A DNA stretch of 63,491 nt, taken from Gaiellales bacterium (lineage in GTDB: Bacteria; Actinomycetota; Thermoleophilia; Gaiellales; JAICJC01). Position numbers and translations under genes: made by a program. Of the stretch, positions 1-63,491 are shown piece after piece; the stretch's first letter is position 1; the number at the start of each line of letters is the position of its first letter. The notes beneath the pieces were generated by a model. The model made no database searches and had not been told where the DNA came from. It saw only the letters and a list, made by a program, of their open reading frames with translations. The DNA is taken from the NCBI GenBank assembly GCA_036273515.1, contig DASUHM010000034.1:1-63491 (forward strand), read 5' to 3'.

Positions 1-2
1 CG

Positions 3-2666
3 CGCGAGCCGATGGACTGGGGCGCCCTCGCTGGGCGCGTGTTCGCAGCGCGCACGCTGGCCTGGGCGGGCGGCGTCGCCACGGTGCTCGGCATCGTGCT
101 GCTCTTCGCGATGGCCGCGAGCCGCGGCTGGGTGACGCCGCCGATGCGCGTCGGGATCGGCGCGATCGTCTCGATCGCCCTCCTCGTCGCCGCGCTCGAG
201 CTCGACCGCCGCGCCTGGCGGGCCGACGCCATCCTGGCCGCCGCGGGCGCCGGCATCGCCGGCCTCTACGCCAGCCTGTGGGCGTCGACCTGGCTCTACC
301 ACCTGATCTCCGGCACGGCTGCCTCGCCGCTCGCGGCGCTGATCGCCGCCCTCGCCGTCGCGGTCGCCATCCGCATCCACCAGGAGCCGCTGGCGGTCTT
401 CGGCGTCTCCGCCGCGATGGTCGCTCCCGTGCTCGTCAGCCTCGACGTCACCGCAGCGGGCCTGCTCTTCGCCGCGGTGATGATGGCGGGCGTGCTGCCC
501 CTGTACGTCTACCTGCGCTGGTCGTGGCTGGTCGTGGCCACCGCCGCGATCGCGTTCGTCGAGTCGCTCGCCCTGCTGGGCATCACGGCGACGCATCCCG
601 GATTCGCCCTCGGCGTCTACGCGGTGGCGGCCGTCGCCGCGCTGCTCGTCGCGATGGCACTCCTGGTCGAGCTGCTGCCCGTCACCCGCCGGCTGACGTG
701 GCTCGGCGGCCCGCTCGTCTCGGCCGCGTTCACGCTCTCGATGGCCGACGCGTTCCTGGCCGCCGACTCGCAGATGGTGCACGGCCACTCGCTGGCCGGG
801 CTCATCCTCCTCGGCGTCGCGCTCGTCTGGGCGCTGCTGGCCTGCGTGCCGGCGCTGGTGCGCCGGCCGCACGCCGACCTGGCCGACCTGCTCGCCGCCT
901 TCGCCCTGGCGGCTGCCGCGACGGCGACCGGCCTGCTCGCCGGCGGCCCTGCGCTCGTGTGCGCGTGGTCGGCCGAGTCGGCCGTCCTGGTCGGACTGGC
1001 CGAGCGCATCGCCCGCCGAAGCGGCGTTCGGCGGCGGCGCGTGACGGCGGCCGCCGGGGTCTACCTCGGTCTCGCGTCGATCGCCGCCTGCGTCGTCGTC
1101 CAGCCGACGGCCGCGCACCTGCCGCACATCGGCACGGGCTCGTGGCAGGGCTCCGTCGCGCTCGCGGCGGTGGCGGCGGCGGGCATCGCCTTCTGCTTCG
1201 GGCTGCGCTGGCTCGAGCGGCCGGAGCGCGACGTGGCCTGGGCCGTGCCGGCGATCGCGATCGGCTACCTGCCGGCCTGGGCGCTGGCCCCCGATTGGGC
1301 CGTCGCCGTCTACGCCGGTCTTGCGGCAGCGCTCTTCCTCTACCGGCGCTCGCCGGCGATGGTCGCCTGGCTGGGCGACGAGGCCGCGATCCTGATCGCG
1401 ACCGGCTGGTGGCTGGCCGGAGCGGGCATCACGCTCGCGGTGACCGCGCCGGTCCGCGCACTGATGCAGGTCGGCTGGGGCGGGCTCGGCGCCCGCCACG
1501 GCCTCGCTTCCCTGGCCGCGCTCGGCCTCGCCGCCGCCGTCGGAGCCTGGTCGGTGCGCCGGCCGCGGCATGACTACGTCGAGCTCGTGGCACTCGTGCC
1601 CGTGGCCGTCGCCGCCTACGCGATCGCCGAGGGGCTCGCCGCGCCGTACGCGATGTGGGCCTGGCTCGGGCTGGCGGGCGCCATGGCGGCCGTCGTGCAC
1701 GTGCCCCCGGTGCGGCGCCGCGTCGGCGAGCTCGCGCTCGTCGTGGGAAGCGCCGGACTGCTTGGCCTCGGCCTCGTGGCCGCGTGGGCCTACGACGACT
1801 CGCTGCACGCCCTCTCGGCACATGGCACGACCGCCGGCTGGGGGAGCATCGCGATCGCCGCGGCCGCCGCGTTCCTGCTCGCCACGGCGCTGCTGGACGC
1901 CCGCCGGCGCACGCTGGCGCTGGTGCTGCCGCTGCTCCTGCTTGGGCAGCTGGCGGCCATGCTCCTGCCCGGCCAGTACCCGCTCGTGGCCGCCGCGGGG
2001 CTCGCCGCGCTGACCGCCGCCGCTGCGGTCGTCTGGCGGCGACCGCTCCCGGGCCGGCTCGACCGCGAGATCCTGGGCCGGATCGGCATCGTCGCCGCGC
2101 TTGCGACCGCGGGCGTCGTGCTCCTGCGCTACGAGACGCCGCGGATGCTCTTCCACACGTCGCACGCCCCGGCGGCCGGCCTGGCCGCCGCGGCGGCCGC
2201 CTCGGTCGCGCTCGTCCTGGCCGCCCTGGCCGCGCGGGCGACGGCCGCTCCGGCGGAGCGCGGCATCGACGTCCGGGCCGTGCTGACCTACGTGGCCGGT
2301 GCGGGCATCCTGTGGACGCTCGCAGCCGCCATCCTCGGCGCGTTCCAGCTCTCCGTCGACGGCGCCGTGGCGACGGCCGTGCACGACGGCTTCCAGCGCG
2401 GCCACGTGGCCGTCTCGGTGGCCTGGGTGATGATCGGCCTGGCCCTGGTCGTGGCGTCGCTTCGCAGCCGCCACCGCGGCCTCCTGCGGGCCGGCGGGAT
2501 CGCCCTGCTCTTCGTCGCGCTCGGGAAGCTCTTCCTCTACGACCTGGCGTTCCTGACCGCGATGGCGCGGGCGATCTCGTTCATCGTCACCGGCTCGGTG
2601 TTGCTGCTGGCCGCGCTGCTCCTGCAGCGGTTCGGCTACAGCACCCGGGCGCCGGCGTCGTCGTAG
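3..2666 (+). CDS. DUF2339-type polytopic membrane protein, 5' end outside window
   Basis: The product is almost entirely hydrophobic: more than twenty predicted membrane spans follow one another over about 885 residues, separated by short Arg/His-rich loops. The opening segment (a short amphipathic stretch, then a GGVATVLGIVLLF span, then a loop ending in RVGIGAI) resembles the conserved start of the DUF2339 core. The frame is open to the window edge, and family members normally carry an N-terminal coiled coil before this point, so the true start is probably upstream; the ATG at 12 is only the first one visible. No biochemical function is known for the family. Its 3' end overlaps the convergent acetyltransferase gene by 31 bp. 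Confidence 0.75.
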   Translation, partial: REPMDWGALAGRVFAARTLAWAGGVATVLGIVLLFAMAASRGWVTPPMRVGIGAIVSIALLVAALELDRRAWRADAILAAAGAGIAGLYASLWASTWLYHLISGTAASPLAALIAALAVAVAIRIHQEPLAVFGVSAAMVAPVLVSLDVTAAGLLFAAVMMAGVLPLYVYLRWSWLVVATAAIAFVESLALLGITATHPGFALGVYAVAAVAALLVAMALLVELLPVTRRLTWLGGPLVSAAFTLSMADAFLAADSQMVHGHSLAGLILLGVALVWALLACVPALVRRPHADLADLLAAFALAAAATATGLLAGGPALVCAWSAESAVLVGLAERIARRSGVRRRRVTAAAGVYLGLASIAACVVVQPTAAHLPHIGTGSWQGSVALAAVAAAGIAFCFGLRWLERPERDVAWAVPAIAIGYLPAWALAPDWAVAVYAGLAAALFLYRRSPAMVAWLGDEAAILIATGWWLAGAGITLAVTAPVRALMQVGWGGLGARHGLASLAALGLAAAVGAWSVRRPRHDYVELVALVPVAVAAYAIAEGLAAPYAMWAWLGLAGAMAAVVHVPPVRRRVGELALVVGSAGLLGLGLVAAWAYDDSLHALSAHGTTAGWGSIAIAAAAAFLLATALLDARRRTLALVLPLLLLGQLAAMLLPGQYPLVAAAGLAALTAAAAVVWRRPLPGRLDREILGRIGIVAALATAGVVLLRYETPRMLFHTSHAPAAGLAAAAAASVALVLAALAARATAAPAERGIDVRAVLTYVAGAGILWTLAAAILGAFQLSVDGAVATAVHDGFQRGHVAVSVAWVMIGLALVVASLRSRHRGLLRAGGIALLFVALGKLFLYDLAFLTAMARAISFIVTGSVLLLAALLLQRFGYSTRAPASS

Positions 2667-3235
2667 GCCTGGGCGGCTGCGTTCGCGGCGGGTGAGGATG
2701 GATAGGCGTCGCGCAGCATCCGGAAGATGAGGTGGCCGTTGCCGTCGACGCCGTCGGCCTGCTCGTAGCCGAGCCGGCGGGGGATGGCGGCGCTGCGGAC
2801 GTTCGCGGGGTCGCAGTGGATCTCCATCCGGTCGACGCCGTCCACCTCGAACGCCACGCGGGTGAGCGCCGCCGTCGACTCGCCCGCCAGGCCGCGGCCG
2901 GTCGCGTCGGCGCGGATCCAGTAGCCGATCTCGCGGGCGTTCCCGTGCAGACGCGGATGCAGGCCGGTGCCGCCGACGACCCGGCGCTCGTCCGGCTCGA
3001 AGATGCCGAAGACGGCGTCGTCCCCGCGGGCGAAGTCCTCGGCGAACCGGGTCAGCAGCTGCCGCTTCTGGTCGAGCGTCGTCGGCTCCGCCTCGGCCCA
3101 CGGCATCCACGGGCGCAGGTGGTCGAGGCTCGTGTCGATGGCCTCCTTCGCCAGTCCCGCGTCGGAGGGATCCCAGCACCGGATCACGAGCCGTGCGGTC
3201 TCGATCCGGAACGCCGTGCTGCCGCGGCTTTGCAT
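2636..3235 (-). CDS. GNAT-family N-acetyltransferase (RimJ/RimL type)
   Basis: This 199-residue protein has the RimJ/RimL-like fold order: an ETARLVIRCW strand near residue 13, a central GIFEPDERRVVGGTGLH strand pair, the acetyl-CoA loop GYWIRADATGRGLAGES (about residues 103-119, matching the family Q/RxxGxG/A pattern), and NVRSAAIPRRLGYE near residue 145. The family transfers acetyl from acetyl-CoA to an amine, often a ribosomal-protein or small-molecule N-terminus; the acceptor here is unknown. A TAGCCT box lies exactly 6 nt upstream of the ATG, so the mRNA is probably leaderless. That box straddles the end of a repeat element (3247-3387). Confidence 0.85.
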   Translation of the reverse strand: MQSRGSTAFRIETARLVIRCWDPSDAGLAKEAIDTSLDHLRPWMPWAEAEPTTLDQKRQLLTRFAEDFARGDDAVFGIFEPDERRVVGGTGLHPRLHGNAREIGYWIRADATGRGLAGESTAALTRVAFEVDGVDRMEIHCDPANVRSAAIPRRLGYEQADGVDGNGHLIFRMLRDAYPSSPAANAAAQAYDDAGARVL

Positions 3236-3241
3236 GCCGTC

Positions 3242-3392
3242 AGGCTAGATGATCGATTCCCGCGCTCGGGGCCTCATGGAGGGCGGTTCAGCCAGAGCCG
3301 TTCGGCGTGCCAGCGTTGCAGCGTGCGGCGGCTGGGGGTGTGGGCGGGACACGGCCCAAGCAAGGGACCGCTCCGCAGCGGCCATCTAGGCT
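3242..3392. promoter_or_regulatory. divergent -10 boxes at both edges of a repeat element
   Basis: On the minus strand TAGCCT (3242-3247) sits 6 nt before the acetyltransferase ATG. On the plus strand TAGGCT (3387-3392) sits 12 nt before the surE ATG. Each box includes bases from the CTAG at a boundary of the element at 3247-3387, so the element appears to lie exactly between two outward promoters. No convincing -35 hexamer is seen for either. Promoter activity is inferred from spacing only. Confidence 0.4.
3247..3387. repeat. repeat E: probable degenerate copy of the AGATG/CATCT element family
   Basis: The 141-bp segment between the divergent acetyltransferase and surE genes begins AGATGATCGATTCC and ends GCGGCCATCT, flanked on both sides by CTAG. 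The left end fits the consensus AGATGRTYGATYCC of the other four copies. The right arm matches it only over the terminal five bases plus scattered positions, and the interior has no clear similarity to the other copies. Membership therefore rests on the ends alone. The segment contains no credible ORF. Confidence 0.45.
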
Positions 3393-3404
3393 TCCGGTCG
3401 CCGT

Positions 3405-4187
3405 ATGCGCATCCTGCTCACGAACGACGACGGGGTCACGTCCCGCGGCCTCCTGGCCGCGAAGAAGGCGCTCGACTCGGTCGGGACGGTGTCGGTGATC
3501 GCCCCGGACTCGAACCGGAGCGCCGTCGGCCGCGGCATCACCATCCACCGGCCGCTGACGGTCGTCGAGCACACGCTGCGCGACGGCTCCACGGCCTACG
3601 CCACCGACGGCACGCCCGTCGACTGCGTCCGGTTCGGCGCCCTCGGCCTCCTGGGTGAGCCGCCCGACCTGATCGTCGCGGGCATCAACTACGGCGTGAA
3701 CCTGGGCGACGACATCACCTACTCGGGCACCGTGGCCGCCGCCTTCGAGGGCATCGTGCTGGGCATCCCCGCCGTCGCCGTGTCGCAGCAGAGCACAGAG
3801 GCGGGCACGCACTTCCGCCGCCAGTCCGGCTACGACTTCGAGCCCGCGGCCGGGTTCCTACCAGGGCTGGTCTCGCTGATCGGCGAGCGCGGCTTGCCGC
3901 CGCGGACGATCCTGAACGTGAACGTCCCGCCGCCGCCCGTCACGGGCGTGTCGGTCGTCCGCCTGGGCCGGCGCATCTACCGCGACCGGCTCGAGCTCGA
4001 GTCGGACGAGCAGGGCCGCCGCCGGTACCACATCTACGGCGACGACCCCTCCTACCACGAGGAGCCCGACACCGACTTCCACGCGATCGCCGAGAGCCGC
4101 ATCGCGGTCACGCCCGTGCATCTCGACCTGACGAGCGGCGCCGGCCTGGACGAGGTCGGCGCCTGGCCGCTCGGGCCCGGCCCCTAG
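3405..4187 (+). CDS. surE: 5'/3'-nucleotidase SurE
   Basis: SurE removes phosphate from nucleoside 5'- or 3'-monophosphates using a divalent metal. The 260-residue length is normal for the family. The N-terminal strand MRILLTNDDG carries the metal-binding Asp pair (residues 8-9). The serine loop follows with SNRSAVGRGIT near residue 43. The conserved block NYGVNLGDDITYSGTVAAA around residues 105-123 supplies the Asn ligand and oligomer contacts. The ATG fits the conserved N-terminus exactly. The gene stands alone, with a -10-like TAGGCT 12 nt upstream at the edge of repeat E. Confidence 0.95.
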   Translation: MRILLTNDDGVTSRGLLAAKKALDSVGTVSVIAPDSNRSAVGRGITIHRPLTVVEHTLRDGSTAYATDGTPVDCVRFGALGLLGEPPDLIVAGINYGVNLGDDITYSGTVAAAFEGIVLGIPAVAVSQQSTEAGTHFRRQSGYDFEPAAGFLPGLVSLIGERGLPPRTILNVNVPPPPVTGVSVVRLGRRIYRDRLELESDEQGRRRYHIYGDDPSYHEEPDTDFHAIAESRIAVTPVHLDLTSGAGLDEVGAWPLGPGP

Positions 4188-4302
4188 CCGGAGTCGGCGG
4201 CGGCGAGCAGGCCGATGTGGTGGGGGTGGCCGTCGGCGGCCATGAACGCGGCCTGGTGGCCGTAGCGCTGGCGCAGCTCGAACCCGAGCGTCGTCAGCCC
4301 AC
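4184..4302 (-). pseudogene. C-terminal remnant of a VOC (glyoxalase-fold) protein
   Basis: Read on the minus strand in the frame ending at the TAG of 4184-4186, this stretch encodes GLTTLGFELRQRYG, then HQAAFMAADGHPHHIGL, then a stop. The order FEL..RYG-QAAF..A-DG--HHIGL closely resembles the conserved segment of VOC/glyoxalase-like ring-cleavage proteins, in which the His pair helps bind metal. There is no start codon and no N-terminal half: directly upstream lies the end of the intact permease gene. I read it as the 3' remnant of a deleted gene. A different frame is open longer here but gives a low-complexity Arg-rich product. Confidence 0.55.
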
Positions 4303-4307
4303 ACCCG

Positions 4308-5474
4308 CTACGTGTACGGCTGCTGGGAGATGACCACCTCCAGGCCGAAGGCGGCCAGGCCCGTCGCGGCGGCCACCGCGACCCATTCGAGCTTCGTCGG
4401 CCGGTCGCGGAACATGGGGTAGACGAGGAAGACGATCGCCTGCGAGACGTAGAGCGCGACCAGCGAGGGCGTGAGCGCGTAGGAGTACGCCTTCTCCGGA
4501 TCGACCAGGCTGACGACAGAGGTGGCGACGAAGAGCACGGCGATCACGCGGCCTGCCAGCCGCACGGGGACGCCCAGCATGGCCCGCGCCAGGCGCGTGA
4601 GCGCGATGAACTCCGCCACGATCACGGCGCCCACGCTCGCGGCCGCCCCGAGCGCGATCGCCGTCGCCAGGCCGTCTCCCTCGTAGGCCTTGACCAGCGT
4701 GTAGCCGGGCGCCTCCAGGAACGCGAGCTGCGAGGAGCCGAGCGCCGCCATCGGCACGGCCACCAGGAAGATCAGGCCGGCGGTCACCGCCACCGTGGCG
4801 ACGATCGTCCGCCGCACGGTCCGACCGCCGCCCGCCACCTCCGCGCCCAGGTACAGGGGCAGGCTGGCGCAGATGAAGAGCAGCGCGACGTTGCCGGCCC
4901 CGCGCAGCACGGACGGCGGGTGGGCGTGGACGTGGAACGCCGCCGGGTGGACGCCCGCGTGACGGGCGACGACCCCGGCGAGGACGAGCGTGAGCCCGGC
5001 CTGGACGACCGCGACGATCGCGACGAGGACGAACACGAGCCGCTCGGCCAGCAGGATGGCGGCGGCGATCGCGACCGGCAGGCCGATCTGCAGCGCCGTC
5101 TGGTGCGGTCTGATTCCCGGAAACGATTCCGGAAGCTGGTCGTAGACGAGGTAGGTGACCGTGAACGGCAGGTACAGGAAGTAGCTGAACGTCCAGATCG
5201 CGCCGTGGACGAGCGCGGCCCGGCGGCCGGCGGCGCGCTCGACGAACGCGGACAGGCCGCCGGACGAGGCGATCTCGCCCGAGTAGCGCCACCAGATCAG
5301 GAGCGGAAACGCGAACAGGGCCGCGCCGGCCGCGACGGTGAGGCCCATGGCCGGAATCGCCCGGTTGCCGACCGCGTCCGGCAGGTAGAGCGCCGCCAGC
5401 GCGAGCGGCCCGCCGACGCAGCCGAGGGCGAAGCCGGCGAAGAGCGGCAGTGGCAGGGTTCCGCGCTCATCCAC
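4308..5474 (-). CDS. APC-superfamily-like permease
   Basis: This 388-residue protein has about eleven hydrophobic spans and few charges. Features recalling amino-acid/polyamine permeases include an early glycine-rich span (FAGFALGCVGGPLALAALY), a loop with SGGLSAFVERAAGRR after span 2, and an aromatic FSYFLYLPFTVTYLVYD span. The substrate cannot be read from sequence. The start is GTG at 5474; no ribosome-binding site is evident. It follows the cupredoxin gene on the same strand with a 45-bp gap and could be cotranscribed. The VOC remnant begins just past its stop. It could belong to another secondary-carrier family. Confidence 0.5.
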   Translation of the reverse strand: MDERGTLPLPLFAGFALGCVGGPLALAALYLPDAVGNRAIPAMGLTVAAGAALFAFPLLIWWRYSGEIASSGGLSAFVERAAGRRAALVHGAIWTFSYFLYLPFTVTYLVYDQLPESFPGIRPHQTALQIGLPVAIAAAILLAERLVFVLVAIVAVVQAGLTLVLAGVVARHAGVHPAAFHVHAHPPSVLRGAGNVALLFICASLPLYLGAEVAGGGRTVRRTIVATVAVTAGLIFLVAVPMAALGSSQLAFLEAPGYTLVKAYEGDGLATAIALGAAASVGAVIVAEFIALTRLARAMLGVPVRLAGRVIAVLFVATSVVSLVDPEKAYSYALTPSLVALYVSQAIVFLVYPMFRDRPTKLEWVAVAAATGLAAFGLEVVISQQPYT

Positions 5475-5519
5475 CGGCTCGCGCCCGGCTTGCGGCGGCC
5501 GATCGGCCGAGGCTTGCGA

Positions 5520-8736
<3,217 letters not shown>

Positions 8737-8737
8737 C

Positions 8738-9997
8738 TCACGGCGCCGAGGCGGCGAGCAGCTGCACGATCCGGTCCTGCAGCCGGTGGGCGGCGGGGAT
8801 GTTGATGTGGCGCCGGTTCATCACGATCGAGAACGCCAGATGGTGGCCGTTCCGGGCCGTGACGAAGCCGGAGAGGGCGGAGGCGCCGTTCAGCGTGCCG
8901 GTCTTCGCGAGCGCGTTTCGGAACGCCGGGCCCGAGCGCATGCGGTCGGTGAGCGTGCCGCTCACGCCGGCCAGCGGCAGGGCGTGGCGGTAGAACCAGC
9001 CGTACGGCTCGGCGCCGGCGTGGCGCAGGACGCCGAGGATCTGGCGGGCCGACAGCCGATCGCCCTTCGAGAGCCCCGAGCCGTCCCAGACCCGCGCTCC
9101 GGCCAGGTCGACGCCGAGGTCGTGCACGTAGCGGTGGGTGATCGTCGCGCCGGCCTTCGTGCTGCCGCGCTTGCCGGCTGCCACGGCGAGATCCTTGGTC
9201 AGCGTCTCGGCGAAGAAGTTGTCGGAGACCTGGTCCATCTCGTAGACGAGCCGGTGGATGGTCGGCGACGGCTCCGCCGCGAGCGTGTGCGCGGCGCCGG
9301 GATGGGTGCCCGTGTGGGCGCGGTGGCCGACCGCGATGCCCTGGCGCTGGAGCGCGAGCGTGAGCTGCTGCGCGGCCCGCAGCGCCGGGGAGGGCGCGGC
9401 CGCGAACTCGCCGAACCGGACCAGGTCCTCGTTCACCGTGAGCGCCGAGAGCGGCGCGCAGTCCATCCACGAGTCGCGCTTCCAGTCGGGCCCCCGCCGG
9501 ATCGTGTCGAACGCGCTCTCGTCGCCGACGACCGCGCCCGTGATGCGCTGTACGCCCGCCGCCTTCAGGCGCACGGCCAGGTCGTGTACGAGCCCGGACG
9601 CGCCGCCGAAGGCCGCCCGCGAGAACGGCACCGTCGCGAACGACGGATCGCCGCCGCCGACGAGCCACAGGTTGCCGTGGAGCGTGCCGGCGGTGAGCGC
9701 GGCGCTGGCCATCGCCCGGGTCTGGAGGCGGTTCGAGAACCCGAGCCGGCCGAGCGCAGAGGCGCTCGTCATGAGCTTCATGTTCGACGCGGGCCGCAGC
9801 TCGACCCGCCCGTGGTAGACCGCCAGGAGCCGGCCCGTGCCCCGGTCGACGATGGCGATGCCGGTGTGGCTGCCCGCGAACCCCGAGGCGGCCACCATGC
9901 CGTCGATCTTGCGGTCGAGCGCGGACGCGCCCAGCGCCGGCGGCGCGGCGACGAGGAGAAGCGCGCAAGCGGCGGCGAGGATTCGTGACGCCGTCAC
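8738..9997 (-). CDS. dacB: D-alanyl-D-alanine carboxypeptidase/endopeptidase (PBP4, class C)
   Basis: This penicillin-binding protein trims or cleaves peptidoglycan cross-links outside the membrane. Active-site motifs are all present: SNMK (SxxK) early, SDN in VSDNFFAE, and KTG in LAKTGTLNG. The large insert between SxxK and SDN is characteristic of PBP4/DacB. I place the start at GTG 9997, which directly precedes a signal peptide ending in ALG; the frame is open to 10138, but that extension is Ser/Arg-rich and collides with the 53-residue HTH gene. It runs convergently into ligA with a 1-bp gap. Confidence 0.88.
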   Translation of the reverse strand: MTASRILAAACALLLVAAPPALGASALDRKIDGMVAASGFAGSHTGIAIVDRGTGRLLAVYHGRVELRPASNMKLMTSASALGRLGFSNRLQTRAMASAALTAGTLHGNLWLVGGGDPSFATVPFSRAAFGGASGLVHDLAVRLKAAGVQRITGAVVGDESAFDTIRRGPDWKRDSWMDCAPLSALTVNEDLVRFGEFAAAPSPALRAAQQLTLALQRQGIAVGHRAHTGTHPGAAHTLAAEPSPTIHRLVYEMDQVSDNFFAETLTKDLAVAAGKRGSTKAGATITHRYVHDLGVDLAGARVWDGSGLSKGDRLSARQILGVLRHAGAEPYGWFYRHALPLAGVSGTLTDRMRSGPAFRNALAKTGTLNGASALSGFVTARNGHHLAFSIVMNRRHINIPAAHRLQDRIVQLLAASAP

Positions 9998-10034
9998 GAG
10001 CTGGAGGGGGAAGCCAGGCAGCAGGCTCCGCCGG

Positions 10035-10196
10035 CTAGCGGGAGAGCGCGAGCTCCTCGCGGACGGCCTGGAAGAGGCTCTTGTCGATCTTGCCGTGGTA
10101 GATGGGGACGGACTGCTCGTGGCAGAGGCGGATGACATCTTCCCGCTTCATGCCGTACTCCTTGGATAGCTCGTCCGGCGTCAGGTGGTTCGCCAT
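10035..10196 (-). CDS. small helix-turn-helix-like protein (53 aa)
   Basis: A 53-residue protein beginning MANHLTPDELSKEYG. The pattern (LTPDELSKEYGMKREDVIRLC, then VPIYHGKIDKSLF) resembles an excisionase/MerR-like winged HTH fragment: a helix-turn-helix followed by a short wing. It may bind DNA or act as a small partner protein; no function is assignable. A good ribosome-binding site (AAGGGGG) lies 6 nt before the ATG. The reading frame extends upstream through a terminator-like hairpin, so the longer version is unlikely. It is the downstream gene of an attenuator-like leader (features at 10226-10359). Confidence 0.6.
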   Translation of the reverse strand: MANHLTPDELSKEYGMKREDVIRLCHEQSVPIYHGKIDKSLFQAVREELALSR

Positions 10197-10225
10197 GCCT
10201 GCCCCCTTGATGGTCTTCGGGAATT

Positions 10226-10256
10226 GAAAAACCCACCGGGAAGGATCCTCGGTGGG
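10226..10256 (-). terminator. intrinsic-terminator hairpin in the leader of the 53-aa gene
   Basis: On the minus strand CCCACCG (10256-10250) pairs with CGGTGGG (10238-10232) around an 11-nt loop. A run of five T and then CAATTC follow directly. This is a standard Rho-independent terminator shape. It lies only about 30 nt before the ATG of the 53-residue gene and downstream of a sigma70-like promoter and an 8-codon ORF, so it looks like an attenuator rather than the end of the Nif3 transcript. A GAATTG just after the small ORF is complementary to the CAATTC after the T-run. Confidence 0.65.
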
Positions 10257-10297
10257 CTCAGCGATGCCGCTCCTCATGTGCGCGCGCCTCGGGCAAT

Positions 10298-10324
10298 TCA
10301 GGCGCGCTCCTCGCAGACATCCAT
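10298..10324 (-). CDS. putative leaderless leader peptide MDVCEERA
   Basis: Eight codons (MDVCEERA) followed by TGA. The ATG is 6 nt after the -10 box TACAGT, so the transcript probably begins at or next to the A of ATG. It has one cysteine and ends 42 nt before the terminator hairpin. Position and size fit a regulatory leader peptide, like the leaderless cysteine-containing leader peptides known in mycobacteria. No direct evidence of translation is visible in the sequence. Confidence 0.4.
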   Translation of the reverse strand: MDVCEERA

Positions 10325-10330
10325 GTCCAC

Positions 10331-10359
10331 ACTGTAGCGACGTGCCCGGACGCCGTCAA
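10331..10359 (-). promoter_or_regulatory. sigma70-like promoter upstream of the leader peptide
   Basis: TTGACG (10359-10354) and TACAGT (10336-10331) on the minus strand are separated by exactly 17 nt. This is the best-matched -35/-10 pair noticed in the window. It lies in the gap downstream of the Nif3 gene and would transcribe the leader peptide, the terminator hairpin and the 53-residue gene. Confidence 0.65.
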
Positions 10360-10377
10360 TCGTTTCGCAGGGCTCTC

Positions 10378-11136
10378 TCAGATGGGGTTCGGCAGGTCGA
10401 TGAAGACGTGCTCGACGCCGAATCGGCCCGCGATCAGATCGCCCAGGACGCGCACGCCGAAGACCTCGGTGGCGTAGTGGCCGGCGGCCACGAAGTGGAT
10501 CCCCGCCTCGCGCGCCGCGGCCATGGCCGGCTCCCGCGGCTCGCCCGTGATGAAGCAGTCCGCGCCGGCGTCGGCGGCGGCCTCGAGCTCGCCCGCGGCG
10601 GCCCCGCTGATGATCGCGACCCGGGTGACGGCCTCCGGGCCGTCGGCGAAGACGAGCGGCTCGGGCGAGACCTCCTTGCGCACGCGCGAGACGAGCTCGT
10701 CGAGCGTGATCGGCGGCTCCGCCCGGCCGATGAACCCGATGGTGCGGTCGCCGACGTGGCCGAACTCCTCCAGGTCGTCCAGCCCCAGCAGACGGCACAG
10801 GAGGGCGTTGTTGCCCACGTCGGGATGCGCGTCGAGCGCCAGGTGGTAGGCGACCAGCGAGAGGTCGGCGTCGAACAGCGCCTTCAGCCGGTCGCGCTCG
10901 CGCGGGCCGATCCGGCGCGGCTCGTTCTTCCAGAAGAGCCCGTGATGCACGATCAGCATCTGCGCGCCCGCGTCCGCCGCCCGGAGGAACAGCTCGAGCG
11001 ACGCGCTGACGCCGGTGGCGATCCGCGTCACCCGCTCGGCGCCCGCCACCTGGAGGCCCACCGGCAGGGCGTCCGGGTACGCGTCGGCCTGCAACAGCCC
11101 GTCCGCGAATGCGACGATCTCGTCTCTCTGGGCCAC
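10378..11136 (-). CDS. Nif3-like dinuclear metal-centre protein
   Basis: About 252 residues of the Nif3/YqfO family (formerly GTP cyclohydrolase I type 2). Metal ligands are recognisable: HHG in LIVHHGLFW, the YHLALDAH motif, and the C-terminal GHYATE segment near the end. Family members form toroidal hexamers with two metals per subunit; the cellular reaction is unsettled. An ATG at 11142 is possible, but the TAGCGT box (11143-11148) lies exactly 6 nt before the GTG at 11136, the spacing seen at other leaderless starts here, so I prefer the GTG. Transcription would run toward the attenuated 53-residue gene. Confidence 0.85.
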   Translation of the reverse strand: MAQRDEIVAFADGLLQADAYPDALPVGLQVAGAERVTRIATGVSASLELFLRAADAGAQMLIVHHGLFWKNEPRRIGPRERDRLKALFDADLSLVAYHLALDAHPDVGNNALLCRLLGLDDLEEFGHVGDRTIGFIGRAEPPITLDELVSRVRKEVSPEPLVFADGPEAVTRVAIISGAAAGELEAAADAGADCFITGEPREPAMAAAREAGIHFVAAGHYATEVFGVRVLGDLIAGRFGVEHVFIDLPNPI

Positions 11137-11217
11137 GCGCATACGCTACCGCCCGAACGGGTGGTCCCACCACCCCACCCGTTGCGCGCGGGCGACGCGC
11201 TGCGCCATGCTTCCGGC

Positions 11218-11508
11218 ATGGAAGAGCGCGTGTCGCTGCAGAAGCGCCTGGAAGGCCATCTCCCGCCGCCCGGGGGCAGCATCGACCGGGAGGCGTTCAC
11301 GCGCCCGGCCACCGGCGGCCTGCGCGCCCGGATCCTGGCCCAGATCGACCACGCCGTCGAGATCTTCGAGGTCGACCGGCTGCTCTACGACATCGAGGTG
11401 GAGGCCCAGCATCGCTGGCTCCGGCGCATGATGGCGTTCGACGCCTACTGCGCCCGCCGCGACGCGGCCCGCGGGAGCGGGCAGCAGTCCCCGCCGCCTG
11501 TGCGATAA
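11218..11508 (+). CDS. hypothetical protein (96 aa)
   Basis: A small acidic-helical protein, MEERVSLQKRLEGHLPPPGG at its start, with an apparently helical middle (QIDHAVEIFEVDRLLYDIEVEAQHR) and an Arg/Pro-rich tail. I do not recognise the family. It is supported by its position between the divergent Nif3 promoter and the tRNA, and by a CATGCT box 6 nt before the ATG, which resembles the leaderless promoters elsewhere in the window. No membrane span, signal peptide or metal motif is seen. It could still be a spurious ORF. Confidence 0.45.
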   Translation: MEERVSLQKRLEGHLPPPGGSIDREAFTRPATGGLRARILAQIDHAVEIFEVDRLLYDIEVEAQHRWLRRMMAFDAYCARRDAARGSGQQSPPPVR

Positions 11509-11520
11509 TCCGGCGTCCCC

Positions 11521-11594
11521 CGGGGCGTGGCGCAGCCTGGTAGCGCGCACCGTTCGGGTCGGTGAGGTCCCGAGTTCGAATCTCGGCGCCCCGA
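11521..11594 (+). tRNA. tRNA-Pro (anticodon CGG)
   Basis: A full cloverleaf can be drawn. The acceptor stem is CGGGGCG/CGCCCCG with discriminator A. The D-arm contains AGCCTGGTAGC. The anticodon stem CACCG/CGGTG encloses loop TTCGGGT with anticodon CGG, and the T-arm loop is GTTCGAATC. The first base C of the acceptor fits bacterial tRNA-Pro. The 3' CCA is not encoded. A strong hairpin follows 5 nt later. Confidence 0.95.
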
Positions 11595-11599
11595 TAGCT

Positions 11600-11633
11600 G
11601 CGAGGCCGCGAGCGGTGCGGCCTCGCCGCGTTT
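11600..11633 (+). terminator. terminator hairpin after tRNA-Pro
   Basis: A perfect 10-bp stem, GCGAGGCCGC (11600-11609) with GCGGCCTCGC (11617-11626), encloses a 7-nt loop and is followed by a short TTT. It begins 5 nt after the tRNA discriminator base. The T-tract is weak, as is usual at this GC content. Confidence 0.7.
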
Positions 11634-11638
11634 AAGAA

Positions 11639-11662
11639 CGCAACCGATCGGTTGCGTATACT
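11639..11662 (+). promoter_or_regulatory. 18-bp palindromic operator abutting a leaderless promoter
   Basis: CGCAACCGATCGGTTGCG (11639-11656) is a perfect 18-bp palindrome. Immediately after it comes TATACT (11657-11662), a near-consensus -10, then 6 nt and the GTG of the epimerase gene. The palindrome therefore fills the spacer between -35 and -10. Symmetry, size and the ACCGATCGGT core resemble TetR-family operators, and a bound repressor would block RNA polymerase. No regulator gene lies next to it. Confidence 0.65.
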
Positions 11663-11668
11663 GGCGCG

Positions 11669-12658
11669 GTGCGCATCCTCGTGCTGGGTGGGACGTCGTT
11701 CGCGGGCCGGCATCTGGTCGAGCTCGGGCTCGCCCGCAAACACGACTTCGTGCTCTTCAACCGCGGCCGCACGGGTGCCGACCTGCACGCGGGGGTCGAG
11801 CGCGTCGTCGGCGAGCGCGCGGGCAGCCTCGACGGCCTGCGCGGGCGGGCGTTCGACGCCGTCGCCGACTTCTCCGGCTACTTCCCGCCCGACGTCGAGC
11901 GCTCGGCGGGAATGCTCGCGGATGCGGCCGGCCGCTACCTGTTCGTGTCGACCCGCAGCGTCTACTCCGACCACTCGCGGCCGGGCGCGAACGAGGACTC
12001 CGCCGTCGGCGAGCTGCCGCCCGGCGCGGCGGACGACGAGATCACGGAGGAGAGCTACGGGCCGCTGAAGCTGGGCTGCGAGCGGGCCGCCCAGGCCGCC
12101 TTTGGCGACCGGGCGCTCGTCCTGCGCCCGGGCCTGATCGTCGGGCCCTACGACCCCACCGGCCGCTTCACGTACTGGCCGGTGCGGGCGGCGGACGGCG
12201 GCGACATGCTCGCCCCGGCGCCACCGGCCCAGCCGATCCAGGTCGTCGACGCGCGCGACCTGGCCGCATTCGCCCTCGACCTGCTCGAGCGCGACGCCGG
12301 CGGGACGTTCGACGTCGTCAGCCCTGGCGGCATGCTCACGCTCGGCGATGTGCTCGACGCGTGCGTGGCGGCGGCCGGCGGCGGCGCCGCGAGGCCGGTG
12401 TGGGTCGACGAGGCGTTTCTGCTCGAGCGCGGCGTGGAGCCGTGGACGGAGCTGCCGCTGTGGACGCCCGGCGACGAGATGGCCGGGTTCCAGCGCTCCG
12501 ACGTCTCGCGTGCGCTCGCGGCGGGCCTGCGCATCCGGCCGATCGCCGAGACGGCGGCCGACACCCTGCGCTGGGCGCAGGAGGCGCGGCCGGATCCGGG
12601 CCCGGCGATGAGCCGCGAGCGCGAGGCGGCGCTGCTGCGGGAGTGGTCTTTGATCTAG
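11669..12658 (+). CDS. NAD-dependent epimerase/dehydratase-like extended SDR
   Basis: A 329-residue extended short-chain dehydrogenase. The Rossmann motif GGTSFAGRH occupies residues 7-15, the basic residues NRGRTG suit NADP binding, STRSVYSD is the SxS strand, and YGPLK is the catalytic Tyr-x3-Lys. The C-terminal half has family substrate-domain features (QPIQVVDARDLAAF). Relatives include sugar-nucleotide epimerases and reductases, and the substrate is unknown. The GTG start is exactly 6 nt from the -10 TATACT, so the mRNA is probably leaderless and controlled by the palindrome just upstream. zwf follows after 11 bp. Confidence 0.8.
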   Translation: MRILVLGGTSFAGRHLVELGLARKHDFVLFNRGRTGADLHAGVERVVGERAGSLDGLRGRAFDAVADFSGYFPPDVERSAGMLADAAGRYLFVSTRSVYSDHSRPGANEDSAVGELPPGAADDEITEESYGPLKLGCERAAQAAFGDRALVLRPGLIVGPYDPTGRFTYWPVRAADGGDMLAPAPPAQPIQVVDARDLAAFALDLLERDAGGTFDVVSPGGMLTLGDVLDACVAAAGGGAARPVWVDEAFLLERGVEPWTELPLWTPGDEMAGFQRSDVSRALAAGLRIRPIAETAADTLRWAQEARPDPGPAMSREREAALLREWSLI

Positions 12659-12669
12659 TCTCCGCGCCC

Positions 12670-14061
12670 GTGAGCCGGACCGCGGATGCCGACGCTCTGG
12701 TGATCTTCGGGATCACCGGCGACCTCGCCCGGAAGATGACGTTCCAGGCGCTCTACCTGCTCTCGAAGCGCCACGGGCTGACGTGCCCGGTCGTGGGCGT
12801 CGCGATGGACGACATCTCGGACGACGAGCTGCGCGACCGCGCCCGCAAGGCGATCGAGGAGGCGGGCACGAGGGTCGGCGACGCCGAGTTCGCCGAGTTC
12901 GCGAAGCGCCTCTCCTACGTGCGCGGCGACTTCGCCGACGACGCCACCTACGCGGCGGTCGCGAAGGCGATCGAGGGTGTCTCGGCGCCGGTCTTCTACC
13001 TGGAGGTGCCTCCGTCGCTCTTCGCGACGGTGGTGAAGGGGCTCGCCGGCGCGGGGCTCACCGAGCATGCGCGCGTCGTCGTCGAGAAGCCGTTCGGGCA
13101 CGACCTCGAGTCGGCCCGCCAGCTTGCCGCTGACCTGCACGAGGTGATCGACGAGTCCCAGCTCTTCCGCATCGACCACTTCCTCGGCAAGATGCCGGTC
13201 GAGGACATCCTCTACCTGCGCTTCGCGAACTCGCTGCTCGAGCCGGTGTGGAACCGAAACCACATCGCCTTCGTCGAGATGACGATGGCGGAGGACTTCG
13301 GCGTCGATGACCGCGGGCGCTTCTACGACGCCGTCGGGGCGCTGCGCGACGTCGTCCAGAACCACATGATGCAGGTGCTCTCGCTGATCGCGATGGAGCC
13401 GCCCGCCCGCCGCGGCCTGGAGGCGATCGACGACCGCAAGCGCGACGTCTTCACCGCCATGCCCGACCTCGATCCGGAGCGGATCGTTCGCGGCCAGTAC
13501 GAGGGCTATCTCGAGGTCGACGGCGTGCGCGACGGGTCGGACACCGAGACCTACATCGCGCTGCGGGCCGAGATCGACAACTGGCGCTGGCAGGGGGTGC
13601 CGTTCTTCATCCGGGCCGGCAAGGCGATGGCGGTGCGGGCGACGGAGGTGCGGGTCGTCTTCAAGCGGCCGCCGCAGCTCGGGTTCCTGTCGGGCAACCA
13701 CCGGCCCGCGCCGAACCATTTCGTGGTGCGCATCGACCCCGATCCGGGCACGACGATCGAGCTCCAGTCGCTCCGCGCCGGCGAGCCGGGCATCCACACC
13801 GTCAGCCTCGACCTCGAGCTGGCCGCCGAAGGCATGGAGGCGCCCACCGCCTACGAGGAGCTGCTCGCGGCGGCGCTGCGGGGCGACCGCAGCCACTTCA
13901 CCCGCCAGGACGCCGTCGAGGAGACCTGGCGGATCGTGCAGCCGGTGCTCGAGCACGCGCCGCCCGTCCAGGTCTACGCCCAGGGCTCGTGGGGCCCGGA
14001 GGCCGCGCAGCGGGTCAAGTCCGGCCACGGCGGCTGGCACGACCCCTCAACCGGGGTCTGA
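12670..14061 (+). CDS. zwf: glucose-6-phosphate dehydrogenase
   Basis: Zwf oxidises glucose-6-phosphate to 6-phosphogluconolactone while reducing NADP+ (or NAD+). The 463-residue product has the Rossmann start LVIFGITGDLARKM, the conserved EKPFGHDLESA segment, and the signature RIDHFLGK containing the catalytic His and Lys. The GTG at 12670 gives a standard N-terminus, 11 bp after the epimerase, so the pair may be an operon. The last codons and the TGA lie inside a GGGGTC-palindrome repeat (14051-14100), so the C-terminal STGV comes from repeat sequence. Confidence 0.95.
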   Translation: MSRTADADALVIFGITGDLARKMTFQALYLLSKRHGLTCPVVGVAMDDISDDELRDRARKAIEEAGTRVGDAEFAEFAKRLSYVRGDFADDATYAAVAKAIEGVSAPVFYLEVPPSLFATVVKGLAGAGLTEHARVVVEKPFGHDLESARQLAADLHEVIDESQLFRIDHFLGKMPVEDILYLRFANSLLEPVWNRNHIAFVEMTMAEDFGVDDRGRFYDAVGALRDVVQNHMMQVLSLIAMEPPARRGLEAIDDRKRDVFTAMPDLDPERIVRGQYEGYLEVDGVRDGSDTETYIALRAEIDNWRWQGVPFFIRAGKAMAVRATEVRVVFKRPPQLGFLSGNHRPAPNHFVVRIDPDPGTTIELQSLRAGEPGIHTVSLDLELAAEGMEAPTAYEELLAAALRGDRSHFTRQDAVEETWRIVQPVLEHAPPVQVYAQGSWGPEAAQRVKSGHGGWHDPSTGV

Positions 14062-14100
14062 CCCCGAACGCCGGCTGTGACACCGGCATTGCACTTCCGT
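14051..14100. repeat. GGGGTCTGACCCC repeat, half copy (R1)
   Basis: The core GGGGTCTGACCCC (14053-14065) is followed by GAACG, a small GCCGG/CCGGC hairpin around CTGTGACA, and GCACTTCCGT. The order core-GAACG-(T/C)CGGC-GTGACA-TTCCGT matches the 27006-27074 copy, but only one of the two palindromic arms is present. The stop codon of zwf (TGA, 14059-14061) lies inside the core. Confidence 0.75.
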
Positions 14101-14105
14101 GACGC

Positions 14106-15509
14106 TCATTCGCTCTCGATGCGGCGGCCAACCTCGCGCACGATGTCGACGAGCGCGTGGGCGTCGTCCTCCGTCGTGCGGTAGTTGACCATGCACGGCC
14201 GCAGGCACCAGCTACCGTCGACGACGGCGCCGGTCACGTAGACGCGGCCGTCGCGCTGGAGCGCGCCCACCAGGCGCTGGTTGTGGAGGTCGACGTCACC
14301 CTTCGCGGGCACACGCCGGAAGGGCACGATCGAGAGCGACGGCTCGGTCATGAGCTCGAGGTCGTCGGCCTCCCGGACGAGGTCCGCCACCAGCCGGGCC
14401 AGCTCGAGGTCGTGCTCGATCGCCTCGCGGAACGCCTCGGCGCCGTGCGCCCGCAGCGCCAGCCACAGCTTGAGCGCCCGGAATGGCCGCGAGTACTCGA
14501 GCGTCCACTCGACCGGGTGCTCGCCGAACTCGATCTCGGGGATGTACGGCGCGTCGTGTGAGAAGGCCGCCTCGAGGTCGGCCCGGTTGCGGACGAGGAG
14601 CACCCCGCAGGCCTTGGGCACGAACAGCCACTTGTGACCGTCGAGCGCCGCCGAGTCGGCCAGCTCGAGCCCGTCGAACAGGTGCCGGGCCGACGCGGTG
14701 GCCGCCGCCGGCAGGCCGTAGGCGCCGTCGACGTGCAGCCACACGCCGTGGGCCGCGCACACCTCGGCCACCGCCCGGATCGGATCGACGGCGCCCGTGA
14801 GCGTCGTCCCCGCGGTGGCGACGACGGCGACCGGGCGCAGGCCGTCGGCCAGGTCGCGTTCGATTGCGGTGGCCAGCAGGTCGGGGCGCATGCGCCGGGC
14901 CGCGTCGATCTCGATCGTCCGCAGAGCCTTGCGGCCGAGCCCGAGCACTTCGACGGCCCGCTCGACGCTCGAGTGCGCCTCGGCGCTCGTGTAGACGACG
15001 CCGCGGCCGTCGCAGCCGTCGACGCGGCAGCCCGGCTGGGCGCGCTCGCGCGCCGCCGTCAGCGCCGTCAGGTTGGAGAGCATGCCGCCGCTGGTGAACG
15101 TTCCCCAGGCGGCCGGGTAGCCGACCAGGTCGCCGACCCAGCGCAGCGTCTGCCGCTCGACCAGGTCGGCGGCGGCCGCGCTGGCCGCCAGGTTGATGTC
15201 GTGCGAGCCGGCCAGGGCGTCGGCAAGCACCCCCAGCTCGAGCCCCGACGAGCCGACGTAGCCGAAGAAGCGCGGCCGCGAGTGGGCAAGGCTCTCGTCC
15301 AGGATCTCGGAGACCTCGTCGAGCGCGGCGTGCGGCCCGACGCCGGTCGCCGGCAAGCCCTCGGCGAGCAGGCTGCGGATGTGCTCCGCGATCGGGGGCT
15401 GATAGGACCGGGCGCGGTCGAACCCGCGCCACGACTCGAGGATGAGGGCGAGGCCGTGCTCGAGCGTCTCCGTGCGGGCCTCGCCGAGTGCGAGCGGCGT
15501 GTCGTTCAT
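14106..15509 (-). CDS. PLP-dependent group II decarboxylase/aminotransferase-fold enzyme
   Basis: A fold-type I pyridoxal-phosphate enzyme of 467 residues resembling aromatic-L-amino-acid, glutamate and diaminobutyrate decarboxylases. Recognisable blocks are SRPRFFGYVGSSGLELG, the PLP-phosphate loop GTFTSGGMLSNLTAL, HVDGAYGLPA (Asp to the pyridine nitrogen, then Ala), and the Schiff-base lysine in DGHKWLFVPK. The substrate is not obvious. It converges on zwf across repeat R1 and starts only 23 bp from the divergent dioxygenase gene, so promoters must overlap coding sequence or the transcripts be leaderless. Confidence 0.85.
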   Translation of the reverse strand: MNDTPLALGEARTETLEHGLALILESWRGFDRARSYQPPIAEHIRSLLAEGLPATGVGPHAALDEVSEILDESLAHSRPRFFGYVGSSGLELGVLADALAGSHDINLAASAAAADLVERQTLRWVGDLVGYPAAWGTFTSGGMLSNLTALTAARERAQPGCRVDGCDGRGVVYTSAEAHSSVERAVEVLGLGRKALRTIEIDAARRMRPDLLATAIERDLADGLRPVAVVATAGTTLTGAVDPIRAVAEVCAAHGVWLHVDGAYGLPAAATASARHLFDGLELADSAALDGHKWLFVPKACGVLLVRNRADLEAAFSHDAPYIPEIEFGEHPVEWTLEYSRPFRALKLWLALRAHGAEAFREAIEHDLELARLVADLVREADDLELMTEPSLSIVPFRRVPAKGDVDLHNQRLVGALQRDGRVYVTGAVVDGSWCLRPCMVNYRTTEDDAHALVDIVREVGRRIESE

Positions 15510-15532
15510 GCCCGCATCATCGTCGATCTATC

Positions 15533-16474
15533 ATGGCGCGAGAGACGCCCGTGATCCGGCTCCGAAAGATCGATCATGTCTGCCTGCGGGTCGGCGACGT
15601 CGCCGAGGCCGCGCCGCGCTATGCGATCCAGTTCGGCCTCACGATCCGCGACCTCGCCTCCGGCCGGGCGACGCTCGCCTGCGACTACGAGCCGTACTCG
15701 CTCGAGCTCGTCACCTCCGGGCCGGGCGAGGAGCTCGGCTACGCCCACTGCGCGTGGCAGCTGCGCCGCAGCGTCCCGCTCGAGGCGGCCCGCGACTGGC
15801 TCACCTCGACGTGGGAGGCGTGGGAGGACCGCGGCGACCACCTCGTCGTCGCCGACCCCGAGGGGTTCGAGCACCACCTCGTCCCCTATCTGCACGAGGA
15901 CGACCGCCGGCCCGCGATCGCCCGCCAGACGACCGACCTGCCGGCGCTGCGGCCGCGCAAGCTGGGGCACGTCAACCGCCTCACCGCCGACATGGAGGCC
16001 GTGACCCGCTTCCACACGGACGTGCTCGGCATGGAGGTGTCGGACTACCTCGGCGAGTTCGGGACGTGGCTGCACGTGAGCTCCGAGCACCACCAGGTGG
16101 CGCTGGTCGCCTCCGGCGCGCCGCACTTCCACCACGTCGCGTTCGACTACGTCGACTTCGGCGCCCTGCGTACCCTCTTCGACAACCTCGCCCAGCACGG
16201 CCGCTGGCTGTCGTGGGGCCCCGTGCGGCACGGCATCGCCCAGAACATGTGCGGCTACGTGCGCATCACCGAGGAGCCGCTGCACGTCGAGTGCTACTGC
16301 GACATGGAGCAGCTCGAGCCGGAGCACGAGCCGCGCACGTTCCCCGACGACCGCTTCTCGTCGAACACGTGGGGGCCGCTGCCGCCGCGGTCGTACTTCC
16401 GCTTCGACGCGGCCGCGATCGAGTCCGAGCGGGAGAGCCTCGAGACGCTGGGGACGCCGCTTCCGCCCGCATAG
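15533..16474 (+). CDS. extradiol (catechol 2,3-type) ring-cleavage dioxygenase
   Basis: A two-domain VOC-fold protein of 313 residues. The N-terminal domain starts RLRKIDHVCLRVGDV. The C-terminal catalytic domain carries the 2-His-1-carboxylate set: His in LGHVNRLT, His in HFHHVAFDY, and Glu in HVECYCD. This is the type I extradiol dioxygenase pattern, so it probably cleaves a catechol-like ring with Fe(II) or Mn(II) and O2; the substrate is undefined. I chose the ATG at 15533, which directly precedes the first VOC strand. It may share a regulatory region with the divergent PLP decarboxylase. Confidence 0.85.
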   Translation: MARETPVIRLRKIDHVCLRVGDVAEAAPRYAIQFGLTIRDLASGRATLACDYEPYSLELVTSGPGEELGYAHCAWQLRRSVPLEAARDWLTSTWEAWEDRGDHLVVADPEGFEHHLVPYLHEDDRRPAIARQTTDLPALRPRKLGHVNRLTADMEAVTRFHTDVLGMEVSDYLGEFGTWLHVSSEHHQVALVASGAPHFHHVAFDYVDFGALRTLFDNLAQHGRWLSWGPVRHGIAQNMCGYVRITEEPLHVECYCDMEQLEPEHEPRTFPDDRFSSNTWGPLPPRSYFRFDAAAIESERESLETLGTPLPPA

Positions 16475-16546
16475 CCGGCGCGGCATTCCGTGGCGGCCAA
16501 CCGTGAGGGGAACCGCGCAGTCCCGCCCGGCGTCGGAGATGAGGCG

Positions 16547-17611
16547 ATGAACGTTCCCTGGACACGGAGGCGCGCTCGCCGGCTCCTTGGTGGCGTGATG
16601 ATCATCGCCCTCGCCTGTGCCGGACTGATCGCCGGCTCGGCCGGCACGAGCGATCCGGTTTCTCCACTTCCGCCGCCAAGCCGGGCGCTGCTCGTGTATG
16701 CCAGGCCGACCGGTTCTCTTCCGCTTGGCGGCCCCGAAGTCATCTACCGCGCTACGCCAGATGGTCGAGATCCCGTCCGCCTGGTGCCCGGCCGGGATCC
16801 GGTTCTGTCGCCGGACGGTCGCTGGATCGCGTTCTGGCGCAGCACACCCGGCGGTCCCGGTCGCGTGTTCGTGATCTCCTCGGCTGGAGGCCGACCACGA
16901 GCGCTCGCCGCCCCCGCTGACGACGCGGCCGTGTGGTCGTGGGATTCGCGCTTCATCGCCTCGGCCACCCTCGGCCGTGTCGCCATCGTGAACTTGAACA
17001 CTGGATCCGTGCAGGAGCTCGAAGTCCCCGAGGGGAGCGGCGACTTCACGTTCTCTCCCGATGGCAAGGAGTTGGCGTTCAGCCATAGCACCGGCAAGGG
17101 CACGAACATCCTGGGCGTCACGCTGTCGGATGGCCGGGTGCGGTCGCTGACCGACGACGATCGAAGCTACGCGCCGCTTTGGGGACCTCGCGGGATTGCG
17201 TTCGAGCGATTCGGCATCGATGGGAACGGTGACCGCTGCGCCAACTGCCATGGGGATGTCTGGCTCATGAACGCCGACGGCGGTGACGTCCAACAGCTGA
17301 CCCACACACACGCCGGCATCTATCCCGCGGCCTGGTCAGCGAACGGTGACCACATTCTGGCCGCGTACCCGGCCACGCACAACGGCAGGCTCTATGCGGT
17401 CGACGTGACGACCGGCGGGACGCGCACACTCACCAGATTCGTCGGCGACCTGTTCGCCCAGGGTCTGTCGCGCAACGGCAAGGTCGTGCTCGCCGCCATC
17501 GGCTGCGGTGGCACCGCCTCGGCCTACGGGCTGATCGAGACCATCCCGTTCGCCGGCGGGCCGCCGAGCGTGATCGTCCGCGGCCCGTGTCGGGCGACGT
17601 GGACGGCCTAG
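16547..17611 (+). CDS. membrane-anchored WD40/PD40 beta-propeller protein
   Basis: After an Arg-rich start (MNVPWTRRRARRLL) comes one membrane span or signal peptide, then repeated TolB-like blades: LSPDGRWIAFW, FSPDGKELAF, WSWDSRFIAS and WSANGDHILA. The product is probably outside the membrane. Function is unknown; such propellers bind proteins or ligands. A GGAG lies upstream of the ATG at 16547. A CANCH (CxxCH) occurs near residue 245, probably in a blade loop. Base composition is visibly less GC-rich at third positions than its neighbours, a hint of transfer. Its 3' end overlaps the convergent methyltransferase gene by 4 bp. Confidence 0.75.
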   Translation: MNVPWTRRRARRLLGGVMIIALACAGLIAGSAGTSDPVSPLPPPSRALLVYARPTGSLPLGGPEVIYRATPDGRDPVRLVPGRDPVLSPDGRWIAFWRSTPGGPGRVFVISSAGGRPRALAAPADDAAVWSWDSRFIASATLGRVAIVNLNTGSVQELEVPEGSGDFTFSPDGKELAFSHSTGKGTNILGVTLSDGRVRSLTDDDRSYAPLWGPRGIAFERFGIDGNGDRCANCHGDVWLMNADGGDVQQLTHTHAGIYPAAWSANGDHILAAYPATHNGRLYAVDVTTGGTRTLTRFVGDLFAQGLSRNGKVVLAAIGCGGTASAYGLIETIPFAGGPPSVIVRGPCRATWTA

Positions 17612-18540
17612 CCGCGCCGGCGCGCGGCGATCCACATGTCGACGATGCGCAGGTCGGCCTCGTCGTAGCGCCCGAACTCGGGCGCGGGCCGGACGGCGGC
17701 GAAGTGGGCGTCGTTGCCGTTGTGCGAGTCCTCGGCCACGAGGTCGAAGCCGCACTCGTCCACGAGCCGCAGGAAGTCGGGCCGGCGCAGCCGGTTCTGC
17801 GGCTCCAGGCGGCTGTTCAGGTAGCGCCACTGCCGGGACGAGAACCGCAGCGAGTTGTAGACGCCGACCCTGCGGTCGAACTTGGCGTAGTGGTCGCGCA
17901 GGTCGATGTGGTGGCTGATCAGCGCCTGCGGCGTGCCCGTGCGACGGGCCTCGCGCAGGATCGCGCGGATGCCGTCGGCGGGGATGTGCTCGAAGACGTT
18001 GTTCGTGACGAAGAGGCCGGCGCTGCCGTCAGGCAGGCCCGACCGTGACGCGTCGCCGACGTGGTAGGAGATGCGCATCTCGGCGAGCAGCGGGTCGAGC
18101 TCGAGCGGCGGGTCGGCGGCGATGGCACGGACGCGGTCGAGCCGCTCGGGCAACACCCAGGGGCACTCGCGCTCGAGCGCGCCCGAATCGGCCGTCGCGA
18201 CGACCTGATCGAGCATGTCGCACGTCCGGGCCGTGTTGGCGAGGCTGACGATGTCGAAGGTGTGCACCGCCTTCGCCCCGGCCAGGTAGAGGCCCACAGG
18301 AAGGAGCGGCGCAAAGCCGGTACCGATCTCGACCACCTCGGTCTCCATCAGGGGGCCGGGGCCGAAGCGGCGCTGGTACTCGAGGTGGCGGCCGCCGACC
18401 CGGGCGAGCTTGCCCACGACCCGCTGCGGCGTCATGACCACCGAGCGAGTGCCGTATCGCTGCAGGAGCCCGTTCACCTCGACGCCCCGGGGAAGCACCG
18501 AGATCGTATTCTGGAGAGCCGCTTTCGCGAGCCAGCGCAC
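17608..18540 (-). CDS. class I SAM-dependent methyltransferase
   Basis: A 310-residue protein with a Rossmann methyltransferase core in the middle: motif I VVEIGTGFAPLLPVG (about residues 68-82), an acidic residue after strand 2 (HTFDIVS), and the strand 4 region DGSAGLFVTNNVFEHIP, typical of small-molecule and glycan-associated methyltransferases. The substrate is unknown. The start is GTG; a TACCAT box lies exactly 6 nt upstream, so the transcript should be leaderless. It is divergent from the threonine dehydratase gene, with only 23 bp between start codons. Confidence 0.8.
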   Translation of the reverse strand: MRWLAKAALQNTISVLPRGVEVNGLLQRYGTRSVVMTPQRVVGKLARVGGRHLEYQRRFGPGPLMETEVVEIGTGFAPLLPVGLYLAGAKAVHTFDIVSLANTARTCDMLDQVVATADSGALERECPWVLPERLDRVRAIAADPPLELDPLLAEMRISYHVGDASRSGLPDGSAGLFVTNNVFEHIPADGIRAILREARRTGTPQALISHHIDLRDHYAKFDRRVGVYNSLRFSSRQWRYLNSRLEPQNRLRRPDFLRLVDECGFDLVAEDSHNGNDAHFAAVRPAPEFGRYDEADLRIVDMWIAARRRG

Positions 18541-18546
18541 GCCCCG

Positions 18547-18556
18547 ATGGTAATGA
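18547..18556. promoter_or_regulatory. back-to-back divergent -10 elements
   Basis: ATGGTAATGA carries TACCAT on the minus strand (18552-18547), 6 nt before the methyltransferase GTG at 18540. On the plus strand it carries TAATGA (18551-18556), 7 nt before the threonine dehydratase ATG at 18564. The two boxes overlap by 2 bp, so polymerase could serve only one direction at a time. The plus-strand box deviates from TANNNT at its last base. Confidence 0.45.
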
Positions 18557-18563
18557 TTCCGGG

Positions 18564-19532
18564 ATGCACGAACCGAAACTCGCCGATGTGATCGCCGCCC
18601 GGACGCGGATCGCGCCGCATCTGGGCCGCACTCCGTTCCGGCCGTATCCGGCGCTCGCGGAGGCCGTCGGCGCCGACGTCTGGGTGAAGCACGAGAACCA
18701 CAATCCCACCGCGGCGTTCAAGGTCAGGGGCGGGATCAACCTGGTGTCGCAGCTCGAGCCGGAGGAGCGCCAGCGCGGCCTCGTGACCGCCTCGACCGGC
18801 AACCACGGCCAGTCGATCGCCTACGCCGCCCGCCTGCACGCCGTGCAGGCGACGATCTGCGTGCCGGAGGCCGCGAACCCCGTCAAGGTGGCGGCGATCC
18901 GCGCCATGGGCGCGGAGATCGTCGCGCACGGGGCGGACTTCGACGAGGCCCGCGAGCATTGCGAGCAGCTGGCCGCGCGCGACGGCCTGCGCTACGTGCA
19001 CTCCGGCAACGAGCCGCACCTGATCGCCGGGGTCGCCACGGCGACGCTCGAGATGCTCGAGGACGTCCCCGACATCGACGTCATCGTCGTCCCGATCGGC
19101 GGCGGCAGCGGCGCGGCGGGGGCGTGCATCGCCGCCAAGGCGATCCGGCCGGAGATCGAGGTGATCGGCGCGCAGTCGTCCGCCGCCCCGGCGGCGCACA
19201 GCTCGTGGCAGCGCCACGAGCTCATGACCGGCGAGATGCACACCTTCGCAGAGGGGCTCGCGACGCGGACGGCATTCGAGCTGCCGCAGCGGATCCTGTG
19301 GCGGCTGCTGGACGACTTCGTGCTCGTCTCCGACGATGACCTGCGCGCAGCGACGGCGCGGATGATCGCCGCGACCAGCAGCCTGGTCGAGCCGGCGGGC
19401 GCGGCCGCCCTGGCCGGTGCGCTCGCGCTGCGCGACCGGCTCGCCGGCCGCCGGGTGGCGCTCGTCGCGAGCGGCGGCAACATCAGCCTCGGCCAGCTGC
19501 GCGCGCTGCTGGAGGGCGTCGATGCCGGCTGA
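18564..19532 (+). CDS. threonine/serine dehydratase (PLP fold-type II)
   Basis: A 322-residue PLP enzyme of the threonine dehydratase/serine racemase type, lacking the C-terminal regulatory domain of biosynthetic IlvA. The Schiff-base lysine is in PTAAFKVRGG (about residue 53), the substrate loop is TASTGNHGQS, and the phosphate-binding glycine loop is PIGGGSGAAGA. It deaminates threonine or serine to a 2-oxoacid, or racemises serine. The C-terminal SGGNISL block is conserved. Its 3' end overlaps the YdeI-family gene by 11 bp. Confidence 0.88.
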   Translation: MHEPKLADVIAARTRIAPHLGRTPFRPYPALAEAVGADVWVKHENHNPTAAFKVRGGINLVSQLEPEERQRGLVTASTGNHGQSIAYAARLHAVQATICVPEAANPVKVAAIRAMGAEIVAHGADFDEAREHCEQLAARDGLRYVHSGNEPHLIAGVATATLEMLEDVPDIDVIVVPIGGGSGAAGACIAAKAIRPEIEVIGAQSSAAPAAHSSWQRHELMTGEMHTFAEGLATRTAFELPQRILWRLLDDFVLVSDDDLRAATARMIAATSSLVEPAGAAALAGALALRDRLAGRRVALVASGGNISLGQLRALLEGVDAG

Positions 19533-20097
19533 CCTGCCGCTGCTCGAGTTCCCCGACCGGGAGGACTGGGCCGACTGGCTCACGGCGCACTGCGAGTCGT
19601 CGGCCGGGGTGTGGCTCAAGCTCGCGCGCAAGGACTCCGGCGGCAGCTCGGTCACCTACGCCGAGGCGCTCGACGCCGCCCTCTGCCACGGCTGGATCGA
19701 CGGCCAGAAGGGCGGGATCGACGAGCGCCACTGGCGCCAGCGGTTCACGCCGCGCGGCCCGCGCAGCCGCTGGTCGAAGCGAAACCGCGCCCGGGCCGAG
19801 GAGCTGATCGCGGCGGGCGCGATGGCGCCGGCCGGCCTGCGCGAGGTCGAGGCGGCGCGGGCCGACGGCCGCTGGGAGGCCGCATACGACTCGTCGACGA
19901 CGGCCGAGGTGCCCGCCGACCTGCAGGCCGCGCTCGACGCCGATCCGGCCGCGCGCGAGTTCTTCGCCGGGCTTGACCGCGCCAACCGCTACGCGATCCT
20001 CTATCGCCTCCAGGAGGCGCGCCGGCCCGAGACGCGCGCCCGCCGGCTCGAGAAGTTCGTGGCCATGCTGCGCGAGGGCCGGCGCATCCACGAGTAG
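19522..20097 (+). CDS. YdeI/OmpD-associated family protein
   Basis: A 191-residue protein recognised by the conserved order WLTAHCESSAGVWLKLARK, then YAEALDAALCHGWIDGQKG, then RFTPRGPRSRWSKRNR and a C-terminal ARRPETRARRLEKFV. This is the YdeI/OmpD-associated (bacteriocin-protection-like) domain. Members are cytoplasmic, widely distributed and poorly characterised. The ATG at 19522 lies inside the end of the dehydratase gene, giving translational coupling. Nothing in the sequence links its function to the dehydratase beyond cotranscription. Confidence 0.8.
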   Translation: MPADLPLLEFPDREDWADWLTAHCESSAGVWLKLARKDSGGSSVTYAEALDAALCHGWIDGQKGGIDERHWRQRFTPRGPRSRWSKRNRARAEELIAAGAMAPAGLREVEAARADGRWEAAYDSSTTAEVPADLQAALDADPAAREFFAGLDRANRYAILYRLQEARRPETRARRLEKFVAMLREGRRIHE

Positions 20098-20099
20098 CA

Positions 20100-21176
20100 C
20101 TACACGGCGTAGATCGACCCGCGTCGCTGGATCACCCGCTTGCCGGCGAGCGGCGTCACGGCAGGACCCCGGATGACCGCGCCGGTCGAGGCGTCGAACT
20201 CCGACCCGTGACACGGGCACACGAGCATCCCCGCCGCGTACTCGACCTGGCACCCGGCGTGCGTGCAGACCGCGCTGAACGCCGCCAGCGACCCGTCGCG
20301 ATGGCGCACAACGATGTCGGGCGAGCCGTCGCCCGGGTCGCGGTAGAGCGCCGCCGCGTCCGGCTTCAGGGCAGACGCCGGCCCCAGCTTGACTGCGCCG
20401 GACGGCACGCTCGGCTGGGTGCTCGAACCGGTCGTCCCCGTGCTCGACGAGGGCTGAGTGGCCGAACCTCCCGCGCGCGGCCTGCGCCGACGCGTGCGTG
20501 TGTCCGCGCCCCCACCGGAGAGGGCGCTCGTCGCCGACGCCCCGCGGGCTGCGCCGCGCATCGCCGTGGCGAAGCCGGCGATCGAGAGCGTCGCGACGCC
20601 CGCCGCGACGAGACCGCGGCGCAAGTGTGCGGCTCGCGTCCGGGTATCCGGCTCGCCCGTGCCGTAGACGTGCGCGCCGGACCGCGTCCGCCGCTGCACG
20701 CGCTCTGACCCGGGTTCGCGGCCGAGGACGAGCGTGTCGACGGCGGGCTGGTCGGCGGCGCCGACGAGCACGAACGGCAGCCACGCGAAGCAGAAGACGA
20801 TGTCCGAGCCGAGGAAGTACGGCGTCGTGTGCCAGCTCGCGGTGAGGAAGAGGACCAGATTCAGGGCGAGGCCGGCCGCCGCGGCGGGCCGCGTCAAGAA
20901 CCCCGCCGTCGTCAGGAGCCCGATCGCGATCTCGGCCAGCGCCACGCCGACGCCCGCCGCCCGTGGGAACGGAAGCGCGAACCAGCGCAGCAGGAAGCCG
21001 CCCGGCGTCCCGGAGGCGAAGCCGTGCAGCTGGGTGCCGACGTAGGTCGCCGCGCCGGGCGTGAGGAAGCCCGGGTCGGAGAGCTTCTGATAGCCCGCAT
21101 AGACGAACGTCAGCCCGAGGAACAGGCGCAGAGGCAGAAGCGCCATGCCCGGCGTAGTCTGGGAGCGGCGCGGCAC
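20100..21176 (-). CDS. DoxX-type membrane protein fused to a Rieske [2Fe-2S] domain
   Basis: Residues 1 to about 140 form a DoxX/DoxD-like four-helix domain (LRLFLGLTFVYAGYQKL near the start). A linker follows with an LRRGLVAAGVATLS twin-Arg-like span, then a low-complexity Ser/Thr/Arg stretch. The C-terminal 100 residues are a Rieske domain with both cluster motifs, CTHAGC and CPCHG, giving two Cys and two His. The protein probably moves electrons between quinone-level carriers at the membrane and an exported cluster. I prefer the GTG at 21176, which lies 7 nt after a TAGCGT box; GTG 21185 is the alternative. That box includes the edge of repeat A. Confidence 0.85.
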   Translation of the reverse strand: MPRRSQTTPGMALLPLRLFLGLTFVYAGYQKLSDPGFLTPGAATYVGTQLHGFASGTPGGFLLRWFALPFPRAAGVGVALAEIAIGLLTTAGFLTRPAAAAGLALNLVLFLTASWHTTPYFLGSDIVFCFAWLPFVLVGAADQPAVDTLVLGREPGSERVQRRTRSGAHVYGTGEPDTRTRAAHLRRGLVAAGVATLSIAGFATAMRGAARGASATSALSGGGADTRTRRRRPRAGGSATQPSSSTGTTGSSTQPSVPSGAVKLGPASALKPDAAALYRDPGDGSPDIVVRHRDGSLAAFSAVCTHAGCQVEYAAGMLVCPCHGSEFDASTGAVIRGPAVTPLAGKRVIQRRGSIYAV

Positions 21177-21188
21177 CTCTCGCACGCT

Positions 21189-21392
21189 AGATGATTGATC
21201 GGTAAGTCCCGCGCGCCTGGACGTACGGACGGCGGGTGGTCAAGCGGCGCGTTGGTGGCGCTGCGGCTGCGAACCGTCGCATCGCGGCGTCCTCGGTCGC
21301 GCCCATACGACCCGGTATGACCGCTCCCTGCGTCCTTGCGCTGCTCGGTTCGCAGCCGCCCAGGACATCACGGACTTACCGATCAATCATCT
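21189..21392 (+). repeat. repeat A: 204-bp structured inverted-repeat element
   Basis: The outer arms are perfectly complementary over 21 bp (21189-21209 with 21372-21392; left arm begins AGATGATTGATCGG). Inside, GCGGCTGCGAACCG (21263-21276) pairs perfectly with CGGTTCGCAGCCGC (21346-21359), and CATAC (21304-21308) pairs with GTATG (21315-21319). The nested stems could fold as one multi-stem RNA or a cruciform. Internal sequence is closely related to repeat B, but the outer arms are not. The element fills most of the gap between the DoxX-Rieske and phosphoketolase genes. No credible ORF is present. Confidence 0.85.
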
Positions 21393-21474
21393 CGGGCGGC
21401 CCGGTGTGGGCCTGATTGGGCGCCCGGCGGGCCTCCCGGGACTAGGCTGACGCCGTCGAGGGAAAGGGGACGAG

Positions 21475-23847
21475 ATGGCGACGCTGGCCAATCCGCTCTC
21501 GGCCGAGGACGTGGCGCTGCTCGACGCCTACTGGCGCGCGGCGAACTACCTCTCGGTGGGACAGATCTACCTGCTCGCGAACCCCCTGCTGCGCGAGCCG
21601 CTCCGCCCGGAGCACATCAAGCCCCGTCTGCTCGGGCACTTCGGCACGACGCCCGGCCTGAACCTGGTCTACGCGCACCTGAACCGCGCCATCCTGCGCC
21701 GCGACCTCGAGATGCTGTACGTGACCGGACCGGGCCACGGCGGCCCGGGGCTGGTCGCGAACGCCTACCTCGAAGGCACCTACAGCGAGGTCTATCCGCA
21801 CATCGGCCGCGACGAGGAAGGATTGCGGGCGCTCTTCCGCCAATTCTCGTTCCCGGGCGGCGTCCCCAGTCACGTGGCCCCGGAGACGCCCGGCTCGATC
21901 CACGAGGGCGGCGAGCTCGGCTACTCGCTCTCACACGCGTTCGGAGCGGCGTTCGACAATCCCGACCTGATCGTCGCCTGCGTCATCGGCGACGGCGAGG
22001 CCGAGACCGGGCCGCTCGCGACCGGCTGGCACGGGAACAAGTTCCTGAACCCGCGAAGCGACGGCGCGGTCCTGCCGATCCTGCATCTGAACGGCTACAA
22101 GATCGCCAACCCGACCGTGCTCGCCCGCATCCCCGGCGAGGAGCTGGACGACCTCCTGCGCGGCTGCGGGTGGGAGCCGCTGCGGGTCGACGCGGCGCCC
22201 GACGACGACCACGCCGACGTGCACCGGCGGTTCGCGGCGGCCCTCGACGACGCGCTCGACCGCATCGCCGCGATCCAGGAGGCCGCGCGCGAGGACGGCG
22301 ACGACGACCGGCCGCGCTGGCCGGCCATCGTCCTTCGCAGCCCGAAGGGCTGGACGGGGCCGCGGACCGTCGACGACCTGCCGGTCGAGGGCTCGTGGCG
22401 CGCCCACCAGGTGCCGCTGGCCGCCGTGCGCGAGAACCCGGAGCATCTGGCCCAGCTCGAGGAGTGGATGCGCAGCTACCGGCCGGAGGAGCTCTTCGAG
22501 GAGGCCGGCGCCGTCATCTCCGACCTCTCGCGGCTGGCGCCCGCCGGCGAGCGCAGGATGAGCGCGAACCCGCACGCGAACGGCGGGCTCCTGCTGCGCG
22601 ACCTGGATCTGCCCGACTTCCGCGACTACGCCGTCGACGTCGCCGCGCCCGCGACCACGTCCAGCGAGCCGACGCGCGTCCTCGGCGGCTTCCTCCGCGA
22701 CGTGATGGCGCGCAACCCGGAGACGTTCCGGTTGTTCGGGCCGGACGAGACCGAGTCGAACCGGCTCGGCGCCGTGTTCGAGACCACGTCCCGGGCCTGG
22801 AACGCCGAGCTTCTCGACACCGACACGGGGCTCGGCCGCGGCGGGCGGGTCATGGAGGTGCTCTCCGAGCACCAGTGCCAGGGCTGGATCGAGGGCTACC
22901 TGCTCACCGGCCGGCACGGCCTCTTCAACTGCTACGAGGCGTTCATCCACATCGTCGACTCGATGTTCAACCAGCACGCCAAATGGCTCAAGGTCACGCG
23001 CGGCATCCCCTGGCGGCAGCCGCTCGCCTCCCTCAACTACCTGCTCTCGTCGCACGTCTGGCGGCAGGACCACAACGGCTTCTCCCACCAGGACCCGGGG
23101 TTCATCGACCACGTCGTGAACAAGAAGGCCGAGATCATCCGCGTCTACCTGCCGCCCGACGCGAACACCCTCCTCTCGGTAGGCGACCACTGCCTGCGCA
23201 GCCGCCACTACGTGAACGTCGTCGTGGCCGGCAAGCAGCCGGCGCTGAACTACCTGGACATGGACGACGCGATCGTCCACTGCACCCGCGGGCTCGGCAT
23301 CTGGGAGTGGGCGTCGAACGACGAGGGCGGCGAGCCGGACGTCGTGCTCGGGTGCGCGGGCGACATCCCGACCCTCGAGACGCTCGCCGCTGCCGCCATC
23401 CTGCGCGAGCGGCTCCCCGACCTGCGCGTGCGGGTCGTGAACGTGGTCGACCTGATGCGGCTCGAGCCCGACACCGAGCATCCGCACGGGCTGTCCGACC
23501 GCGACTTCGACACCATCTTCACCGCCGACCGGCCGGTCGTCTTCGCCTATCACGGCTATCCGTCGCTGATCCACCGGCTGACGTACCGGCGCACGAACCA
23601 TCGCAACCTGCACGTGCGCGGCTACAAGGAGGAGGGCACGACCACCACGCCGTTCGACATGGTGATGCTGAACGACCTCGACCGCTTCCACCTCGTGATG
23701 GACGTGATCGACCGCGTCCCCGGGCTCGGGTCGAGTGCGGCCGGCCTGCGCCAGGAGATGGAGGACACGCGGCTGCGCGCCCGGGCGTACACGCGCGAGC
23801 ACGGCGAGGACGTGCCCGAGATCCGCGACTGGACCTGGCCGCGCTGA
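21475..23847 (+). CDS. xfp: xylulose-5-phosphate/fructose-6-phosphate phosphoketolase
   Basis: A thiamine-diphosphate enzyme that splits xylulose-5-P (and often fructose-6-P) with phosphate to acetyl-phosphate plus glyceraldehyde-3-P or erythrose-4-P. The 790-residue length is typical. Family blocks seen include [20 protein letters not shown] near the C-terminus, the start [23 protein letters not shown], the TDP-Mg motif [17 protein letters not shown], and the [17 protein letters not shown] region. It has a good ribosome-binding site (GGGAAAGGGGA) and a TAGGCT -10 about 27 nt upstream. ackA follows after 4 bp, forming a phosphoketolase-acetate kinase operon. Confidence 0.96.
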
Positions 23848-23851
23848 CGGC

Positions 23852-24913
23852 GTGGGGAGCGTCCTGGTCGTCAACGCGGGCTCGACCAGTCTGAAGCTCC
23901 ACCTGGTCTCGGGCGACGGCGATTCGGCGCGCGTGCGCGACCTGGACGACGTCGACCCCGCCGGCGTCGAGTGTGTCGCCCACCGGGTCGTGCACGGGGG
24001 CGGCCTCTTTCGCGCCCCGGTGGTCGTCGACGACGGCGTCCACGCCCGGCTCGAGCGGTTGGAGCCGCTCGCGCCCCTCCACAACGCGCCGGCGCTGCGC
24101 GAGCTCGACGCCGCCCGGCAGCGGCTGCCCGAGCTTCCGCACATCGCCGTCTTCGACACCGCGTTCCACGCCACGATCCCGCCGGCGGCGGCCACCTACG
24201 CCGTGCCCCAGCGGTGGCGCGAGGAGTGGGGCGTGCGCCGTTACGGCTTCCACGGCCTGTCGGTGGCCTGGTCGGTCGAGCGGGCGCCGGAAGTGGTCGG
24301 GGCGGCGGCCGCCGGCCTGCGCCTGGTCGTCTGCCATCTCGGCGGCGGCAGCTCGGTGACCGCGGTGGCCGACGGCCGCTCGGTCGACACGACGATGGGG
24401 TTCAGCCCGAACGAGGGCGTCCCGATGGCCACCCGTTCGGGATCGGTCGACCCGGGCGCGCTCGTGGCCGTGCTGCGGCGATCCGGGATGGACGCCGACG
24501 CCCTCGACCACGCGCTGAACGAGGAGTCGGGCATGCGCGGCCTGGCCGGCGGGGACGGCCTCGAGCTCGAGCTCGAGCAGCGGGCGGCCGGGGGAGACGA
24601 GGCGGCCCGGCTGGCGATCGACGTCTACGTGCACCGGGTGGCCGGGGCGGTCGCGGCGATGGCGGCGTCGGCGGGCGGCCTCGATGTGCTCGTCTTCACC
24701 GCCGGCATCGGCGAGCGCTCGGCGCACGTGCGCGAGCGCGTGTGCGGCCGGCTCGCGTTCCTGGGCGTGGACGTCGATCCGGCGCTGAATGCCGCCGAGG
24801 GCGACCGCGACATGGCGACCTCGGCGTCCCCGGTGAGGGTTGCGGTCATCCGCGCCCGCGAGGAGCTCGTCGCCGCCCGGGCCGCGCGTGGAGTCATCCG
24901 CGGGCGCGGATGA
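23852..24913 (+). CDS. ackA: acetate kinase
   Basis: AckA transfers phosphate from acetyl-phosphate to ADP, giving ATP and acetate. Motifs: the N-terminal VVNAGSTSLKLHL phosphate loop, the DTAFHATIP segment, RYGFHGLS with the catalytic His, HLGGGSSVTAV, and FTAGIGERSAHVRE. At 353 residues it is shorter than the usual about 400, through shortened loops rather than a lost motif. The start is GTG, 4 nt after the xfp stop, so product and substrate are matched within one operon. The 3' end overlaps a convergent small membrane-protein gene by 20 bp. Confidence 0.95.
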   Translation: MGSVLVVNAGSTSLKLHLVSGDGDSARVRDLDDVDPAGVECVAHRVVHGGGLFRAPVVVDDGVHARLERLEPLAPLHNAPALRELDAARQRLPELPHIAVFDTAFHATIPPAAATYAVPQRWREEWGVRRYGFHGLSVAWSVERAPEVVGAAAAGLRLVVCHLGGGSSVTAVADGRSVDTTMGFSPNEGVPMATRSGSVDPGALVAVLRRSGMDADALDHALNEESGMRGLAGGDGLELELEQRAAGGDEAARLAIDVYVHRVAGAVAAMAASAGGLDVLVFTAGIGERSAHVRERVCGRLAFLGVDVDPALNAAEGDRDMATSASPVRVAVIRAREELVAARAARGVIRGRG

Positions 24914-25205
24914 GCCGAGGCGCGGCGCTCAGGAGCACGAGCGCGAGCGCCGCGACGACCGCCAGGGTGGTGGATACCTGCCCGGCGACGGCCATCAGGG
25001 CCGCGTCGATCAGTGCCAGCCCCGAGGTGGCCGCGTGCGCCGGCCGCAGCGGCAAGAGGTCGGCGGCGAAGCAGCCCGCGGCGAGCACGAATGCGACGAT
25101 CCCGCACAGGAACAACGGGGCCAGCACCGCGGGAGCGGCGATGAGCAGGCCCGCCACGAACCCGGCGGCGCCGAGGACGCCGATCGTGACCCGGAGCCCG
25201 GTCAT
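24894..25205 (-). CDS. small four-helix membrane protein
   Basis: About 103 residues with four hydrophobic spans and very few charged residues, ending in PRLIRARG. I do not recognise the family. The ATG overlaps the metallophosphoesterase stop as ATGA, implying translational coupling. The frame is conserved-looking (hydrophobic periodicity, no rare stretches), and the gene overlaps ackA at its 3' end. Confidence 0.6.
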   Translation of the reverse strand: MTGLRVTIGVLGAAGFVAGLLIAAPAVLAPLFLCGIVAFVLAAGCFAADLLPLRPAHAATSGLALIDAALMAVAGQVSTTLAVVAALALVLLSAAPRLIRARG

Positions 25206-26287
25206 CCCTTCGAGTAACGGTCGAGGACGCGGCCGCGCTCGTCGATGAACTGGTAGGTGACCCCGGTCGCGGTCACCGTGACGCGCAGCGAGCCGAAATT
25301 GAGGAGCGAGACGATCGCGTCGGGGCTGCGCTTGGTGAACGCGGCCGCGCCCGGCCCCTCGCCGCTCGTCCCCACCACGAACTCCGGGATGCCGCCGACC
25401 ACGCGGCGCTCGTAGCGGTGCAGGTGCCCGGCGATGACCGCCGCGACGTGCATGCGGCGCAGCAGCGGCAGGATGCGGTCGCCCGGCTGCACCGGCCGGT
25501 GCAGGACGACGAAGCGCACGCGCGGGCCCGGCCGGGCCAGCGCCCGGCGGGCGAACGCGACCTCGGCCGGGCCGTCGTCCAGGCCGAGCAGGACGACCTG
25601 GACCCGCCCGTAGTCGACGACGTAGCGGCCGGCGTCGTTCGGCAGGTGGAGCGCATCGGCGACGGCCGCGCCGTTGCCGTAGAAGAGGTCGTGCTCGCCC
25701 ATCGTGGCGTAGAGCGGCGCTTCGAGCATCACGTCGTGGAGCGGCTCGAAGATGTTGCGGTCGAGGAGCACCGGCGCGCCGACGAGGTAGCTGTTGTCGC
25801 CGGCCGTGACGACGAAGTCGGGCTGCTCCGAGGCCAGCGTGCGCCCGACCGCCCACTCGTGGTCGGTGCCCGAGCCGTAGTCGGCGATGGCGGCGAAGGT
25901 GACCGGCGCATCCGGGTTCGCCGGCGCCGTGTGGAACGATCCGGCCGCGCGGCCGACGCCGCCCACCGACCCCGTCCACAGGTAGCGCACGCCGGGCTCG
26001 AGCCCGGTGAAGCGGCCGTCCCTGGCCGTCGCGGTCGTGCCGTCCGGCGCCGTTGCGACGAGCTCGACCTTGCCGTCGCCGGGGAGCGTCCATGCGAGCT
26101 GCGCCGAGGTCTGGCCGAGGCGGATCACGAACGGCCCGCGGCTGAACGGGTCGGAGCCGGGCGAGAGCAGGTAGAGCTTCCAGTAGACCAGCACGGCCGC
26201 CACGACCAGGACGAGCACGGCGCACAGCATCGCGAGTCCAACCACCGCCCACCGCAACCTGCGCTCGAGCGGCGTGCGGACGGCCAT
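25202..26287 (-). CDS. membrane-anchored metallophosphoesterase (purple-acid-phosphatase-like)
   Basis: The 361-residue protein has an N-terminal signal-anchor (WAVVGLAMLCAVLVLVVAA) and a fibronectin-III-like domain. A calcineurin-type phosphoesterase domain follows, with metal ligands in order: ADYGSG (Asp), GDNSY (GDN), MGEHD (variant of GNHE), LHRP and GHLHRYER. The domain order is that of bacterial purple acid phosphatases. It probably hydrolyses phosphate esters outside the membrane. The GNHE motif is replaced by GEHD, so metal selectivity may be altered. It is coupled to the downstream small membrane protein. Confidence 0.82.
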   Translation of the reverse strand: MAVRTPLERRLRWAVVGLAMLCAVLVLVVAAVLVYWKLYLLSPGSDPFSRGPFVIRLGQTSAQLAWTLPGDGKVELVATAPDGTTATARDGRFTGLEPGVRYLWTGSVGGVGRAAGSFHTAPANPDAPVTFAAIADYGSGTDHEWAVGRTLASEQPDFVVTAGDNSYLVGAPVLLDRNIFEPLHDVMLEAPLYATMGEHDLFYGNGAAVADALHLPNDAGRYVVDYGRVQVVLLGLDDGPAEVAFARRALARPGPRVRFVVLHRPVQPGDRILPLLRRMHVAAVIAGHLHRYERRVVGGIPEFVVGTSGEGPGAAAFTKRSPDAIVSLLNFGSLRVTVTATGVTYQFIDERGRVLDRYSKG

Positions 26288-26312
26288 CGATGGAGCGTAC
26301 CCAGGCGGTCTC

Positions 26313-26318
26313 TACACT
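26313..26318 (+). promoter_or_regulatory. -10 box TACACT of a leaderless promoter
   Basis: TACACT is followed by exactly 6 nt and the ATG of the EcsC-like gene at 26325, so transcription would start at the start codon. The spacing is the same as at the epimerase, ClpS and methyltransferase genes. No clear -35 is seen. Confidence 0.55.
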
Positions 26319-26324
26319 CCCGCG

Positions 26325-27005
26325 ATGGCACGTACGTCCGAGCGGCTCGTCGTGGCGCTGAGCGAGCGTCTGACGACGACGACCGACCGCGCGATCCGCA
26401 CCGTCGTCAAGCATCGCGGTCCCGCCATCGCGGCGTCCGGCGATGCGCTGCGGGCCACCTACCCGGGCTCCGACCCGGCACGGCTGCTGCGGATCGCGGC
26501 GGCGCGGCGGTCGTGGCACCTGGCCGGGACGGGCGCCGCCAGCGCCATCCCCGCGCTCGTGCCCGGTCCGGGGACGCTGGCCGAGATCGGCGCCGCCCTC
26601 GGCGACGTCGCCCTGCTCACCGCCGCCCAGGTCGAGCTGATCCTGGAGGGCGCGCACCTCTTCGGCCGGCCGCTGTCCGACCAGGACGCGCGACTGCTCG
26701 ACGTGCTGCTCGTGCTGGGGATGGACGTCGGCGCGGTGCGGCTGCGGCGCGGGGGCGTCGTCGAGGCGATGGGGAACCGGTACCTGCCGGACGAGCTGCG
26801 CGGCGCGCGGGCCGACACCCTGTCCGCCAGCGTGTCCGGCCGCCTGGCGCTGCAGGTGACCGGCCGGCTGGCGCGGCGGCGGGCGCACATCATCCTCGGC
26901 CGCGAGATCCCGATCCTCGGCATCGGCCTGGCCGCCGGGTACAACCTCCGCTCGACCCGCGGCCTGGGCGGCGAGGCATCGCGCTTCTTCCGCCACATCG
27001 CCTGA
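26325..27005 (+). CDS. EcsC-like protein (tentative)
   Basis: A 226-residue protein, starting MARTSERLVVALSERL, with an amphipathic first half. Two glycine/alanine-rich hydrophobic stretches follow (HLAGTGAASAIPALVPGPGTLAEIG and VALLTAAQVELIL), then a C-terminal GYNLRSTRGLGGEASRFFRHIA. The layout recalls EcsC-family proteins, whose function is poorly known, but I cannot confirm the family. The ATG at 26325 fits a leaderless promoter and starts 37 bp from the divergent phosphoesterase gene. The repeat at 27006-27074 begins immediately after its stop. Confidence 0.5.
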   Translation: MARTSERLVVALSERLTTTTDRAIRTVVKHRGPAIAASGDALRATYPGSDPARLLRIAAARRSWHLAGTGAASAIPALVPGPGTLAEIGAALGDVALLTAAQVELILEGAHLFGRPLSDQDARLLDVLLVLGMDVGAVRLRRGGVVEAMGNRYLPDELRGARADTLSASVSGRLALQVTGRLARRRAHIILGREIPILGIGLAAGYNLRSTRGLGGEASRFFRHIA

Positions 27006-27074
27006 ATCGGGGTCAGACCCCGAACGTCGGCCGTGACAGTTTCGTTGCGTTTCCGTTCGGGGTCTGACCCCGAT
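27006..27074. repeat. GGGGTCAGACCCC repeat, complete inverted pair (R2)
   Basis: Two perfect 21-bp complementary arms (27006-27026 and 27054-27074), each built around GGGGTC-A-GACCCC plus flanking ATC and GAACG, enclose a 27-bp centre containing GTGACAG and TTCCG-like bases. Each arm is itself palindromic, so it can form two small hairpins or one long one. It starts directly after the stop of the EcsC-like gene. It is the most complete of the four copies in the window. Confidence 0.85.
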
Positions 27075-27109
27075 CGCGGAACCGGTCAAGCGGCGGTAGG
27101 GTGGATGCA

Positions 27110-27985
27110 GTGAGCGCCATCGCCGCACAGGCCCCGACGGCCCGGCCGCGCATGTCGGCCTGGACGGCGTTCTGGGCGCTCTTCGGCGGTGGCGTGATCG
27201 GCGTCCTCGCCGCGTCGGCCGTCACGGATCCGGTGACGTACTACCTCGGCCTGGACGCCGGGGCATCCCGCACCTCGTTCATCTGGCAGCCGTTCGCGCC
27301 GGTCGGCGACCCGGCCCGGCTCGCCGACCTGGCCACGTTCATCCTCGTGGTGCTCTTCTGCGGCCTGGCGGCCCGGCGGATCTCGCGCACGCCCGAGAGC
27401 GAGCTCTGGCTACCCGCGGCGATCGCCGCCGTCGCCGCGGTGGCGCTCCTCGCCCAGGAGACCCGGTCGTGGTGGTGCCTGGTCGCCATGATCCCGATCG
27501 CGGTCGCCCTGCGGTTCGGCGCGCGTGCGCCCGGCCCGCGTCCGGCCTGGAGGCGCCGGGCGGTCGTCGCAGCGGCCGGCCTCGCCGTCTACGCGGCTCT
27601 CACGGGCCTCGCCATGGCCGACCTCCAGCGGCACCCGCTGGCCGCGTCCGGGGACGGGACCTGCGGCGTGGTGGGCGGCCCCGGCACCGGTATCAAGGCG
27701 GTCTGCCTCGAGGTCGTGGATCTCGCCCGCGCGCGGACGGCGACCGTGCTCGGCGTCGCTGCGTCGGATCTCCCGCACCCCTGGCCCTGGCGCCTCGAGC
27801 TCGGCGAGCACGCGATCCGGCCGGGCCAGAGCGCGGATCTCGATGTCAGTCTGCGGACGTCCTGCGCCGGGGTGCCGCCCGGCACCTACACGCTGCGCCA
27901 GATCCCGCTGCGCGTCCGCGCAGGAGGCGATTCGAGCACGGCGACGATCGCGACACCAGTCGCGCTTCGGAAGACGTGCGGCTGA
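27110..27985 (+). CDS. hypothetical membrane protein
   Basis: About 291 residues with four hydrophobic spans in the first half (FWALFGGGVIGVLAASAV; LATFILVVLFCGLAA; two more). A soluble, probably external C-terminal domain follows with four cysteines (in DGTCGV, AVCLEV, RTSCAG and the terminal KTCG) that may form disulphides. I do not recognise the family. The GTG at 27110 has a TAGGGT box 7 nt upstream; GTG 27101 in the same frame is an alternative. Its stop is 1 bp from that of the convergent CHAP-like gene. Confidence 0.6.
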   Translation: MSAIAAQAPTARPRMSAWTAFWALFGGGVIGVLAASAVTDPVTYYLGLDAGASRTSFIWQPFAPVGDPARLADLATFILVVLFCGLAARRISRTPESELWLPAAIAAVAAVALLAQETRSWWCLVAMIPIAVALRFGARAPGPRPAWRRRAVVAAAGLAVYAALTGLAMADLQRHPLAASGDGTCGVVGGPGTGIKAVCLEVVDLARARTATVLGVAASDLPHPWPWRLELGEHAIRPGQSADLDVSLRTSCAGVPPGTYTLRQIPLRVRAGGDSSTATIATPVALRKTCG

Positions 27986-27986
27986 C

Positions 27987-28763
27987 CTAGCCGCGCACGT
28001 GGACGAAGGCCATGACGCGCTGGTCGGCGCGCCGCTCGAGCTGGGCGATCCGGCCGCCGTTCGGCTCGCCGGAGCTCGTGACGTTGCCCTCGATGGTGCA
28101 GAACGTGGTGCCGGGCTGGCCGGTCCAGTCGTCGAACATGCCGACGTGATCGGCGACGCCGTCGCCGTCGAGGTCGAACACGGGCAGGTCGCCGGGAAGC
28201 GGCCGGCGGGTGATGGAGAGCTGGTTCTCGCCACGCTGGGCATCCCACAGGATGTGCGGCACGTACGCGTAGCGGGCCCCGGCGGAGAAGGCCGTCGAGC
28301 CGGCGCGGGCGTAGCACCACGAGACGAAGATCGCGCTCCAGGGCGCGGGCACGCCATACCAGTCGGTGCAGTCGATCCGGCGTGATCCTGCGGGCGTCTC
28401 GCGCTCGCCGACGTTCGAGATGGCGATGTCGTACGCCGTGTTCCACAGGCCGACATCCTGTGCCCGCCGCAGCCGGCGCGTGTGCGTCGCCTTGAACCCC
28501 GGCGGCTGGGCGACGCCGCCGGCGAGCATCGCCACCATGTCGGGCGAGGCGATCTCGTCGATCTGCTTCTCGGGGTAGCCGAGCCAGTACTTGGCCCGCC
28601 GCACCGCCGCGGCCGTGCGCTCGCCGTAGACGCCGTCGATCGGCCCCGGGTCGAACGTCCCGAACGGGTTGTGCAGCAACAGTCGCTGCGCCTGGGCCAC
28701 GTCGCCGCCCTCCATCGGCGGGGAGCTGAGGTGGAGCGGGACGGCGGTGGTGGTCGTCGCCAT
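27987..28763 (-). CDS. peptidoglycan-binding and CHAP-like amidase domain protein
   Basis: The 258-residue protein opens with a peptidoglycan-binding repeat (LLLHNPFGTFDPGPIDGVYGERTAAAVRRAKYWLG, about residues 28-62). A domain of the NlpC/CHAP type follows: Cys and Trp in WSAIFVSWCYARAG, then GDLPVFDLDGDGVADHVGMFDDW with a candidate His, then TIEGN. This suggests a cell-wall hydrolase or endolysin-like enzyme. No signal peptide is visible, which is odd for a wall enzyme. A TAGTAT box 11 nt upstream overlaps the edge of repeat C. Confidence 0.7.
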   Translation of the reverse strand: MATTTTAVPLHLSSPPMEGGDVAQAQRLLLHNPFGTFDPGPIDGVYGERTAAAVRRAKYWLGYPEKQIDEIASPDMVAMLAGGVAQPPGFKATHTRRLRRAQDVGLWNTAYDIAISNVGERETPAGSRRIDCTDWYGVPAPWSAIFVSWCYARAGSTAFSAGARYAYVPHILWDAQRGENQLSITRRPLPGDLPVFDLDGDGVADHVGMFDDWTGQPGTTFCTIEGNVTSSGEPNGGRIAQLERRADQRVMAFVHVRG

Positions 28764-28779
28764 TGGCCGTCGAGATACT

Positions 28780-28929
28780 AGATGATTGATCCCACGCCTC
28801 TGTGGGTCCTGGGCGGTTGCGGTCCGAGGCGTCTGCGATCACGCAGACGCCGAGGCGCAGCCCCACCAGCGACCCGAACCCCCGCCGACAGCCTGACGTC
28901 CAGGCGCGGGGGCGTGGGATCGATCATCT
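28780..28929 (-). repeat. repeat C: 150-bp structured inverted-repeat element
   Basis: The outer arms (28780-28798 and 28911-28929) are complementary over 19 positions with one G-T wobble; the left arm reads AGATGATTGATCCCACGCC. An internal hairpin has a perfect 10-bp stem, GGCGTCTGCG/CGCAGACGCC (28828-28837 and 28842-28851), with loop ATCA. Read on the minus strand it shares GCGCCTGGACGT after the arm, and CCGCCCAGGAC near the far end, with repeats A and B. The element fills the gap between the CHAP-like and YqgE genes. Confidence 0.8.
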
Positions 28930-28950
28930 GGCCCGGCGGTACGGCGGGAA

Positions 28951-29490
28951 TCAGTTGAGGCCGGGATCCTCGGGCATCCGAGCCACGAGCCGGTATTCGC
29001 CGCCCTTGCGCTCGAGGACGTGGCTCCAGAGCTCCTCCGCGTCGGCGCAGAACACGTCGCCCGGGAGCGCGGGCTCGACGAACCATGCGTCCTCCTCCAG
29101 CTCGCCCTCGAGCTGGCCCTCGCCCCAGCCCGAGTAGCCGGCGTAGACCCGCACCCGCGTCACCTCGTCGGCGAGGGCGTCCATGTCGGACTCGACGCCG
29201 ATGGGCGCGATCGGGCCGCACACCGCGCCGTCGGGCGGCGGGCCGGCGTACTCGGCGAGCGCGATCACGGCCTGCGGCTGCACCGGCCCGCCCGCGAACA
29301 CCCACCCGTCGTCGAGATCGGCCAGCTCCGGCACCGCGTCGGCCACGGGCAGCTCGGTCGGGCGGTTGAGGACGACCCCCAGCGCACCTTCCACGGAGTG
29401 CTCGATCACGAGCACGACGGTGCGGTGGAAGTTGGGGTCGACGAGGAGCGGGGCCGCGATCAGCAGCTTGCCCTTGAGGGACTCGGCCAC
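28951..29490 (-). CDS. YqgE/AlgH family protein
   Basis: The 179-residue protein has the family hallmarks: GKLLIAAPLLVDPNFHRTVVLVIEH at the N-terminus, GALGVVLNRPTE, FAGGPVQPQ and YAGYSGWGEGQLEGEL. YqgE/AlgH proteins are small cytoplasmic proteins of uncertain role; AlgH was named for effects on alginate expression. The ATG gives the standard N-terminus. It lies 10 bp upstream of the stop of the thiamine-transporter binding protein gene, on the same strand, and could read through from it. Confidence 0.9.
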   Translation of the reverse strand: MAESLKGKLLIAAPLLVDPNFHRTVVLVIEHSVEGALGVVLNRPTELPVADAVPELADLDDGWVFAGGPVQPQAVIALAEYAGPPPDGAVCGPIAPIGVESDMDALADEVTRVRVYAGYSGWGEGQLEGELEEDAWFVEPALPGDVFCADAEELWSHVLERKGGEYRLVARMPEDPGLN

Positions 29491-29500
29491 GACTCGAAGT

Positions 29501-30466
29501 CTAGGGACGCGCGACGAGCGCCGATGCGTCCGGCTTCGACTTGAGCAGCCCGGAGCGGTACATCCAGTCGCCGAACCGCTGCCACGCGGCCGCGTCCAGC
29601 GGCCCGGTGCGAAGCAGCTTGAGCGTCGCCGGGACGCTGGCGCGGATCGTGCCCTTGTAGTCGCGGTAGGCGTGCCCCACCATCACCTGCGTGGCGGCCG
29701 CGGGATGCTTCTGCGCCCACCGGGTGGCCGTCGCCAGCGTCGTCACGAACCTGGCGACGGTGCGCCGGTAGCCGGAGTCGTCGTGCAGCGTGTTCGCGTT
29801 CGCGACGATGACCAGCTCGTCGTAGCCGGGGACGCCGTAGCGGTCGTACGGGAACACGACCGGGTGCAGCCCCTCCCTGGCGAACTGGATCCCCTCGATG
29901 TTCTGGAAGACGCCGGCGACGGCGTCGACGCGATGCTGGAGCAGCGCCGGCACCTGGTTGAAGTGGATGTTCTCGAGGTGGACGTCGGACGGGTCGACGC
30001 CGGAGTGGCGAAGGACGGTGTCGACGAACGCCGTCGTGCTGTTCGAGCCGTCGACCCCGATCGTCTTGCCGCGCAGGTCGGCCGGCGAGCTGACGCCGCT
30101 CGCGCCGGACGCGATGATCGAGCTCAGCGCCTCGGGGGCGACCGATGCCACCGCGACCACCGGGATATGCTCCTGCTGTGCGTAGAACAGCTCCGGCTCG
30201 TAGTCGATGCCGAGATCGGTCGTGCCGGCCGCGACCAGCCGGATCGGGTCGGAGACGTCCGACGGGGCGTGCGGGGTGACGGCGAGGCCGGCGCGGCCGA
30301 AGAAGCCGCGGTCGATGCCGGTGTAGACGCCGACGTGGTCGGCGTTCGGGTACCAGTCGAGCGCAAGGCTGACATCGGTGACCTGGCCGCTCGTGGTGGC
30401 GGCGCCGGAGCTTCCGCCGCAGCCGGCGAGCACGAGGACGGCGAGGAGGGCGAGTGGGTAACGCAT
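29501..30466 (-). CDS. thiamine-precursor ABC transporter substrate-binding lipoprotein (NMT1/THI5-like)
   Basis: The 321-residue protein starts MRYPLALLAVLVLAGCGG, a lipoprotein signal with lipobox LAGC. The NMT1/THI5-like fold follows: LDWYPNADHVGVYTGIDRGFF, then LVAAGTTDLGIDYEPE, GVDGSN and FVTTLATATRW. Members bind the thiamine pyrimidine HMP or formylaminopyrimidine. The ATG at 30466 is used rather than the one at 30475 because GAAGGGA, the 3' strand of the riboswitch just upstream, is well placed as its ribosome-binding site. It is the last gene of the transporter operon and has its own TPP riboswitch. Confidence 0.88.
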   Translation of the reverse strand: MRYPLALLAVLVLAGCGGSSGAATTSGQVTDVSLALDWYPNADHVGVYTGIDRGFFGRAGLAVTPHAPSDVSDPIRLVAAGTTDLGIDYEPELFYAQQEHIPVVAVASVAPEALSSIIASGASGVSSPADLRGKTIGVDGSNSTTAFVDTVLRHSGVDPSDVHLENIHFNQVPALLQHRVDAVAGVFQNIEGIQFAREGLHPVVFPYDRYGVPGYDELVIVANANTLHDDSGYRRTVARFVTTLATATRWAQKHPAAATQVMVGHAYRDYKGTIRASVPATLKLLRTGPLDAAAWQRFGDWMYRSGLLKSKPDASALVARP

Positions 30467-30470
30467 GGCT

Positions 30471-30557
30471 TGCATCCCTTCGCTGGCATGACCCAGATCA
30501 GGTTCGCGGGTCGGCGCTCGTGCGCCCTCTCAGCCCCGTTCGGGACTCCCCGGCAAA
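30471..30557 (-). promoter_or_regulatory. TPP (THI-box) riboswitch 1
   Basis: On the minus strand the conserved thi-box segments appear in order: CCGGGGAGTCCC, GGGGCTGAGAGGGC, GACCCGCGAACCTGATCTGG, GTCATGCCAGCGAAGGGA. CTGAGA and CCTGATCTGG are the pyrimidine and pyrophosphate sensor motifs. The terminal GAAGGGA is also the apparent ribosome-binding site of the downstream binding-protein gene, so ligand binding should block translation. The element lies between the permease stop and the binding-protein start, inside an operon. Confidence 0.95.
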
Positions 30558-30570
30558 CGGTTTGGAGTGA

Positions 30571-31326
30571 TCACTCTACCCGCCGCGCCCACGGGATAGT
30601 CAGGCGCTCGATCAGCGTCACCGCCCCGAACAGCGCCAGCGCGAGCGCGGCGAGCACGACCACCGCGGCGCCGACGAGCGGCGCGTCGTACTGGGCGGTG
30701 CCCTCGCGCATCGCGTCGCCCAGCCCCGAGCCGGAGCCGGCGTACTCGGCGAAGAGGGCGGCGACAGCCGCGTAGGAGGCGGCGACGCGCATGCCCGTGA
30801 AGATCGACGGGAGCGCCCAGGGCAGCTCGACGCGGCGGAAGATGGCCGTCCGCGACGCCCGCAGCGTCCGCATCACCCGCACGTGCTCCGGGTCGACGGA
30901 GCGGAAGCCGTCCAGGGCGGCGACGGTGACGGGGAAGAAGCAGACGAGCGCGACGATCACGAGCTTGGGGGCGAGGCCGAAGCCCAGGTAGATCACGAGG
31001 ATCGGGGCGATCGCGACGACGGGGACGCTCTGCGACGCGACCAGCAGCGGGTAGACCGCCCGCCGCAGCGTCGGCGACGCGTGCAGGACAACCGCCGCCG
31101 CCAGGCCGAAGCCGAGCGCGAGGGCGAACCCGGCCAGCATCTCGCGGGCGGTGACGCCGGCGGCCGAGGCGAGCGGGCCGCGCTCGTCCCACAGCGTGCG
31201 GGCGACGTCGGTCGGCGCGGGCAGCACGTACTGGGGGACGCCCCGCAACCGCACCCACGCCTGCCACGCGGCGATGAGCGCCACGAGCACGACGATCCAG
31301 GCGGCATGGGCGCGGACGTGCTTCAC
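30571..31326 (-). CDS. thiamine-precursor ABC transporter permease
   Basis: A 251-residue BPD-type inner-membrane permease with about six spans. The cytoplasmic EAA-like loop is EHVRVMRTLRASRTAIFRRVELPWALPSIFTG (about residues 141-172), typical of the NitT/TauT/ThiX group. The start is GTG at 31326, overlapping the ATPase stop as GTGA; the longer open frame upstream is just antisense-like low-complexity sequence. It is grouped with the ATPase and with the binding protein that has an NMT1 domain. Confidence 0.9.
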   Translation of the reverse strand: MKHVRAHAAWIVVLVALIAAWQAWVRLRGVPQYVLPAPTDVARTLWDERGPLASAAGVTAREMLAGFALALGFGLAAAVVLHASPTLRRAVYPLLVASQSVPVVAIAPILVIYLGFGLAPKLVIVALVCFFPVTVAALDGFRSVDPEHVRVMRTLRASRTAIFRRVELPWALPSIFTGMRVAASYAAVAALFAEYAGSGSGLGDAMREGTAQYDAPLVGAAVVVLAALALALFGAVTLIERLTIPWARRVE

Positions 31327-32078
31327 CGCAGCGCCTCGAGCGCCCGGCCACGTGCCTCCAGGAAGGGCTCCGACGCGATTGTCTCGGCCCGCTCCCCGCC
31401 GCCGAAGCCGCCGTCCAGCGCGAGCACCACCCTCCCCGGGCGGGCCGACATGACGGCGATCCGGTCGCACACGAGCAGCGCCTCCTCGACATCGTGGGTG
31501 ACGAGCACGGTCGTGCGCGGCTCGGCGTGCAGCGCGTCGCGCAGCCAGGCCTGCAGCTCCGCCCGCGTGATCGCGTCGAGCGCCCCGAACGGCTCGTCCA
31601 GGAGGAGCACGTCCTTGCCGGCCAGGAGCGTGCGTGCGAACGCCACCCGCTGGCGCATCCCGCCGGAGAGCTCCCACGTGCGGCGGCGCTCGAACCCGTC
31701 GAGGCCCAGCCGCGCGAACAGCGGCGCCGCCTCGGCCCTGGCCCGGCGGCGGCCCCGGCCGGCGTTCTCGAGCGCGACGCTGGCGTTCCCCAGGGCGTCG
31801 CGCCACGGCAGCAGCAGGTCGCTCTGCGGCATGAGCGCGCACCGCTCCAGCCGGGCCGGCGCGGCGCTCGCGCCCTCCACCGCCACCGTCCCGGCGGTGG
31901 GCTCCTCGAGGCCGGCGACGATCTCGAGCAGCGTCGACTTGCCGCACCCGCTCGGCCCCACGATGCCGGTGACACCGCCGGCGGGCACACGCAGGGACAC
32001 GTCGTCGAGGGCGACCAGGTCGCCGAACCGCTTGCTCACTCCCGAAAGCTCGATGCCGCCGGGGGTCGCGCTCACCAT
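31323..32078 (-). CDS. thiamine-precursor ABC transporter ATP-binding protein
   Basis: A 251-residue ABC ATPase. Walker A is GPSGCGKST (about residues 40-48), the Q-loop MPQSDLLLPW follows, the signature is LSGGMRQRVAFA, Walker B is VLLLDEPFG, and the switch His is in VTHDVEEA. Family: NitT/TauT/ThiZ-like importers. The ATG at 32078 is preferred to that at 32087 because the riboswitch supplies GAAGGGA upstream. The stop overlaps the permease GTG. It is the first gene of the operon and is governed by riboswitch 2. Confidence 0.92.
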   Translation of the reverse strand: MVSATPGGIELSGVSKRFGDLVALDDVSLRVPAGGVTGIVGPSGCGKSTLLEIVAGLEEPTAGTVAVEGASAAPARLERCALMPQSDLLLPWRDALGNASVALENAGRGRRRARAEAAPLFARLGLDGFERRRTWELSGGMRQRVAFARTLLAGKDVLLLDEPFGALDAITRAELQAWLRDALHAEPRTTVLVTHDVEEALLVCDRIAVMSARPGRVVLALDGGFGGGERAETIASEPFLEARGRALEALR

Positions 32079-32082
32079 GGCT

Positions 32083-32173
32083 TGCATCCCTTCGCTGGCA
32101 TGACCCAGATCAGGTTCGCGGGTCGGCGCGCGGGCGCGCCCTCTCAGCCTCCGCGGAGGCTCCCCGGCAAACG
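32083..32173 (-). promoter_or_regulatory. TPP (THI-box) riboswitch 2
   Basis: A second thi-box precedes the ATPase gene: CCGGGGAGCCTCC, AGGCTGAGAGGGC, GACCCGCGAACCTGATCTGG and GTCATGCCAGCGAAGGGA on the minus strand. The core is identical to riboswitch 1 over its 3' half, including the run GGATGCAAGCC before the ATG. Only the variable P3/P3a arm differs (GCGCGGGCGCG here, GCACGAGCGC there). As in copy 1, the last GAAGGGA is the apparent ribosome-binding site. Confidence 0.95.
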
Positions 32174-32211
32174 TTCCGCCCGAACTCTACGCCCTCGTAC
32201 ACTCCCGGCCT

Positions 32212-34029
32212 ATGGCCCGGACGCTGCAACGCCTCGGAGTCGAGCCGCTCGTGTCCGACGGCGGCATGGGATCGCTGCTCCAGACGGCGGTCGTCCGCGC
32301 CCGCTGCCCGGAAGAGGCGAACCTGATCGCGCCGGAACAGGTGGTGGCGCTGCACGTTGCGTTCATCCGCGCCGGCTCCGACCTGATCCTGACGAACACC
32401 TACGGCGCGAACCCGGCCAAGCTGGCCCCGCACAAGCTCGACGACCGCTTCGAGGCGATCAATCAGGCCGGCGTGAAGCTGGCCCGCGAGGCCCGCGAGG
32501 TGGCCGGCCGCGACGTGCTCATCGGCGGCTCGATCGGCCCGCTCGGCGCGGCGCCCGGCACGATCGCGCCCGAGCAGATGGCGGAGGCGTTCTCGGCCCA
32601 GGCGGCCGCGCTCGAGGGCCGCGGCGTCGATCTCTTCGTGCTCGAGACGTTCACGTCGCTCGAGGAGCTCCTCATCGCCGCCCGTGCGGCGCGCGCGGTC
32701 GCGCCGCTGCCGCTGATCGCGCAGGTGACGGTCGGCGACGACGCCGAGACGGTCGCGGGGGTCGCCGCGGCGGATGTCCCGGCGGCGCTCGCCGAGCTCA
32801 AGCCGGTCGCGGTGGGCGTGAACTGCAGCCTGGGGCCGCAGACCGTCCTGGCCGGGCTCGAGAGCATGCGGGCTGCGACCGACCTGCCGCTGACGGCGCA
32901 GGCGAACGCCGGCATGCCGAACGTGTCGACCGGGCGGCTCGTCTACCCGAACGCGAGCCCGGAGTACTTCGGCGAGTACGCCGCCCACGCCCTCCAGCTT
33001 GGGGCGGTGCTGATCGGCGGCTGCTGCGGCACGACGCCCGAGCACGTGGCCGCCATCCGCCGGGCCGTGAGCGAGCAGCGGCCGCCTGCCGTGGCGCTGC
33101 AGCTGGTCGAGCGCGAGCTGCCGATCAGGGCCGAGTCGGAGGAGACCGAGACGCTGCTCGAGGGCAAGCTGCGCCGGGGTGAGTTCGTCGTCTCGGTCGA
33201 GCTCGACCCGCCCAAGGGCGGCAACGTCGAGCGTCTGATCGCGTCGGCGCGGGGCCTGGCGGCGGCCGGCGGCGTGGACGTCTTCGACGTGAACGACAAC
33301 CCGCTCGCGCGGGCGCGGATGAACGCGCTCATCGCCTCCGCCCTGATCGAGCAGCAGGTCGGCACCGAGACGATCCCGCACGTGACGCCGCGCGACGCCA
33401 GCGTGCGCGGGATCGAGTCGATGCTGCTGGGCGCGCACGCCGTGGGGATCCGAAACGTGCTCGCCGTGACCGGCGACCCGCCCCCGTCCGGCGCCCCGCA
33501 CGGCTCCGAGGCGGTCTACGAGGTCGACGCGATCGGCCTCACCCGGCTCATGACCGCGCTCAACTCGGGCGTCGACTACGCCGGCAAGGCGATCGACGAC
33601 GCCACCAGCTTCCACGTCGGCGTGGCCGTGAACCCGGTCGCGGACGATCCCGACTGGGAGATCGAGCGGTTCGCCGCCAAGATCGCGGCCGGTGCCCGCT
33701 TCGCGATGACCCAGGTGCTCTTCGACGCCAGCCAGCTGGAGCGCTTCCTGGAGCGGCTCGGCGGCCCGCCGGCGGTGCCGCTGATCGTCGGCGTCTGGCC
33801 GGTGCGAAGCCACGCGCTGGCGCTACGGCTGCACAACGAGGTCCCCGGCATCAGCGTCCCCTCGGACGTGCTCGACCGGCTCGACCTGGCCGGCGCCGAG
33901 GCGGCCCGCGAGGGGATGGCGGTGGCGCGCGACCTGCTCGCGTCGGTGCGCGACCTGGCCGCGGGGGCCTACCTGGTGCCGCCGTTCAAGGAGCCCGAGG
34001 CGGTGCTCGAGCTGCTCACGGACGGATGA
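32212..34029 (+). CDS. bifunctional homocysteine S-methyltransferase/5,10-methylenetetrahydrofolate reductase
   Basis: The 605-residue fusion has an N-terminal homocysteine-binding (Pfam S-methyl_trans) barrel with zinc-binding motifs GVNCSLGP (about 201-208) and GGCCGTTPEH (about 268-277). A C-terminal MTHFR barrel follows (EFVVSVELDPPKGG near 320, LAVTGDPPP near 423). This is the YitJ-type architecture, which reduces methylene-THF and methylates homocysteine. A TACACT box lies 8 nt before the ATG. No SAM riboswitch is visible. It diverges from the TPP-controlled operon, so both one-carbon and thiamine systems adjoin. Confidence 0.93.
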   Translation: MARTLQRLGVEPLVSDGGMGSLLQTAVVRARCPEEANLIAPEQVVALHVAFIRAGSDLILTNTYGANPAKLAPHKLDDRFEAINQAGVKLAREAREVAGRDVLIGGSIGPLGAAPGTIAPEQMAEAFSAQAAALEGRGVDLFVLETFTSLEELLIAARAARAVAPLPLIAQVTVGDDAETVAGVAAADVPAALAELKPVAVGVNCSLGPQTVLAGLESMRAATDLPLTAQANAGMPNVSTGRLVYPNASPEYFGEYAAHALQLGAVLIGGCCGTTPEHVAAIRRAVSEQRPPAVALQLVERELPIRAESEETETLLEGKLRRGEFVVSVELDPPKGGNVERLIASARGLAAAGGVDVFDVNDNPLARARMNALIASALIEQQVGTETIPHVTPRDASVRGIESMLLGAHAVGIRNVLAVTGDPPPSGAPHGSEAVYEVDAIGLTRLMTALNSGVDYAGKAIDDATSFHVGVAVNPVADDPDWEIERFAAKIAAGARFAMTQVLFDASQLERFLERLGGPPAVPLIVGVWPVRSHALALRLHNEVPGISVPSDVLDRLDLAGAEAAREGMAVARDLLASVRDLAAGAYLVPPFKEPEAVLELLTDG

Positions 34030-34645
34030 GCCCCTCCTCCGGCGGCTCGTCCGGCGTCCAGGCGGGGTGGTGGTCGGCCGCCCACTCGGCGTCGACGCGG
34101 CCGGTGACGATGCCGCCCAGGGCGGCCCGGGTGGCGGGGTTCAGGACGGCCATGTACAGGTGCCCCGAGACGAGGACGATGATCGCCGCCGCCGACAGGT
34201 TGTGTACCGCGCCGTCGATGTTCGAGTTCGAAACGAGGCCGTGCACCTTCGCCCACAGGTAGAGCCCGGACGCGGTCACGGTCGAGAGGAACAGCGTGGT
34301 CAGGATCGCGTTCGCCTTCTGGCCGGCGTTGAACCGGCCCACCGGCGGCGGATCGCCGCCCAGGCGGAGAGCCGCCCGCGGCGCCCAGGCGAACCAGCGC
34401 CGGTCGTCGTCGTCGATGGTGCGCAGGTCGCGGGCCGAGGAGGCGAGCGCCCGCCGGTTGCCGGCAATCGCGATGAGCACGAGCCCGGCGGCGAGCGCGA
34501 ACACGCTGCCGACGTGGATCGGGAAGACCGCCGAGTGGTAGATGTTGATGCCGAGCGCGAGCCCGGTCGCGATCATCGTGAGCACGCTGAGCGCGAGCAC
34601 CCAGTGGGTGGCGAGCTCGGAGCGGGTGAAGCGGCGGACGCGCAC
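34016..34645 (-). CDS. formate dehydrogenase gamma-like cytochrome b
   Basis: The 209-residue membrane protein has four to five spans and well-placed haem ligands: ATHW in span 1, PIHVG, HNLSA and SGHLYM. GRFNAGQKAN before the third span is characteristic of the FdnI/FdoI cytochrome b subunit. It would pass electrons to or from quinone. No formate dehydrogenase catalytic subunit is adjacent. The start is GTG at 34645; a longer frame to 34729 runs into repeat D and is rejected. It overlaps the 3' end of the methyltransferase/MTHFR gene by 14 bp. Confidence 0.8.
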   Translation of the reverse strand: MRVRRFTRSELATHWVLALSVLTMIATGLALGINIYHSAVFPIHVGSVFALAAGLVLIAIAGNRRALASSARDLRTIDDDDRRWFAWAPRAALRLGGDPPPVGRFNAGQKANAILTTLFLSTVTASGLYLWAKVHGLVSNSNIDGAVHNLSAAAIIVLVSGHLYMAVLNPATRAALGGIVTGRVDAEWAADHHPAWTPDEPPEEGLIRP

Positions 34646-34692
34646 GCGGCCACGGTACGGGTCTCGTATGAGAGCCGCCTGAGCGGCGCGCG

Positions 34693-34797
34693 AGATGGTT
34701 GATTCCACGCCGCCGTGCAGCCGCAGCACCGCGAGCGCTCCAAACCCCCGCCAACAGCCTCACGTCCAGGCGGGCCGGGGCGCGGAATCGACCATCT
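34693..34797 (-). repeat. repeat D: 105-bp structured inverted-repeat element
   Basis: Outer arms 34693-34711 (AGATGGTTGATTCCACGCC) and 34779-34797 pair over 19 positions, with one G-T wobble and one A-C mismatch. Compared with repeat C, pair 6 changes A-T to G-C and pair 12 changes C-G to T-A. Read on the minus strand it shares GCCTGGACGT and CAGGCTGT-like sequence with C, and GGTGCTGCGGCTGC with A, and is the shortest copy. The CTA at its right edge is the complement of the stop codon of the ligase gene. Confidence 0.75.
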
Positions 34798-35740
34798 AGC
34801 GCTCGAGCTGCTCCAGCGCGCACTCCTCGGCGCGCTTGTCGTCGCGGAACCGCAGCAGGCGGGCGCCGTGGCGGATGCGATGGCCGCTCTTGTGGTCGAA
34901 GCTGACCTCCGCGACCAGGTCGGGGCGCAGGCCGCGCCACTCACGGTCGCGGTCGGCGCTCCAGCGGTTCGGCTCCGAGGCGCCGTGCTCGCCCGTCTCG
35001 TGGGGCGTGACGATGCCGACCAGCTCCCGGGCGTACTTGGCAGTGAAGCCTGACGTGTGCCCGACGACGTACACCTTGCCGTCCGGGTCGTAGAGCCCCA
35101 GGATCAGCGAGCCGACGGTGCCCTCGGCCTTGCCGGGGCGCCAGCCCACGACCGCGCAGTCGATCGTGCGCACCCGTTTCACCTTCACCATCCCGACCCG
35201 CTCGCCGGGCTTGTAGGGCGCGTCGGCGCGCTTGGCGATCACGCCCTCGGCCGTCTGCAGCCAGGGCTCGGCCTCGCCCCGGTCGGCGGTCGAGGGGATC
35301 AGCTCCACCGGCTCCCCGACGACCTCCTCGAGCATCGCGCGGCGCTCCGTGAGGGGCGCGTCGAGCAGCGACTTGTCGTCGCGGGCGAGGATGTCGAACG
35401 CCACGAACATCGCCGGCATCTCCTCGGCGAGGCGGGCGACCCGCGAGGCCGCGGGATGGATGCGCTCCTGCAGCGCCTCGAAATTCTCCCCGCCGCCGTC
35501 GGCGCGGATCACGAGCTCGCCGTCGAGGATGTAGCGGCCCTCCGGGAAGCGCAGCTCGGGGAAGTAGCGCCCGAGCGTCTTGCCGTTGCGCGACTGGACG
35601 AAGAGGTCGCTCCCGTCGACGAACACGACCGCGCGGAACCCGTCCAGCTTCGGCTCGTAGAGCCAGCCGTCGCCGTCGGGAAGCTCGCCGGACGAGCGCG
35701 CCAGCTGCGGCATCACGGGCGGTTCGAGCGGCAGCGCCAT
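34796..35740 (-). CDS. ATP-dependent DNA ligase
   Basis: A 314-residue stand-alone ligase with a nucleotidyltransferase domain (adenylated lysine in YEPKLDGFRAVVF, about residue 32; ILDGELV; FVAFDILA; EGVIAKRADAPY; VKVKRVRTIDC) and a C-terminal OB fold (GSLILGLYDPDG). It resembles bacterial LigC/LigD ligase modules that work in repair rather than replication. No LigD polymerase, phosphoesterase or Ku gene is adjacent. It is a second ligase in the window, besides NAD-dependent LigA. The ATG at 35740 gives the shortest consistent start. Confidence 0.88.
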   Translation of the reverse strand: MALPLEPPVMPQLARSSGELPDGDGWLYEPKLDGFRAVVFVDGSDLFVQSRNGKTLGRYFPELRFPEGRYILDGELVIRADGGGENFEALQERIHPAASRVARLAEEMPAMFVAFDILARDDKSLLDAPLTERRAMLEEVVGEPVELIPSTADRGEAEPWLQTAEGVIAKRADAPYKPGERVGMVKVKRVRTIDCAVVGWRPGKAEGTVGSLILGLYDPDGKVYVVGHTSGFTAKYARELVGIVTPHETGEHGASEPNRWSADRDREWRGLRPDLVAEVSFDHKSGHRIRHGARLLRFRDDKRAEECALEQLER

Positions 35741-35815
35741 CGCGTCGCGATGGTACCAGGAGACGGTTGCGAGAGCGGCCTTTCGGGAATGAACGGGGTT
35801 CGCAAGGAGGTGCAC

Positions 35816-36421
35816 ATGTTCCGCAGATTCCGACCCGCTTCCGAGGACTACGAGACGCCCGCTCCCGCAGCGGAGACCCGGGGGTGGACTCCCGCCGTGA
35901 TCGCCCCGGCCGTGCTCCTGATGGTGCTCGGCGCCTGGGTATTCCTGGCCCCGCTGGTGGGGCCGTACTTCAGCTTCGGGTTCGACACGTCGTCGAAGTG
36001 GCTGTTCACGAACGACCACTGGCTCCTGAGCCTCGCGCCCGGCATCGCCCTGTTCGCCGCCGGCCTGCTCATGACCGTGCGCAGCCGCGCGGTCGGCTGG
36101 TTGGCCGGCCTCGTCGCTGTCGCTGCCGGCGTCTGGCTCGTGATCGGGCCGACGCTGCATTCGACGTGGTCGTCGCACGTGTTCTCGCCGCTGCCGGGGA
36201 GCGAGTGGAAGACGGCCGCGCGCTGGATCGCCGACTTCTACGGTCCGGGCGCGCTCGCCATCTACCTCGGCGCGCAGGCCCAGGGCCTGCTCGAGCGGCG
36301 CTCCGTCGTTCGGACGACGAGCACGACGCCGCGCGCGACCCGCACCGAGCCGGTGCGAGAGGACGGGCCCGAGCGTCAGGCCGAGGACGAGACGATGGTC
36401 TCGTCCGGGCGCAGTTCGTAG
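35816..36421 (+). CDS. hypothetical four-span membrane protein
   Basis: A 201-residue protein with an N-terminal acidic tail (MFRRFRPASEDYETPAPAAE), four hydrophobic spans and a charged, Ser/Thr/Glu-rich C-terminus. SPLPGSEWKTAARWIADFYGP lies before the last span. The family is not recognised. The strongest Shine-Dalgarno of the region, AAGGAGG, lies 6 nt before the ATG, so this mRNA is leadered, unlike many genes here. It is divergent from the ATP-dependent ligase, with 75 bp between starts. Confidence 0.65.
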   Translation: MFRRFRPASEDYETPAPAAETRGWTPAVIAPAVLLMVLGAWVFLAPLVGPYFSFGFDTSSKWLFTNDHWLLSLAPGIALFAAGLLMTVRSRAVGWLAGLVAVAAGVWLVIGPTLHSTWSSHVFSPLPGSEWKTAARWIADFYGPGALAIYLGAQAQGLLERRSVVRTTSTTPRATRTEPVREDGPERQAEDETMVSSGRSS

Positions 36422-36501
36422 GCCGTAACGCAACTGGCCGGGGCCGCCTCGCCATTCGTGCGGGGCAGGCCCCGGTGTCTTGGGCATTCTCGCGCAATGA
36501 C

Positions 36502-36519
36502 ACTACCCGTACGGGTAGT
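36502..36519. promoter_or_regulatory. 18-bp perfect palindrome, candidate operator
   Basis: ACTACCCGTACGGGTAGT is self-complementary over all 18 positions. It lies in the 211-bp gap before the metalloprotease gene, about 114 bp before its ATG. Symmetry and length fit a dimeric regulator site (LuxR/GerE-type or TetR-type). No T-run follows, so it is not a terminator. Nothing in the window encodes an obvious cognate regulator. Confidence 0.5.
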
Positions 36520-36632
36520 CGATACGCGGATCACTCAAGAGGTGTTGCGTCGGGCACCTGACGTTGATAGCTTCGTGCGACTTCACGCTGGGCCGGGTTC
36601 TGGACCGGCATCGTCTTTTCCGAGGAGACGTC

Positions 36633-38615
36633 ATGCACGCACGTATCCGCCCTCTTGAGCCTGGGTACGAACGCCTGCGCCGGTTGTTCGTGCCAGCGTT
36701 CGGCTTGGCAGTCGCAATGACGGGGCTCGGCTCGGTTACGGCATGGGCCTCCGTCTCCTCGGATCAAGGCGTGTTCACTGTGATCCACTCAGATACGAAG
36801 CCTGGGGCCGATCGGCCCGATGCGACGCTGTACTACCTCCGCTCCGCGTCAGGGTTGGTTCGCCTCAGATTCAGCCACATCCCACACATACGACCTGGTC
36901 GCCGGATCCGCGTTACGGGGACGACCTCCAAAGACGGCCTGGCCGTTCAGAGCGTTGTGACCACCGGATCCGCGGTTGCGCCGGTGGCGAGCGGCACGCA
37001 GTCCGTCCTGATAATGATGGTCGACTGGACGGCGCCCGATTCCATGACCCCCGCCCAGGCGACTGCACAGGTCGGATCTGCCGACAACGCTTGGTACAAC
37101 GGCACCAGCTACGGCCAGTTGGGGCTCTCGGCGACCGCCACCCCCTGGATGACGATCGCCGATCCGACCCAAGGTGGGACGACCTGCGACCTGGGGCAGA
37201 TCGAGCTCGAAGCTGAGGCAGCCGCGACTGCGCAGGGATACTCGCCGGCGAGCTACGACCACGAGATGATCTACATCCCGATCGGCACTCCGGGATGCAA
37301 CGTCTGGGCGGGTCAGGGTGAGGTCAGCGGTCGCATCACGTGGATCTACGGCTACATGGACACTCGCGTGACTACCCACGAGCTTGGCCACAACCTCGGG
37401 CTCTGGCACTCACACTCGCTCACCTGTCACGACCCGACGAACCCCTCGATCTTCGTGCCTTTTTCGTCCGTCTGCGATGCGTTCTCAGAGTACGGCGACA
37501 CATGGGACGACATGGGGAACTGCTGCTTCACGTCCACCCCGGGCCAGTTCAACGCCGAGCAGAAGCAGAACCTGGGGTGGATGCAGGGCAGAGTTGCGAC
37601 GGCGGCGACCGGCACGCAGACCTTCACGATCTCGCCCCTCGAACAGCTCTCATCCGCTGTACAGGCTGTAAAGATCACCGCCGGCGGGAATACGTACTGG
37701 TTGGATTATCGACAGCCGCTCAACCAGGACTCGTATCTGTCCGCGTATCCCGGTGTCACCGACGGTGTCGAGATCCATATGCCTCAGCCAGCGGACGGAT
37801 CGGATGGCTCCGACCTCCTCGATATGACGCCAGACGGATCGTTCTACAACGAGGCGCTCTCGGTCGGTGGCAGTTGGACCACACCCGAGGGAGTCGTGAT
37901 TACGGTGAGCAGTGCCACCCCGGCCGGTGCGTCGGTAACGATCAAGGTCCCTGCTCCTCCGCCGCCGGCAGGATCGCCGAGCTCCGTTGCCGCGCAGTTC
38001 GTGGTGCCATCGGTGTTGAGTGCCGACGCGAGCCCAACGGACCCGTACCTGGTGTCGTGGGTGCCTGGGACGTGTAAGGCCGGATCGACCTACACCGTGT
38101 TCGAGTCTGTGAACGGTGGTACAGCGACCACCGCGTTCTCAGGGACGCCGACGTCGACGACCCTGAATCTCCTGATCGGCAACCAGTACACCGTCTCCGT
38201 CGCGTGCGGCGGTGCCGCCACGTCGACAACCTTCGGCCTCGCGAGTGTCCAGCAGACCGCCGCGACCTACACGGGAACATGGACGACCTCGACCTTCGCC
38301 GGCGCCTACGGCGGAACGGCCAAGTACTCCACGGCCAAGAATGCCTCGGCCTCGTACACCTGCAACTGTGAGGCGATAGCCTGGGTGACGGACGAGGATG
38401 CCAACCATGGCTCCGCCAAGGTGTACATCGACGGTGTGCTGAAGACCACGGTCAATACCCACAACGCGACGTCGAAGAACCGGGTCGTCGTCTACAAGTA
38501 CGGCTGGGCGTCGGACGGGACGCACACGATCAAGATCGTGAATGCCGGCACGAGGAAGACGTCCCGGGTCACGATTGATGCGTTCCTGACCCGGCGGGAG
38601 AACAGCTCGCCGTAG
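36633..38615 (+). CDS. secreted zinc metalloprotease (gametolysin M11-like) with C-terminal beta-sandwich
   Basis: The 660-residue protein has a signal peptide. Its pro-domain-like region is followed by a metzincin motif THELGHNLGLWHSH (about residues 248-261) and downstream Met-turn-like DDMGNC. A linker (APPPPAGSP) leads to a fibronectin-like domain, then a jelly-roll C-terminal domain (GTWTTSTFAGAYGG, YSTAKNASAS, AKVYIDGVLKTTVN) of the kind that binds carbohydrate or cell surfaces. It is probably exported. A GAGGAGA precedes the ATG at 36633. Codon and third-position usage is less GC-rich than its neighbours. Confidence 0.82.
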   Translation: MHARIRPLEPGYERLRRLFVPAFGLAVAMTGLGSVTAWASVSSDQGVFTVIHSDTKPGADRPDATLYYLRSASGLVRLRFSHIPHIRPGRRIRVTGTTSKDGLAVQSVVTTGSAVAPVASGTQSVLIMMVDWTAPDSMTPAQATAQVGSADNAWYNGTSYGQLGLSATATPWMTIADPTQGGTTCDLGQIELEAEAAATAQGYSPASYDHEMIYIPIGTPGCNVWAGQGEVSGRITWIYGYMDTRVTTHELGHNLGLWHSHSLTCHDPTNPSIFVPFSSVCDAFSEYGDTWDDMGNCCFTSTPGQFNAEQKQNLGWMQGRVATAATGTQTFTISPLEQLSSAVQAVKITAGGNTYWLDYRQPLNQDSYLSAYPGVTDGVEIHMPQPADGSDGSDLLDMTPDGSFYNEALSVGGSWTTPEGVVITVSSATPAGASVTIKVPAPPPPAGSPSSVAAQFVVPSVLSADASPTDPYLVSWVPGTCKAGSTYTVFESVNGGTATTAFSGTPTSTTLNLLIGNQYTVSVACGGAATSTTFGLASVQQTAATYTGTWTTSTFAGAYGGTAKYSTAKNASASYTCNCEAIAWVTDEDANHGSAKVYIDGVLKTTVNTHNATSKNRVVVYKYGWASDGTHTIKIVNAGTRKTSRVTIDAFLTRRENSSP

Positions 38616-38624
38616 CAGCGAAAC

Positions 38625-38667
38625 GCTTGGGGCCAGGCCCCGCCCGAAGCGGGGCCCGGCCCCAAGC
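38625..38667. terminator. strong hairpin between convergent genes
   Basis: GCTTGGGGCCAGGCCCCGC (38625-38643) pairs with GCGGGGCCCGGCCCCAAGC (38649-38667) over 19 positions, with one mismatch, around loop CCGAA. It lies between the stops of the metalloprotease and the convergent zinc protease gene, 10 and 6 bp away, and is symmetric. It has no T-run, so it may act as a bidirectional RNA stability or Rho-aided terminator rather than an intrinsic one. Confidence 0.6.
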
Positions 38668-38672
38668 CCGTA

Positions 38673-39338
38673 CTACCGCCGCGCCTGCAGCAGCAGGATC
38701 GCGAGCTGCCAGATCGCAGCCAGCGTGGCCACGACATAGGTCAGCGCGGCGGCGGTCAGCACCTTGCGGGCGACCGGCGTCTGGGCCTGGCTGATCACGC
38801 CCGAGGTCGTCAGCATCGCCATCGCCTTGCGGCTGGCGCCGAACTCGACCGGCAGGGTGGCCAGCTGGAAGAGCACGATCGCGGCGAACAGCGCCACGCC
38901 GAGCAGCGCCAGGTTCGTGACGCCCATGAAGAGGCCGATCAGGAAGATCGGGAACCAGGCCTGGGAGGCGAATCCCGTCGCCGGGACGAGCGCGCCGCGG
39001 AACCGGAACCCGGCCTCGTGGCGGGCGTCCTGGAACGCGTGGCCGGTCTCGTGGGCCGCCACGGCGACCGCGGCGACCGAGTTCGATCCGCCCACGGGCT
39101 GTGAGAGCCGCATGGTCTTCGTGCGCGGGTCGTAGTGGTCGGAGAGCTCGCCGGAGATGCCCTCGACGCTGACGCTCGTGAGGCCGCCCTCGTCGAGCAT
39201 GCGCCGGCTGACCTGCGCGCCGGTGAGGCCGGAGACGGCCTGCACCTTGGAGGCTTCGGTGAATGTCCGCCGCACCCACGCCTGGGCCAGGAGGCCGGCG
39301 ACGAGCGGCGGGATTGCGAGCAAGAGGTAGAAGTACAT
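38673..39338 (-). CDS. membrane zinc metallopeptidase (YugP/Zn_peptidase_2 family)
   Basis: A 221-residue protein starting with a membrane span (MYFYLLLAIPPLVAGLLAQ), then a soluble segment with AAHETGHAF (about residues 112-120, HExxH zinc motif) and two further C-terminal membrane spans. The DHYDPRTKTMRLSQPV block before the motif is typical of YugP proteins. The role is unknown. The ATG at 39338 has GGAGGG upstream; the ATG 51 nt before is less likely. It is convergent with the metalloprotease gene. Confidence 0.85.
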   Translation of the reverse strand: MYFYLLLAIPPLVAGLLAQAWVRRTFTEASKVQAVSGLTGAQVSRRMLDEGGLTSVSVEGISGELSDHYDPRTKTMRLSQPVGGSNSVAAVAVAAHETGHAFQDARHEAGFRFRGALVPATGFASQAWFPIFLIGLFMGVTNLALLGVALFAAIVLFQLATLPVEFGASRKAMAMLTTSGVISQAQTPVARKVLTAAALTYVVATLAAIWQLAILLLQARR

Positions 39339-39442
39339 GATGCGCCCTCCTCGGAGCGCCAGTGTCGGAACTGCCTCAAGGATAGGCAACCAGGCTAAGA
39401 GCTGGGTGAGCGCTGGGTCTGCGGAGGGTAATCTCCAGGTAC

Positions 39443-39667
39443 ATGCAGTTGACCGATCAAGTGCGCGAGCTCCTGGAGGGAGCGTTCCCCGGCGGAGAGG
39501 TCGAGGTGTCGGCGTTCTCGGGCAGCGACCACCTGTCCGCGCGCGTCCGGTCCGACCGCTTCGAGGGCAAGTCGCTGATCGAGCAGCACAAGCTGGTGTA
39601 CGCGCCGGTGCAGCACCTCATCTCGGACGGCACCATCCACGCGTTGCAGATCACAACGGAGGTCTAG
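39443..39667 (+). CDS. bolA: BolA-family protein
   Basis: The 74-residue protein has the BolA fold signature: SGSDHLSARVRSDRFEGKSLIEQHKLVYAPVQHLI, with the conserved His in HKLVY and the FEGKSLIEQH loop. BolA proteins pair with monothiol glutaredoxins through a shared [2Fe-2S] cluster. A TAATCT box lies 8 nt before the ATG, so the leader is very short. The next gene, a CGFS glutaredoxin, begins directly after its stop. Confidence 0.92.
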   Translation: MQLTDQVRELLEGAFPGGEVEVSAFSGSDHLSARVRSDRFEGKSLIEQHKLVYAPVQHLISDGTIHALQITTEV

Positions 39668-39994
39668 ATGATCGTCACCGAAGAGCAGATCCGCGAGGAG
39701 CTCAATGACGCGATCCGGCGAAACCGGGTCATGCTGTTCATGAAGGGCACCCCCGACATGCCGCGCTGCGGGTTCTCGGCCCGCACCGTCCAGATTCTCG
39801 ACGCGACGGGCGCCGACTACGCGGCGATGGACATCCTGCCGGATCCGCGCATCCGCGAGCAGCTCTCGGCCCAGTCCGGCTGGCCGACGATCCCGCAGCT
39901 CTTCATCGACGGGGAGCTGGTGGGAGGCTGCGACATCGTGACCGAGCTCTACCAGTCGGGTGAGCTCGCGAAGATGGTGGCGCCGGCTGCCTGA
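39668..39994 (+). CDS. grxD: monothiol glutaredoxin (Grx4 type)
   Basis: The 108-residue protein contains the MKGTPDMPRCGFSA active site (CGFS at about residues 36-39), WPTIPQLFIDGELVGGCDI and the normal C-terminal helix. Grx4 proteins carry a [2Fe-2S] cluster with glutathione and deliver or sense iron-sulphur clusters. Adjacency to bolA without any gap supports a BolA-Grx complex. An FAD-oxidoreductase gene overlaps its 3' end by 35 bp. Confidence 0.94.
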   Translation: MIVTEEQIREELNDAIRRNRVMLFMKGTPDMPRCGFSARTVQILDATGADYAAMDILPDPRIREQLSAQSGWPTIPQLFIDGELVGGCDIVTELYQSGELAKMVAPAA

Positions 39995-41003
39995 TCGGGC
40001 AGCGGTGGTTGGGGCCGGCGTCGTCGGCCTCTCGGCCGCCCGCGCGCTGCGCGAGGACGGCTTCGCCGTCACGGTCTACGAGCGCGACCGGATCGGCTCG
40101 CGGCTGGGCTCCTCGCCCGGCCGCTCGCGCATCTACCGGCGCAGCTACCGGCACACGGACTACGTGCACCTGGCCCGGCGCGCGATCGAGGAGTGGCAGC
40201 GGCTCGACCCGGGCGTGCTCCGCAATACCGGTCTGCTGGAGTACGGCTCGGGCGTCGAGCTGCACGCCGCCGCGCTCGAGGCCTGCGGCGAGGCCTACCG
40301 CTGGCTGGAGCCGTCCGAGGCGAGCGCCCTCTTCCCCGAGGCCCGCTTCGAGGGGCCGGTGCTCTACGACGAGGAGGCCGGCGCGGTCATGGCCGACGAG
40401 GCGCTGCGCGCGCTCGCCGAGGGCATCGACGTGCGCGAGGGCGTCACGGTGGCCGACCCCCGCGAGCTCGACGCCGACGTGATCTGCGCCTGCCTCGGCT
40501 CGTGGCTCGGGCCGATGTTCGGGCTGCCGCTGTCGCCCCGGATCGAGCAGGTCGCCTACTTCGCCGGGGCGCCGGACACCCGGCCGTCCGTGATCGACCA
40601 CGGCGCCTCCGACCGCCGCCTGCACTACGGCCTGATCGCCCCCGGCGTCGGCTACAAGGTGGGCGAGGACGGCGCCCAACCGGGCGTGTGGGATCCCGAT
40701 CGCGGCGACCGCCCGATCGACCCGGCGCTCCTCGACCGCCTCGCCGCCGACGTGCGCGCCACCTTCCCCGGGCTCGACCCGCGCCCGATCCACGCCGAGG
40801 CCTGCCTGTACACCATGTCACCCGACGGCGACTTCGTTCTCGATAGGATCGACGGCGTGATCGTCTGTGGCGGGGACAGCGGCCATGCCTTCAAGTTTGG
40901 GCCACTCCTGGGACGCCTGATGGCCGATATGGCCTCGGGCCGTCCGCTGCCGCCCGAGGCCGCTCGCTTCCGCGCCGACCGGCTGCCGGCGGCGACCGCG
41001 TGA
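39960..41003 (+). CDS. FAD-dependent oxidoreductase (sarcosine oxidase/DAO family)
   Basis: A DAO-family flavoenzyme (up to 347 residues). The dinucleotide motif is VVGAGVVGLSAARAL, followed by the VYERDRIGS segment and SRIYRRSYRHTDYVHLARRAIEEW, which is typical of monomeric sarcosine oxidase. CGGDSGHAFKFGPLLG at the C-terminus holds the flavin-cofactor loop, but the Cys that binds FAD covalently in sarcosine oxidase is replaced around DSGHAFKF. The start could be GTG 39960 or GTG 40005. It overlaps the amidase start as GTGA. It probably oxidises an N-methyl or amino acid. Confidence 0.8.
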   Translation: MSSRRWWRRLPDRAAVVGAGVVGLSAARALREDGFAVTVYERDRIGSRLGSSPGRSRIYRRSYRHTDYVHLARRAIEEWQRLDPGVLRNTGLLEYGSGVELHAAALEACGEAYRWLEPSEASALFPEARFEGPVLYDEEAGAVMADEALRALAEGIDVREGVTVADPRELDADVICACLGSWLGPMFGLPLSPRIEQVAYFAGAPDTRPSVIDHGASDRRLHYGLIAPGVGYKVGEDGAQPGVWDPDRGDRPIDPALLDRLAADVRATFPGLDPRPIHAEACLYTMSPDGDFVLDRIDGVIVCGGDSGHAFKFGPLLGRLMADMASGRPLPPEAARFRADRLPAATA

Positions 41004-42385
41004 CCGGCCTGCTCGACGCGCCCGGCTGGGAGATCTCCGCCGCCGTCCGCGCCCGCCGCGTCTCGGCGACCGAGGTGGCAAAGGGTGCGCTCGACCGCGT
41101 CCGCGCCGACTCCTGGGGGGCGGTCTGGCTGGTCACCGAGGAGCGCGCCCTGCGCGAGGCGGCCGCGATCGACGCGGCGCTCGCCCGCGGGGATGCGCCG
41201 GGCGACCGGCTGCTGCTGGGCGTGCCGGTGGGCTGGAAGGACCTGATCGACACGGCCGGCGACCGGACGACCTACGGGAGCGCCCTGTACCGCGACAACG
41301 TCCCCGCCCGTGATGCCGAGGCCGTCGAGCGGCTGGCGGCCGCGGGCGCGATCACGGTCGCGAAGCTCGCCACGCACGAGCTCGCCTGGGGGACGACCAC
41401 CCAGAACCCGCACTTCGGCTCGTGCCGCAACCCGCACGACCCGACCCGCGTTCCCGGTGGGTCGAGCGGCGGCTCCGGCGTCGCGCTCGCCACCGCGATG
41501 GTGGCGGCGGCGCCCGGCACCGACACCGGCGGGTCGATCCGCTGCCCCGCCTCGTGCTGCGGCGTCGTCGGCCTGAAGCCGACCTACGGCCGCGTCAGCC
41601 TGGCCGGCGTGCGCCCGCTCTGCACAACGCTGGACCATTGCGGCCCGATGGCGCGGACGGTGCGCGACTGCGCCCTCCAGCTCGAGGCCATGGCCGGCCC
41701 CCCGTCGCGCGACGCGCGCGTGCCCGCGGTACCGGTCGAGCGCTGGAGCGAGGGGCTCTCGGGCGACCTGCGCGGGATGCGGGTCGGCGTGGCCGAGCGC
41801 TACTTCTTCGAGCACACGGCGGGCGACATCGTCGCCCGGGTGCGCCGGGCCGTCGACGCGCTCGCCCATGCCGGCGCCGAGATCGTCGAGATCGACCTCG
41901 AGTGGCCGACGCCGATGGGCGAGGGCGACCCGTTCATCCCCGAGGGCGCTGCCACGCTGCAGGAGTTCTGGCCGGCCCGCAGGAACGAGATCGGCCCGGA
42001 TGTCGCCCGCGACCTCGCCCTCTCCGACGGGATGGCCGCCGTCCCGTTCGCCGCGACCGGCCAGTACCGGCTCGAGTATGCCGGGAGGATGCTCGAGAAG
42101 GTGCGCGCCGCCGGAATCGACGTGATCGCGTCGCCGGCCCAGGCGCAGACGCCGCCGCTCACCGACGCTCTCACCATCCCGTACGCCGGCCATCCGGAGA
42201 TGGACGTGACGTACGCGATGTGCGGGCTGACGGTGGTCTTCAACATGCTCGGCTGGCCGGCGGTGAGCGTGCCCTGCGGCCGCGACGACGCGGGCCTACC
42301 GGCCGGGGTCCAGCTGGCGGCGCTGCCCTGGCGCGAGGATCACTGCTTCGCGGCCGCTGCGGCCGTCGAGGCCGCCGCTCTCTGA
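41000..42385 (+). CDS. amidase-signature family hydrolase
   Basis: The 461-residue protein has the Ser-cisSer-Lys triad: Lys in VGWKDLIDT, first Ser in PGGSSGGSG, and the nucleophile in GTDTGGSIRCPA. Members hydrolyse amides, urethanes and carbamoyl compounds (GatA, AtzF, mandelamide amidases). The substrate is unknown; association with the FAD oxidase upstream and HyuAB nearby suggests an N-carbamoyl or N-acyl amino acid. It is translationally coupled to the FAD gene and overlaps the convergent C45 gene by 46 bp at its end. Confidence 0.88.
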   Translation: MTGLLDAPGWEISAAVRARRVSATEVAKGALDRVRADSWGAVWLVTEERALREAAAIDAALARGDAPGDRLLLGVPVGWKDLIDTAGDRTTYGSALYRDNVPARDAEAVERLAAAGAITVAKLATHELAWGTTTQNPHFGSCRNPHDPTRVPGGSSGGSGVALATAMVAAAPGTDTGGSIRCPASCCGVVGLKPTYGRVSLAGVRPLCTTLDHCGPMARTVRDCALQLEAMAGPPSRDARVPAVPVERWSEGLSGDLRGMRVGVAERYFFEHTAGDIVARVRRAVDALAHAGAEIVEIDLEWPTPMGEGDPFIPEGAATLQEFWPARRNEIGPDVARDLALSDGMAAVPFAATGQYRLEYAGRMLEKVRAAGIDVIASPAQAQTPPLTDALTIPYAGHPEMDVTYAMCGLTVVFNMLGWPAVSVPCGRDDAGLPAGVQLAALPWREDHCFAAAAAVEAAAL

Positions 42386-43431
42386 CAGGGCCCGCCTGCC
42401 GACACGCGCAGCTCGGCCCGGGCCGGCTCGACGACCACCGTCGCGAGCGTCGTCCAGCGGTCGCCGAAGACGGCGCCCTGGGCGGGATGGCAGCAGATCG
42501 CCCCGGCGCCGCCGCGGTGGCTGTCCATCGCCTCGAGCACGTCCTCCGTGTCGATCGGCCCCTCGATCGCGGCCACGCGGCGGCGGGCGTGATCGAGCCG
42601 CAGGAGCGTGTCCGGCGCCTCGCGCACCATCGTGTCGGCCTGGCGGCCGGGATCGGCGAGGAAGTGGTTCGTGTGGACGAGCACGCCGCGCTCGTCCGGC
42701 ATCACGAAGCCGGGGCCGGCCGGCGACACCTCGACCGTGCAGGCCACGCCGCCGTCGGCGTCGTCGGCCACGATCGTGACGGCGGAGGACGCCGACATCG
42801 TCGCGCTCGCGGCCATCGTGAGGGCGGCGACGGCGCCGTCGGCCTCGTCCAGCACCCGCCGGCACAGCGCGTGCACCGGCACGGCCACGGGCGGGTGGTC
42901 GTCGTGGTGGCCGAGGATGTTCAGGAGCACGCCGACGCCGGAGCCGTTCACGCCGATCTTGCCGACGATGCCCGCCTCGGTGACCGTCTCGACCCGGCGC
43001 CCGTCGGCGTGGTCGATCGTCCAGACGAGCCAGCCCTCGCGCAGCTCCTCGTGCCAGTCCCACGTCTGGATGCCGAAGGCGCTTCCCGAGGCGGTGGCGG
43101 TGCCGAGGCAGGCGATGGTCGAGCACTCGCCTGCCGATGCCGCGAGCAGCTCGGTGCGCGCGTTCAGCGCGCCGATCAGCTCGACCTCGAAGCCGCTGCC
43201 GTGGGCGATCCCGTCGATCTCCTCGAGCAGCGCGGGCGACCAGGCCGCGATCCGGTCGAGGGCCTGCGAGCCCAGGCGGCGCAGGTCGTCGCCGGTCAGC
43301 CCGGCGCTGACGGCGAAGAGGCGCCGGTAGACGTTCATGACGAGCGCGATGCGCTCCTTCTGGGCGCGCCCGAACGTGACCCCCCGCGCCCCCGGCGTGC
43401 GTTCGGCGGAGTGGTGGCGGGCAACGTCCAT
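42340..43431 (-). CDS. C45-family autoproteolytic acyltransferase/hydrolase
   Basis: The 363-residue protein matches the acyl-CoA:6-aminopenicillanate acyltransferase family (peptidase C45): an N-terminal helical region, then IGALNARTELL, a Cys in GECSTIAC that could become the N-terminal nucleophile, GIQTWDWHEE (Q/N-x-D-W) and the EAGIVGKIGVNGSGVGVLLN sheet. Such enzymes self-cleave and hydrolyse or transfer amide acyl groups. The start is ATG at 43431. It lies on the strand opposite the FAD-amidase and HyuAB genes, between them. Confidence 0.8.
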   Translation of the reverse strand: MDVARHHSAERTPGARGVTFGRAQKERIALVMNVYRRLFAVSAGLTGDDLRRLGSQALDRIAAWSPALLEEIDGIAHGSGFEVELIGALNARTELLAASAGECSTIACLGTATASGSAFGIQTWDWHEELREGWLVWTIDHADGRRVETVTEAGIVGKIGVNGSGVGVLLNILGHHDDHPPVAVPVHALCRRVLDEADGAVAALTMAASATMSASSAVTIVADDADGGVACTVEVSPAGPGFVMPDERGVLVHTNHFLADPGRQADTMVREAPDTLLRLDHARRRVAAIEGPIDTEDVLEAMDSHRGGAGAICCHPAQGAVFGDRWTTLATVVVEPARAELRVSAGGPCQRAAASTAAAAAKQ

Positions 43432-43500
43432 CGACGCAGCATAATCGTGGGCGCCGGTGTCCGAAAGGGGTCGGCCGGGAGCGCGTATCCTCTGCCCGGC

Positions 43501-45339
43501 ATGCGCGCGATCGTGGGAGTCGACGTGGGCGGCACGTTCACCGACGTCGCCCTGATCGCCGGGAGGCGGCTCGTCACGGCCAAGGTCGCGACGACCGTCG
43601 CCGACCCCGCCGAGGGCGTGATCGAGGGCGTCCGGGTTGCCCTGGAGCGCGCCGGGATCGGCGCCGGAGCCGTGGCCCATTTCGGCCACGGCACGACGGT
43701 CGCGACGAACGCGATGCTCGAGCGCCGCGGTGCCCGCACCGCCTACGTCGCCACCCGCGGCTTCGCCGACGTGCCCGCCCTGGGCCGGCAGGCGCGGCCG
43801 CACCTGTACCGGCCGGAGGTCGCGCCGCCGGCGCCGCTGGCGGAGGTGACGGCCGAGGTGGACGAGCGCATGGGGCCGGACGGGGTGATCGAGCCGCTCG
43901 ACGAGGGGTCGGTGGCAGCGGCCGCCCGGCGGCTGCGGCGCGAGCGGGTCGAGGCGGCCGCCGTCTGCCTGCTCCACGCCTACGCCGACCCCGCCCACGA
44001 GCAGGCCGTGGCCGCCGCGCTGCGCGAGGCGCTGCCGGACGTCCACGTGGTCGCGTCGCACGAGGTGGCGGCCGAGTTTCGCGAGTTCGAGCGCGCGTCG
44101 ACCACGATCGCCGACGCCTACCTCGGCCCGGTCGCGGGGCGGTACCTGCGCCGGCTGGCGGCCACCGCCGAGGCGGAGGGGCTGCCGGCGCCCGCCGTGA
44201 TGCAGTCGAACGGCGGCGTGTGCGACCTGGAGGAGGCGGCCGGGCATCCGGCCCGGCTCCTGCTGTCCGGCCCGGCGGGCGGCGTCGCCGCGGTGGTCGC
44301 CTCCGGCATCCGCGACGCCATCAGCTTCGACATGGGCGGCACGTCCACCGACGTGTGCCTGATCCGCGACGGCGTGGCGGGGCGGAGCGCCGAGCGACGG
44401 GTGGGCGGCCTCCCGCTGCGGCTGCCGCAGCTCGACATCCATACGGTCGGGGCGGGCGGCGGCAGCGTCGCCTGGATCGATTCCGGCGGGGCGCTGCGGG
44501 TGGGGCCGCAGAGCGCGGGGGCCGATCCCGGGCCGGCCTGCTACGGCCGCGGCGGCGAGCTGCCGACGGTCACCGACGCCAACCTCATCCTGGGCCGGCT
44601 CGACCCCGACGTGCCGCTCGCGGGCGGCCTCCGGCTGGGCGTCGCCGCCGCGCGCGCCGCGATGGAGGAGGTGGCGGGCGGCTTCGCCGACCTGCGCGCC
44701 GCCGCGGAGGGCGTCGTCGCGGTCACGAACGCCGAGATGGTGCGCGCCATCGGCGTCGTCAGCGTCGAGCAGGGCCACGACCCGCGCGAGCTCGACCTGG
44801 TCGCGTTCGGCGGGGCCGGGCCGCTGCACGCGTGCGACGTGGCCGACCGCCTGGGCATGCGCGCCGTCGTCGTGCCGGCCGCGGGTGGCGTGCTCTCGGC
44901 GCTCGGGATCGCCGCCGGCGAGCGGCGCCGCTCGGCGGTGGAGAGCGTGATGGCGCCGCTGGAGCGGTTCGTCTCGGACTTCCCGGATCCGCCGCGGGCG
45001 CCTCGGGGCGGCTCCGTCGAGGTCGAGTGCGACCTGCGCTACCGCGGCCAGGCCCACGAGCTGACCGTCGCGCTGCGGCCTCGCGCGTCGCTCGCGACCC
45101 GCTTCCACGCCCGCCACCGCGAGCGCTACGGGTTCGACGACCCCGATGCCGAGATCGAGGTCACGAGCGTGCGCACCTCGGTGGTCGCGCCCGGCGCAGC
45201 CTACGAGCTCGACCGGGCCGGCCGCGTTCCCGCGGTGCGTGGGCCGGCGTCTGTGCCGCTCGAGGGGGCGACGCTGTGGGTGGCCGACGGCTGGACGGCG
45301 CGGCGCGGCGGCGACGGCTCCTGGAGGGTGACGCGATGA
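43501..45339 (+). CDS. hyuA: hydantoinase/oxoprolinase subunit A (ATPase type)
   Basis: A 612-residue HyuA-type protein: MRAIVGVDVGGTFTDVALI (actin-like phosphate loop), HFGHGTTVATNAMLERRGA, SISFDMGGTSTDVCLI-like block, DIHTVGAGGGSVAWID, and AFGGAGPLHACDVA. ATP-dependent members of the family open hydantoins or 5-oxoproline with HyuB. It is somewhat shorter than the usual 650-690 residues at the C-terminus. A TATCCT box lies 9 nt before the ATG. The stop overlaps hyuB as ATGA. It diverges from the C45 gene. Confidence 0.9.
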   Translation: MRAIVGVDVGGTFTDVALIAGRRLVTAKVATTVADPAEGVIEGVRVALERAGIGAGAVAHFGHGTTVATNAMLERRGARTAYVATRGFADVPALGRQARPHLYRPEVAPPAPLAEVTAEVDERMGPDGVIEPLDEGSVAAAARRLRRERVEAAAVCLLHAYADPAHEQAVAAALREALPDVHVVASHEVAAEFREFERASTTIADAYLGPVAGRYLRRLAATAEAEGLPAPAVMQSNGGVCDLEEAAGHPARLLLSGPAGGVAAVVASGIRDAISFDMGGTSTDVCLIRDGVAGRSAERRVGGLPLRLPQLDIHTVGAGGGSVAWIDSGGALRVGPQSAGADPGPACYGRGGELPTVTDANLILGRLDPDVPLAGGLRLGVAAARAAMEEVAGGFADLRAAAEGVVAVTNAEMVRAIGVVSVEQGHDPRELDLVAFGGAGPLHACDVADRLGMRAVVVPAAGGVLSALGIAAGERRRSAVESVMAPLERFVSDFPDPPRAPRGGSVEVECDLRYRGQAHELTVALRPRASLATRFHARHRERYGFDDPDAEIEVTSVRTSVVAPGAAYELDRAGRVPAVRGPASVPLEGATLWVADGWTARRGGDGSWRVTR

Positions 45340-46826
45340 TCGATCCGGCCGCGCTGCAGGTGCTGGCCGCGTCGCTGCGCGGCGTTGCCGAGGAGATGGG
45401 AGCGGCGCTCGTGCGCTCGGCCCACTCGGCCAACATCAAGGAGCGGCGCGACTGCTCGACGGCGCTCTTCGACCCGGACGGGCGCATGGTCGCCCAGGCC
45501 GAGCACATGCCCGTCCACCTCGGCGCGATGCCGGACGCCGTGGCGGCGGTGCGCGCGCTCGATCCCCGCCCCGGCGCCGTCTACGTCCTGAACGACCCGT
45601 ACACGGGCGGGACGCACCTGCCCGACATCACGCTCGTCGCGGCCGTCGACGACCTTGGCCTCGTCTGCTCGCGGGCCCATCACGCCGACGTGGGCGGCAT
45701 GCAGCCGGCGAGCATGCCGGCCGGAGCGACCGAGCTGATCCAGGAGGGCGTCGTCATCCCGCCGGTCGAGCTGACGGCCGACGTGCGCCGCGTGCTCGTC
45801 GCCAACATGCGCAAGCGGGCGGAGCGGCTGGCCGACCTGCGCGCGCAGGAGGCGTGCATGGTGGTCGGCGCGGAGCGGCTGCGGGAGCTGGCGGCGAGGC
45901 TCGGCCGGCGGCGGCTGGTCGAGGGCATGGACGAGCTCTACCGCTACAGCGAGCGCCGCACCCGGGCGGCGATCGCGGAGCTGCCGGACGGGAGCTTCCG
46001 CGCACGCGACGCGATCGAGGGCGACGGGATCCACACGCGCGACATCCCGATCGAGGTCGAGGTGCGGATCGCCGGCGACGACCTCGTCGCCGACTTCGCA
46101 GGCACCGCCCCGCAGCAGGGCGGGAACGTGAACTGCCCGCTCTCGGTCACGCGCTCGGCCGTCTACTACGTCGTCCGCGCCGTCTGCGACCCGGACATCC
46201 CGGCATCCGGCGGCGCCTTCGCGCCGGTGACCGTGGTCGCGCCGGAGGGCTGCCTCGTGAACGCCGTCTCGCCGGGCGCAGTCGTGGCCGGGAACACGGA
46301 GACGTCGAGCCGGATCGTCGACGTCGTCATGTCTGCGATGGGCCGGGCCGTCGACGTCCCCGCGCACGGCCAGGGGACGATGAACAACGTCACCTTCGGC
46401 ACCCCGGCGTTCACCTACTACGAGACGCTCGGCGGCGGCCAGGGCGGATCGCCGGCGGGGCCGGGCCCGAGCGGCGTGCACGTGGCGATGTCGAACACGA
46501 TGAACACGCCGATCGAGGCACTCGAGCGCGAGTACCCGCTGCGGATCGAGCGCTACGCCCGCCGGCCCGGGACGGGCGGCGCCGGCCGGAACCGCGGCGG
46601 CGACGGCGTGGTGCGCGTCTACCGCGTGCTCGAGGACTGCCGCCTCGGGATCATGAGCGAGCGCCGCCGCCACGGCCCGAAGGGCGCCGCGGGCGGCGCG
46701 GACGGCTCCCCGGGCCGGAACATCCTGAACGGCCGCCGCCTGCCCGCCAAATGCAGCCTCGACCTGCACGCCGGCGACGTCCTCGAGATCCGCACCCCCG
46801 GCGGCGGCGGCTGGGGCTCGGGGTAG
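45336..46826 (+). CDS. hyuB: hydantoinase/oxoprolinase subunit B
   Basis: The 496-residue partner of HyuA. Family blocks: SAHSANIKERRDCSTALFD, AEHMPVHLGAMP, YVLNDPYTGGTHLPDIT, RAHHADVGGMQPASMP, and the C-terminal GPKGAAGG..GSPGRN..NG region followed by TPGGGGWG, a characteristic end. It provides the catalytic half of N-methylhydantoinase, hydantoinase or oxoprolinase. It is translationally coupled to hyuA. The REP-like repeat at 46827-46909 begins just past the stop. Substrate class remains open. Confidence 0.92.
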   Translation: MIDPAALQVLAASLRGVAEEMGAALVRSAHSANIKERRDCSTALFDPDGRMVAQAEHMPVHLGAMPDAVAAVRALDPRPGAVYVLNDPYTGGTHLPDITLVAAVDDLGLVCSRAHHADVGGMQPASMPAGATELIQEGVVIPPVELTADVRRVLVANMRKRAERLADLRAQEACMVVGAERLRELAARLGRRRLVEGMDELYRYSERRTRAAIAELPDGSFRARDAIEGDGIHTRDIPIEVEVRIAGDDLVADFAGTAPQQGGNVNCPLSVTRSAVYYVVRAVCDPDIPASGGAFAPVTVVAPEGCLVNAVSPGAVVAGNTETSSRIVDVVMSAMGRAVDVPAHGQGTMNNVTFGTPAFTYYETLGGGQGGSPAGPGPSGVHVAMSNTMNTPIEALEREYPLRIERYARRPGTGGAGRNRGGDGVVRVYRVLEDCRLGIMSERRRHGPKGAAGGADGSPGRNILNGRRLPAKCSLDLHAGDVLEIRTPGGGGWGSG

Positions 46827-46909
46827 CACCAAGCGGGGTCAGACCCCTTTTGGTGCGGCGCAGTCCACCTCCGACCCGTGATCGCGTGCACCAAAAGGGG
46901 TCTGACCCC
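46827..46909. repeat. GGGGTCAGACCCC repeat, variant copy (R3)
   Basis: Arms 46835-46856 and 46888-46909 are complementary over 22 bp (GGGGTCAGACCCC plus TTTTGGTGC). An upstream GCACCAA (46827-46833) can also pair with the TTGGTGC of the left arm, giving a shorter alternative hairpin. The 31-bp centre is unrelated to that of R2. It lies directly after the hyuB stop and just before the clpS promoter. Confidence 0.8.
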
Positions 46910-46922
46910 TCAGGGTGGCGGG

Positions 46923-46928
46923 TACCAT
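46923..46928 (+). promoter_or_regulatory. -10 box TACCAT of the clpS promoter
   Basis: TACCAT lies exactly 6 nt before the clpS ATG, giving a leaderless transcript. It starts 13 nt after the repeat R3, which would terminate or separate the hyuAB transcript. Confidence 0.5.
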
Positions 46929-46934
46929 GATCCC

Positions 46935-47243
46935 ATGGCGACGACGGTCGCACCGCCCGTCCGCAAGCAGAAGCCGCGCCGAACCGGGCCGGGGTCGGGC
47001 TCCGGCAAGCCGTGGATGGTGATCGTCCGAAACGACGACCACAACACCTTCGACGGCGTCGCCTTCGCGCTCGCGCGCACCATCCCGGGCGTGTCGTTCG
47101 AGCGCGGCCAGGCGATGGCGAACACGATCCACAACTCCGGCAAGGCCGTCGTTTGGACCGGCGACAAGGAGCGGGCCGAGCTCTACTGGGAGCAGCTGGC
47201 CGGCTTCGGCCTGACGATGGCGCCGCTCACCCCCGCAGGCTGA
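46935..47243 (+). CDS. clpS: ATP-dependent Clp protease adaptor ClpS
   Basis: The 102-residue protein has a basic disordered N-terminus (RKQKPRRTGPGSGSGKP), then the ClpS core: PWMVIVRNDDHNTFDGVAFAL with the NDD-x-NTF signature, and the QAMANTIHNSGKAVVWTGDKERAELYWEQL half. ClpS delivers N-degron substrates to ClpA/ClpC. The MVIVRNDD and H (IHNSGKA) residues that bind the substrate N-terminus are present. The start is a leaderless ATG. ctaG follows after 10 bp. Confidence 0.95.
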   Translation: MATTVAPPVRKQKPRRTGPGSGSGKPWMVIVRNDDHNTFDGVAFALARTIPGVSFERGQAMANTIHNSGKAVVWTGDKERAELYWEQLAGFGLTMAPLTPAG

Positions 47244-47253
47244 CAGGCCGGCG

Positions 47254-48021
47254 ATGGTCGACCCCTGGCGGATCGAAGCCGACCCGGCGTGGGCCGCCGC
47301 CATCCTCATCGCTGCGATCGACTATGCGGTGGTCGTCCGCTCGTGGCGCCGCGGTGGGATCGAGACGCCGAGATGGCAGATCGCGTCGTTCGCCGCGGGC
47401 CTCGCGCTGATCGCGATCGCGCTGCTCTCGCCGCTCGAGCACATCGCGCTGACCTCGCTCCTCTCCGTCCACCTGCTCCAGAACGTGATCCTGGCCGACT
47501 GGGCGCCGCCCCTGCTCGTGCTCGGCCTGTCGGCCGCCATGATCGCCGCCTGCGAGCGCCGCGGCCCGGTGCGGCTGGTCACGTCGCCGGCGTTCGCGCT
47601 CGCCTACTGGCTGGCAGCCTGGTACGTGCTCCACATCCCGGCCGTCTACGGGTACGCGCTCACGCACCGCTGGGCCCTCGGCATCGAGCACCTCGTGTTC
47701 CTGACCGCCGGGATCGTGTTCTGGTGGCCGGTGCTCGCGCCCGGCCGGATGCAGCCGGGGCCGAAGCTCTTCTACCTGTTCGGCGCGTTCATCGCCGCCG
47801 CGCCGGTGGCGCTCGCGCTCGCCCTGACCCACCCCCAGTACAGCTTCTACGTCCACGCCCCGCGCCTGTGGGGGATCTCGCCGCTCGAGGACCAGCAGCT
47901 CGGCGCGATCGCGATGGCGGTCGAGCAGGCCGCCATCCTGTTCGCCGCCTGCTCGGTGGTCTTCTTCCGGCTCATGGCGCAGGATGAGGCCGGCGACGCC
48001 GGGGTAGGCTTCGAGGCGTGA
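47254..48021 (+). CDS. ctaG: CtaG-like cytochrome c oxidase assembly membrane protein
   Basis: The 255-residue protein has about seven spans: histidines in LLSPLEHIALTSLLSVHLLQNVIL, YVLHIPAVYGYAL, GIEHLVFLTAGIVFWWPVL, and EDQQLGAIAMAVEQ near the end. This is the caa3-type CtaG pattern (Pfam caa3_CtaG), involved in copper loading of cytochrome oxidase. The GTG of the nitrilase gene overlaps its stop. It is preceded by clpS with a 10-bp gap. Confidence 0.88.
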   Translation: MVDPWRIEADPAWAAAILIAAIDYAVVVRSWRRGGIETPRWQIASFAAGLALIAIALLSPLEHIALTSLLSVHLLQNVILADWAPPLLVLGLSAAMIAACERRGPVRLVTSPAFALAYWLAAWYVLHIPAVYGYALTHRWALGIEHLVFLTAGIVFWWPVLAPGRMQPGPKLFYLFGAFIAAAPVALALALTHPQYSFYVHAPRLWGISPLEDQQLGAIAMAVEQAAILFAACSVVFFRLMAQDEAGDAGVGFEA

Positions 48022-48851
48022 GAGCCGCCTGCATCCAGTTCCAAGCCCGGGCCGAGAAGGCCCGCAACCTCGAGGACATGGCGCCGCTGGTGGCACGGGC
48101 CGCCGACCTGGGCGCGGACGTCGTCCTCCTGCCGGAGAAGTGGAACGCCTGGCTGGACGGCCCCGGCCTGCGCGACCAGGCCGAGCGGCTCGACGCCGGC
48201 CCCACGGTCGAGGTCATGTCGGACTGGGCCCGCGCCCACCGCGTGAACCTGATCGGCGGGAGCATCGCCATCCTCGGCGACGGCGACCGCGTCGGCAACG
48301 TCTCGATCGTCTACGACCGCGACGGCGCCCGGATCGCGGCCTACACGAAGATCCACCTCTTCGACGTCGACGTCGGCGGGATCAGCTACCGCGAGTCCGA
48401 CGGCACCGAGCCGGGTTCCCAGCCGGTCGTCGCCGATATCGACGGCGTCCGCGTCGGGCTCACCGTCTGCTACGACCTGCGTTTCCCCGAGCTCTACCGC
48501 GTGCTCGCCCTCGACGGCGGCGCGACCGTGCTGACCGTCCCGTCCAACTTCACACTGCTCACGGGCATGGCCCACTGGGAGCTCCTGCTGCGCGCCCGCG
48601 CGGTCGAGAACCAGGCGTTCGTCCTCGCCACCGGCCAGCACGGCTACCCGGGCGGCCTGAACAAGCCGAGCTACGGCCACAGCATGATCATCGACCCCTG
48701 GGGAACGGTGCTCGCCCAGGCCCCCGACGGCGACGGCGTGATCGTCGCCGATCTGGACATGGCTGCCCTGGCGGACATCCGCGAGCGCCTGCCCGCCCTG
48801 CGCCACCGCCGCCCGGACGCCTACGCCGGGCGCGCGACGGTTCCCGGGTAG
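48018..48851 (+). CDS. carbon-nitrogen hydrolase (nitrilase superfamily)
   Basis: The 277-residue protein contains the Glu-Lys-Cys triad: Glu in LLPEKW, Lys in YTKIHLFDVDV, and Cys in GLTVCYDLRFPELYR. The KIHLFDVDV and RFPELYR pattern is that of Nit1/Nit2-type omega-amidases and deaminated-glutathione amidases. The GTG start overlaps the ctaG stop (GTGA). A TAGGCT box lies 7 nt upstream, so the gene may have a leaderless promoter of its own in addition to read-through. Confidence 0.9.
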   Translation: MRAACIQFQARAEKARNLEDMAPLVARAADLGADVVLLPEKWNAWLDGPGLRDQAERLDAGPTVEVMSDWARAHRVNLIGGSIAILGDGDRVGNVSIVYDRDGARIAAYTKIHLFDVDVGGISYRESDGTEPGSQPVVADIDGVRVGLTVCYDLRFPELYRVLALDGGATVLTVPSNFTLLTGMAHWELLLRARAVENQAFVLATGQHGYPGGLNKPSYGHSMIIDPWGTVLAQAPDGDGVIVADLDMAALADIRERLPALRHRRPDAYAGRATVPG

Positions 48852-48859
48852 GCCGCTGG

Positions 48860-49927
48860 TCAGCCCAGGTACTGCAGGGACCAGCTGACTCCGGCGTCGC
48901 CGGTGTGTGCGATGCGGGTGGTCGTTCCGTCCGCCTCGGCCACCCATCCCCGGCGCCGGTCGACGAACATGAGGGCGTAGTCGCCGACCCCGCGCGGTAC
49001 CGACATCCGGCGGTGCACCCATACCCGCCCGTGGGTTGCCGTCGCGGTCAGGGACGGCCGGCCGCGCCCGCACGCCACGCACAGGCCGAGGAACTTCTCC
49101 ACGGTCGCGGAGACGACGTCGAACGGGCCCGGGTAATCGTCGATGCGGGGCACCTTGCGGGGGGTGTGGATGAACTGGGCCAGCTCGGGAAGCCAGTGCG
49201 CGCCGCCGTCGAAGCTGGCGTAGACGGCATACGCCTGGTGGCTGGTCGCAGCGCCGTCGGTGAAGAGCGCCCAGACGCTGCCTCCGCGCGTGCAGTGAAC
49301 GACGGCCTCGCCGGCCCTGTGGGCGAGTGTGAACTGCAGCTGCCACGTGGCGCCGCCGTCGGCGGTGAAGAGCACCTTCCTGCCCTTCCCGATCCAGCCA
49401 ACCGCCCCGGTCGTGAAGCACACCGAGTGGGCCAGCTCCCCCCGCCCCTCCCACGTGCGGCCGCCGTCGCGGGTGCGAACGACCTTCAGGCCGGCCGCGG
49501 CCCTGGCCAGGCCCCAGCCGACCCGGGGACCGAGGAAGTCCACCTCGGCGAGCGTGGTGCGCAGCCCGCGGTGGGCCCAGTGGGTGCCGCCGTCCGTCGT
49601 CGCCAGCACGCCTCGCCGTGACAGTGCAAAGCCGATCTTCGCCGTGGGGAACTGCACCTCGTGGACGCGGTGGCTCGTGTAGCGCTCCAGGCGCCACGTG
49701 CGCCCGCCGTCCGCGGTGGCGACGACGCCGCGGGCAACGCCCACGTGTGCGCGCAGGCGGCCGATGGCTGCGACTGCGCCGAGCGGGGAGTCGGCCAGCG
49801 CGGGAGCCGTCCCTGCGGCCATCGCCAGACTGCAGGCGGCTGCCAGCACCGCTGCCCGCCGCGGCCGGGTCAGCCCGATACGGCCAACGGATCGGGCCGG
49901 CGGATCCAACGTCGGTGGTCGAGCCAC
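48860..49927 (-). CDS. secreted YCF48/BNR-type beta-propeller protein
   Basis: The product starts with an Arg-rich region (GLTRPRRAAVL), a signal peptide ending in PALA, then repeated sialidase-like Asp-box blades: VVATADGGRTWRLE, VLATTDGGTHWAH, VVRTRDGGRTWEG, LFTADGGATWQL and SFDGGAHWLP. Such propellers occur in the photosystem II factor YCF48 and many secreted proteins; the function here is unknown. A CVACG loop may be a second Cys pair. The start, GTG 49927, lies inside a duplicated hydrolase fragment (49870-50008), so the upstream part of the gene appears to reuse inserted sequence. Confidence 0.72.
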   Translation of the reverse strand: MARPPTLDPPARSVGRIGLTRPRRAAVLAAACSLAMAAGTAPALADSPLGAVAAIGRLRAHVGVARGVVATADGGRTWRLERYTSHRVHEVQFPTAKIGFALSRRGVLATTDGGTHWAHRGLRTTLAEVDFLGPRVGWGLARAAAGLKVVRTRDGGRTWEGRGELAHSVCFTTGAVGWIGKGRKVLFTADGGATWQLQFTLAHRAGEAVVHCTRGGSVWALFTDGAATSHQAYAVYASFDGGAHWLPELAQFIHTPRKVPRIDDYPGPFDVVSATVEKFLGLCVACGRGRPSLTATATHGRVWVHRRMSVPRGVGDYALMFVDRRRGWVAEADGTTTRIAHTGDAGVSWSLQYLG

Positions 49928-50008
49928 TCGAAGTCTCCGTATCCCTGGGCGGCGAAGCGGGCGAGAACCTCGAGAGCGTACACCGTCTCGTCGGACGGCG
50001 TGAAGCGG
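49870..50008 (-). pseudogene. duplicated internal fragment of an alpha/beta-hydrolase gene
   Basis: Read on the minus strand, this stretch encodes SDETVYALEVLARFAAQGYG followed by DFEWLDHRRWIRRP and then a stop. The intact alpha/beta-hydrolase gene 0.8 kb upstream (50626-51531) contains SDETIYAPEVLAHFAAQGYG then GFEWLDHLRWIRRP. The DNA is also plainly related. Only about 45 codons remain, with neither a start nor the catalytic motifs. It sits directly between the GNAT stop and the propeller gene and overlaps the latter's start. Confidence 0.8.
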
Positions 50009-50629
50009 TCAGAGGAAGAGCGCTTCGCTTCCGATCGGCTCGAAGCCCGCCCGGAGGAACGCCCGCAGCGAGGCGGCGTTGCCGGGCGCGACCTGGGCGA
50101 AGACGACGCCACCCGGCCCGACCAGCTTCCGCGCCTCGACGAGCGCCCGCCGGGCGACGCCGCGGCCGCGTGCCCGTGGTTCGACCTCGATCGACACCTC
50201 GGCCCGGCCGGCGAGGCCGCGGCCGAACGTGACCACCGCGCCGTCGCACTCGAACACGCGCACGTCGTCGCGGCGGGCGAACGCCCGCGCAGCGCGTGGA
50301 TGGGCGTCCGCCCCCGTCTCGGTGAGCGCCGGCTCGCCGTCAAGGCCCGCGGCCGCGAGGACGACGTCGATGCCGTCGTCGCGGCGGCCGATCGTGCGCC
50401 CGAGCTCGGCGAGGAACGGGGCGCTCAGCGGCGCCAGCAGATCGCCTGCCGGAAGCCGCTCCCGCAGCCACGCCTCTGGCACGTCGGCCGCGATCGCGTA
50501 GTGCGCCGTGAAGCCGACGACGGCCGCCGCCGCCCCGGCGGCGGGCAGCAGCTCGACCTGCCCGTCCGGGTCGGGGAACCTCCCGCGGGCCGCGTCCTCG
50601 AGCAGCGCCGCCAGCGGGTGCGGCGTCAC
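50009..50629 (-). CDS. GNAT-family N-acetyltransferase
   Basis: The 206-residue protein has an N-terminal region of unclear fold (LLEDAARGRFP at its beginning, GFTAHYAIAADVPEAWLRERLP). A C-terminal GNAT core follows: VSIEVEPRARGRGVARRALVEA with the acetyl-CoA loop R-x-x-G-x-G/A, and NAASLRAFLRAGFEPIG. The acceptor is unknown. The start is GTG at 50629, overlapping the alpha/beta-hydrolase stop as GTGA, so the two are coupled. A fragment of that hydrolase gene begins immediately past its own stop. Confidence 0.8.
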   Translation of the reverse strand: MTPHPLAALLEDAARGRFPDPDGQVELLPAAGAAAAVVGFTAHYAIAADVPEAWLRERLPAGDLLAPLSAPFLAELGRTIGRRDDGIDVVLAAAGLDGEPALTETGADAHPRAARAFARRDDVRVFECDGAVVTFGRGLAGRAEVSIEVEPRARGRGVARRALVEARKLVGPGGVVFAQVAPGNAASLRAFLRAGFEPIGSEALFL

Positions 50630-51531
50630 CCTTCGGGCGGCGGGGCGGTGGGGTCGGGTAGGACGCCGTGGCGGATGAACCACCAGCGCACGGCGTCGAT
50701 GTAGGCCTTCGGCTGCTCGACGTGGGCCATGTGGGCCGCCTTCTCGATGACGACCAGCTCGGAGCCCTCGACCTCGTTGTGGATCTCCTCCGACCGCGCG
50801 AGCGTGCACGTGCGGTCGTAGCGGCCGACCATGACCAGCATCGGCCGGCGGATCCAGCGCAGGTGGTCGAGCCACTCGAAGCCGCCGTAGCCCTGGGCGG
50901 CGAAGTGGGCCAGCACCTCGGGCGCGTAGATGGTCTCGTCGGACTGCATGAACCGGCTGTAGGCGTCGCCCATCTCCCAGAAGTGGAAGGGCATCTGCGC
51001 GTAGGTGTTCTGGCGCGCCTGCTCGACGGTCGTGAGCCGGGCCTCCTCATCCCATGAGCGCCGGATCTGCTCGCGCATGGCGGCGGGCTCGAAGCGCTCG
51101 ATCTCGCGCTCGACGTCGGCCATCAGCGCCTCGCTCGAGGCGGCCCCGGCCGAGATGATGTACTGGCTCGCGCTGCCGCGCTCGAGCGCGTGCGAGAGGG
51201 CGATGATCCCGCCGAACGAGTGGCCGAGGACGGCGTACTCGGTCAGCCCGAGCGCCTCGGCCAGCCGGTCGATGTCCTGGGCGAAGCCCCGCACCGAGAG
51301 CGTCGCCGGATCGACCCGGGGCGACCGGCCCTGGCCGCGCTCGTCGACGTAGATCAGGCGCAGGCCCATGTCGCCCAGCGGGTCGAGCCACGGCCGGAAC
51401 TCGTGGTGGTCGAGGCCCGGGCCGCCGTGCAGGAGCATGAGCGGATAGCCGGAGCCGTGCTCGGCGATGAAGAGCTCACCGCCGTCGTCGAGCGAGACGA
51501 GCCGCCCCTCAGATGGCTGACTCCCCGTCAC
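50626..51531 (-). CDS. alpha/beta hydrolase (proline iminopeptidase-like)
   Basis: The 301-residue protein resembles proline iminopeptidases: oxyanion loop LLHGGPGLDHHEF, YVDERGQGRS, nucleophile elbow GHSFGG (Ser about residue 105), and a C-terminal MVGRYDRT with Asp and a His in KAAHMAHVEQP. It probably removes N-terminal Pro or another small amide or ester. The start is GTG 51531. The first codons (VTGSQPSE) lie inside the terminal arm of repeat B, so the repeat supplies the N-terminus. It is coupled to the GNAT gene. Confidence 0.85.
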   Translation of the reverse strand: MTGSQPSEGRLVSLDDGGELFIAEHGSGYPLMLLHGGPGLDHHEFRPWLDPLGDMGLRLIYVDERGQGRSPRVDPATLSVRGFAQDIDRLAEALGLTEYAVLGHSFGGIIALSHALERGSASQYIISAGAASSEALMADVEREIERFEPAAMREQIRRSWDEEARLTTVEQARQNTYAQMPFHFWEMGDAYSRFMQSDETIYAPEVLAHFAAQGYGGFEWLDHLRWIRRPMLVMVGRYDRTCTLARSEEIHNEVEGSELVVIEKAAHMAHVEQPKAYIDAVRWWFIRHGVLPDPTAPPPEG

Positions 51532-51713
51532 CGCGCGCCTGGACGTACATCGGCGTTGGGTCGGCGGACGGCGGCGGCGCTGCGGCTGCGAACCGTCGCC
51601 TCGCGGCGTCCTCGGTCGCGCCCATATTTCGAACGATATGAGCGCTCCCTGCGTCCTTGCGAGGCTCGGTTCTCGCCGCCCAGAACATCACGGCGACGGG
51701 GAGTCAGCCATCC
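51511..51713 (+). repeat. repeat B: 203-bp structured inverted-repeat element
   Basis: Outer arms GATGGCTGACTCCCCGTC (51512-51529) and its complement (51695-51712) pair perfectly over 18 bp, then after one mismatch CCG (51531-51533) pairs with CGG (51691-51693). Internal CATAT (51623-51627) pairs with ATATG (51636-51640). The interior is closely similar to repeat A (GCGCGCCTGGACGTAC, CTGCGGCTGCGAACCGTCGC, CTCCCTGCGTCCTTGCG), while the arms differ. It sits between the hydrolase start and the acyl-CoA dehydrogenase stop (51715), and its left arm overlaps the first codons of the hydrolase. Confidence 0.85.
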
Positions 51714-51714
51714 T

Positions 51715-52875
51715 CTAGCCATTCATCTTCCGGTAGCCGAGGGCGTGCTCGGCCTGCATCATCTTGTGGATCTGGGTGGTGCCCTCGTAGATGATGGGGG
51801 CGCGGGCGTTCCGGAAGTAGCGCTCGACCGGGTATTCGGCCGAGTAGCCGTAGGCGCCGTGCACCTGGATGGCGAGGTTGGCGGCCTTGAACGCGCTCTC
51901 GGTGGCGTGCCACTTGGCCAGCGACGTCTCGCGCGTGTTGCGGACGCCGCGGTTCTTCGCGTCGGCGGCCTGCATGACCAGCAGCCGCGACGTCTCGTAG
52001 CCGAGCACCATGTCGGCGATCATGTCCTGCACGAACTGGTGGCGGCCGATCTCCTTGCCGAACGTCTTGCGCTCGTTCGCGTACTTGACCGACGCCTCCA
52101 GGCAGGCCCGGATGACGCCGACCGCGCCGGCGGCCACGGTGAAGCGGCCGTGGTCGAGCGAGTGCATCGCGATCTTGAAGCCCTCGCCCTCCCCGCCGAC
52201 CAGGTTCTCGGCCGGCACCTGCACGTTGGAGAAGAAGAGCTCGCCGGTCGAGCCGGCCCAGATCCCGAGCTTGTTCGGGATCCGGCGGGCCTCGACGCCC
52301 TCCCACTCGCGCTCGACGATGAAGGCCGAGATGCCCTTGTGGCCGGCGTCGGGATCGGTCTTCGCGAACACGAGCTCGTAGTCGGCCTCGGTCGCGTAGG
52401 AGATCCAGTTCTTCTGGCCGTTCAGGAGGTAGGTGCCGTCCGGCTGGCGGACGGCGGTGGTCAGCATCGCCGAGACGTCCGACCCGGCCGCCGGCTCGGT
52501 CAGGCCGAAGCAGCCGAGCTTCTCGCCTCTCGCCATCGGCTCCAGATACTTCGTCTTCTGCTCGTCCGAGCCGAACCGCAGAAGCGACAGCGAGTTCAGG
52601 CCGACGTGCACCGAGATCAACGTGCGGAAGGCCGACTCGCCCCGCTCGATCTCCTCGCAGATCAGCGCCTCGCACACGTAGTCGAGGCCGGCGCCGCCAT
52701 GCTCGACCGGGATCGGGGCGCCGAGGAGCCCCAGCTCGGCCATCTCCTCGATGATCCCCATGTCGAGGTGATGGTTGATGTCGTTCTCCTGCGCGACCGG
52801 CAGCACGCGCCGGTCGACGAACTCCCGCACGGTCTCCTGGATCGCGCGCTGCTCGTCGGTCAACTGTAGGTCCAC
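51715..52875 (-). CDS. acyl-CoA dehydrogenase
   Basis: The 386-residue protein has the family layout: an N-terminal helical domain (LTDEQRAIQETVREFVDRRVLP), a beta domain with FAD-contacting CFGLTEPAAGSDVSAM and WISYATEADY, and a C-terminal helical domain with RHQFVQDMIADMVLGYE and the catalytic Glu probably in VERYFRNARAPIIYEGTTQIHKMM. It resembles short/medium-chain enzymes. The acyl-CoA substrate is unknown. The GTG start lies 79 bp from the divergent methyltransferase gene. Its stop is within 2 bp of repeat B. Confidence 0.93.
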   Translation of the reverse strand: MDLQLTDEQRAIQETVREFVDRRVLPVAQENDINHHLDMGIIEEMAELGLLGAPIPVEHGGAGLDYVCEALICEEIERGESAFRTLISVHVGLNSLSLLRFGSDEQKTKYLEPMARGEKLGCFGLTEPAAGSDVSAMLTTAVRQPDGTYLLNGQKNWISYATEADYELVFAKTDPDAGHKGISAFIVEREWEGVEARRIPNKLGIWAGSTGELFFSNVQVPAENLVGGEGEGFKIAMHSLDHGRFTVAAGAVGVIRACLEASVKYANERKTFGKEIGRHQFVQDMIADMVLGYETSRLLVMQAADAKNRGVRNTRETSLAKWHATESAFKAANLAIQVHGAYGYSAEYPVERYFRNARAPIIYEGTTQIHKMMQAEHALGYRKMNG

Positions 52876-52942
52876 ACCCGCTCCTCGCCGCCGGATTCTC
52901 GGCGAGTGATCCTATCGGGGCGCTCCGGAGGAGGGAGGCGGT

Positions 52943-52948
52943 TAGCAT
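52943..52948 (+). promoter_or_regulatory. -10 box TAGCAT of a leaderless promoter
   Basis: TAGCAT is followed by exactly 6 nt and the GTG of the methyltransferase gene at 52955. The pattern matches the ClpS and EcsC-like promoters. No -35 was identified. Confidence 0.5.
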
Positions 52949-52954
52949 CGGGGC

Positions 52955-53647
52955 GTGGACGAGTCCGCGATCGACGACCTCCTTTCCGAGCAGCGCCGCT
53001 ACTACCGCGCCCGGGCGCCGGAGTACGACGACTGGTGGTTCCGGCGCGACCGCTACGTCCTCGACGCCGAGGCCGAGGAGGCGTGGTTCGCGGACGTGGC
53101 CGCGCTCGAGGCGGAGCTCGCCCGGTTCGATCCGGCGGGCGACGTGCTCGAGCTGGCCGCCGGCACGGGCATCTGGACGAGCCGCCTGGCGACGTACGCG
53201 GATCGGCTCACCGCCGTCGACGCATCCCCGGAGGTGCTCGAGCGAAACCGCGCCCGCTCCGGCCCGGGCGTCGAGCACGTGGTCGCCGACATCTTCGCCT
53301 GGGCGCCGCCGCGGCCGTTCGACGCCTGCTTCTTCGCGTTCTGGCTCTCCCACGTGCCGCGCGAGCGCGTCGCCGAGTTCTGGGCGCTCGTCGCCCGTGC
53401 CCTTCGGCCGGACGGGCGCGTGTTCCTGATCGACAACGCCCGGGCCGGCGATCCCCGCCACACCGTCGGGATGGGCGAGGAGGTGGCCCGCCGCAGCCTC
53501 GCCGACGGGCGCGAGTTCGACATCGTCAAGCGCTTCTGGTCGCCTGCCGAGCTCGAGGACGAGCTGGCGACATCCGGCTTCGAGGTCGCCGCAGCGGAGA
53601 CGCCGAACCGGCTCTTCCTCTACGCCTCCGGCCGCCGGGCCGGGTGA
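52955..53647 (+). CDS. class I SAM-dependent methyltransferase
   Basis: The 230-residue protein has the methyltransferase core: motif I VLELAAGTGIWTSRL (about residues 64-78), acidic LTAVDASPEVL for the adenosine ribose, HVVADIFAW (motif II), and LSHVPRERVAEFWALVARAL. An N-terminal helix pair (YYRARAPEYDDWWFRRDRY) is a typical lid. The substrate is not known. The start is GTG, leaderless. The stop overlaps the Dph6-like gene as GTGA. Confidence 0.88.
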   Translation: MDESAIDDLLSEQRRYYRARAPEYDDWWFRRDRYVLDAEAEEAWFADVAALEAELARFDPAGDVLELAAGTGIWTSRLATYADRLTAVDASPEVLERNRARSGPGVEHVVADIFAWAPPRPFDACFFAFWLSHVPRERVAEFWALVARALRPDGRVFLIDNARAGDPRHTVGMGEEVARRSLADGREFDIVKRFWSPAELEDELATSGFEVAAAETPNRLFLYASGRRAG

Positions 53648-54312
53648 GCGCGGTCACCGGCCCGGCGCTCGCCTGGAGCGGCGGCAAGGACTCCGCGCTT
53701 GCGCTCTGGGCGCTGCGCGCGCAGGGGACGGCGCCGGGCGCGCTTCTGACCACGGTGACCGCGGACTACGACCGCGTCTCGATGCACGGCGTCCGCCGCT
53801 CGCTGCTGCGGGCGCAGGCCGCCGCGACCGGCCTTGGGCTCGTCGAGATCGAGATTCCGGCGGCGTGCACGAACGAGGAGTACGAGCGGCGGATGGGGGC
53901 GGCCCTCTCTTCTCCCGAGCTGGCCGGTGTGGAGGCGATGGCGTTCGGCGACCTCTTCCTGGAGGACATCCGCGCCTATCGTGAGAGCCGCCTCGCCGCC
54001 GCGGGCCGGCGGGCCTGTTTCCCGCTCTGGGGCAGTGACACCGCCGAGCTCGCGCGGCGGTTCGTCGCCGCCGGCTTCCGGGCGATCCTGGTGTGCGTCG
54101 ATCCGCGTGCGCTCGACCCGGCGTTCGCCGGCCGCGACTACGACGAGCAGCTGCTCGCCGACCTGCCCGCCGGCGTCGACCCGTGCGGCGAGAACGGCGA
54201 GTTCCACACCTTCGTCACCGCCGGGCCCGTGCTCGCTGCGCCGGTCGCATGCCGCCGCGGCGAGGTCGTCGAGCGCGACGGGTTCGTCTTCGCCGACCTA
54301 CTCGAGAGCTAG
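53644..54312 (+). CDS. Dph6-like ATP-pyrophosphatase-domain protein
   Basis: The 222-residue protein begins VSAVTGPALAWSGGKDSALAL with the PP-loop SGGKDS, followed by LLTTVTADYDRVSMHGVRR, AMAFGDLFLEDIRAYRE, CFPLWG, and a C-terminal DPCGENGEFHTFV motif. This pattern is that of archaeal/eukaryotic diphthamide amidases (Dph6) and their bacterial relatives, which activate a carboxyl with ATP; bacteria lack diphthamide, so the role is open. It overlaps the methyltransferase by GTGA and the convergent cyclase by 4 bp. Confidence 0.85.
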   Translation: MSAVTGPALAWSGGKDSALALWALRAQGTAPGALLTTVTADYDRVSMHGVRRSLLRAQAAATGLGLVEIEIPAACTNEEYERRMGAALSSPELAGVEAMAFGDLFLEDIRAYRESRLAAAGRRACFPLWGSDTAELARRFVAAGFRAILVCVDPRALDPAFAGRDYDEQLLADLPAGVDPCGENGEFHTFVTAGPVLAAPVACRRGEVVERDGFVFADLLES

Positions 54313-55916
54313 CTGGCGCGAGGGAGGGCGAAGCCCTCGCCGGGCCGCTTGGCCGCATACATGGCCGCGTCCGCCGCGCGGAAGAGCGTCTCGGGCGTCG
54401 TGCCGTCGGCCGGGCAGACGGCGACGCCGAAGCTGGCGCCGAGGCCGGCCATGTTGCCTGTGAAGGCCCCGGACATCGCGTCCGACACCCGCCCGGCCAC
54501 GCCGGCGGCGTCTTCAGCCGACGTCTCGGGCAGGATCAGCGCGAACTCGTCGCCGCCGATGCGGTAGGCGGCGTCCGCCCGTCGCAGGCCGATCCGCAGC
54601 ACGGCGCCGATCTGCTCGAGCGCCGCGTCGCCCGCGGCATGGCCATGCGCGTCGTTCAGCGCCTTGAAGCCGTTCAGGTCGCACAGGACGAGCGACATCG
54701 GGCTGCCGTAGCGCGTCGCCCGGGCCGCCTCCAGCTCGAGCCGCTCGCTGAAGGCGCGCCGGTTGTAGAGCCGGGTGAGCGGGTCGTGCTCGGCCAGGAA
54801 CTGCATCTCCTCGTACTGGGCGGCCGTGTCGAGCGCCGTCGTGGCCTGGTTCGCGAAGACGCGCAGCGCCTGCAGCTTGGCGTCGGCCGGGATCATGCGG
54901 TCGACCGGGTCGTCTGCCCAGATGATGCCCATGAGGCCGCCGCTGCGGCTCCAGAGCGGCACCAGCAGCCAGTGGTTGCGCCAGGCCTGCGGCCCGGTGC
55001 CGTTGATCTGCGAGTGGTAGCTGTCGTGGTGCGGCGCGAGCAGCCGCATCGCCTCGTCGTGCTCGAGCAGGTAGCAGCCCTCGACCTCGTGCTCCAGCTG
55101 GAGCATCTGCTCGAGCTCGGCGCGGCTCATCGGCACCGAGACCGCGTCGTCGGACATGGCCCAGCCGTGGGCCGCCTGGACGCGGAACAATCCGGTGTCG
55201 GCATCGGGCAGGTCGATGCACACGCGCTCGAACTCGAGGGCGGTGTGGATCGCGCCGCACACCGAGTTCATGATCGCGTCGATCGAGAAGGTCTCGGTGA
55301 GCCGCGACGACACGGCCAGCAGCTGCTCGAGCGCGGCCCGGTGGCGGGCGGCGGCCGATGCCTCCTGGGCGCTCTGGACGGCGATCGCCGCGTGGTCGGC
55401 CATCGCCACGAGCACCTCGAGCTCCTCGTTGCGCGGCACGACGCCCGCCTCGGGCTCGTCCACCGAGAGGATCCCGATCAGGTGGCCGTCGGAGTGGCGC
55501 AGCGGGACGAACAGCGCGTCCTCGGGGTGCCAGGCATCGTCATCGGCCCGCGGCTCGGTCTCCGGCACGTACGAGCCGGGCGCGTAGGTGGCCCAGTCGA
55601 ACTCGCCGTGCGGGATCAGGTAGGCCCCGCCGGCCTCGAAGCGCTCGTCCAGGAGCGGCTCCCACATCGTCGCCGGGCGAGTGTCGCCCATCAGTTGCTC
55701 GCGTGCGGCATCGCCGCCGTGCACCGTCGTCACGACGAAGTCGTCCCAGGCGGGCCGGTAGAGGTGGACGACGACGGTCGCGTAGCCGAGCGACGTCGAG
55801 ATCGCGCGGGCGATGGCCGCGAGGAGGTCGTCCAGCTCGTCCTCGCTGCGGACGAGGCGCGTGACTTCGAGGAAGCCGCGCAGACGGGAGAGCTGCTGCA
55901 GGTGGTGTGTCGGCAT
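54309..55916 (-). CDS. GAF-GAF-GGDEF diguanylate cyclase (copy 1)
   Basis: The 535-residue protein has two GAF-like sensor domains (about 1-180 and 200-365) and a C-terminal GGDEF domain with DPLTRLYNRRAF, the catalytic IGGDEFALIL and the product-inhibition site RRAD five residues before it. It should make cyclic di-GMP from two GTP, with end-product feedback. No EAL domain or membrane span is present. The ATG at 55916 (MPTHHLQQLSR) precedes the first GAF helix; ATG 55985 is also open. Highly similar in domain order and many residues to the next gene. Confidence 0.88.
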   Translation of the reverse strand: MPTHHLQQLSRLRGFLEVTRLVRSEDELDDLLAAIARAISTSLGYATVVVHLYRPAWDDFVVTTVHGGDAAREQLMGDTRPATMWEPLLDERFEAGGAYLIPHGEFDWATYAPGSYVPETEPRADDDAWHPEDALFVPLRHSDGHLIGILSVDEPEAGVVPRNEELEVLVAMADHAAIAVQSAQEASAAARHRAALEQLLAVSSRLTETFSIDAIMNSVCGAIHTALEFERVCIDLPDADTGLFRVQAAHGWAMSDDAVSVPMSRAELEQMLQLEHEVEGCYLLEHDEAMRLLAPHHDSYHSQINGTGPQAWRNHWLLVPLWSRSGGLMGIIWADDPVDRMIPADAKLQALRVFANQATTALDTAAQYEEMQFLAEHDPLTRLYNRRAFSERLELEAARATRYGSPMSLVLCDLNGFKALNDAHGHAAGDAALEQIGAVLRIGLRRADAAYRIGGDEFALILPETSAEDAAGVAGRVSDAMSGAFTGNMAGLGASFGVAVCPADGTTPETLFRAADAAMYAAKRPGEGFALPRAS

Positions 55917-56013
55917 ATGAGAAGCAGGCAGGGACTGGGGGCGTGTCCCGAGGCTCAGTGTGGCGGGGGCGGCCGAACCCGGCAAGCCTCGTTCGGGGGA
56001 ACCGCGGGACGAG

Positions 56014-57666
56014 TTACGCGGCCAGGCGGACGCGCTCGCCGGAGCGCTTGGCGGCGTACATGGCCGCGTCGGCGGCGCGCAGCAGCGCCTCGGGGTCGTT
56101 CCCGTCGCCGCCGAAGACGGCGACGCCGAAGCTGGCGGTGACCGGGCGGCCCTCGGCCGCGCACACCTGCTCGAGGTGGGCGGCGATGCGGCGGACGGCC
56201 ACCTCGGCCGTCTCCCGGTCGAGCTCGGGCAGGATCAGTGCGAACTCGTCCCCGCCGATCCGGAACGCGGCGTCCGCGGCGCGCAGCAGATGGCCGAGCA
56301 GGTCGGCGACGCGGGCCAGGGCGGCGTCGCCGGCGAGATGGCCGTGGACGTCGTTGATGCCCTTGAAGCCGTCGACGTCGAGCACGACGAGCGCGAACGG
56401 GCTGCCGTAGCGGCGCGACCGCGAGGCCTCCACCCGCAGCCGGTGGTTGAAGGCGCGGCGGTTGTAGAGCCGTGTGAGCGGGTCGTGCTCGGCCAGGTAG
56501 CGCATCTCCTCGAAGCGGGAGGCCGAGTCGAGCGCGGCCGTGGCCTGGTTGGCGAACACGCGCAGCGCCTGGAGGAGCTCGGTCGAGGGCAGCAGCCGGC
56601 TGCGGGGATCGTCGGCCCAGATCAACCCGATCACCTCGCCGTCGCGGTCGTACATCGGCACGGCCAGCCAGTGCCGGTCCCACGCGTGCGGGCCGCGCCC
56701 GTTCAGCTCCGAGCGGCGCATGTGGAGCGCGCTCGGCAGGCGTGCCGTCGCCTGCTCGAGCGAGAGCAGGAAGCAGCCCTGGCGCTCGAACGGGGGATCG
56801 AGCAGCGGTGCCAGCTCCCATAGCGTCATCGGCGTGTTCTGACGCATGTCGTCGAGCGTCCAGCCGGTGGCGGCCCGGGTCGTGAAGACGCCGGTGACGG
56901 GGTCGGGCAGGTCGATGCACACCTTGTCGAACCCGAGCGCCTCGGAGATGCCCTCGCAGACGGACTGCAGGATCGCGCCGGCCGAGAGCGTCTCGGTCAG
57001 GCGCGAGGAGACCTGCAGGAGCTGGCGCAGCGCCGCCCGGTGGAACGCCGCGGCGGCCGCCTCCTGGGCGCTCTGCAGCGCCAGCGCGGCATGGTCGGCG
57101 ACGGCGACGAGGCCGGCCACGTCGTGCGCCGAGGGCCGCAGGCCGGAGCGGGGCTCGCCCACCGAGATGATCCCGAGCAGGTGGCCGTCGGTATGCCGCA
57201 TGGGCACGAAGAGCTCGTCGTCGGGGTGCCAGGCGTCGGGGCTCGCGCTCGGCTCCCAGTCGGGGATGTAGCGGGCGCCGACGTCGTCCTCCCAGTCGAA
57301 CGCGCCGTGCGGGATCATGTAGGCGCCGCCGAGGGCGAAGCGGTCGTCCAGCAGCGGCTCCCAGCCCTCCCACGGCAGGGTGTCGCCGAGCAGCGTCCGC
57401 CGGGCCTCGTCGCTGCCGTAGACCGCCGTCACCCGGAAGTCGTTCCAGGCCGGGCGGTACGTGTTGATGACGACGGTGGCGAACCCGAGCGACGTCGCGA
57501 TCGAGTCGGCGATCGCCTCCAGGATCGTGTTCGGGTCGGTCTCGGCGCGCACGAGCCTGGTCACGTCCAGGAGGGCGCGCAGGCGGGCGATGGCTGAGGG
57601 ATCAGGTGGGGCCACGACGGGGTCTGGGCGGACGCCGCCAGCCGAGTCCGTCGACCCGGCGCGCAC
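56014..57666 (-). CDS. GAF-GAF-GGDEF diguanylate cyclase (copy 2)
   Basis: A paralogue of copy 1 (about 550 residues) with the same layout: GAF 1 with DRFALGGAYMIPHGAFDWEDD, GAF 2 with KVCIDLPDPVTGVF, then DPLTRLYNRRAFNHR and IGGDEFALIL preceded by the I-site RAAD. It is probably an active, feedback-inhibited cyclase. The start is uncertain: the frame is open to 57864 but that overlaps the divergent propeller gene; GTG 57666 avoids the overlap and GTG 57615 sits right before the first GAF helix. It lies 97 bp upstream of copy 1 in the same direction. Confidence 0.85.
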   Translation of the reverse strand: MRAGSTDSAGGVRPDPVVAPPDPSAIARLRALLDVTRLVRAETDPNTILEAIADSIATSLGFATVVINTYRPAWNDFRVTAVYGSDEARRTLLGDTLPWEGWEPLLDDRFALGGAYMIPHGAFDWEDDVGARYIPDWEPSASPDAWHPDDELFVPMRHTDGHLLGIISVGEPRSGLRPSAHDVAGLVAVADHAALALQSAQEAAAAAFHRAALRQLLQVSSRLTETLSAGAILQSVCEGISEALGFDKVCIDLPDPVTGVFTTRAATGWTLDDMRQNTPMTLWELAPLLDPPFERQGCFLLSLEQATARLPSALHMRRSELNGRGPHAWDRHWLAVPMYDRDGEVIGLIWADDPRSRLLPSTELLQALRVFANQATAALDSASRFEEMRYLAEHDPLTRLYNRRAFNHRLRVEASRSRRYGSPFALVVLDVDGFKGINDVHGHLAGDAALARVADLLGHLLRAADAAFRIGGDEFALILPELDRETAEVAVRRIAAHLEQVCAAEGRPVTASFGVAVFGGDGNDPEALLRAADAAMYAAKRSGERVRLAA

Positions 57667-57697
57667 AGGCGTGCCGTCCTCTAGTTTTGTCGGGTGA

Positions 57698-58537
57698 ATG
57701 ACCGGATCGGTTGAGCGGTTTCGCGCGTTCGCGCTGATCGTCCTACTCCTGGCGGCCGCGTGCACCCCCCGCGCGGGGGAGCCCTCGGTGACCATGCCGG
57801 CGACCGCGTCGGGGCTCGCGGTCGCCCCCGACTTCTCCGGGACGATCTGGGCGGCGACCGGCAAGCGGGTCTACCGCTCCCATGACGGCGGCCACAGCTG
57901 GCGGGTCGTGCCCGGCCGCGGCGGCGCGACCGGCGTCGCCTTCCTCTCGACGCGGGTCGTGACGGTGGGCGCGCGCGGCGTCCAGACGGGCGGCTTCGGC
58001 GCGGCCACGCTGCGCGCGCCGCGCCCCGTCGGCGTGCCGCTCGTGGCGGTCGCGACGCCGTACTACCGCACGAGCCGCCTCTACGGGATCGACGCCCAGG
58101 GCCGGCTGTGGGTCTCGGTGCGAAACGCCGCCCGGTGGGGGCGGCTGCGGGCGGCCGGGCTGCCGGCCGGGGCCGTGGCGATCGCGGCGATCCGCGACGA
58201 CGTCCACAAGCCCGACACGATCTACGTCGCCTGCGGAGCCGACGGCCTGTGGCGCTCACGCGACTTCGGCGCCACGTTCCAGCGGGTCGCCGCCGCCGGC
58301 CGGGCGACGGCGGTCGCGGCGACCACCGACGACCAGCGCCTGCTGCTGGTCGCCTCGCCGCAGGGGATCGAGCTCTCGCGCAACCGCGGGCACACGTTCA
58401 CGCACACCTCGAGCGCGGGCGACGTGCGTGCGATCGCGTTCGATCTGCGCAATTGGCGGCTGGCCTACGCGTCGACGTCCGGCGGGCGGCTGCTGCGCTC
58501 GGACGACGGCGGCCGCAGCTGGGACACCGGTTCCTAG
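57698..58537 (+). CDS. BNR-type beta-propeller lipoprotein
   Basis: The 279-residue protein has a lipoprotein signal (FALIVLLLAAACT, lipobox AAAC), then repeated Asp-box blades: VYRSHDGGHSWRVV, LWRSRDFGATFQRV, LLRSDDGGRSWDTG. It is a smaller relative of the YCF48-like protein at 48860-49927. It is probably anchored on the outer membrane-facing side. A TAGTTT box lies 10 nt before the ATG. It is divergent from the cyclase gene and overlaps the convergent thioesterase by 4 bp. Confidence 0.8.
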   Translation: MTGSVERFRAFALIVLLLAAACTPRAGEPSVTMPATASGLAVAPDFSGTIWAATGKRVYRSHDGGHSWRVVPGRGGATGVAFLSTRVVTVGARGVQTGGFGAATLRAPRPVGVPLVAVATPYYRTSRLYGIDAQGRLWVSVRNAARWGRLRAAGLPAGAVAIAAIRDDVHKPDTIYVACGADGLWRSRDFGATFQRVAAAGRATAVAATTDDQRLLLVASPQGIELSRNRGHTFTHTSSAGDVRAIAFDLRNWRLAYASTSGGRLLRSDDGGRSWDTGS

Positions 58538-58941
58538 CGGTCGGTCTCGCGCACGGCCTGGACGAGCCACTCCGGCACCCGCACGGCTCGCATGCGGGCC
58601 CGGTCGACGCAGGCGTGGCGGGTCTCGCCGCGTGTGCAGACGCCCTCGGCGTCGTGCAGCTCGTAGCCGAACGTGAACGTCGCGCCGCGGATGCCGACGC
58701 AATCGCACTCGATCGTGAACGTGGTGTCGAACGTCAGCGGGCGCAGGTAGGAGATGCGCGCTTCGACGACGACCATGTCCATCCCGCCCGAATGCACGTC
58801 GGCGTAGCTGTGGCCGAGCTCGCGCAGATATTCGATGCGGCCCACCTCGAACCAGGCCAGGTAGGCGCCGTTGTTGGCGACGCCCATGGCATCGGTCTCG
58901 GAGAACCGCACCCGCATGGGCACGGACGTGCGATGGCTCAC
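58534..58941 (-). CDS. 4HBT/YbgC-type acyl-CoA thioesterase
   Basis: The 135-residue protein has the hot-dog fold signature: MRVRFSETDAMGVANNGAYLAWFEVGRIEYLRELG, where the Asp (TDAMG) is catalytic and NN (usually H/NN) is part of the 4HBT motif, then ISYLRPLTFDTTFTIEC. It hydrolyses an acyl-CoA. The start is GTG at 58941, overlapping the stop of the upstream gene as GTGA; the longer frame upstream is low-complexity sequence antisense to nothing conserved. Confidence 0.85.
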   Translation of the reverse strand: MSHRTSVPMRVRFSETDAMGVANNGAYLAWFEVGRIEYLRELGHSYADVHSGGMDMVVVEARISYLRPLTFDTTFTIECDCVGIRGATFTFGYELHDAEGVCTRGETRHACVDRARMRAVRVPEWLVQAVRETDR

Positions 58942-59483
58942 CAGCGGCCGCGCAGCCCTCGGCGGAGGAGCCGGATGCCGTCGTCGGCCGCCTGGCGGGC
59001 CGCCGGAAGCGCCGGGTGATCGGCGATGCGCGGGCGGGCGATGCCCCGCTCGGTCGCCCGGATCGAGATCCAGTCGCCGGCGGCGCTGCCGAGCTCGCGG
59101 GCGACGCCGCGGCGGCGCGAGTCGAGCATCCAGATCCCGGTCGCGAGCATCGTCTGGCGGGCGAACGGGCGCTTGCCGAGCGGCAGCTTCGTCAGCGCCA
59201 CCTCGGCGATCAGCAGCTGGCCGACCTCGGTCTGGGCCATGTCGCCGAGCGCGGACACGGCCGACTTGAACCGGCGGCCGGTGTGGTGGCGGCGGGCGCG
59301 CTGGGCGGCGTCGAGCTCCGTCGCGCCGTCCACGAACTCGCCCGCACCGGAGGAAGAGTCGGCGGCGGTGACCCAGGCCCGCCAGCCGCTCTCGCCCCAC
59401 GGCTGCAGCGAGAGCTCCAGCCCGCGCTGGGCGAACCAGCGCCGGATGGCTTCGAGCTCCGTGGAGCTGTCGTTCCAGGTCAC
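58938..59483 (-). CDS. hypothetical protein (181 aa)
   Basis: No family recognised. The N-terminus (WNDSSTELEAIRRWFAQRG) is helical, the middle has GEFVDGATELDAAQRARRHH, and the C-terminus is Arg/Ala-rich (AARQAADDGIRLLRRGLRGRW). The protein is soluble, without signal or metal motifs. It is supported by a leaderless promoter (TATCGT exactly 6 nt before the GTG at 59483) and by GTGA coupling to the thioesterase gene. Confidence 0.6.
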   Translation of the reverse strand: MTWNDSSTELEAIRRWFAQRGLELSLQPWGESGWRAWVTAADSSSGAGEFVDGATELDAAQRARRHHTGRRFKSAVSALGDMAQTEVGQLLIAEVALTKLPLGKRPFARQTMLATGIWMLDSRRRGVARELGSAAGDWISIRATERGIARPRIADHPALPAARQAADDGIRLLRRGLRGRW

Positions 59484-59489
59484 ACCCGA

Positions 59490-59495
59490 ACGATA
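59490..59495 (-). promoter_or_regulatory. -10 box TATCGT of a leaderless promoter
   Basis: On the minus strand TATCGT is followed by 6 nt and the GTG of the 181-residue hypothetical gene at 59483. It would initiate the hypothetical-thioesterase operon. Confidence 0.5.
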
Positions 59496-59590
59496 CCCAG
59501 ACGGATGCCGCTTCCGGGGGGTGGCAGTCCAGCCGACCGCGTTGGTACCGTTTGTAAGGAAACCTGGAAGAGGTAGGGAGGGCCCCCTCA

Positions 59591-59917
59591 ATGGACGACC
59601 GCAAAACGATCATCGACCGGGTCTTGGAGGCGCGGGACGCGACGGTGAACCGCGTGCAGCAGGGTGTCCAGACTCCGAGCGTCTCCGCCACCAAGGAGCG
59701 CGCACGTGCTGCCGGCCAGCGCGCCCAGACAGCCGCGCTCCAGCAGCTGCACCTGGCGACCCGCGACGACGTCGCCCGCCTGCAGGCCTCGCTCGACCGG
59801 ATCGAGGCCGCGGTGAACGACCTGGCCAAGCGCATGCCCGAGGAGAAGCCCGCCGCCCGGCCGCGCGCAGCCCGCACGACCCGCGCGAAGCCGAAGACCT
59901 CGAGCGCCTCGAGCTAG
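59591..59917 (+). CDS. small phasin-like coiled-coil protein (tentative)
   Basis: The 108-residue protein begins MDDRKTIIDRVLEARDATVN and contains a coiled-coil region (QLHLATRDDVARLQASLDRIEAAVNDLAKRM) of the type found in phasins and PHA-granule-associated proteins. A Lys/Arg/Ala-rich tail (RPRAARTTRAKPKTSSASS) could bind nucleic acid or polyanions. The GGGAGGG upstream is a good ribosome-binding site, so this gene is leadered. Family assignment is tentative. It converges on the lipid-kinase gene with a 4-bp overlap. Confidence 0.5.
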   Translation: MDDRKTIIDRVLEARDATVNRVQQGVQTPSVSATKERARAAGQRAQTAALQQLHLATRDDVARLQASLDRIEAAVNDLAKRMPEEKPAARPRAARTTRAKPKTSSASS

Positions 59918-60840
59918 ATCTCGGCCGGGACGCGGAGGCGGATCGCCGCCGGCACGACTTCGAAGGTCGCCGGCGTCACACCCGGCTGCTCGCCGTCGGC
60001 CTCGATCGGCAGCGGCGTCTCCGGCTCGACGACCACCCGCACGGCGCGGCTGAAGTCGCTCTTGGGGTGGTTCACGTGCGTGCCCCGGTAGAGCTTGTGC
60101 AGGGTCATCGCCAGGTCGAGCTTGCCGACGTCGCCCCACACGAGCACGTCGAGCATGCCGTCGTCGGGCTCGGCCATCGGCAGGATCTTCATCCCGCCCG
60201 CGAAGTAGCGGCAGTTGCCGACGATCACATTGTTCGAGACCTGGTCGAGCTCGCGCTCGTCGATCTGCACGCGGAACCGGCTGTTCTTGTGGCCGAAGAA
60301 TCCCGCGATCGCTCCCCAGGCGAAGGCGACGGTCGCGCCGAGCGGCTTCCCCGACCGGTTCACCCGCTCGGCCACCTCGCCGGTCAGCCCCGCGCTCGAG
60401 ATGTTGCAGAAGAGGCGCGACTCCTGGCCGCCCCCGTGCGCGGTGTACGTCACGCGGCCGAGGTCGACCGTCCGAGTGGCCCCCTTCGCGGCGACCTCGA
60501 GCGCGGCGTCCGTGCGCTTCGGGATCCGGAACGTGCGGGCGAAGTCACAGCCGCTGCCGCGCATGACGACGGCGAGCGCGGCGGCCGCCGACACCGGCTG
60601 CCCGTCGGCGTAGAAGCCGTTCACGGTCTCGGACACCGTGCCGTCGCCGCCGACCGTCACGATCAGCTCGGCGCCCTCGAGCAGCGCCGCGCGGGCGAGC
60701 TCGGCGGCGTGGCCGGGCGCCTCGGTCAGGCGCGTGTCGACGTCGAGCCCGTGCTCGCGGGCGCGGCCGGCGATCGCCGGCCAGGCCTTGGCGGTCCGCC
60801 CGCTGTCGGACGCCGGGTTCACGATCATCACGGCCCGCAC
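59914..60840 (-). CDS. diacylglycerol kinase-family lipid kinase
   Basis: The 308-residue protein has the DAGK catalytic domain: MIVNPASDSGRTAK (nucleotide-binding start), LIVTVGGDGTVSETVNG (the GGDGT signature), then a beta-sandwich C-terminus. Family members include YegS-like and DgkB-like kinases that phosphorylate diacylglycerol or related lipids with ATP. The lipid here is unknown. Its start lies 7 bp downstream of the deoD stop on the same strand, suggesting one operon. Confidence 0.9.
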   Translation of the reverse strand: MRAVMIVNPASDSGRTAKAWPAIAGRAREHGLDVDTRLTEAPGHAAELARAALLEGAELIVTVGGDGTVSETVNGFYADGQPVSAAAALAVVMRGSGCDFARTFRIPKRTDAALEVAAKGATRTVDLGRVTYTAHGGGQESRLFCNISSAGLTGEVAERVNRSGKPLGATVAFAWGAIAGFFGHKNSRFRVQIDERELDQVSNNVIVGNCRYFAGGMKILPMAEPDDGMLDVLVWGDVGKLDLAMTLHKLYRGTHVNHPKSDFSRAVRVVVEPETPLPIEADGEQPGVTPATFEVVPAAIRLRVPAEI

Positions 60841-60847
60841 GGCCGGA

Positions 60848-61561
60848 TCAGCGCTCGTCCACGGCCGCCCGCAGCGCGAGCCGTGTCATCCGCTCCACTG
60901 CGGCCGCGAGCTCGTCGTCCGAGATCCGGGTGAAGTCCTCGCCCGAGATGATGTCGGACACGGTCAAGAGGCATGCGCCCTCGACGCCTCGGATCGCGGC
61001 GATCGTGAACAGGACGGCCGCCTCCATCTCCACGGCGAGCACGCCCCGTTCGGCCCAGCGCTTGTGCCGGCCGGGATCGGGGTCGTAGAACGTGTCCGAG
61101 CTCGCGATCGCGCCGACGTGCGGGCGCAGCTCGAGGCCCTTGGCGGCGTGGATCAGCCCGTGGGTGACGCCGAAGTGCGCGGTGGGTGCGTGCGCCTCGC
61201 CGCCGGTGTAGCGAAGTGCCGTCGAGTCGCCGGGCACGGCCGAGAGCGCGACGACGAGGTCGCCGAGGCGCAGGTCGGGCTGCAGGCCGCCGCACGTGCC
61301 CACCCGGATCAGGCGGCGGGCGCCGAGCTGGATCAGCTCCTCGATCACGATCGCGGCGCTGGGGCATCCCATGCCGGTCGACTGCACCGAGACGGGCTTG
61401 CCGTCGAAGCTGCCCGTGTAGCCGAGCATGCCCCGCTCGCCGTTCACCTGGCGGGCGTCGTCCAGGAAGTCGCGCGCGATCCGCTCGGCCCGCAGCGGGT
61501 CGCCCGGGAGGAGCACGGCGGGCGCGTAGTCGCCCTGGTTCGCGCGGAGGTGGATCGGCAC
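60848..61561 (-). CDS. deoD: DeoD-type purine nucleoside phosphorylase
   Basis: The 237-residue protein is a nucleoside phosphorylase of the DeoD/uridine-phosphorylase group. Blocks: VLLPGDPLRAERIA, QSTGMGCPSAAIVIEEL, RVGTCGGLQPDLRLGD (substrate loop), EMEAAVLFTIAAI with Met-Glu ligand residues, and LTVSDIISGEDF. It catalyses phosphorolysis of purine (or uridine) nucleosides. I favour DeoD but uridine phosphorylase is possible. The start is GTG at 61561, 11 bp downstream of the methyltransferase stop. Confidence 0.85.
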   Translation of the reverse strand: MPIHLRANQGDYAPAVLLPGDPLRAERIARDFLDDARQVNGERGMLGYTGSFDGKPVSVQSTGMGCPSAAIVIEELIQLGARRLIRVGTCGGLQPDLRLGDLVVALSAVPGDSTALRYTGGEAHAPTAHFGVTHGLIHAAKGLELRPHVGAIASSDTFYDPDPGRHKRWAERGVLAVEMEAAVLFTIAAIRGVEGACLLTVSDIISGEDFTRISDDELAAAVERMTRLALRAAVDER

Positions 61562-61572
61562 GGCCGCAGAGC

Positions 61573-62448
61573 TTACCGTGATCGTCCGGCGGCGACACCG
61601 AGGGCGAGGCCGGGGAGGCGGTAGCCCTCGCCGTCGCGGAAGCGCTCGATCGCGTCCCGTACGGCGGCGGCCAGGTCTGCCCGCTCGGAGTCCGGGAGCG
61701 TCGGCAGGAGCCGCGTCAGGCTCCCGTTCATCGCGGCGGCGGTACGCCAGTAGTCGTCGAAGCCGGCGTAGCGCCACGAGACCGGGATCTCCTCGAGCGC
61801 CTCCGGCTCGAGGCCGGCGCGCGCGAGGGTCTCCTCGACCACCCTGCGGTCGGCGAGGGCGAACATCCCCGGGCCGCCGGGCCGGGCGGGCGGGAGCGGG
61901 GCCCGGCTCTCGAGCACGTCCCAGAGCGTGGTCGCCCAGTCGTTTCGCTCGCGCCCGGCCCAGACGGCGAAGGCCACCCGCCCGCCGGGACGAAGCACCC
62001 GCCGCGTCTCCGCGAAGGCGGCGTCGCGGTCGGGCACGAGCATGTAGGCGAAGCGGCACACGACCCGGTCGACGCTCGCATCCGGCAGGTCGAGCGACTC
62101 GGCGTCGAGGACGCGCAGCTCGATCCCGCTCGCCCCCCGCTCGGTCACCCACCGGCCCGCCGCCTCGACCATCGCCGCGGCCCTGTCGGAGAGGATCACC
62201 CGGCCCTGGCCCGCGAGCGTCTCGGCGACGCGGATGCCGACGTCGCCCGTCCCGGCGGCGAGCTCGAGCACCGTCAGACCGGGCCGCAGCTCGAGGTGGT
62301 CGACGAGCCAGTCCGTGACCGGCGCCGAGATCTGCCGCATGCGGTCGCGCTCGGACTCCCAGCCGGCGGCGGCCGTCTCCCAGTTCAGCGTGCTGCGCTC
62401 GCGGTACTCGGCGTCCGCAGCGGCGCTGGTAGCGTCCTCGGCGTGCAT
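61573..62448 (-). CDS. class I SAM-dependent methyltransferase (UbiE-like)
   Basis: The 291-residue protein begins MHAEDATSAAADAEY, then WETAAAGWESERD and motif I TVLELAAGTGDVGIRVAE (about residues 59-76), DRAAAMVEAAG, RVVCRFAYMLVPDRDAAFAE and LRPGGRVAFAVW, the layout of UbiE/Coq5-type enzymes. Substrate unknown. The ATG overlaps by 6 bp (62443-62448) the start of the divergent hydrolase, an unusually tight head-to-head arrangement; the true start could be slightly inside. It is followed by deoD and the lipid kinase. Confidence 0.82.
   Translation of the reverse strand: MHAEDATSAAADAEYRERSTLNWETAAAGWESERDRMRQISAPVTDWLVDHLELRPGLTVLELAAGTGDVGIRVAETLAGQGRVILSDRAAAMVEAAGRWVTERGASGIELRVLDAESLDLPDASVDRVVCRFAYMLVPDRDAAFAETRRVLRPGGRVAFAVWAGRERNDWATTLWDVLESRAPLPPARPGGPGMFALADRRVVEETLARAGLEPEALEEIPVSWRYAGFDDYWRTAAAMNGSLTRLLPTLPDSERADLAAAVRDAIERFRDGEGYRLPGLALGVAAGRSR
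62430..62435 (+). promoter_or_regulatory. -10 box TAGCGT of the hydrolase promoter
   Basis: TAGCGT lies 7 nt before the GTG of the alpha/beta-hydrolase at 62443. The box lies within the first codons of the divergent methyltransferase. Confidence 0.45.
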
Positions 62449-63261
62449 GAGCGGACATTGGCCGTCGCCGGCCGGCGTGTCAAACTGACCGAGTGGGGGC
62501 GGGGACCGGCGGTCGTCCTGCTGCATGGGCTGACCGGGTCGCGCGCGTACTTCATGCCGTATGCGGAGCGGCTGGGGCGGACGCATCGCGTCGTCGCGGT
62601 CGATCTGCCGGGCCACGGCGGCTCGGACATGCTGGAGCCCTTCTCGTTCTCGGAGGCCGCCCGGGTCATGGCCGCAGCCGTCGCGGCGGCCGGGGTGGAG
62701 CGGCCGGTGGTCCTCGGCCACTCGTTCGGGGCGCCGCTCGCGGTCGCGTGGGCGGCCGAGCGGCCGGTGGCGGGCGTCGTGGCCTGCTCGCCGGTGGGGA
62801 TGGTGCCGCTCGAGCTGCGCCGCGCCGGCCATGTGCTGCCCTTCCACCGCGCGCTCGCGCTCACCGAGCCCGCCTGGGGCGCGGCCGCGGTCCGGCTGCC
62901 GCCGTCGCGGCGGGTGATCTTCGGATGGTTCGTCGGCATGGCCGGCCTCGCCGGCCTCGAGCCGGCGATGGGCCGCCAGATGCTCCGTGACTCCGGCCGG
63001 GCGGCGCACGTGGTGCCCGGCGTGCTCGGGCCGCTCGCGGCCCTCGACCTCCCGGCCCTGGCGAAGGAGGTCTCCGCGCCCGCGCTCGTGCTCTGGGGCG
63101 ACCGCGACGCGGGCGGCTGGGCGAGCGGGCCGCCGCTGGCCGCGGCGCTTCGGGCGACGGAGGTGGTGCTGCCCGGCGTCGGCCACATGCCGATGCTCGA
63201 GGCCCCGTACGGGTTCACGACGGCCGTCCGCACGTTCCTCTCGGCTACGGTGCCTCCATGA
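62443..63261 (+). CDS. alpha/beta hydrolase
   Basis: The 272-residue protein has the fold signature: LLHGLTGSRAYF oxyanion strand, VAVDLPGHGGSD, nucleophile elbow GHSFGAP (Ser about residue 90), and LVLWGDRDAGG with the Asp and GVGHMPMLEAP with the His of the triad. Substrate unknown; it resembles small esterases and haloperoxidase-type hydrolases. The start is GTG, seemingly leaderless. The next ORF begins as ATGA over its stop. Confidence 0.88.
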   Translation: MHERTLAVAGRRVKLTEWGRGPAVVLLHGLTGSRAYFMPYAERLGRTHRVVAVDLPGHGGSDMLEPFSFSEAARVMAAAVAAAGVERPVVLGHSFGAPLAVAWAAERPVAGVVACSPVGMVPLELRRAGHVLPFHRALALTEPAWGAAAVRLPPSRRVIFGWFVGMAGLAGLEPAMGRQMLRDSGRAAHVVPGVLGPLAALDLPALAKEVSAPALVLWGDRDAGGWASGPPLAAALRATEVVLPGVGHMPMLEAPYGFTTAVRTFLSATVPP

Positions 63262-63491
63262 TCCCCGCCGCCCGCTCCGACCTCTGGTCGTGTCGTGACT
63301 GCGGGACGGCCTACGAGCTCGCGGCCCGATCGCTCGAGGTCGGGCTGGTGCGGCTCGCCGTCGACGGTGAGGCCGGCTTCCGGCTCGGCAGCGACGGCAT
63401 CGAATCCCGGATCGAGCCCCTGCTCGCGCCATGCGAATGCGGCGGCCGCCTCACCCGGGGTCAGACCCCGAACGGAACTGCAACGGAAGTG
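63258..63491 (+). CDS. small zinc-ribbon protein, truncated by window end
   Basis: The ATG at 63258 overlaps the hydrolase stop (ATGA). The product begins MIPAARSDLWSCRDCGTAYE and has CRDC, then CECGGRLT after about 50 residues, suggesting a zinc ribbon of two CxxC/CxC knuckles. No stop lies in the window: the last visible residues (TRGQTPNG) come from repeat R4, so the C-terminus is repeat-derived, as for zwf. Function unknown. Confidence 0.6.
   Translation, partial: MIPAARSDLWSCRDCGTAYELAARSLEVGLVRLAVDGEAGFRLGSDGIESRIEPLLAPCECGGRLTRGQTPNGTATEV
63455..63491. repeat. GGGGTCAGACCCC repeat, cut by window end (R4)
   Basis: GGGGTCAGACCCC (63457-63469) is followed by GAACGGAACTGCAACGGAA, which matches the reverse complement of the R2 interior (GAACGGAAACGCAACGAAA). 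The copy runs off the window, so its second arm is not visible. It is read through in frame by the zinc-ribbon gene. Confidence 0.75.

What the first reader, a model, noticed from the sequence alone, without database searches (positions are those of the whole stretch)
10196..10359. Attenuator-like leader for a 53-residue HTH protein, with a leaderless 8-codon peptide
On the minus strand the order is a good promoter (TTGACG, 17 nt, TACAGT), 6 nt, ATG of MDVCEERA-stop, 42 nt, a terminator hairpin with a five-T run, then AAGGGGG and the ATG of the 53-residue gene. GAATTG beside the peptide stop is complementary to CAATTC after the hairpin, a possible competing pairing. The single Cys and leaderless start recall the cysteine-containing leader peptides of mycobacteria, but the regulated gene is different and small.
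Basis: partly seen in the sequence, partly recalled or inferred. Interest (0 to 1): 0.7.

Follow-up and report, generated by a model that had tools for sequence, protein, structure and literature searches.

The report
Conserved leaderless mini-ORF attenuator leader
In one class of soil actinobacteria, a one-per-genome regulator gene is preceded by an ancient switch-like leader: a 9-codon reading frame starting at the very 5' end of the RNA, a hairpin wrapped round its stop codon, and a transcription terminator that must be read through; the peptide itself is not conserved, so the leader seems to sense the act of translation rather than any one amino acid.

Summary
On the minus strand a promoter, an immediate 8-codon ORF (MDVCEERA*), an intrinsic terminator and the 53-residue HTH gene follow each other. 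I compared 149 homologous upstream regions from Thermoleophilia. In Gaiellales the architecture is near-universal: start codon 4-11 nt after the -10 in 100/101 loci, stop in the P1 loop in 91/101, always in frame once four parsing artefacts are set aside. uORFs have 8, 9 or 10 codons. P1 and the terminator both covary strongly. A covariance model finds 79 copies in 299 genomes, all directly upstream of this gene; no Rfam family matches. The Cys reading fails: Cys is in 9/94 peptides and no residue is shared. Codons 2-5 drift freely while start and stop codons are kept. The proposed GAATTG:CAATTC pairing is not conserved, and no alternative antiterminator covaries. Best reading: a cis-acting, uORF-coupled premature-termination leader sensing translation itself, working like whiB7/wblC attenuators but without regulatory codons or a conserved antiterminator. 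It controls a minimal winged-HTH protein found only in Thermoleophilia. No expression data exist; the switching step is inferred.

The parts
10331..10359 (-). promoter: -35 TTGACG (10359-10354), 17 nt, -10 TACAGT (10336-10331)
   Evidence: Only sigma-70-like site in 2 kb, 0.0 expected. A -10 element at this place is found in the Gaiellales relatives, while a TANNNT lies between terminator and gene in only 3 of 94.
10298..10324 (-). leaderless uORF of 8 codons, MDVCEERA, stop TGA
   Evidence: Start codon 4-11 nt after the -10 in 100/101 Gaiellales loci; stop in the P1 loop in 91/101, in frame. Lengths 8/9/10 codons; TGA 93/94. Start and stop kept while codons 2-5 drift.
10282..10307 (-). hairpin P1 enclosing the uORF stop codon (arms 10307-10300 and 10289-10282)
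Evidence: In the MFE and centroid fold. 6 of 7 modelled pairs change on both sides across relatives; native arms pair better than swapped arms, t=7.4.
10258..10281 (-). single-stranded spacer with purine-rich motif ACATGAGGAG (10279-10270; family consensus ACAAnYGAGG)
   Evidence: Motif enriched over shuffled spacers: GAGG 40 vs 12.8, ACAA 26 vs 6.9 of 94. Shared ancestry inflates this; role unknown.
10227..10257 (-). intrinsic terminator: stem 10257-10250 with 10238-10231, U run 10231-10227
   Evidence: 8-bp stem covaries, 6 of 8 pairs with double-sided changes, t=11.1 in the swap test. 4-8 U within 8 nt in all 94, mean -20.3 kcal/mol.
10202..10208 (-). Shine-Dalgarno AAGGGGG of the HTH gene
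   Evidence: Sequence; post-terminator segments of relatives match the anti-SD far better than their shuffles, t=24.4.
10035..10196 (-). 53-residue mini winged-HTH protein MANHLTPDELSKEYGMKREDVIRLC...
   Evidence: In 279/399 Thermoleophilia genomes and in none of about 180 other Actinomycetota tested. Conservation begins at MANHL, so the ATG at 10196 is the start. AF2 pLDDT 87; nearest folds BldC, RacA, Xis, IF2 N-domain.

Best explanation
A cis-acting leader controls a small clade-specific wHTH regulator by premature transcription termination coupled to translation of a leaderless 8-10-codon uORF. Shown by comparative evidence: one promoter upstream; a start codon at the predicted 5' end; an in-frame stop inside hairpin P1; a terminator; then the gene, with no second promoter. 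So the gene should need read-through of the terminator. Also shown: start, stop and both hairpins are conserved, while the peptide is not. Inferred: ribosomes (probably 70S, leaderless initiation) translate the uORF and melt P1, whose first base pair sits about 17-20 nt from the A of the start codon, where the leading edge of an initiating ribosome should end. When initiation or the first few elongation steps fail, P1 forms. The P1 state changes read-through, most plausibly by hairpin-stabilised pausing of RNA polymerase or by a factor (30S subunit or protein) at the spacer motif, not by a conserved antiterminator. The signal would be general translation capacity, not one amino acid.
For: Architecture in nearly all Gaiellales with the gene. 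Unbiased frame test: 78 in frame, 0 in the second, 4 in the third frame; those 4 are double ATGs, a misassigned -10 or a misparsed hairpin; the GTG-start loci are in frame too. uORF length varies only by whole codons (8, 9, 10; L017 has an in-frame 60-nt insert). In 36 independent pairs codons 2-5 carry 88 differences with no third-position excess (26/30/32), against 2 at the start codon (first position only, ATG/GTG) and 2 at the stop codon (TGA/TAG). P1 and terminator covary: 80 double-sided cells vs 27.5 +/- 4.1 shuffled. 79 covariance-model hits in 78 of 299 genomes, each just upstream of the gene by comparison of coordinates; the one doubtful case, G044, is a contig end. No -10 between terminator and gene in 91/94. 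First P1 pair at nt 16-20 in 74 of 78 well-paired loci, whatever the ORF length.
Against: No transcript, ribosome-profiling or reporter data. No alternative pairing covaries, and folding with a ribosome placed at start, mid-ORF or stop leaves the terminator formed with probability 0.90-0.95, so the classical two-state RNA switch is not supported. P1 is weak or not found in 16 of 94 loci. Sequences share ancestry, so counts overstate independence.
Confidence: 0.62

Rival explanations
1. Protein-dependent attenuator: a protein (perhaps the mini-HTH protein itself, as feedback) binds P1 and/or the ACAAnYGAGG spacer and sets termination; uORF translation is secondary.
For: No antiterminator pairing covaries. 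A single-stranded motif is conserved between the hairpins. The regulated gene encodes a nucleic-acid-binding type fold.
Against: Does not explain why start, stop and frame are conserved. The leader is absent in Solirubrobacterales that keep the protein.
Confidence: 0.15
2. Constitutive partial terminator: the leader only fixes a low basal level of the regulator, and the uORF and P1 stabilise the short RNA or tune read-through without sensing anything.
For: The terminator stays formed in every ribosome position tested in silico. The peptide is not conserved.
Against: Long-term conservation of uORF frame, stop-in-loop and P1 spacing is more than a fixed weak terminator needs.
Confidence: 0.13
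3. The terminated RNA of about 98 nt is itself a trans-acting small RNA or dual-function RNA; the HTH gene downstream is fed by read-through.
For: Two stable hairpins, own promoter and terminator, single copy.
Against: Never found away from the HTH gene (79 of 79); absent where the gene is absent, so it acts in cis at least.
Confidence: 0.07
4. The hairpin is only the terminator of the upstream Nif3 gene, and ATG/TGA are fortuitous.
For: Nif3 is the upstream neighbour on the same strand here and was detected upstream in 38 of 149 loci.
Against: The leader is conserved behind other neighbours, including tRNA genes. Four loci with Nif3 adjacent have no leader (L170, L176, L183, L195). The promoter lies between Nif3 and the hairpin.
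Confidence: 0.01

Closest known systems
whiB7/wblC uORF attenuator of Actinomycetota (review PMC11550727; Lee et al. 2022 cited there)
   Same: uORF, intrinsic terminator, downstream small DNA-binding regulator; [quoted passage not shown]
   Different: There a terminator/antiterminator switch is described; here no alternative pairing covaries. Different gene family, and a leaderless uORF with its stop inside a covarying hairpin.
Mycobacterial poly-cysteine leaderless short ORFs (Canestrari et al. 2020, not held; known here from its title in citing papers PMC13236596 and PMC9094748)
   Same: Leaderless short ORF upstream of a regulated gene in Actinomycetota.
   Different: No consecutive Cys codons (Cys in 9/94 peptides, never a run); a transcription terminator is present; the gene is not a cysteine operon.
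ilvB-II uORF of Corynebacterium (PMC10272879; PMC11109978)
   Same: uORF with P1 and a terminator P2, conserved start and in-frame stop.
   Different: ilvB-II is rich in Ile/Leu/Val codons and has an antiterminator within P1; neither is seen here.
fthC uORF candidate motif of Streptococcus (PMC11109978)
   Same: uORF without a diagnostic amino-acid run, stop codon inside a hairpin, terminator downstream; the authors suggest sensing of initiation through fMet-tRNA.
   Different: Different clade, gene and sequence; uses a Shine-Dalgarno and three hairpins; not leaderless.
BldC of Streptomyces (6amk, 6ama)
   Same: Small wHTH-only protein; best Foldseek hit of the predicted structure (probability 0.97, E 0.2, TM 0.62; VIA Z 6.2).
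   Different: 16% identity; no hit over the NCBIfam BldC cut-off in 26 genomes, and this gene is not among the weaker hits. Function unknown.

Membership tests
Ribosome-mediated transcription attenuator (trp/ilv/whiB7 type) | Short translated leader ORF | tested here: inconclusive
   Start, frame and stop conserved; translation itself not testable here.
Ribosome-mediated transcription attenuator (trp/ilv/whiB7 type) | Intrinsic terminator between leader ORF and gene, no promoter after it | tested here: met
   Covarying stem and U run; TANNNT after it in only 3/94.
Ribosome-mediated transcription attenuator (trp/ilv/whiB7 type) | Regulatory (stall) codons shared by family members | tested here: not met
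   No residue shared by all peptides; no coding-type selection on codons 2-5. Arg is common, but its codons lie in the P1 arm.
Ribosome-mediated transcription attenuator (trp/ilv/whiB7 type) | Mutually exclusive antiterminator pairing | tested here: not met
   Of 36 segment pairs only P1 and the terminator pair species-specifically; terminator probability 0.90-0.95 under every ribosome position modelled.
Mycobacterial poly-Cys leaderless attenuators | Consecutive cysteine codons | tested here: not met
   Cys in 9/94 uORFs, one at most.
Mycobacterial poly-Cys leaderless attenuators | Leaderless start | tested here: inconclusive
   ATG/GTG 4-11 nt after the -10 in 100/101 loci; 5' ends not mapped.
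Known structured RNA families (Rfam 15) | Match to a family model | tested here: not met
   No match up to E=1.
BldC family (NCBIfam NF033787) | Score over the curated cut-off of 77 bits | tested here: not met
   The protein has no NCBIfam hit up to E=1; no hit over the cut-off in own genome or relatives.
HTH_17 (PF12728) / IF2_N (PF04760) | Score over the Pfam gathering threshold | tested here: not met
   Own protein HTH_17 13.8 of 27 bits. Best relatives: HTH_17 24.3 of 27 bits, IF2_N E 7.6e-5.

The most novel reading that the evidence does not exclude
A sensor of leaderless (70S/fMet-tRNA/IF2-dependent) initiation: only whether a ribosome starts at the 5'-terminal AUG and clears P1 matters, with no stall codons and no antiterminator. 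It would feed back on a minimal MerR-type or IF2-N-like protein that acts on ribosomes or as a regulator of translation state.
Probability: 0.1. Interest if true: 0.78.

Novelty: new variant of a known kind. Interest (0 to 1): 0.57.

Why it matters
uORF attenuators are usually recognised by runs of one amino acid's codons and by rival hairpins; this leader has neither, yet is conserved across an order, so such searches would miss it. It gives a compact test case for how the mere act of leaderless initiation and termination could set transcription termination, in a barely studied lineage, and it points to an uncharacterised single-copy regulator found in most Thermoleophilia.

Tried and rejected
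(1) Cys sensing: not conserved. (2) GAATTG:CAATTC as competing pairing: lost outside the nearest relative. (3) P1 5' arm with the terminator 5' arm as antiterminator: both are often GGCGGG/GCCCGCC-like (mean -10.6 kcal/mol), but there is no species-specific gain over swaps, and with ribosome sites masked the terminator 5' arm pairs upstream with probability 0.03 at most. (4) N-terminal extension of the gene to the ATG at 10277, through the terminator: conservation starts at MANHL and the segment before it varies from 19 to 92 nt. (5) Terminator of Nif3: see rivals. (6) Leader reused elsewhere: no hit away from the gene; weak hits at E 0.02-0.09 are mostly isolated or reverse-strand terminator hairpins and were not followed. 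(7) PDB sequence search: nothing convincing. (8) First pair count had helix 2 shifted by one column and was redone. (9) The window row of alignment A2 starts one base late (T of ATG); no effect on the pairs. (11) Papers on Thermoleophilia or Gaiella leaders: none found in the held library.

Full report
Observation. The promoter is the only sigma-70-like site in 2 kb and is not expected by chance. On this one sequence the fold is only slightly better than shuffles (z -1.97), so the case rests on relatives.

Relatives. The 53-residue protein is found in 279 of 399 Thermoleophilia genomes, and no genome outside the class among those drawn across the phylum has it. I collected 149 non-redundant upstream regions. 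Conservation of the protein starts exactly at MANHL, which fixes the start codon at 10196.

The leader in Gaiellales. Choosing the -10 element and the hairpin without regard to reading frame, 100 of 101 loci have ATG or GTG 4-11 nt after the -10, 91 of 101 have a stop codon in the P1 loop, and the stop is in frame 0 with the first ATG in 78 cases, in the other frames in 0 and 4. Those four are a locus with a misassigned -10 (L100), one with a misparsed hairpin (L116) and two with a second ATG that is in frame (L126, L192); the GTG-start loci are also in frame. Lengths are 8 (15), 9 (63) and 10 (16) codons, TGA in 93 of 94; L017 has an in-frame 60-nt insertion, 29 codons. In 36 independent pairs codons 2-5 differ at 88 positions with no excess in third positions, while start and stop codons differ only by ATG/GTG and TGA/TAG. 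So being an ORF with fixed ends is conserved, but not the peptide. Cys is in 9 of 94 and no residue is in all.

RNA structure. On 67 aligned leaders, 12 of 15 pairs change on both sides; 80 cells are double-sided changes against 27.5 +/- 4.1 in shuffles, and slid controls collapse. Partition-function folding with a ribosome placed mid-ORF or at the stop removes P1, placed at the start leaves it, and in every case leaves the terminator at 0.90-0.95. The first P1 pair lies at nt 17-20 from the A of the start codon in nearly all well-paired loci, whether the ORF has 8, 9 or 10 codons; that is where the leading edge of a ribosome on a 5'-terminal AUG should be (general knowledge, about +15/+16). 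The spacer between the hairpins carries a purine-rich motif, consensus ACAAnYGAGG, 6-13 nt after P1 in most loci that have it.

Specificity. A covariance model finds 79 copies in 78 of 299 Thermoleophilia genomes at E up to 0.001. Compared with the coordinates, each lies just upstream of the gene; one genome with two copies of the gene has two leaders, and one hit lies at a contig end where the gene is cut. Genera without the gene lack the leader. Rfam has no match. The upstream neighbour varies: Nif3 was detected in 38 loci, other genes and tRNA genes elsewhere; Nif3 is also adjacent in four Solirubrobacterales-type loci without a leader. Between terminator and gene a TANNNT occurs in only 3 of 94. 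The gene therefore appears to depend on read-through.

The product. AlphaFold2 gives a confident small fold (pLDDT 87). Nearest solved folds are BldC, RacA, phage/transposon Xis and the N-terminal domain of IF2, all at modest scores. Sequence models HTH_17 and IF2_N score below their thresholds and BldC's cut-off is not reached. It is a minimal MerR-type or IF2-N-like domain, DNA- or ribosome-binding; which one is open.

How it most likely works. Shown by comparison: promoter, 5'-terminal mini-ORF with conserved ends, P1 round the stop, terminator, gene. Inferred: ribosomes load at the 5'-terminal AUG, translate 8-10 codons and melt P1; when they do not, P1 stands and acts on the transcribing polymerase or on a factor at the spacer, changing read-through. 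Because neither peptide nor codons are conserved, the signal should be general (initiation or early elongation), as for whiB7/wblC, which respond to ribosome-targeting drugs and amino-acid starvation (PMC11550727). Unlike those and ilvB-II (PMC11109978), no antiterminator or regulatory codons are seen, so I do not file it as a trp/ilv-type attenuator, although it works like one in outline. The fthC uORF candidate of streptococci (stop in a hairpin, terminator, proposed fMet-tRNA sensing; PMC11109978) is the closest in logic. Leaderless translation is reported to be strongly enhanced by fMet-tRNA and activated by (p)ppGpp (PMC9031893), a possible input.

Limits. No expression data; nearly all sequences come from metagenome-assembled genomes; relatedness inflates counts; direction of regulation and signal are unknown.

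Noticed in passing
L061:2878-2970, L062, L063, L095, L146, L158 (Miltoncostaeales-type); L096, L141: uORF MDAHGASGR (and near variants), P1 and a second hairpin are kept, but the U run is degraded to TCGTCGTCGTT; in L096/L141 the hairpin is followed by GAGAC with no U run at all, so the second hairpin may not be a simple terminator there.
   Followed up: partly
L152, L160, L162, L166, L179, L181 (upstream regions): In another family of the class the gene has a terminator leader without P1 and a longer ORF starting near the -10 (e.g. MIPRLNQG..., or with a shared DAxGIP), in several loci open through the terminator.
   Followed up: no
L153, L156, L157, L163, L168, L172, L182 (upstream regions): Solirubrobacterales-type loci have a strong TTGACA-N17-TAAATAT-like promoter directly before the gene and no leader, so the leader was lost or gained between orders.
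   Followed up: no
window 10270-10279 and spacers of relatives: A conserved purine-rich, SD-like motif (ACAAnYGAGG) lies between P1 and the terminator; possible 30S, protein or polymerase-pause site.
   Followed up: partly
L103 (upstream of the gene): The leader is separated from the gene by about 115 nt instead of the usual 20-40 (longer gaps also in L031, L105, L107, L125, L186), some with additional hairpins.
   Followed up: no
protein P0001, residue 25: Cys25 is invariant in the 21 aligned, diverse homologues of the mini-HTH protein, besides N3 H4 T6 P7 P31 G35 D38 L41; unusual for a DNA-binding helix.
   Followed up: no

Follow-up and report, generated by a model that had tools for sequence, protein, structure and literature searches.

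The window analysed here is a 63,491-nucleotide stretch of DNA from a Gaiellales bacterium (assembly GCA_036273515.1, contig DASUHM010000034.1), and it contains a three-gene ABC transporter operon in which two TPP riboswitch aptamers are found (Table 1). The order of the elements along the minus strand is switch, ATPase, permease, switch and binding protein, where the second, internal switch is positioned between the permease stop codon and the binding-protein gene. The two aptamers are about 1.5 kb apart and lie ahead of different genes. The whole analysis was computational.

Table 1. Features of the transporter operon and their positions in the window
Feature	Position	Strand	Evidence and remarks
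Leading TPP riboswitch aptamer	32069..32176	-	Rfam RF00059, 67.2 bits, E 4.9e-11; overlaps the ATPase start; GAAGGGA is the RBS
ABC transporter ATPase gene	31323..32087	-	PF00005; likely start is the second in-frame ATG, 32078
ABC transporter permease gene	30571..31326	-	PF00528; start overlaps the ATPase end
Internal TPP riboswitch aptamer	30457..30562	-	RF00059, 67.8 bits, E 3.5e-11; overlaps the binding-protein start; GAAGGGA is the RBS
Substrate-binding lipoprotein gene, NMT1/THI5-like	29501..30475	-	PF09084, E 3.9e-52; likely start is the second in-frame ATG, 30466
-10-like hexamer TAGAGT, leading	32184..32189	-	sequence; 7 nt before the leading aptamer
-10-like hexamer TAGAGT, internal	30573..30578	-	sequence; 10 nt before the internal aptamer

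Several neighbouring features were also noticed. A gene for a bifunctional homocysteine S-methyltransferase/methylenetetrahydrofolate reductase begins on the opposite strand, divergently, about 35 bp from the leading aptamer (gap 32177-32211), and the TACACT located a few bases 5' of the ATG of this methionine-synthesis gene suggests a leaderless transcript. Immediately downstream of the binding-protein gene is an AlgH-like (DUF179) gene (28951-29490, minus strand), which is adjacent also in the related genomes G001, G003 and G004. Between the permease stop and the internal aptamer there is a 12-bp perfect palindrome, GAGTGATCACTC, at 30565-30576, which is missing in G002, a genome of the same genus as the window.

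Aptamer identity and overlap with the ribosome-binding site

When the whole window was searched with cmscan, both elements were identified as TPP riboswitches (RF00059) with 67.8 and 67.2 bits, each covering model positions 1-105 of 105. The gathering score of this family is 54.3 bits and a chance resemblance to a TPP aptamer was rejected, as both scores are far over this threshold. The first-pass annotation, made from the letters alone, had proposed two TPP riboswitches in one operon and had suggested an Infernal search in which one of them might fail as a TPP aptamer; neither failed. The elements had also been located correctly, except that the leading aptamer extends to 32176. Exactly two TPP aptamers were found in the search of the window's own genome, both of them in the transporter operon. 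An assembly artefact arising from the 54-nt repeat shared by the two copies is unlikely, since the separate assembly G002 shows the same layout.

In both switch-led genes, GAAGGGA is located just ahead of the second of two in-frame ATGs (GAAGGG-ATGCAAGCC-ATG), and the list of open reading frames begins at the first ATG of each. The first ATG leaves no spacing after the Shine-Dalgarno sequence and the second is therefore the likelier start. GAAGGGA had been described as doubling as the ribosome-binding site, and it is indeed the sole apparent one in both copies. The purine-rich 3' conserved region of the aptamer is thus itself the ribosome-binding site, which is the mark of direct sequestration. 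The AGG of this motif falls in the 3' strand of P4 in the cmscan alignment, and the GCAAG after it in P1. According to folding predictions, both leaders can form the full aptamer, with P4, P5 and a P1 of 6 bp that covers the spacer. The lowest energies predicted without a constraint were lower than that of this aptamer fold by 7 to 11 kcal/mol. We infer the ON state, because the ribosome-binding site is not clearly open in the predicted unbound fold. No intrinsic terminator-like sites were found in the operon, which fits translational control.

The placement of the ribosome-binding site within the TPP aptamer core, known as direct translation attenuation, is described as frequent in Actinobacteria in the available excerpt of PMC2258182. 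The aptamer family and the placement of the ribosome-binding site are the same here but, unlike in the systems of that excerpt, one operon would be controlled by two such riboswitches, each at a different cistron.

Distribution of the switch layouts

The layouts were mapped with a covariance model built here (R1) together with protein matches. From 125 loci, 13 duplicates, 13 loci missing one of the three genes (including L116), 7 without coverage upstream of the ATPase and 1 with another gene order were removed. The remaining 91 complete and distinct ATPase-permease-binding protein loci comprise 63 with a leading switch only, 6 with both switches, 2 with an internal switch only and 20 with none; R1 may have overlooked weak aptamers in the last group. 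The window, which has both switches, comes in addition to these six. Among the loci mapped, the two-switch layout is uncommon.

The six loci with both switches come from two lineages. They belong to G002, to G041, which is from a different family of the window's order, and to a Rubrobacter group consisting of two Rubrobacter, one Rubrobacteraceae and one uncultured actinobacterium (L096, L097, L126 and L145). Internal switches that pass the Rfam threshold were observed in L097 (57.7 bits), L116 (57.1 bits) and G041. Those of L096 (50.9 bits), L126 (39.2 bits) and L145 (44.5 bits) are under the gathering score and were counted for their position and their clear relatedness to the L097 and L116 switches.

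Closer to the window, two genomes of the sister genus (G003 and G004) have the internal switch only, and their ATPase is preceded by an unrelated gene and is switchless. The internal switch can therefore stand alone, as these genomes keep only that copy. On the other hand, G001 of the window's genus has the leading switch only, with a mismatch in its P1 sequence, and there the ATG of the binding protein overlaps the permease stop. The internal switch is dispensable in this sense because a genome of the same genus is without one.

One more locus, L039 of genome G061, was considered as a third case by the spacing of its switches and was rejected, since these precede thiC and thiD rather than a transporter. 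The two genes are on the minus strand with separate TPP switches at 6303-6396 and 4690-4776, 1.6 kb apart, and a cobalamin riboswitch is found at 784-902 of the same locus. In addition, L009 (1506-1583 and 1683-1747) and L014 (1506-1584 and 1687-1765) each have a weaker second TPP-like match about 100 bp further on. These are possibly tandem aptamers, with second copies that score below the Rfam gathering score.

A candidate promoter at the internal switch

The same TAGAGT hexamer was found ahead of both copies, and the internal one overlaps the permease TGA by its last T. The pattern TANNNT occurs before 69 of the 72 distinct leading switches (1.0 expected) and, by script, before 8 of 10 internal switches (0.28 expected). 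For this count, the 26 nt up to where the model match begins were examined, and the expected values come from windows slid along the more distant upstream sequence of each locus. Nine of the 91 switch entries were left out, namely eight duplicates (among them L077, a duplicate of L037) and L078, which has too little upstream sequence. The R1 match begins late in L096 and L097, hence the 8 of 10; by eye, TANNNT is located 9 to 11 nt before the Rfam-assigned aptamer start in these two loci, which gives 10 of 10 for internal switches that come from few lineages and are not independent draws. Among switch-free permease-binding protein junctions, such a hexamer was observed at 7 of 90 within 26 nt centred on the stop codon. 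The binding protein therefore probably has its own promoter at the internal switch, judging from the difference between these two groups. A stricter scan for -35 and -10 elements returned no sigma-70-like promoter anywhere in the operon.

It had been suggested that the binding protein could be tuned apart from the pore. This is plausible and is strengthened by the -10-like hexamer directly ahead of the internal switch. A different reading is that the leading switch alone matters, where the internal copy is a duplicated relic or a mere ribosome-binding site and the binding protein follows its neighbours on a single operon transcript. We regard this as improbable. The leading-only layout is the usual one (63/91), G001 manages without an internal switch and a consensus promoter was not found in the operon, all of which would suit such a relic. 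However, the score of the internal aptamer matches that of the leading aptamer, the internal switch is kept in G002, G003 and G004, in the last two as the sole switch, and the hexamer precedes it.

Relationship between the two copies

The longest exact stretch common to both copies is 54 nt and it ends with the ATG. The identity of the 3' halves up to the ATG, noticed in the first-pass annotation, is thus exact. Between the 5' halves, in contrast, there are differences in 11 of the 48 columns of the alignment, and the 5' half of the leading copy shows 0/48 differences from the leading ortholog of G002. A simple recent duplication of the whole switch was rejected on these two grounds. The leading 3' half has 0/49 differences from its internal paralog and 2/49 from the G002 leading ortholog. 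Two sites are informative, the last base of the L5 loop and the base preceding the ATG. At both of them the leading copy of the window agrees with the internal copies found in its genus, whereas the leading copies of G001 and G002 share the alternative state. From just these two sites, the leading copy looks like a mosaic, as would be expected from conversion of its 3' half by the internal copy. On a small scale, it raises the question of concerted evolution between riboswitches that arose by duplication.

A tree was built from 71 switches over 93 columns, a short length at which many nodes are weak. The leading and internal switches of the window's family, seven in all, group in a single clade of this tree with a support of 0.888, which fits duplication within the family. 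The earlier proposal of recent duplication or gene conversion is partly supported, and recent copying of the whole element does not hold. In the same tree, the internal switches of the Rubrobacter group form a clade of their own and the two switches of G041 are far apart. The two-switch layout likely arose at least twice, as far as these sequences indicate.

The identical 3' halves might instead result from functional constraint on the aptamer, P1 and the ribosome-binding site rather than from gene conversion, and we give this explanation somewhat less than an even chance. The 3' half is the conserved part of TPP aptamers, the two copies of G002 differ at only 2 of 49 columns there, and the 3' halves of family switches from different genomes show 0 to 11 differences. 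Constraint is opposed by the grouping of leading and internal family switches (0.888) and by the internal-copy state of the window's leading copy at both informative sites, unlike the leading copies of G001 and G002, although with two sites this may also reflect parallel change. Taking conversion and the recurrence of the layout together, we tentatively put forward the possibility that a TPP-switched promoter for the importer binding protein alone evolved separately in Thermoleophilia and Rubrobacteraceae, giving more capture protein than pump in an auxotroph, and that the window-family switches have been kept alike by gene conversion (concerted evolution).

Cargo of the transporter and the thiamine pathway

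The operon combines PF09084, PF00005 and PF00528, which is the gene content of a ThiY-type importer. It shares the three-gene composition and the binding-protein family with the ThiXYZ/ThiY-type ABC importers. The best solved match of the binding-protein family profile was PDB 3ix1 (E 4.6e-53), which is named N-formyl-4-amino-5-aminomethyl-2-methylpyrimidine binding protein, and THI5-type enzymes rank lower.

The pathway genes were searched in the window's genome and four relatives of its family (G000-G004), which are drafts of 81 to 98% completeness; single absences are weak in such drafts, yet the five genomes agree. No match was found in these genomes for ThiC (PF01964), ThiE (PF02581), TenA (PF03070), archaeal-type ThiN (PF10120) or thiamine pyrophosphokinase (TPK). 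No ThiD was found above the cut-off of 204.95 in any of the five, where the best score was 32.6 bits (G003) and that in the window's own genome was 19.6. In contrast, ThiL is over its cut-off in all five genomes (for the whole protein of G000, 195.6 bits against 184.15). The family thus appears to consist of thiamine auxotrophs.

A cell that has only ThiL depends on a supply of thiamine phosphate, which may come from uptake or from a thiamine kinase. The cargo is more likely to be thiamine or one of its phosphates, because ThiL is present and the precursor-using enzymes were not found. The nearest solved relative binds a pyrimidine precursor, which by analogy would argue against a thiamine cargo. 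Carriage of a pyrimidine precursor (HMP or formylaminopyrimidine) is accordingly what the PF09084 family and the match to 3ix1, a formylaminopyrimidine-type binding protein, would suggest. We consider it rather unlikely, as ThiE, ThiN, TenA and ThiC gave no match and ThiD none above the cut-off in G000-G004. The importer therefore resembles the ThiY-type in its genes and probably differs from it in cargo, as the route from pyrimidine to TPP (ThiD with ThiE or ThiN) was not found in these drafts. The label of thiamine-precursor transporter given in the first-pass annotation agrees with the protein family and its best match, and is doubtful for a genome without a recognisable precursor-using enzyme. 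In view of the enzymes that were not found, transporters of a class commonly annotated for pyrimidine precursors may in some auxotrophs import thiamine or TMP.

Proposed mechanism

We think it likely that the operon is controlled by two TPP-sensing translational OFF switches, the internal one with its own promoter, so that more capture protein than pump is made for a cargo of thiamine or thiamine phosphate. When TPP is bound, the aptamer would be closed, with the AGG of the Shine-Dalgarno sequence GAAGGGA paired in P4. The closed aptamer would also pair the spacer GCAAGC, between the ribosome-binding site and the ATG, in P1 and ribosomes would be blocked. When TPP is scarce, ribosomes would be able to initiate on both switch-led genes. 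The leading switch would govern the ATPase, and the overlapping permease would follow via translational coupling. The binding protein would be governed by the internal switch alone. A promoter at the permease stop codon would give a short separate transcript that begins with this switch, and read-through from the operon may occur in addition. The predicted outcome is capture protein in excess of the pump under one signal for both. The window-family switches would have descended from one element, and sequence exchange between them may continue.

Should the internal switch have a transcript of its own, riboswitches would determine the ratio of the importer subunits as well as their total amount. 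The natural layouts (leading only, internal only and both) make the idea of a subunit ratio directly testable.

Comparison with known systems

The aptamer, the ribosome-binding-site mechanism and the transporter type are already known, and the two-position layout is a variant of them. According to the available part of PMC12452182, contiguous (tandem) TPP riboswitches precede ssuABC-type transporter genes in Bacillota, and to count as tandem there, the switches must share an intergenic region and regulate the same genes. As in those arrangements, two switches for the same ligand are associated here with thiamine genes but, in contrast to that definition as excerpted, the ATPase and permease genes separate them. 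In the portions of open-licence PMC text that were available, we came across no description of an ABC operon in which two cistrons each have a TPP switch of their own.

A close likeness was observed in the Rubrobacter-group operons (L096, L097, L126 and L145), which likewise have a leading TPP switch and another directly before a binding protein of the same kind. They differ in that other genes are located between the leading switch and the ATPase, such as a TenA-like gene in L145, and in that their internal switches belong to a clade separate from the window-family switches. In L096, ThiT, the S component of an ECF thiamine transporter, and thiamine diphosphokinase are encoded in this intervening region (961-2170). 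Parts of two kinds of thiamine importer therefore seem to be present in the one operon of L096.
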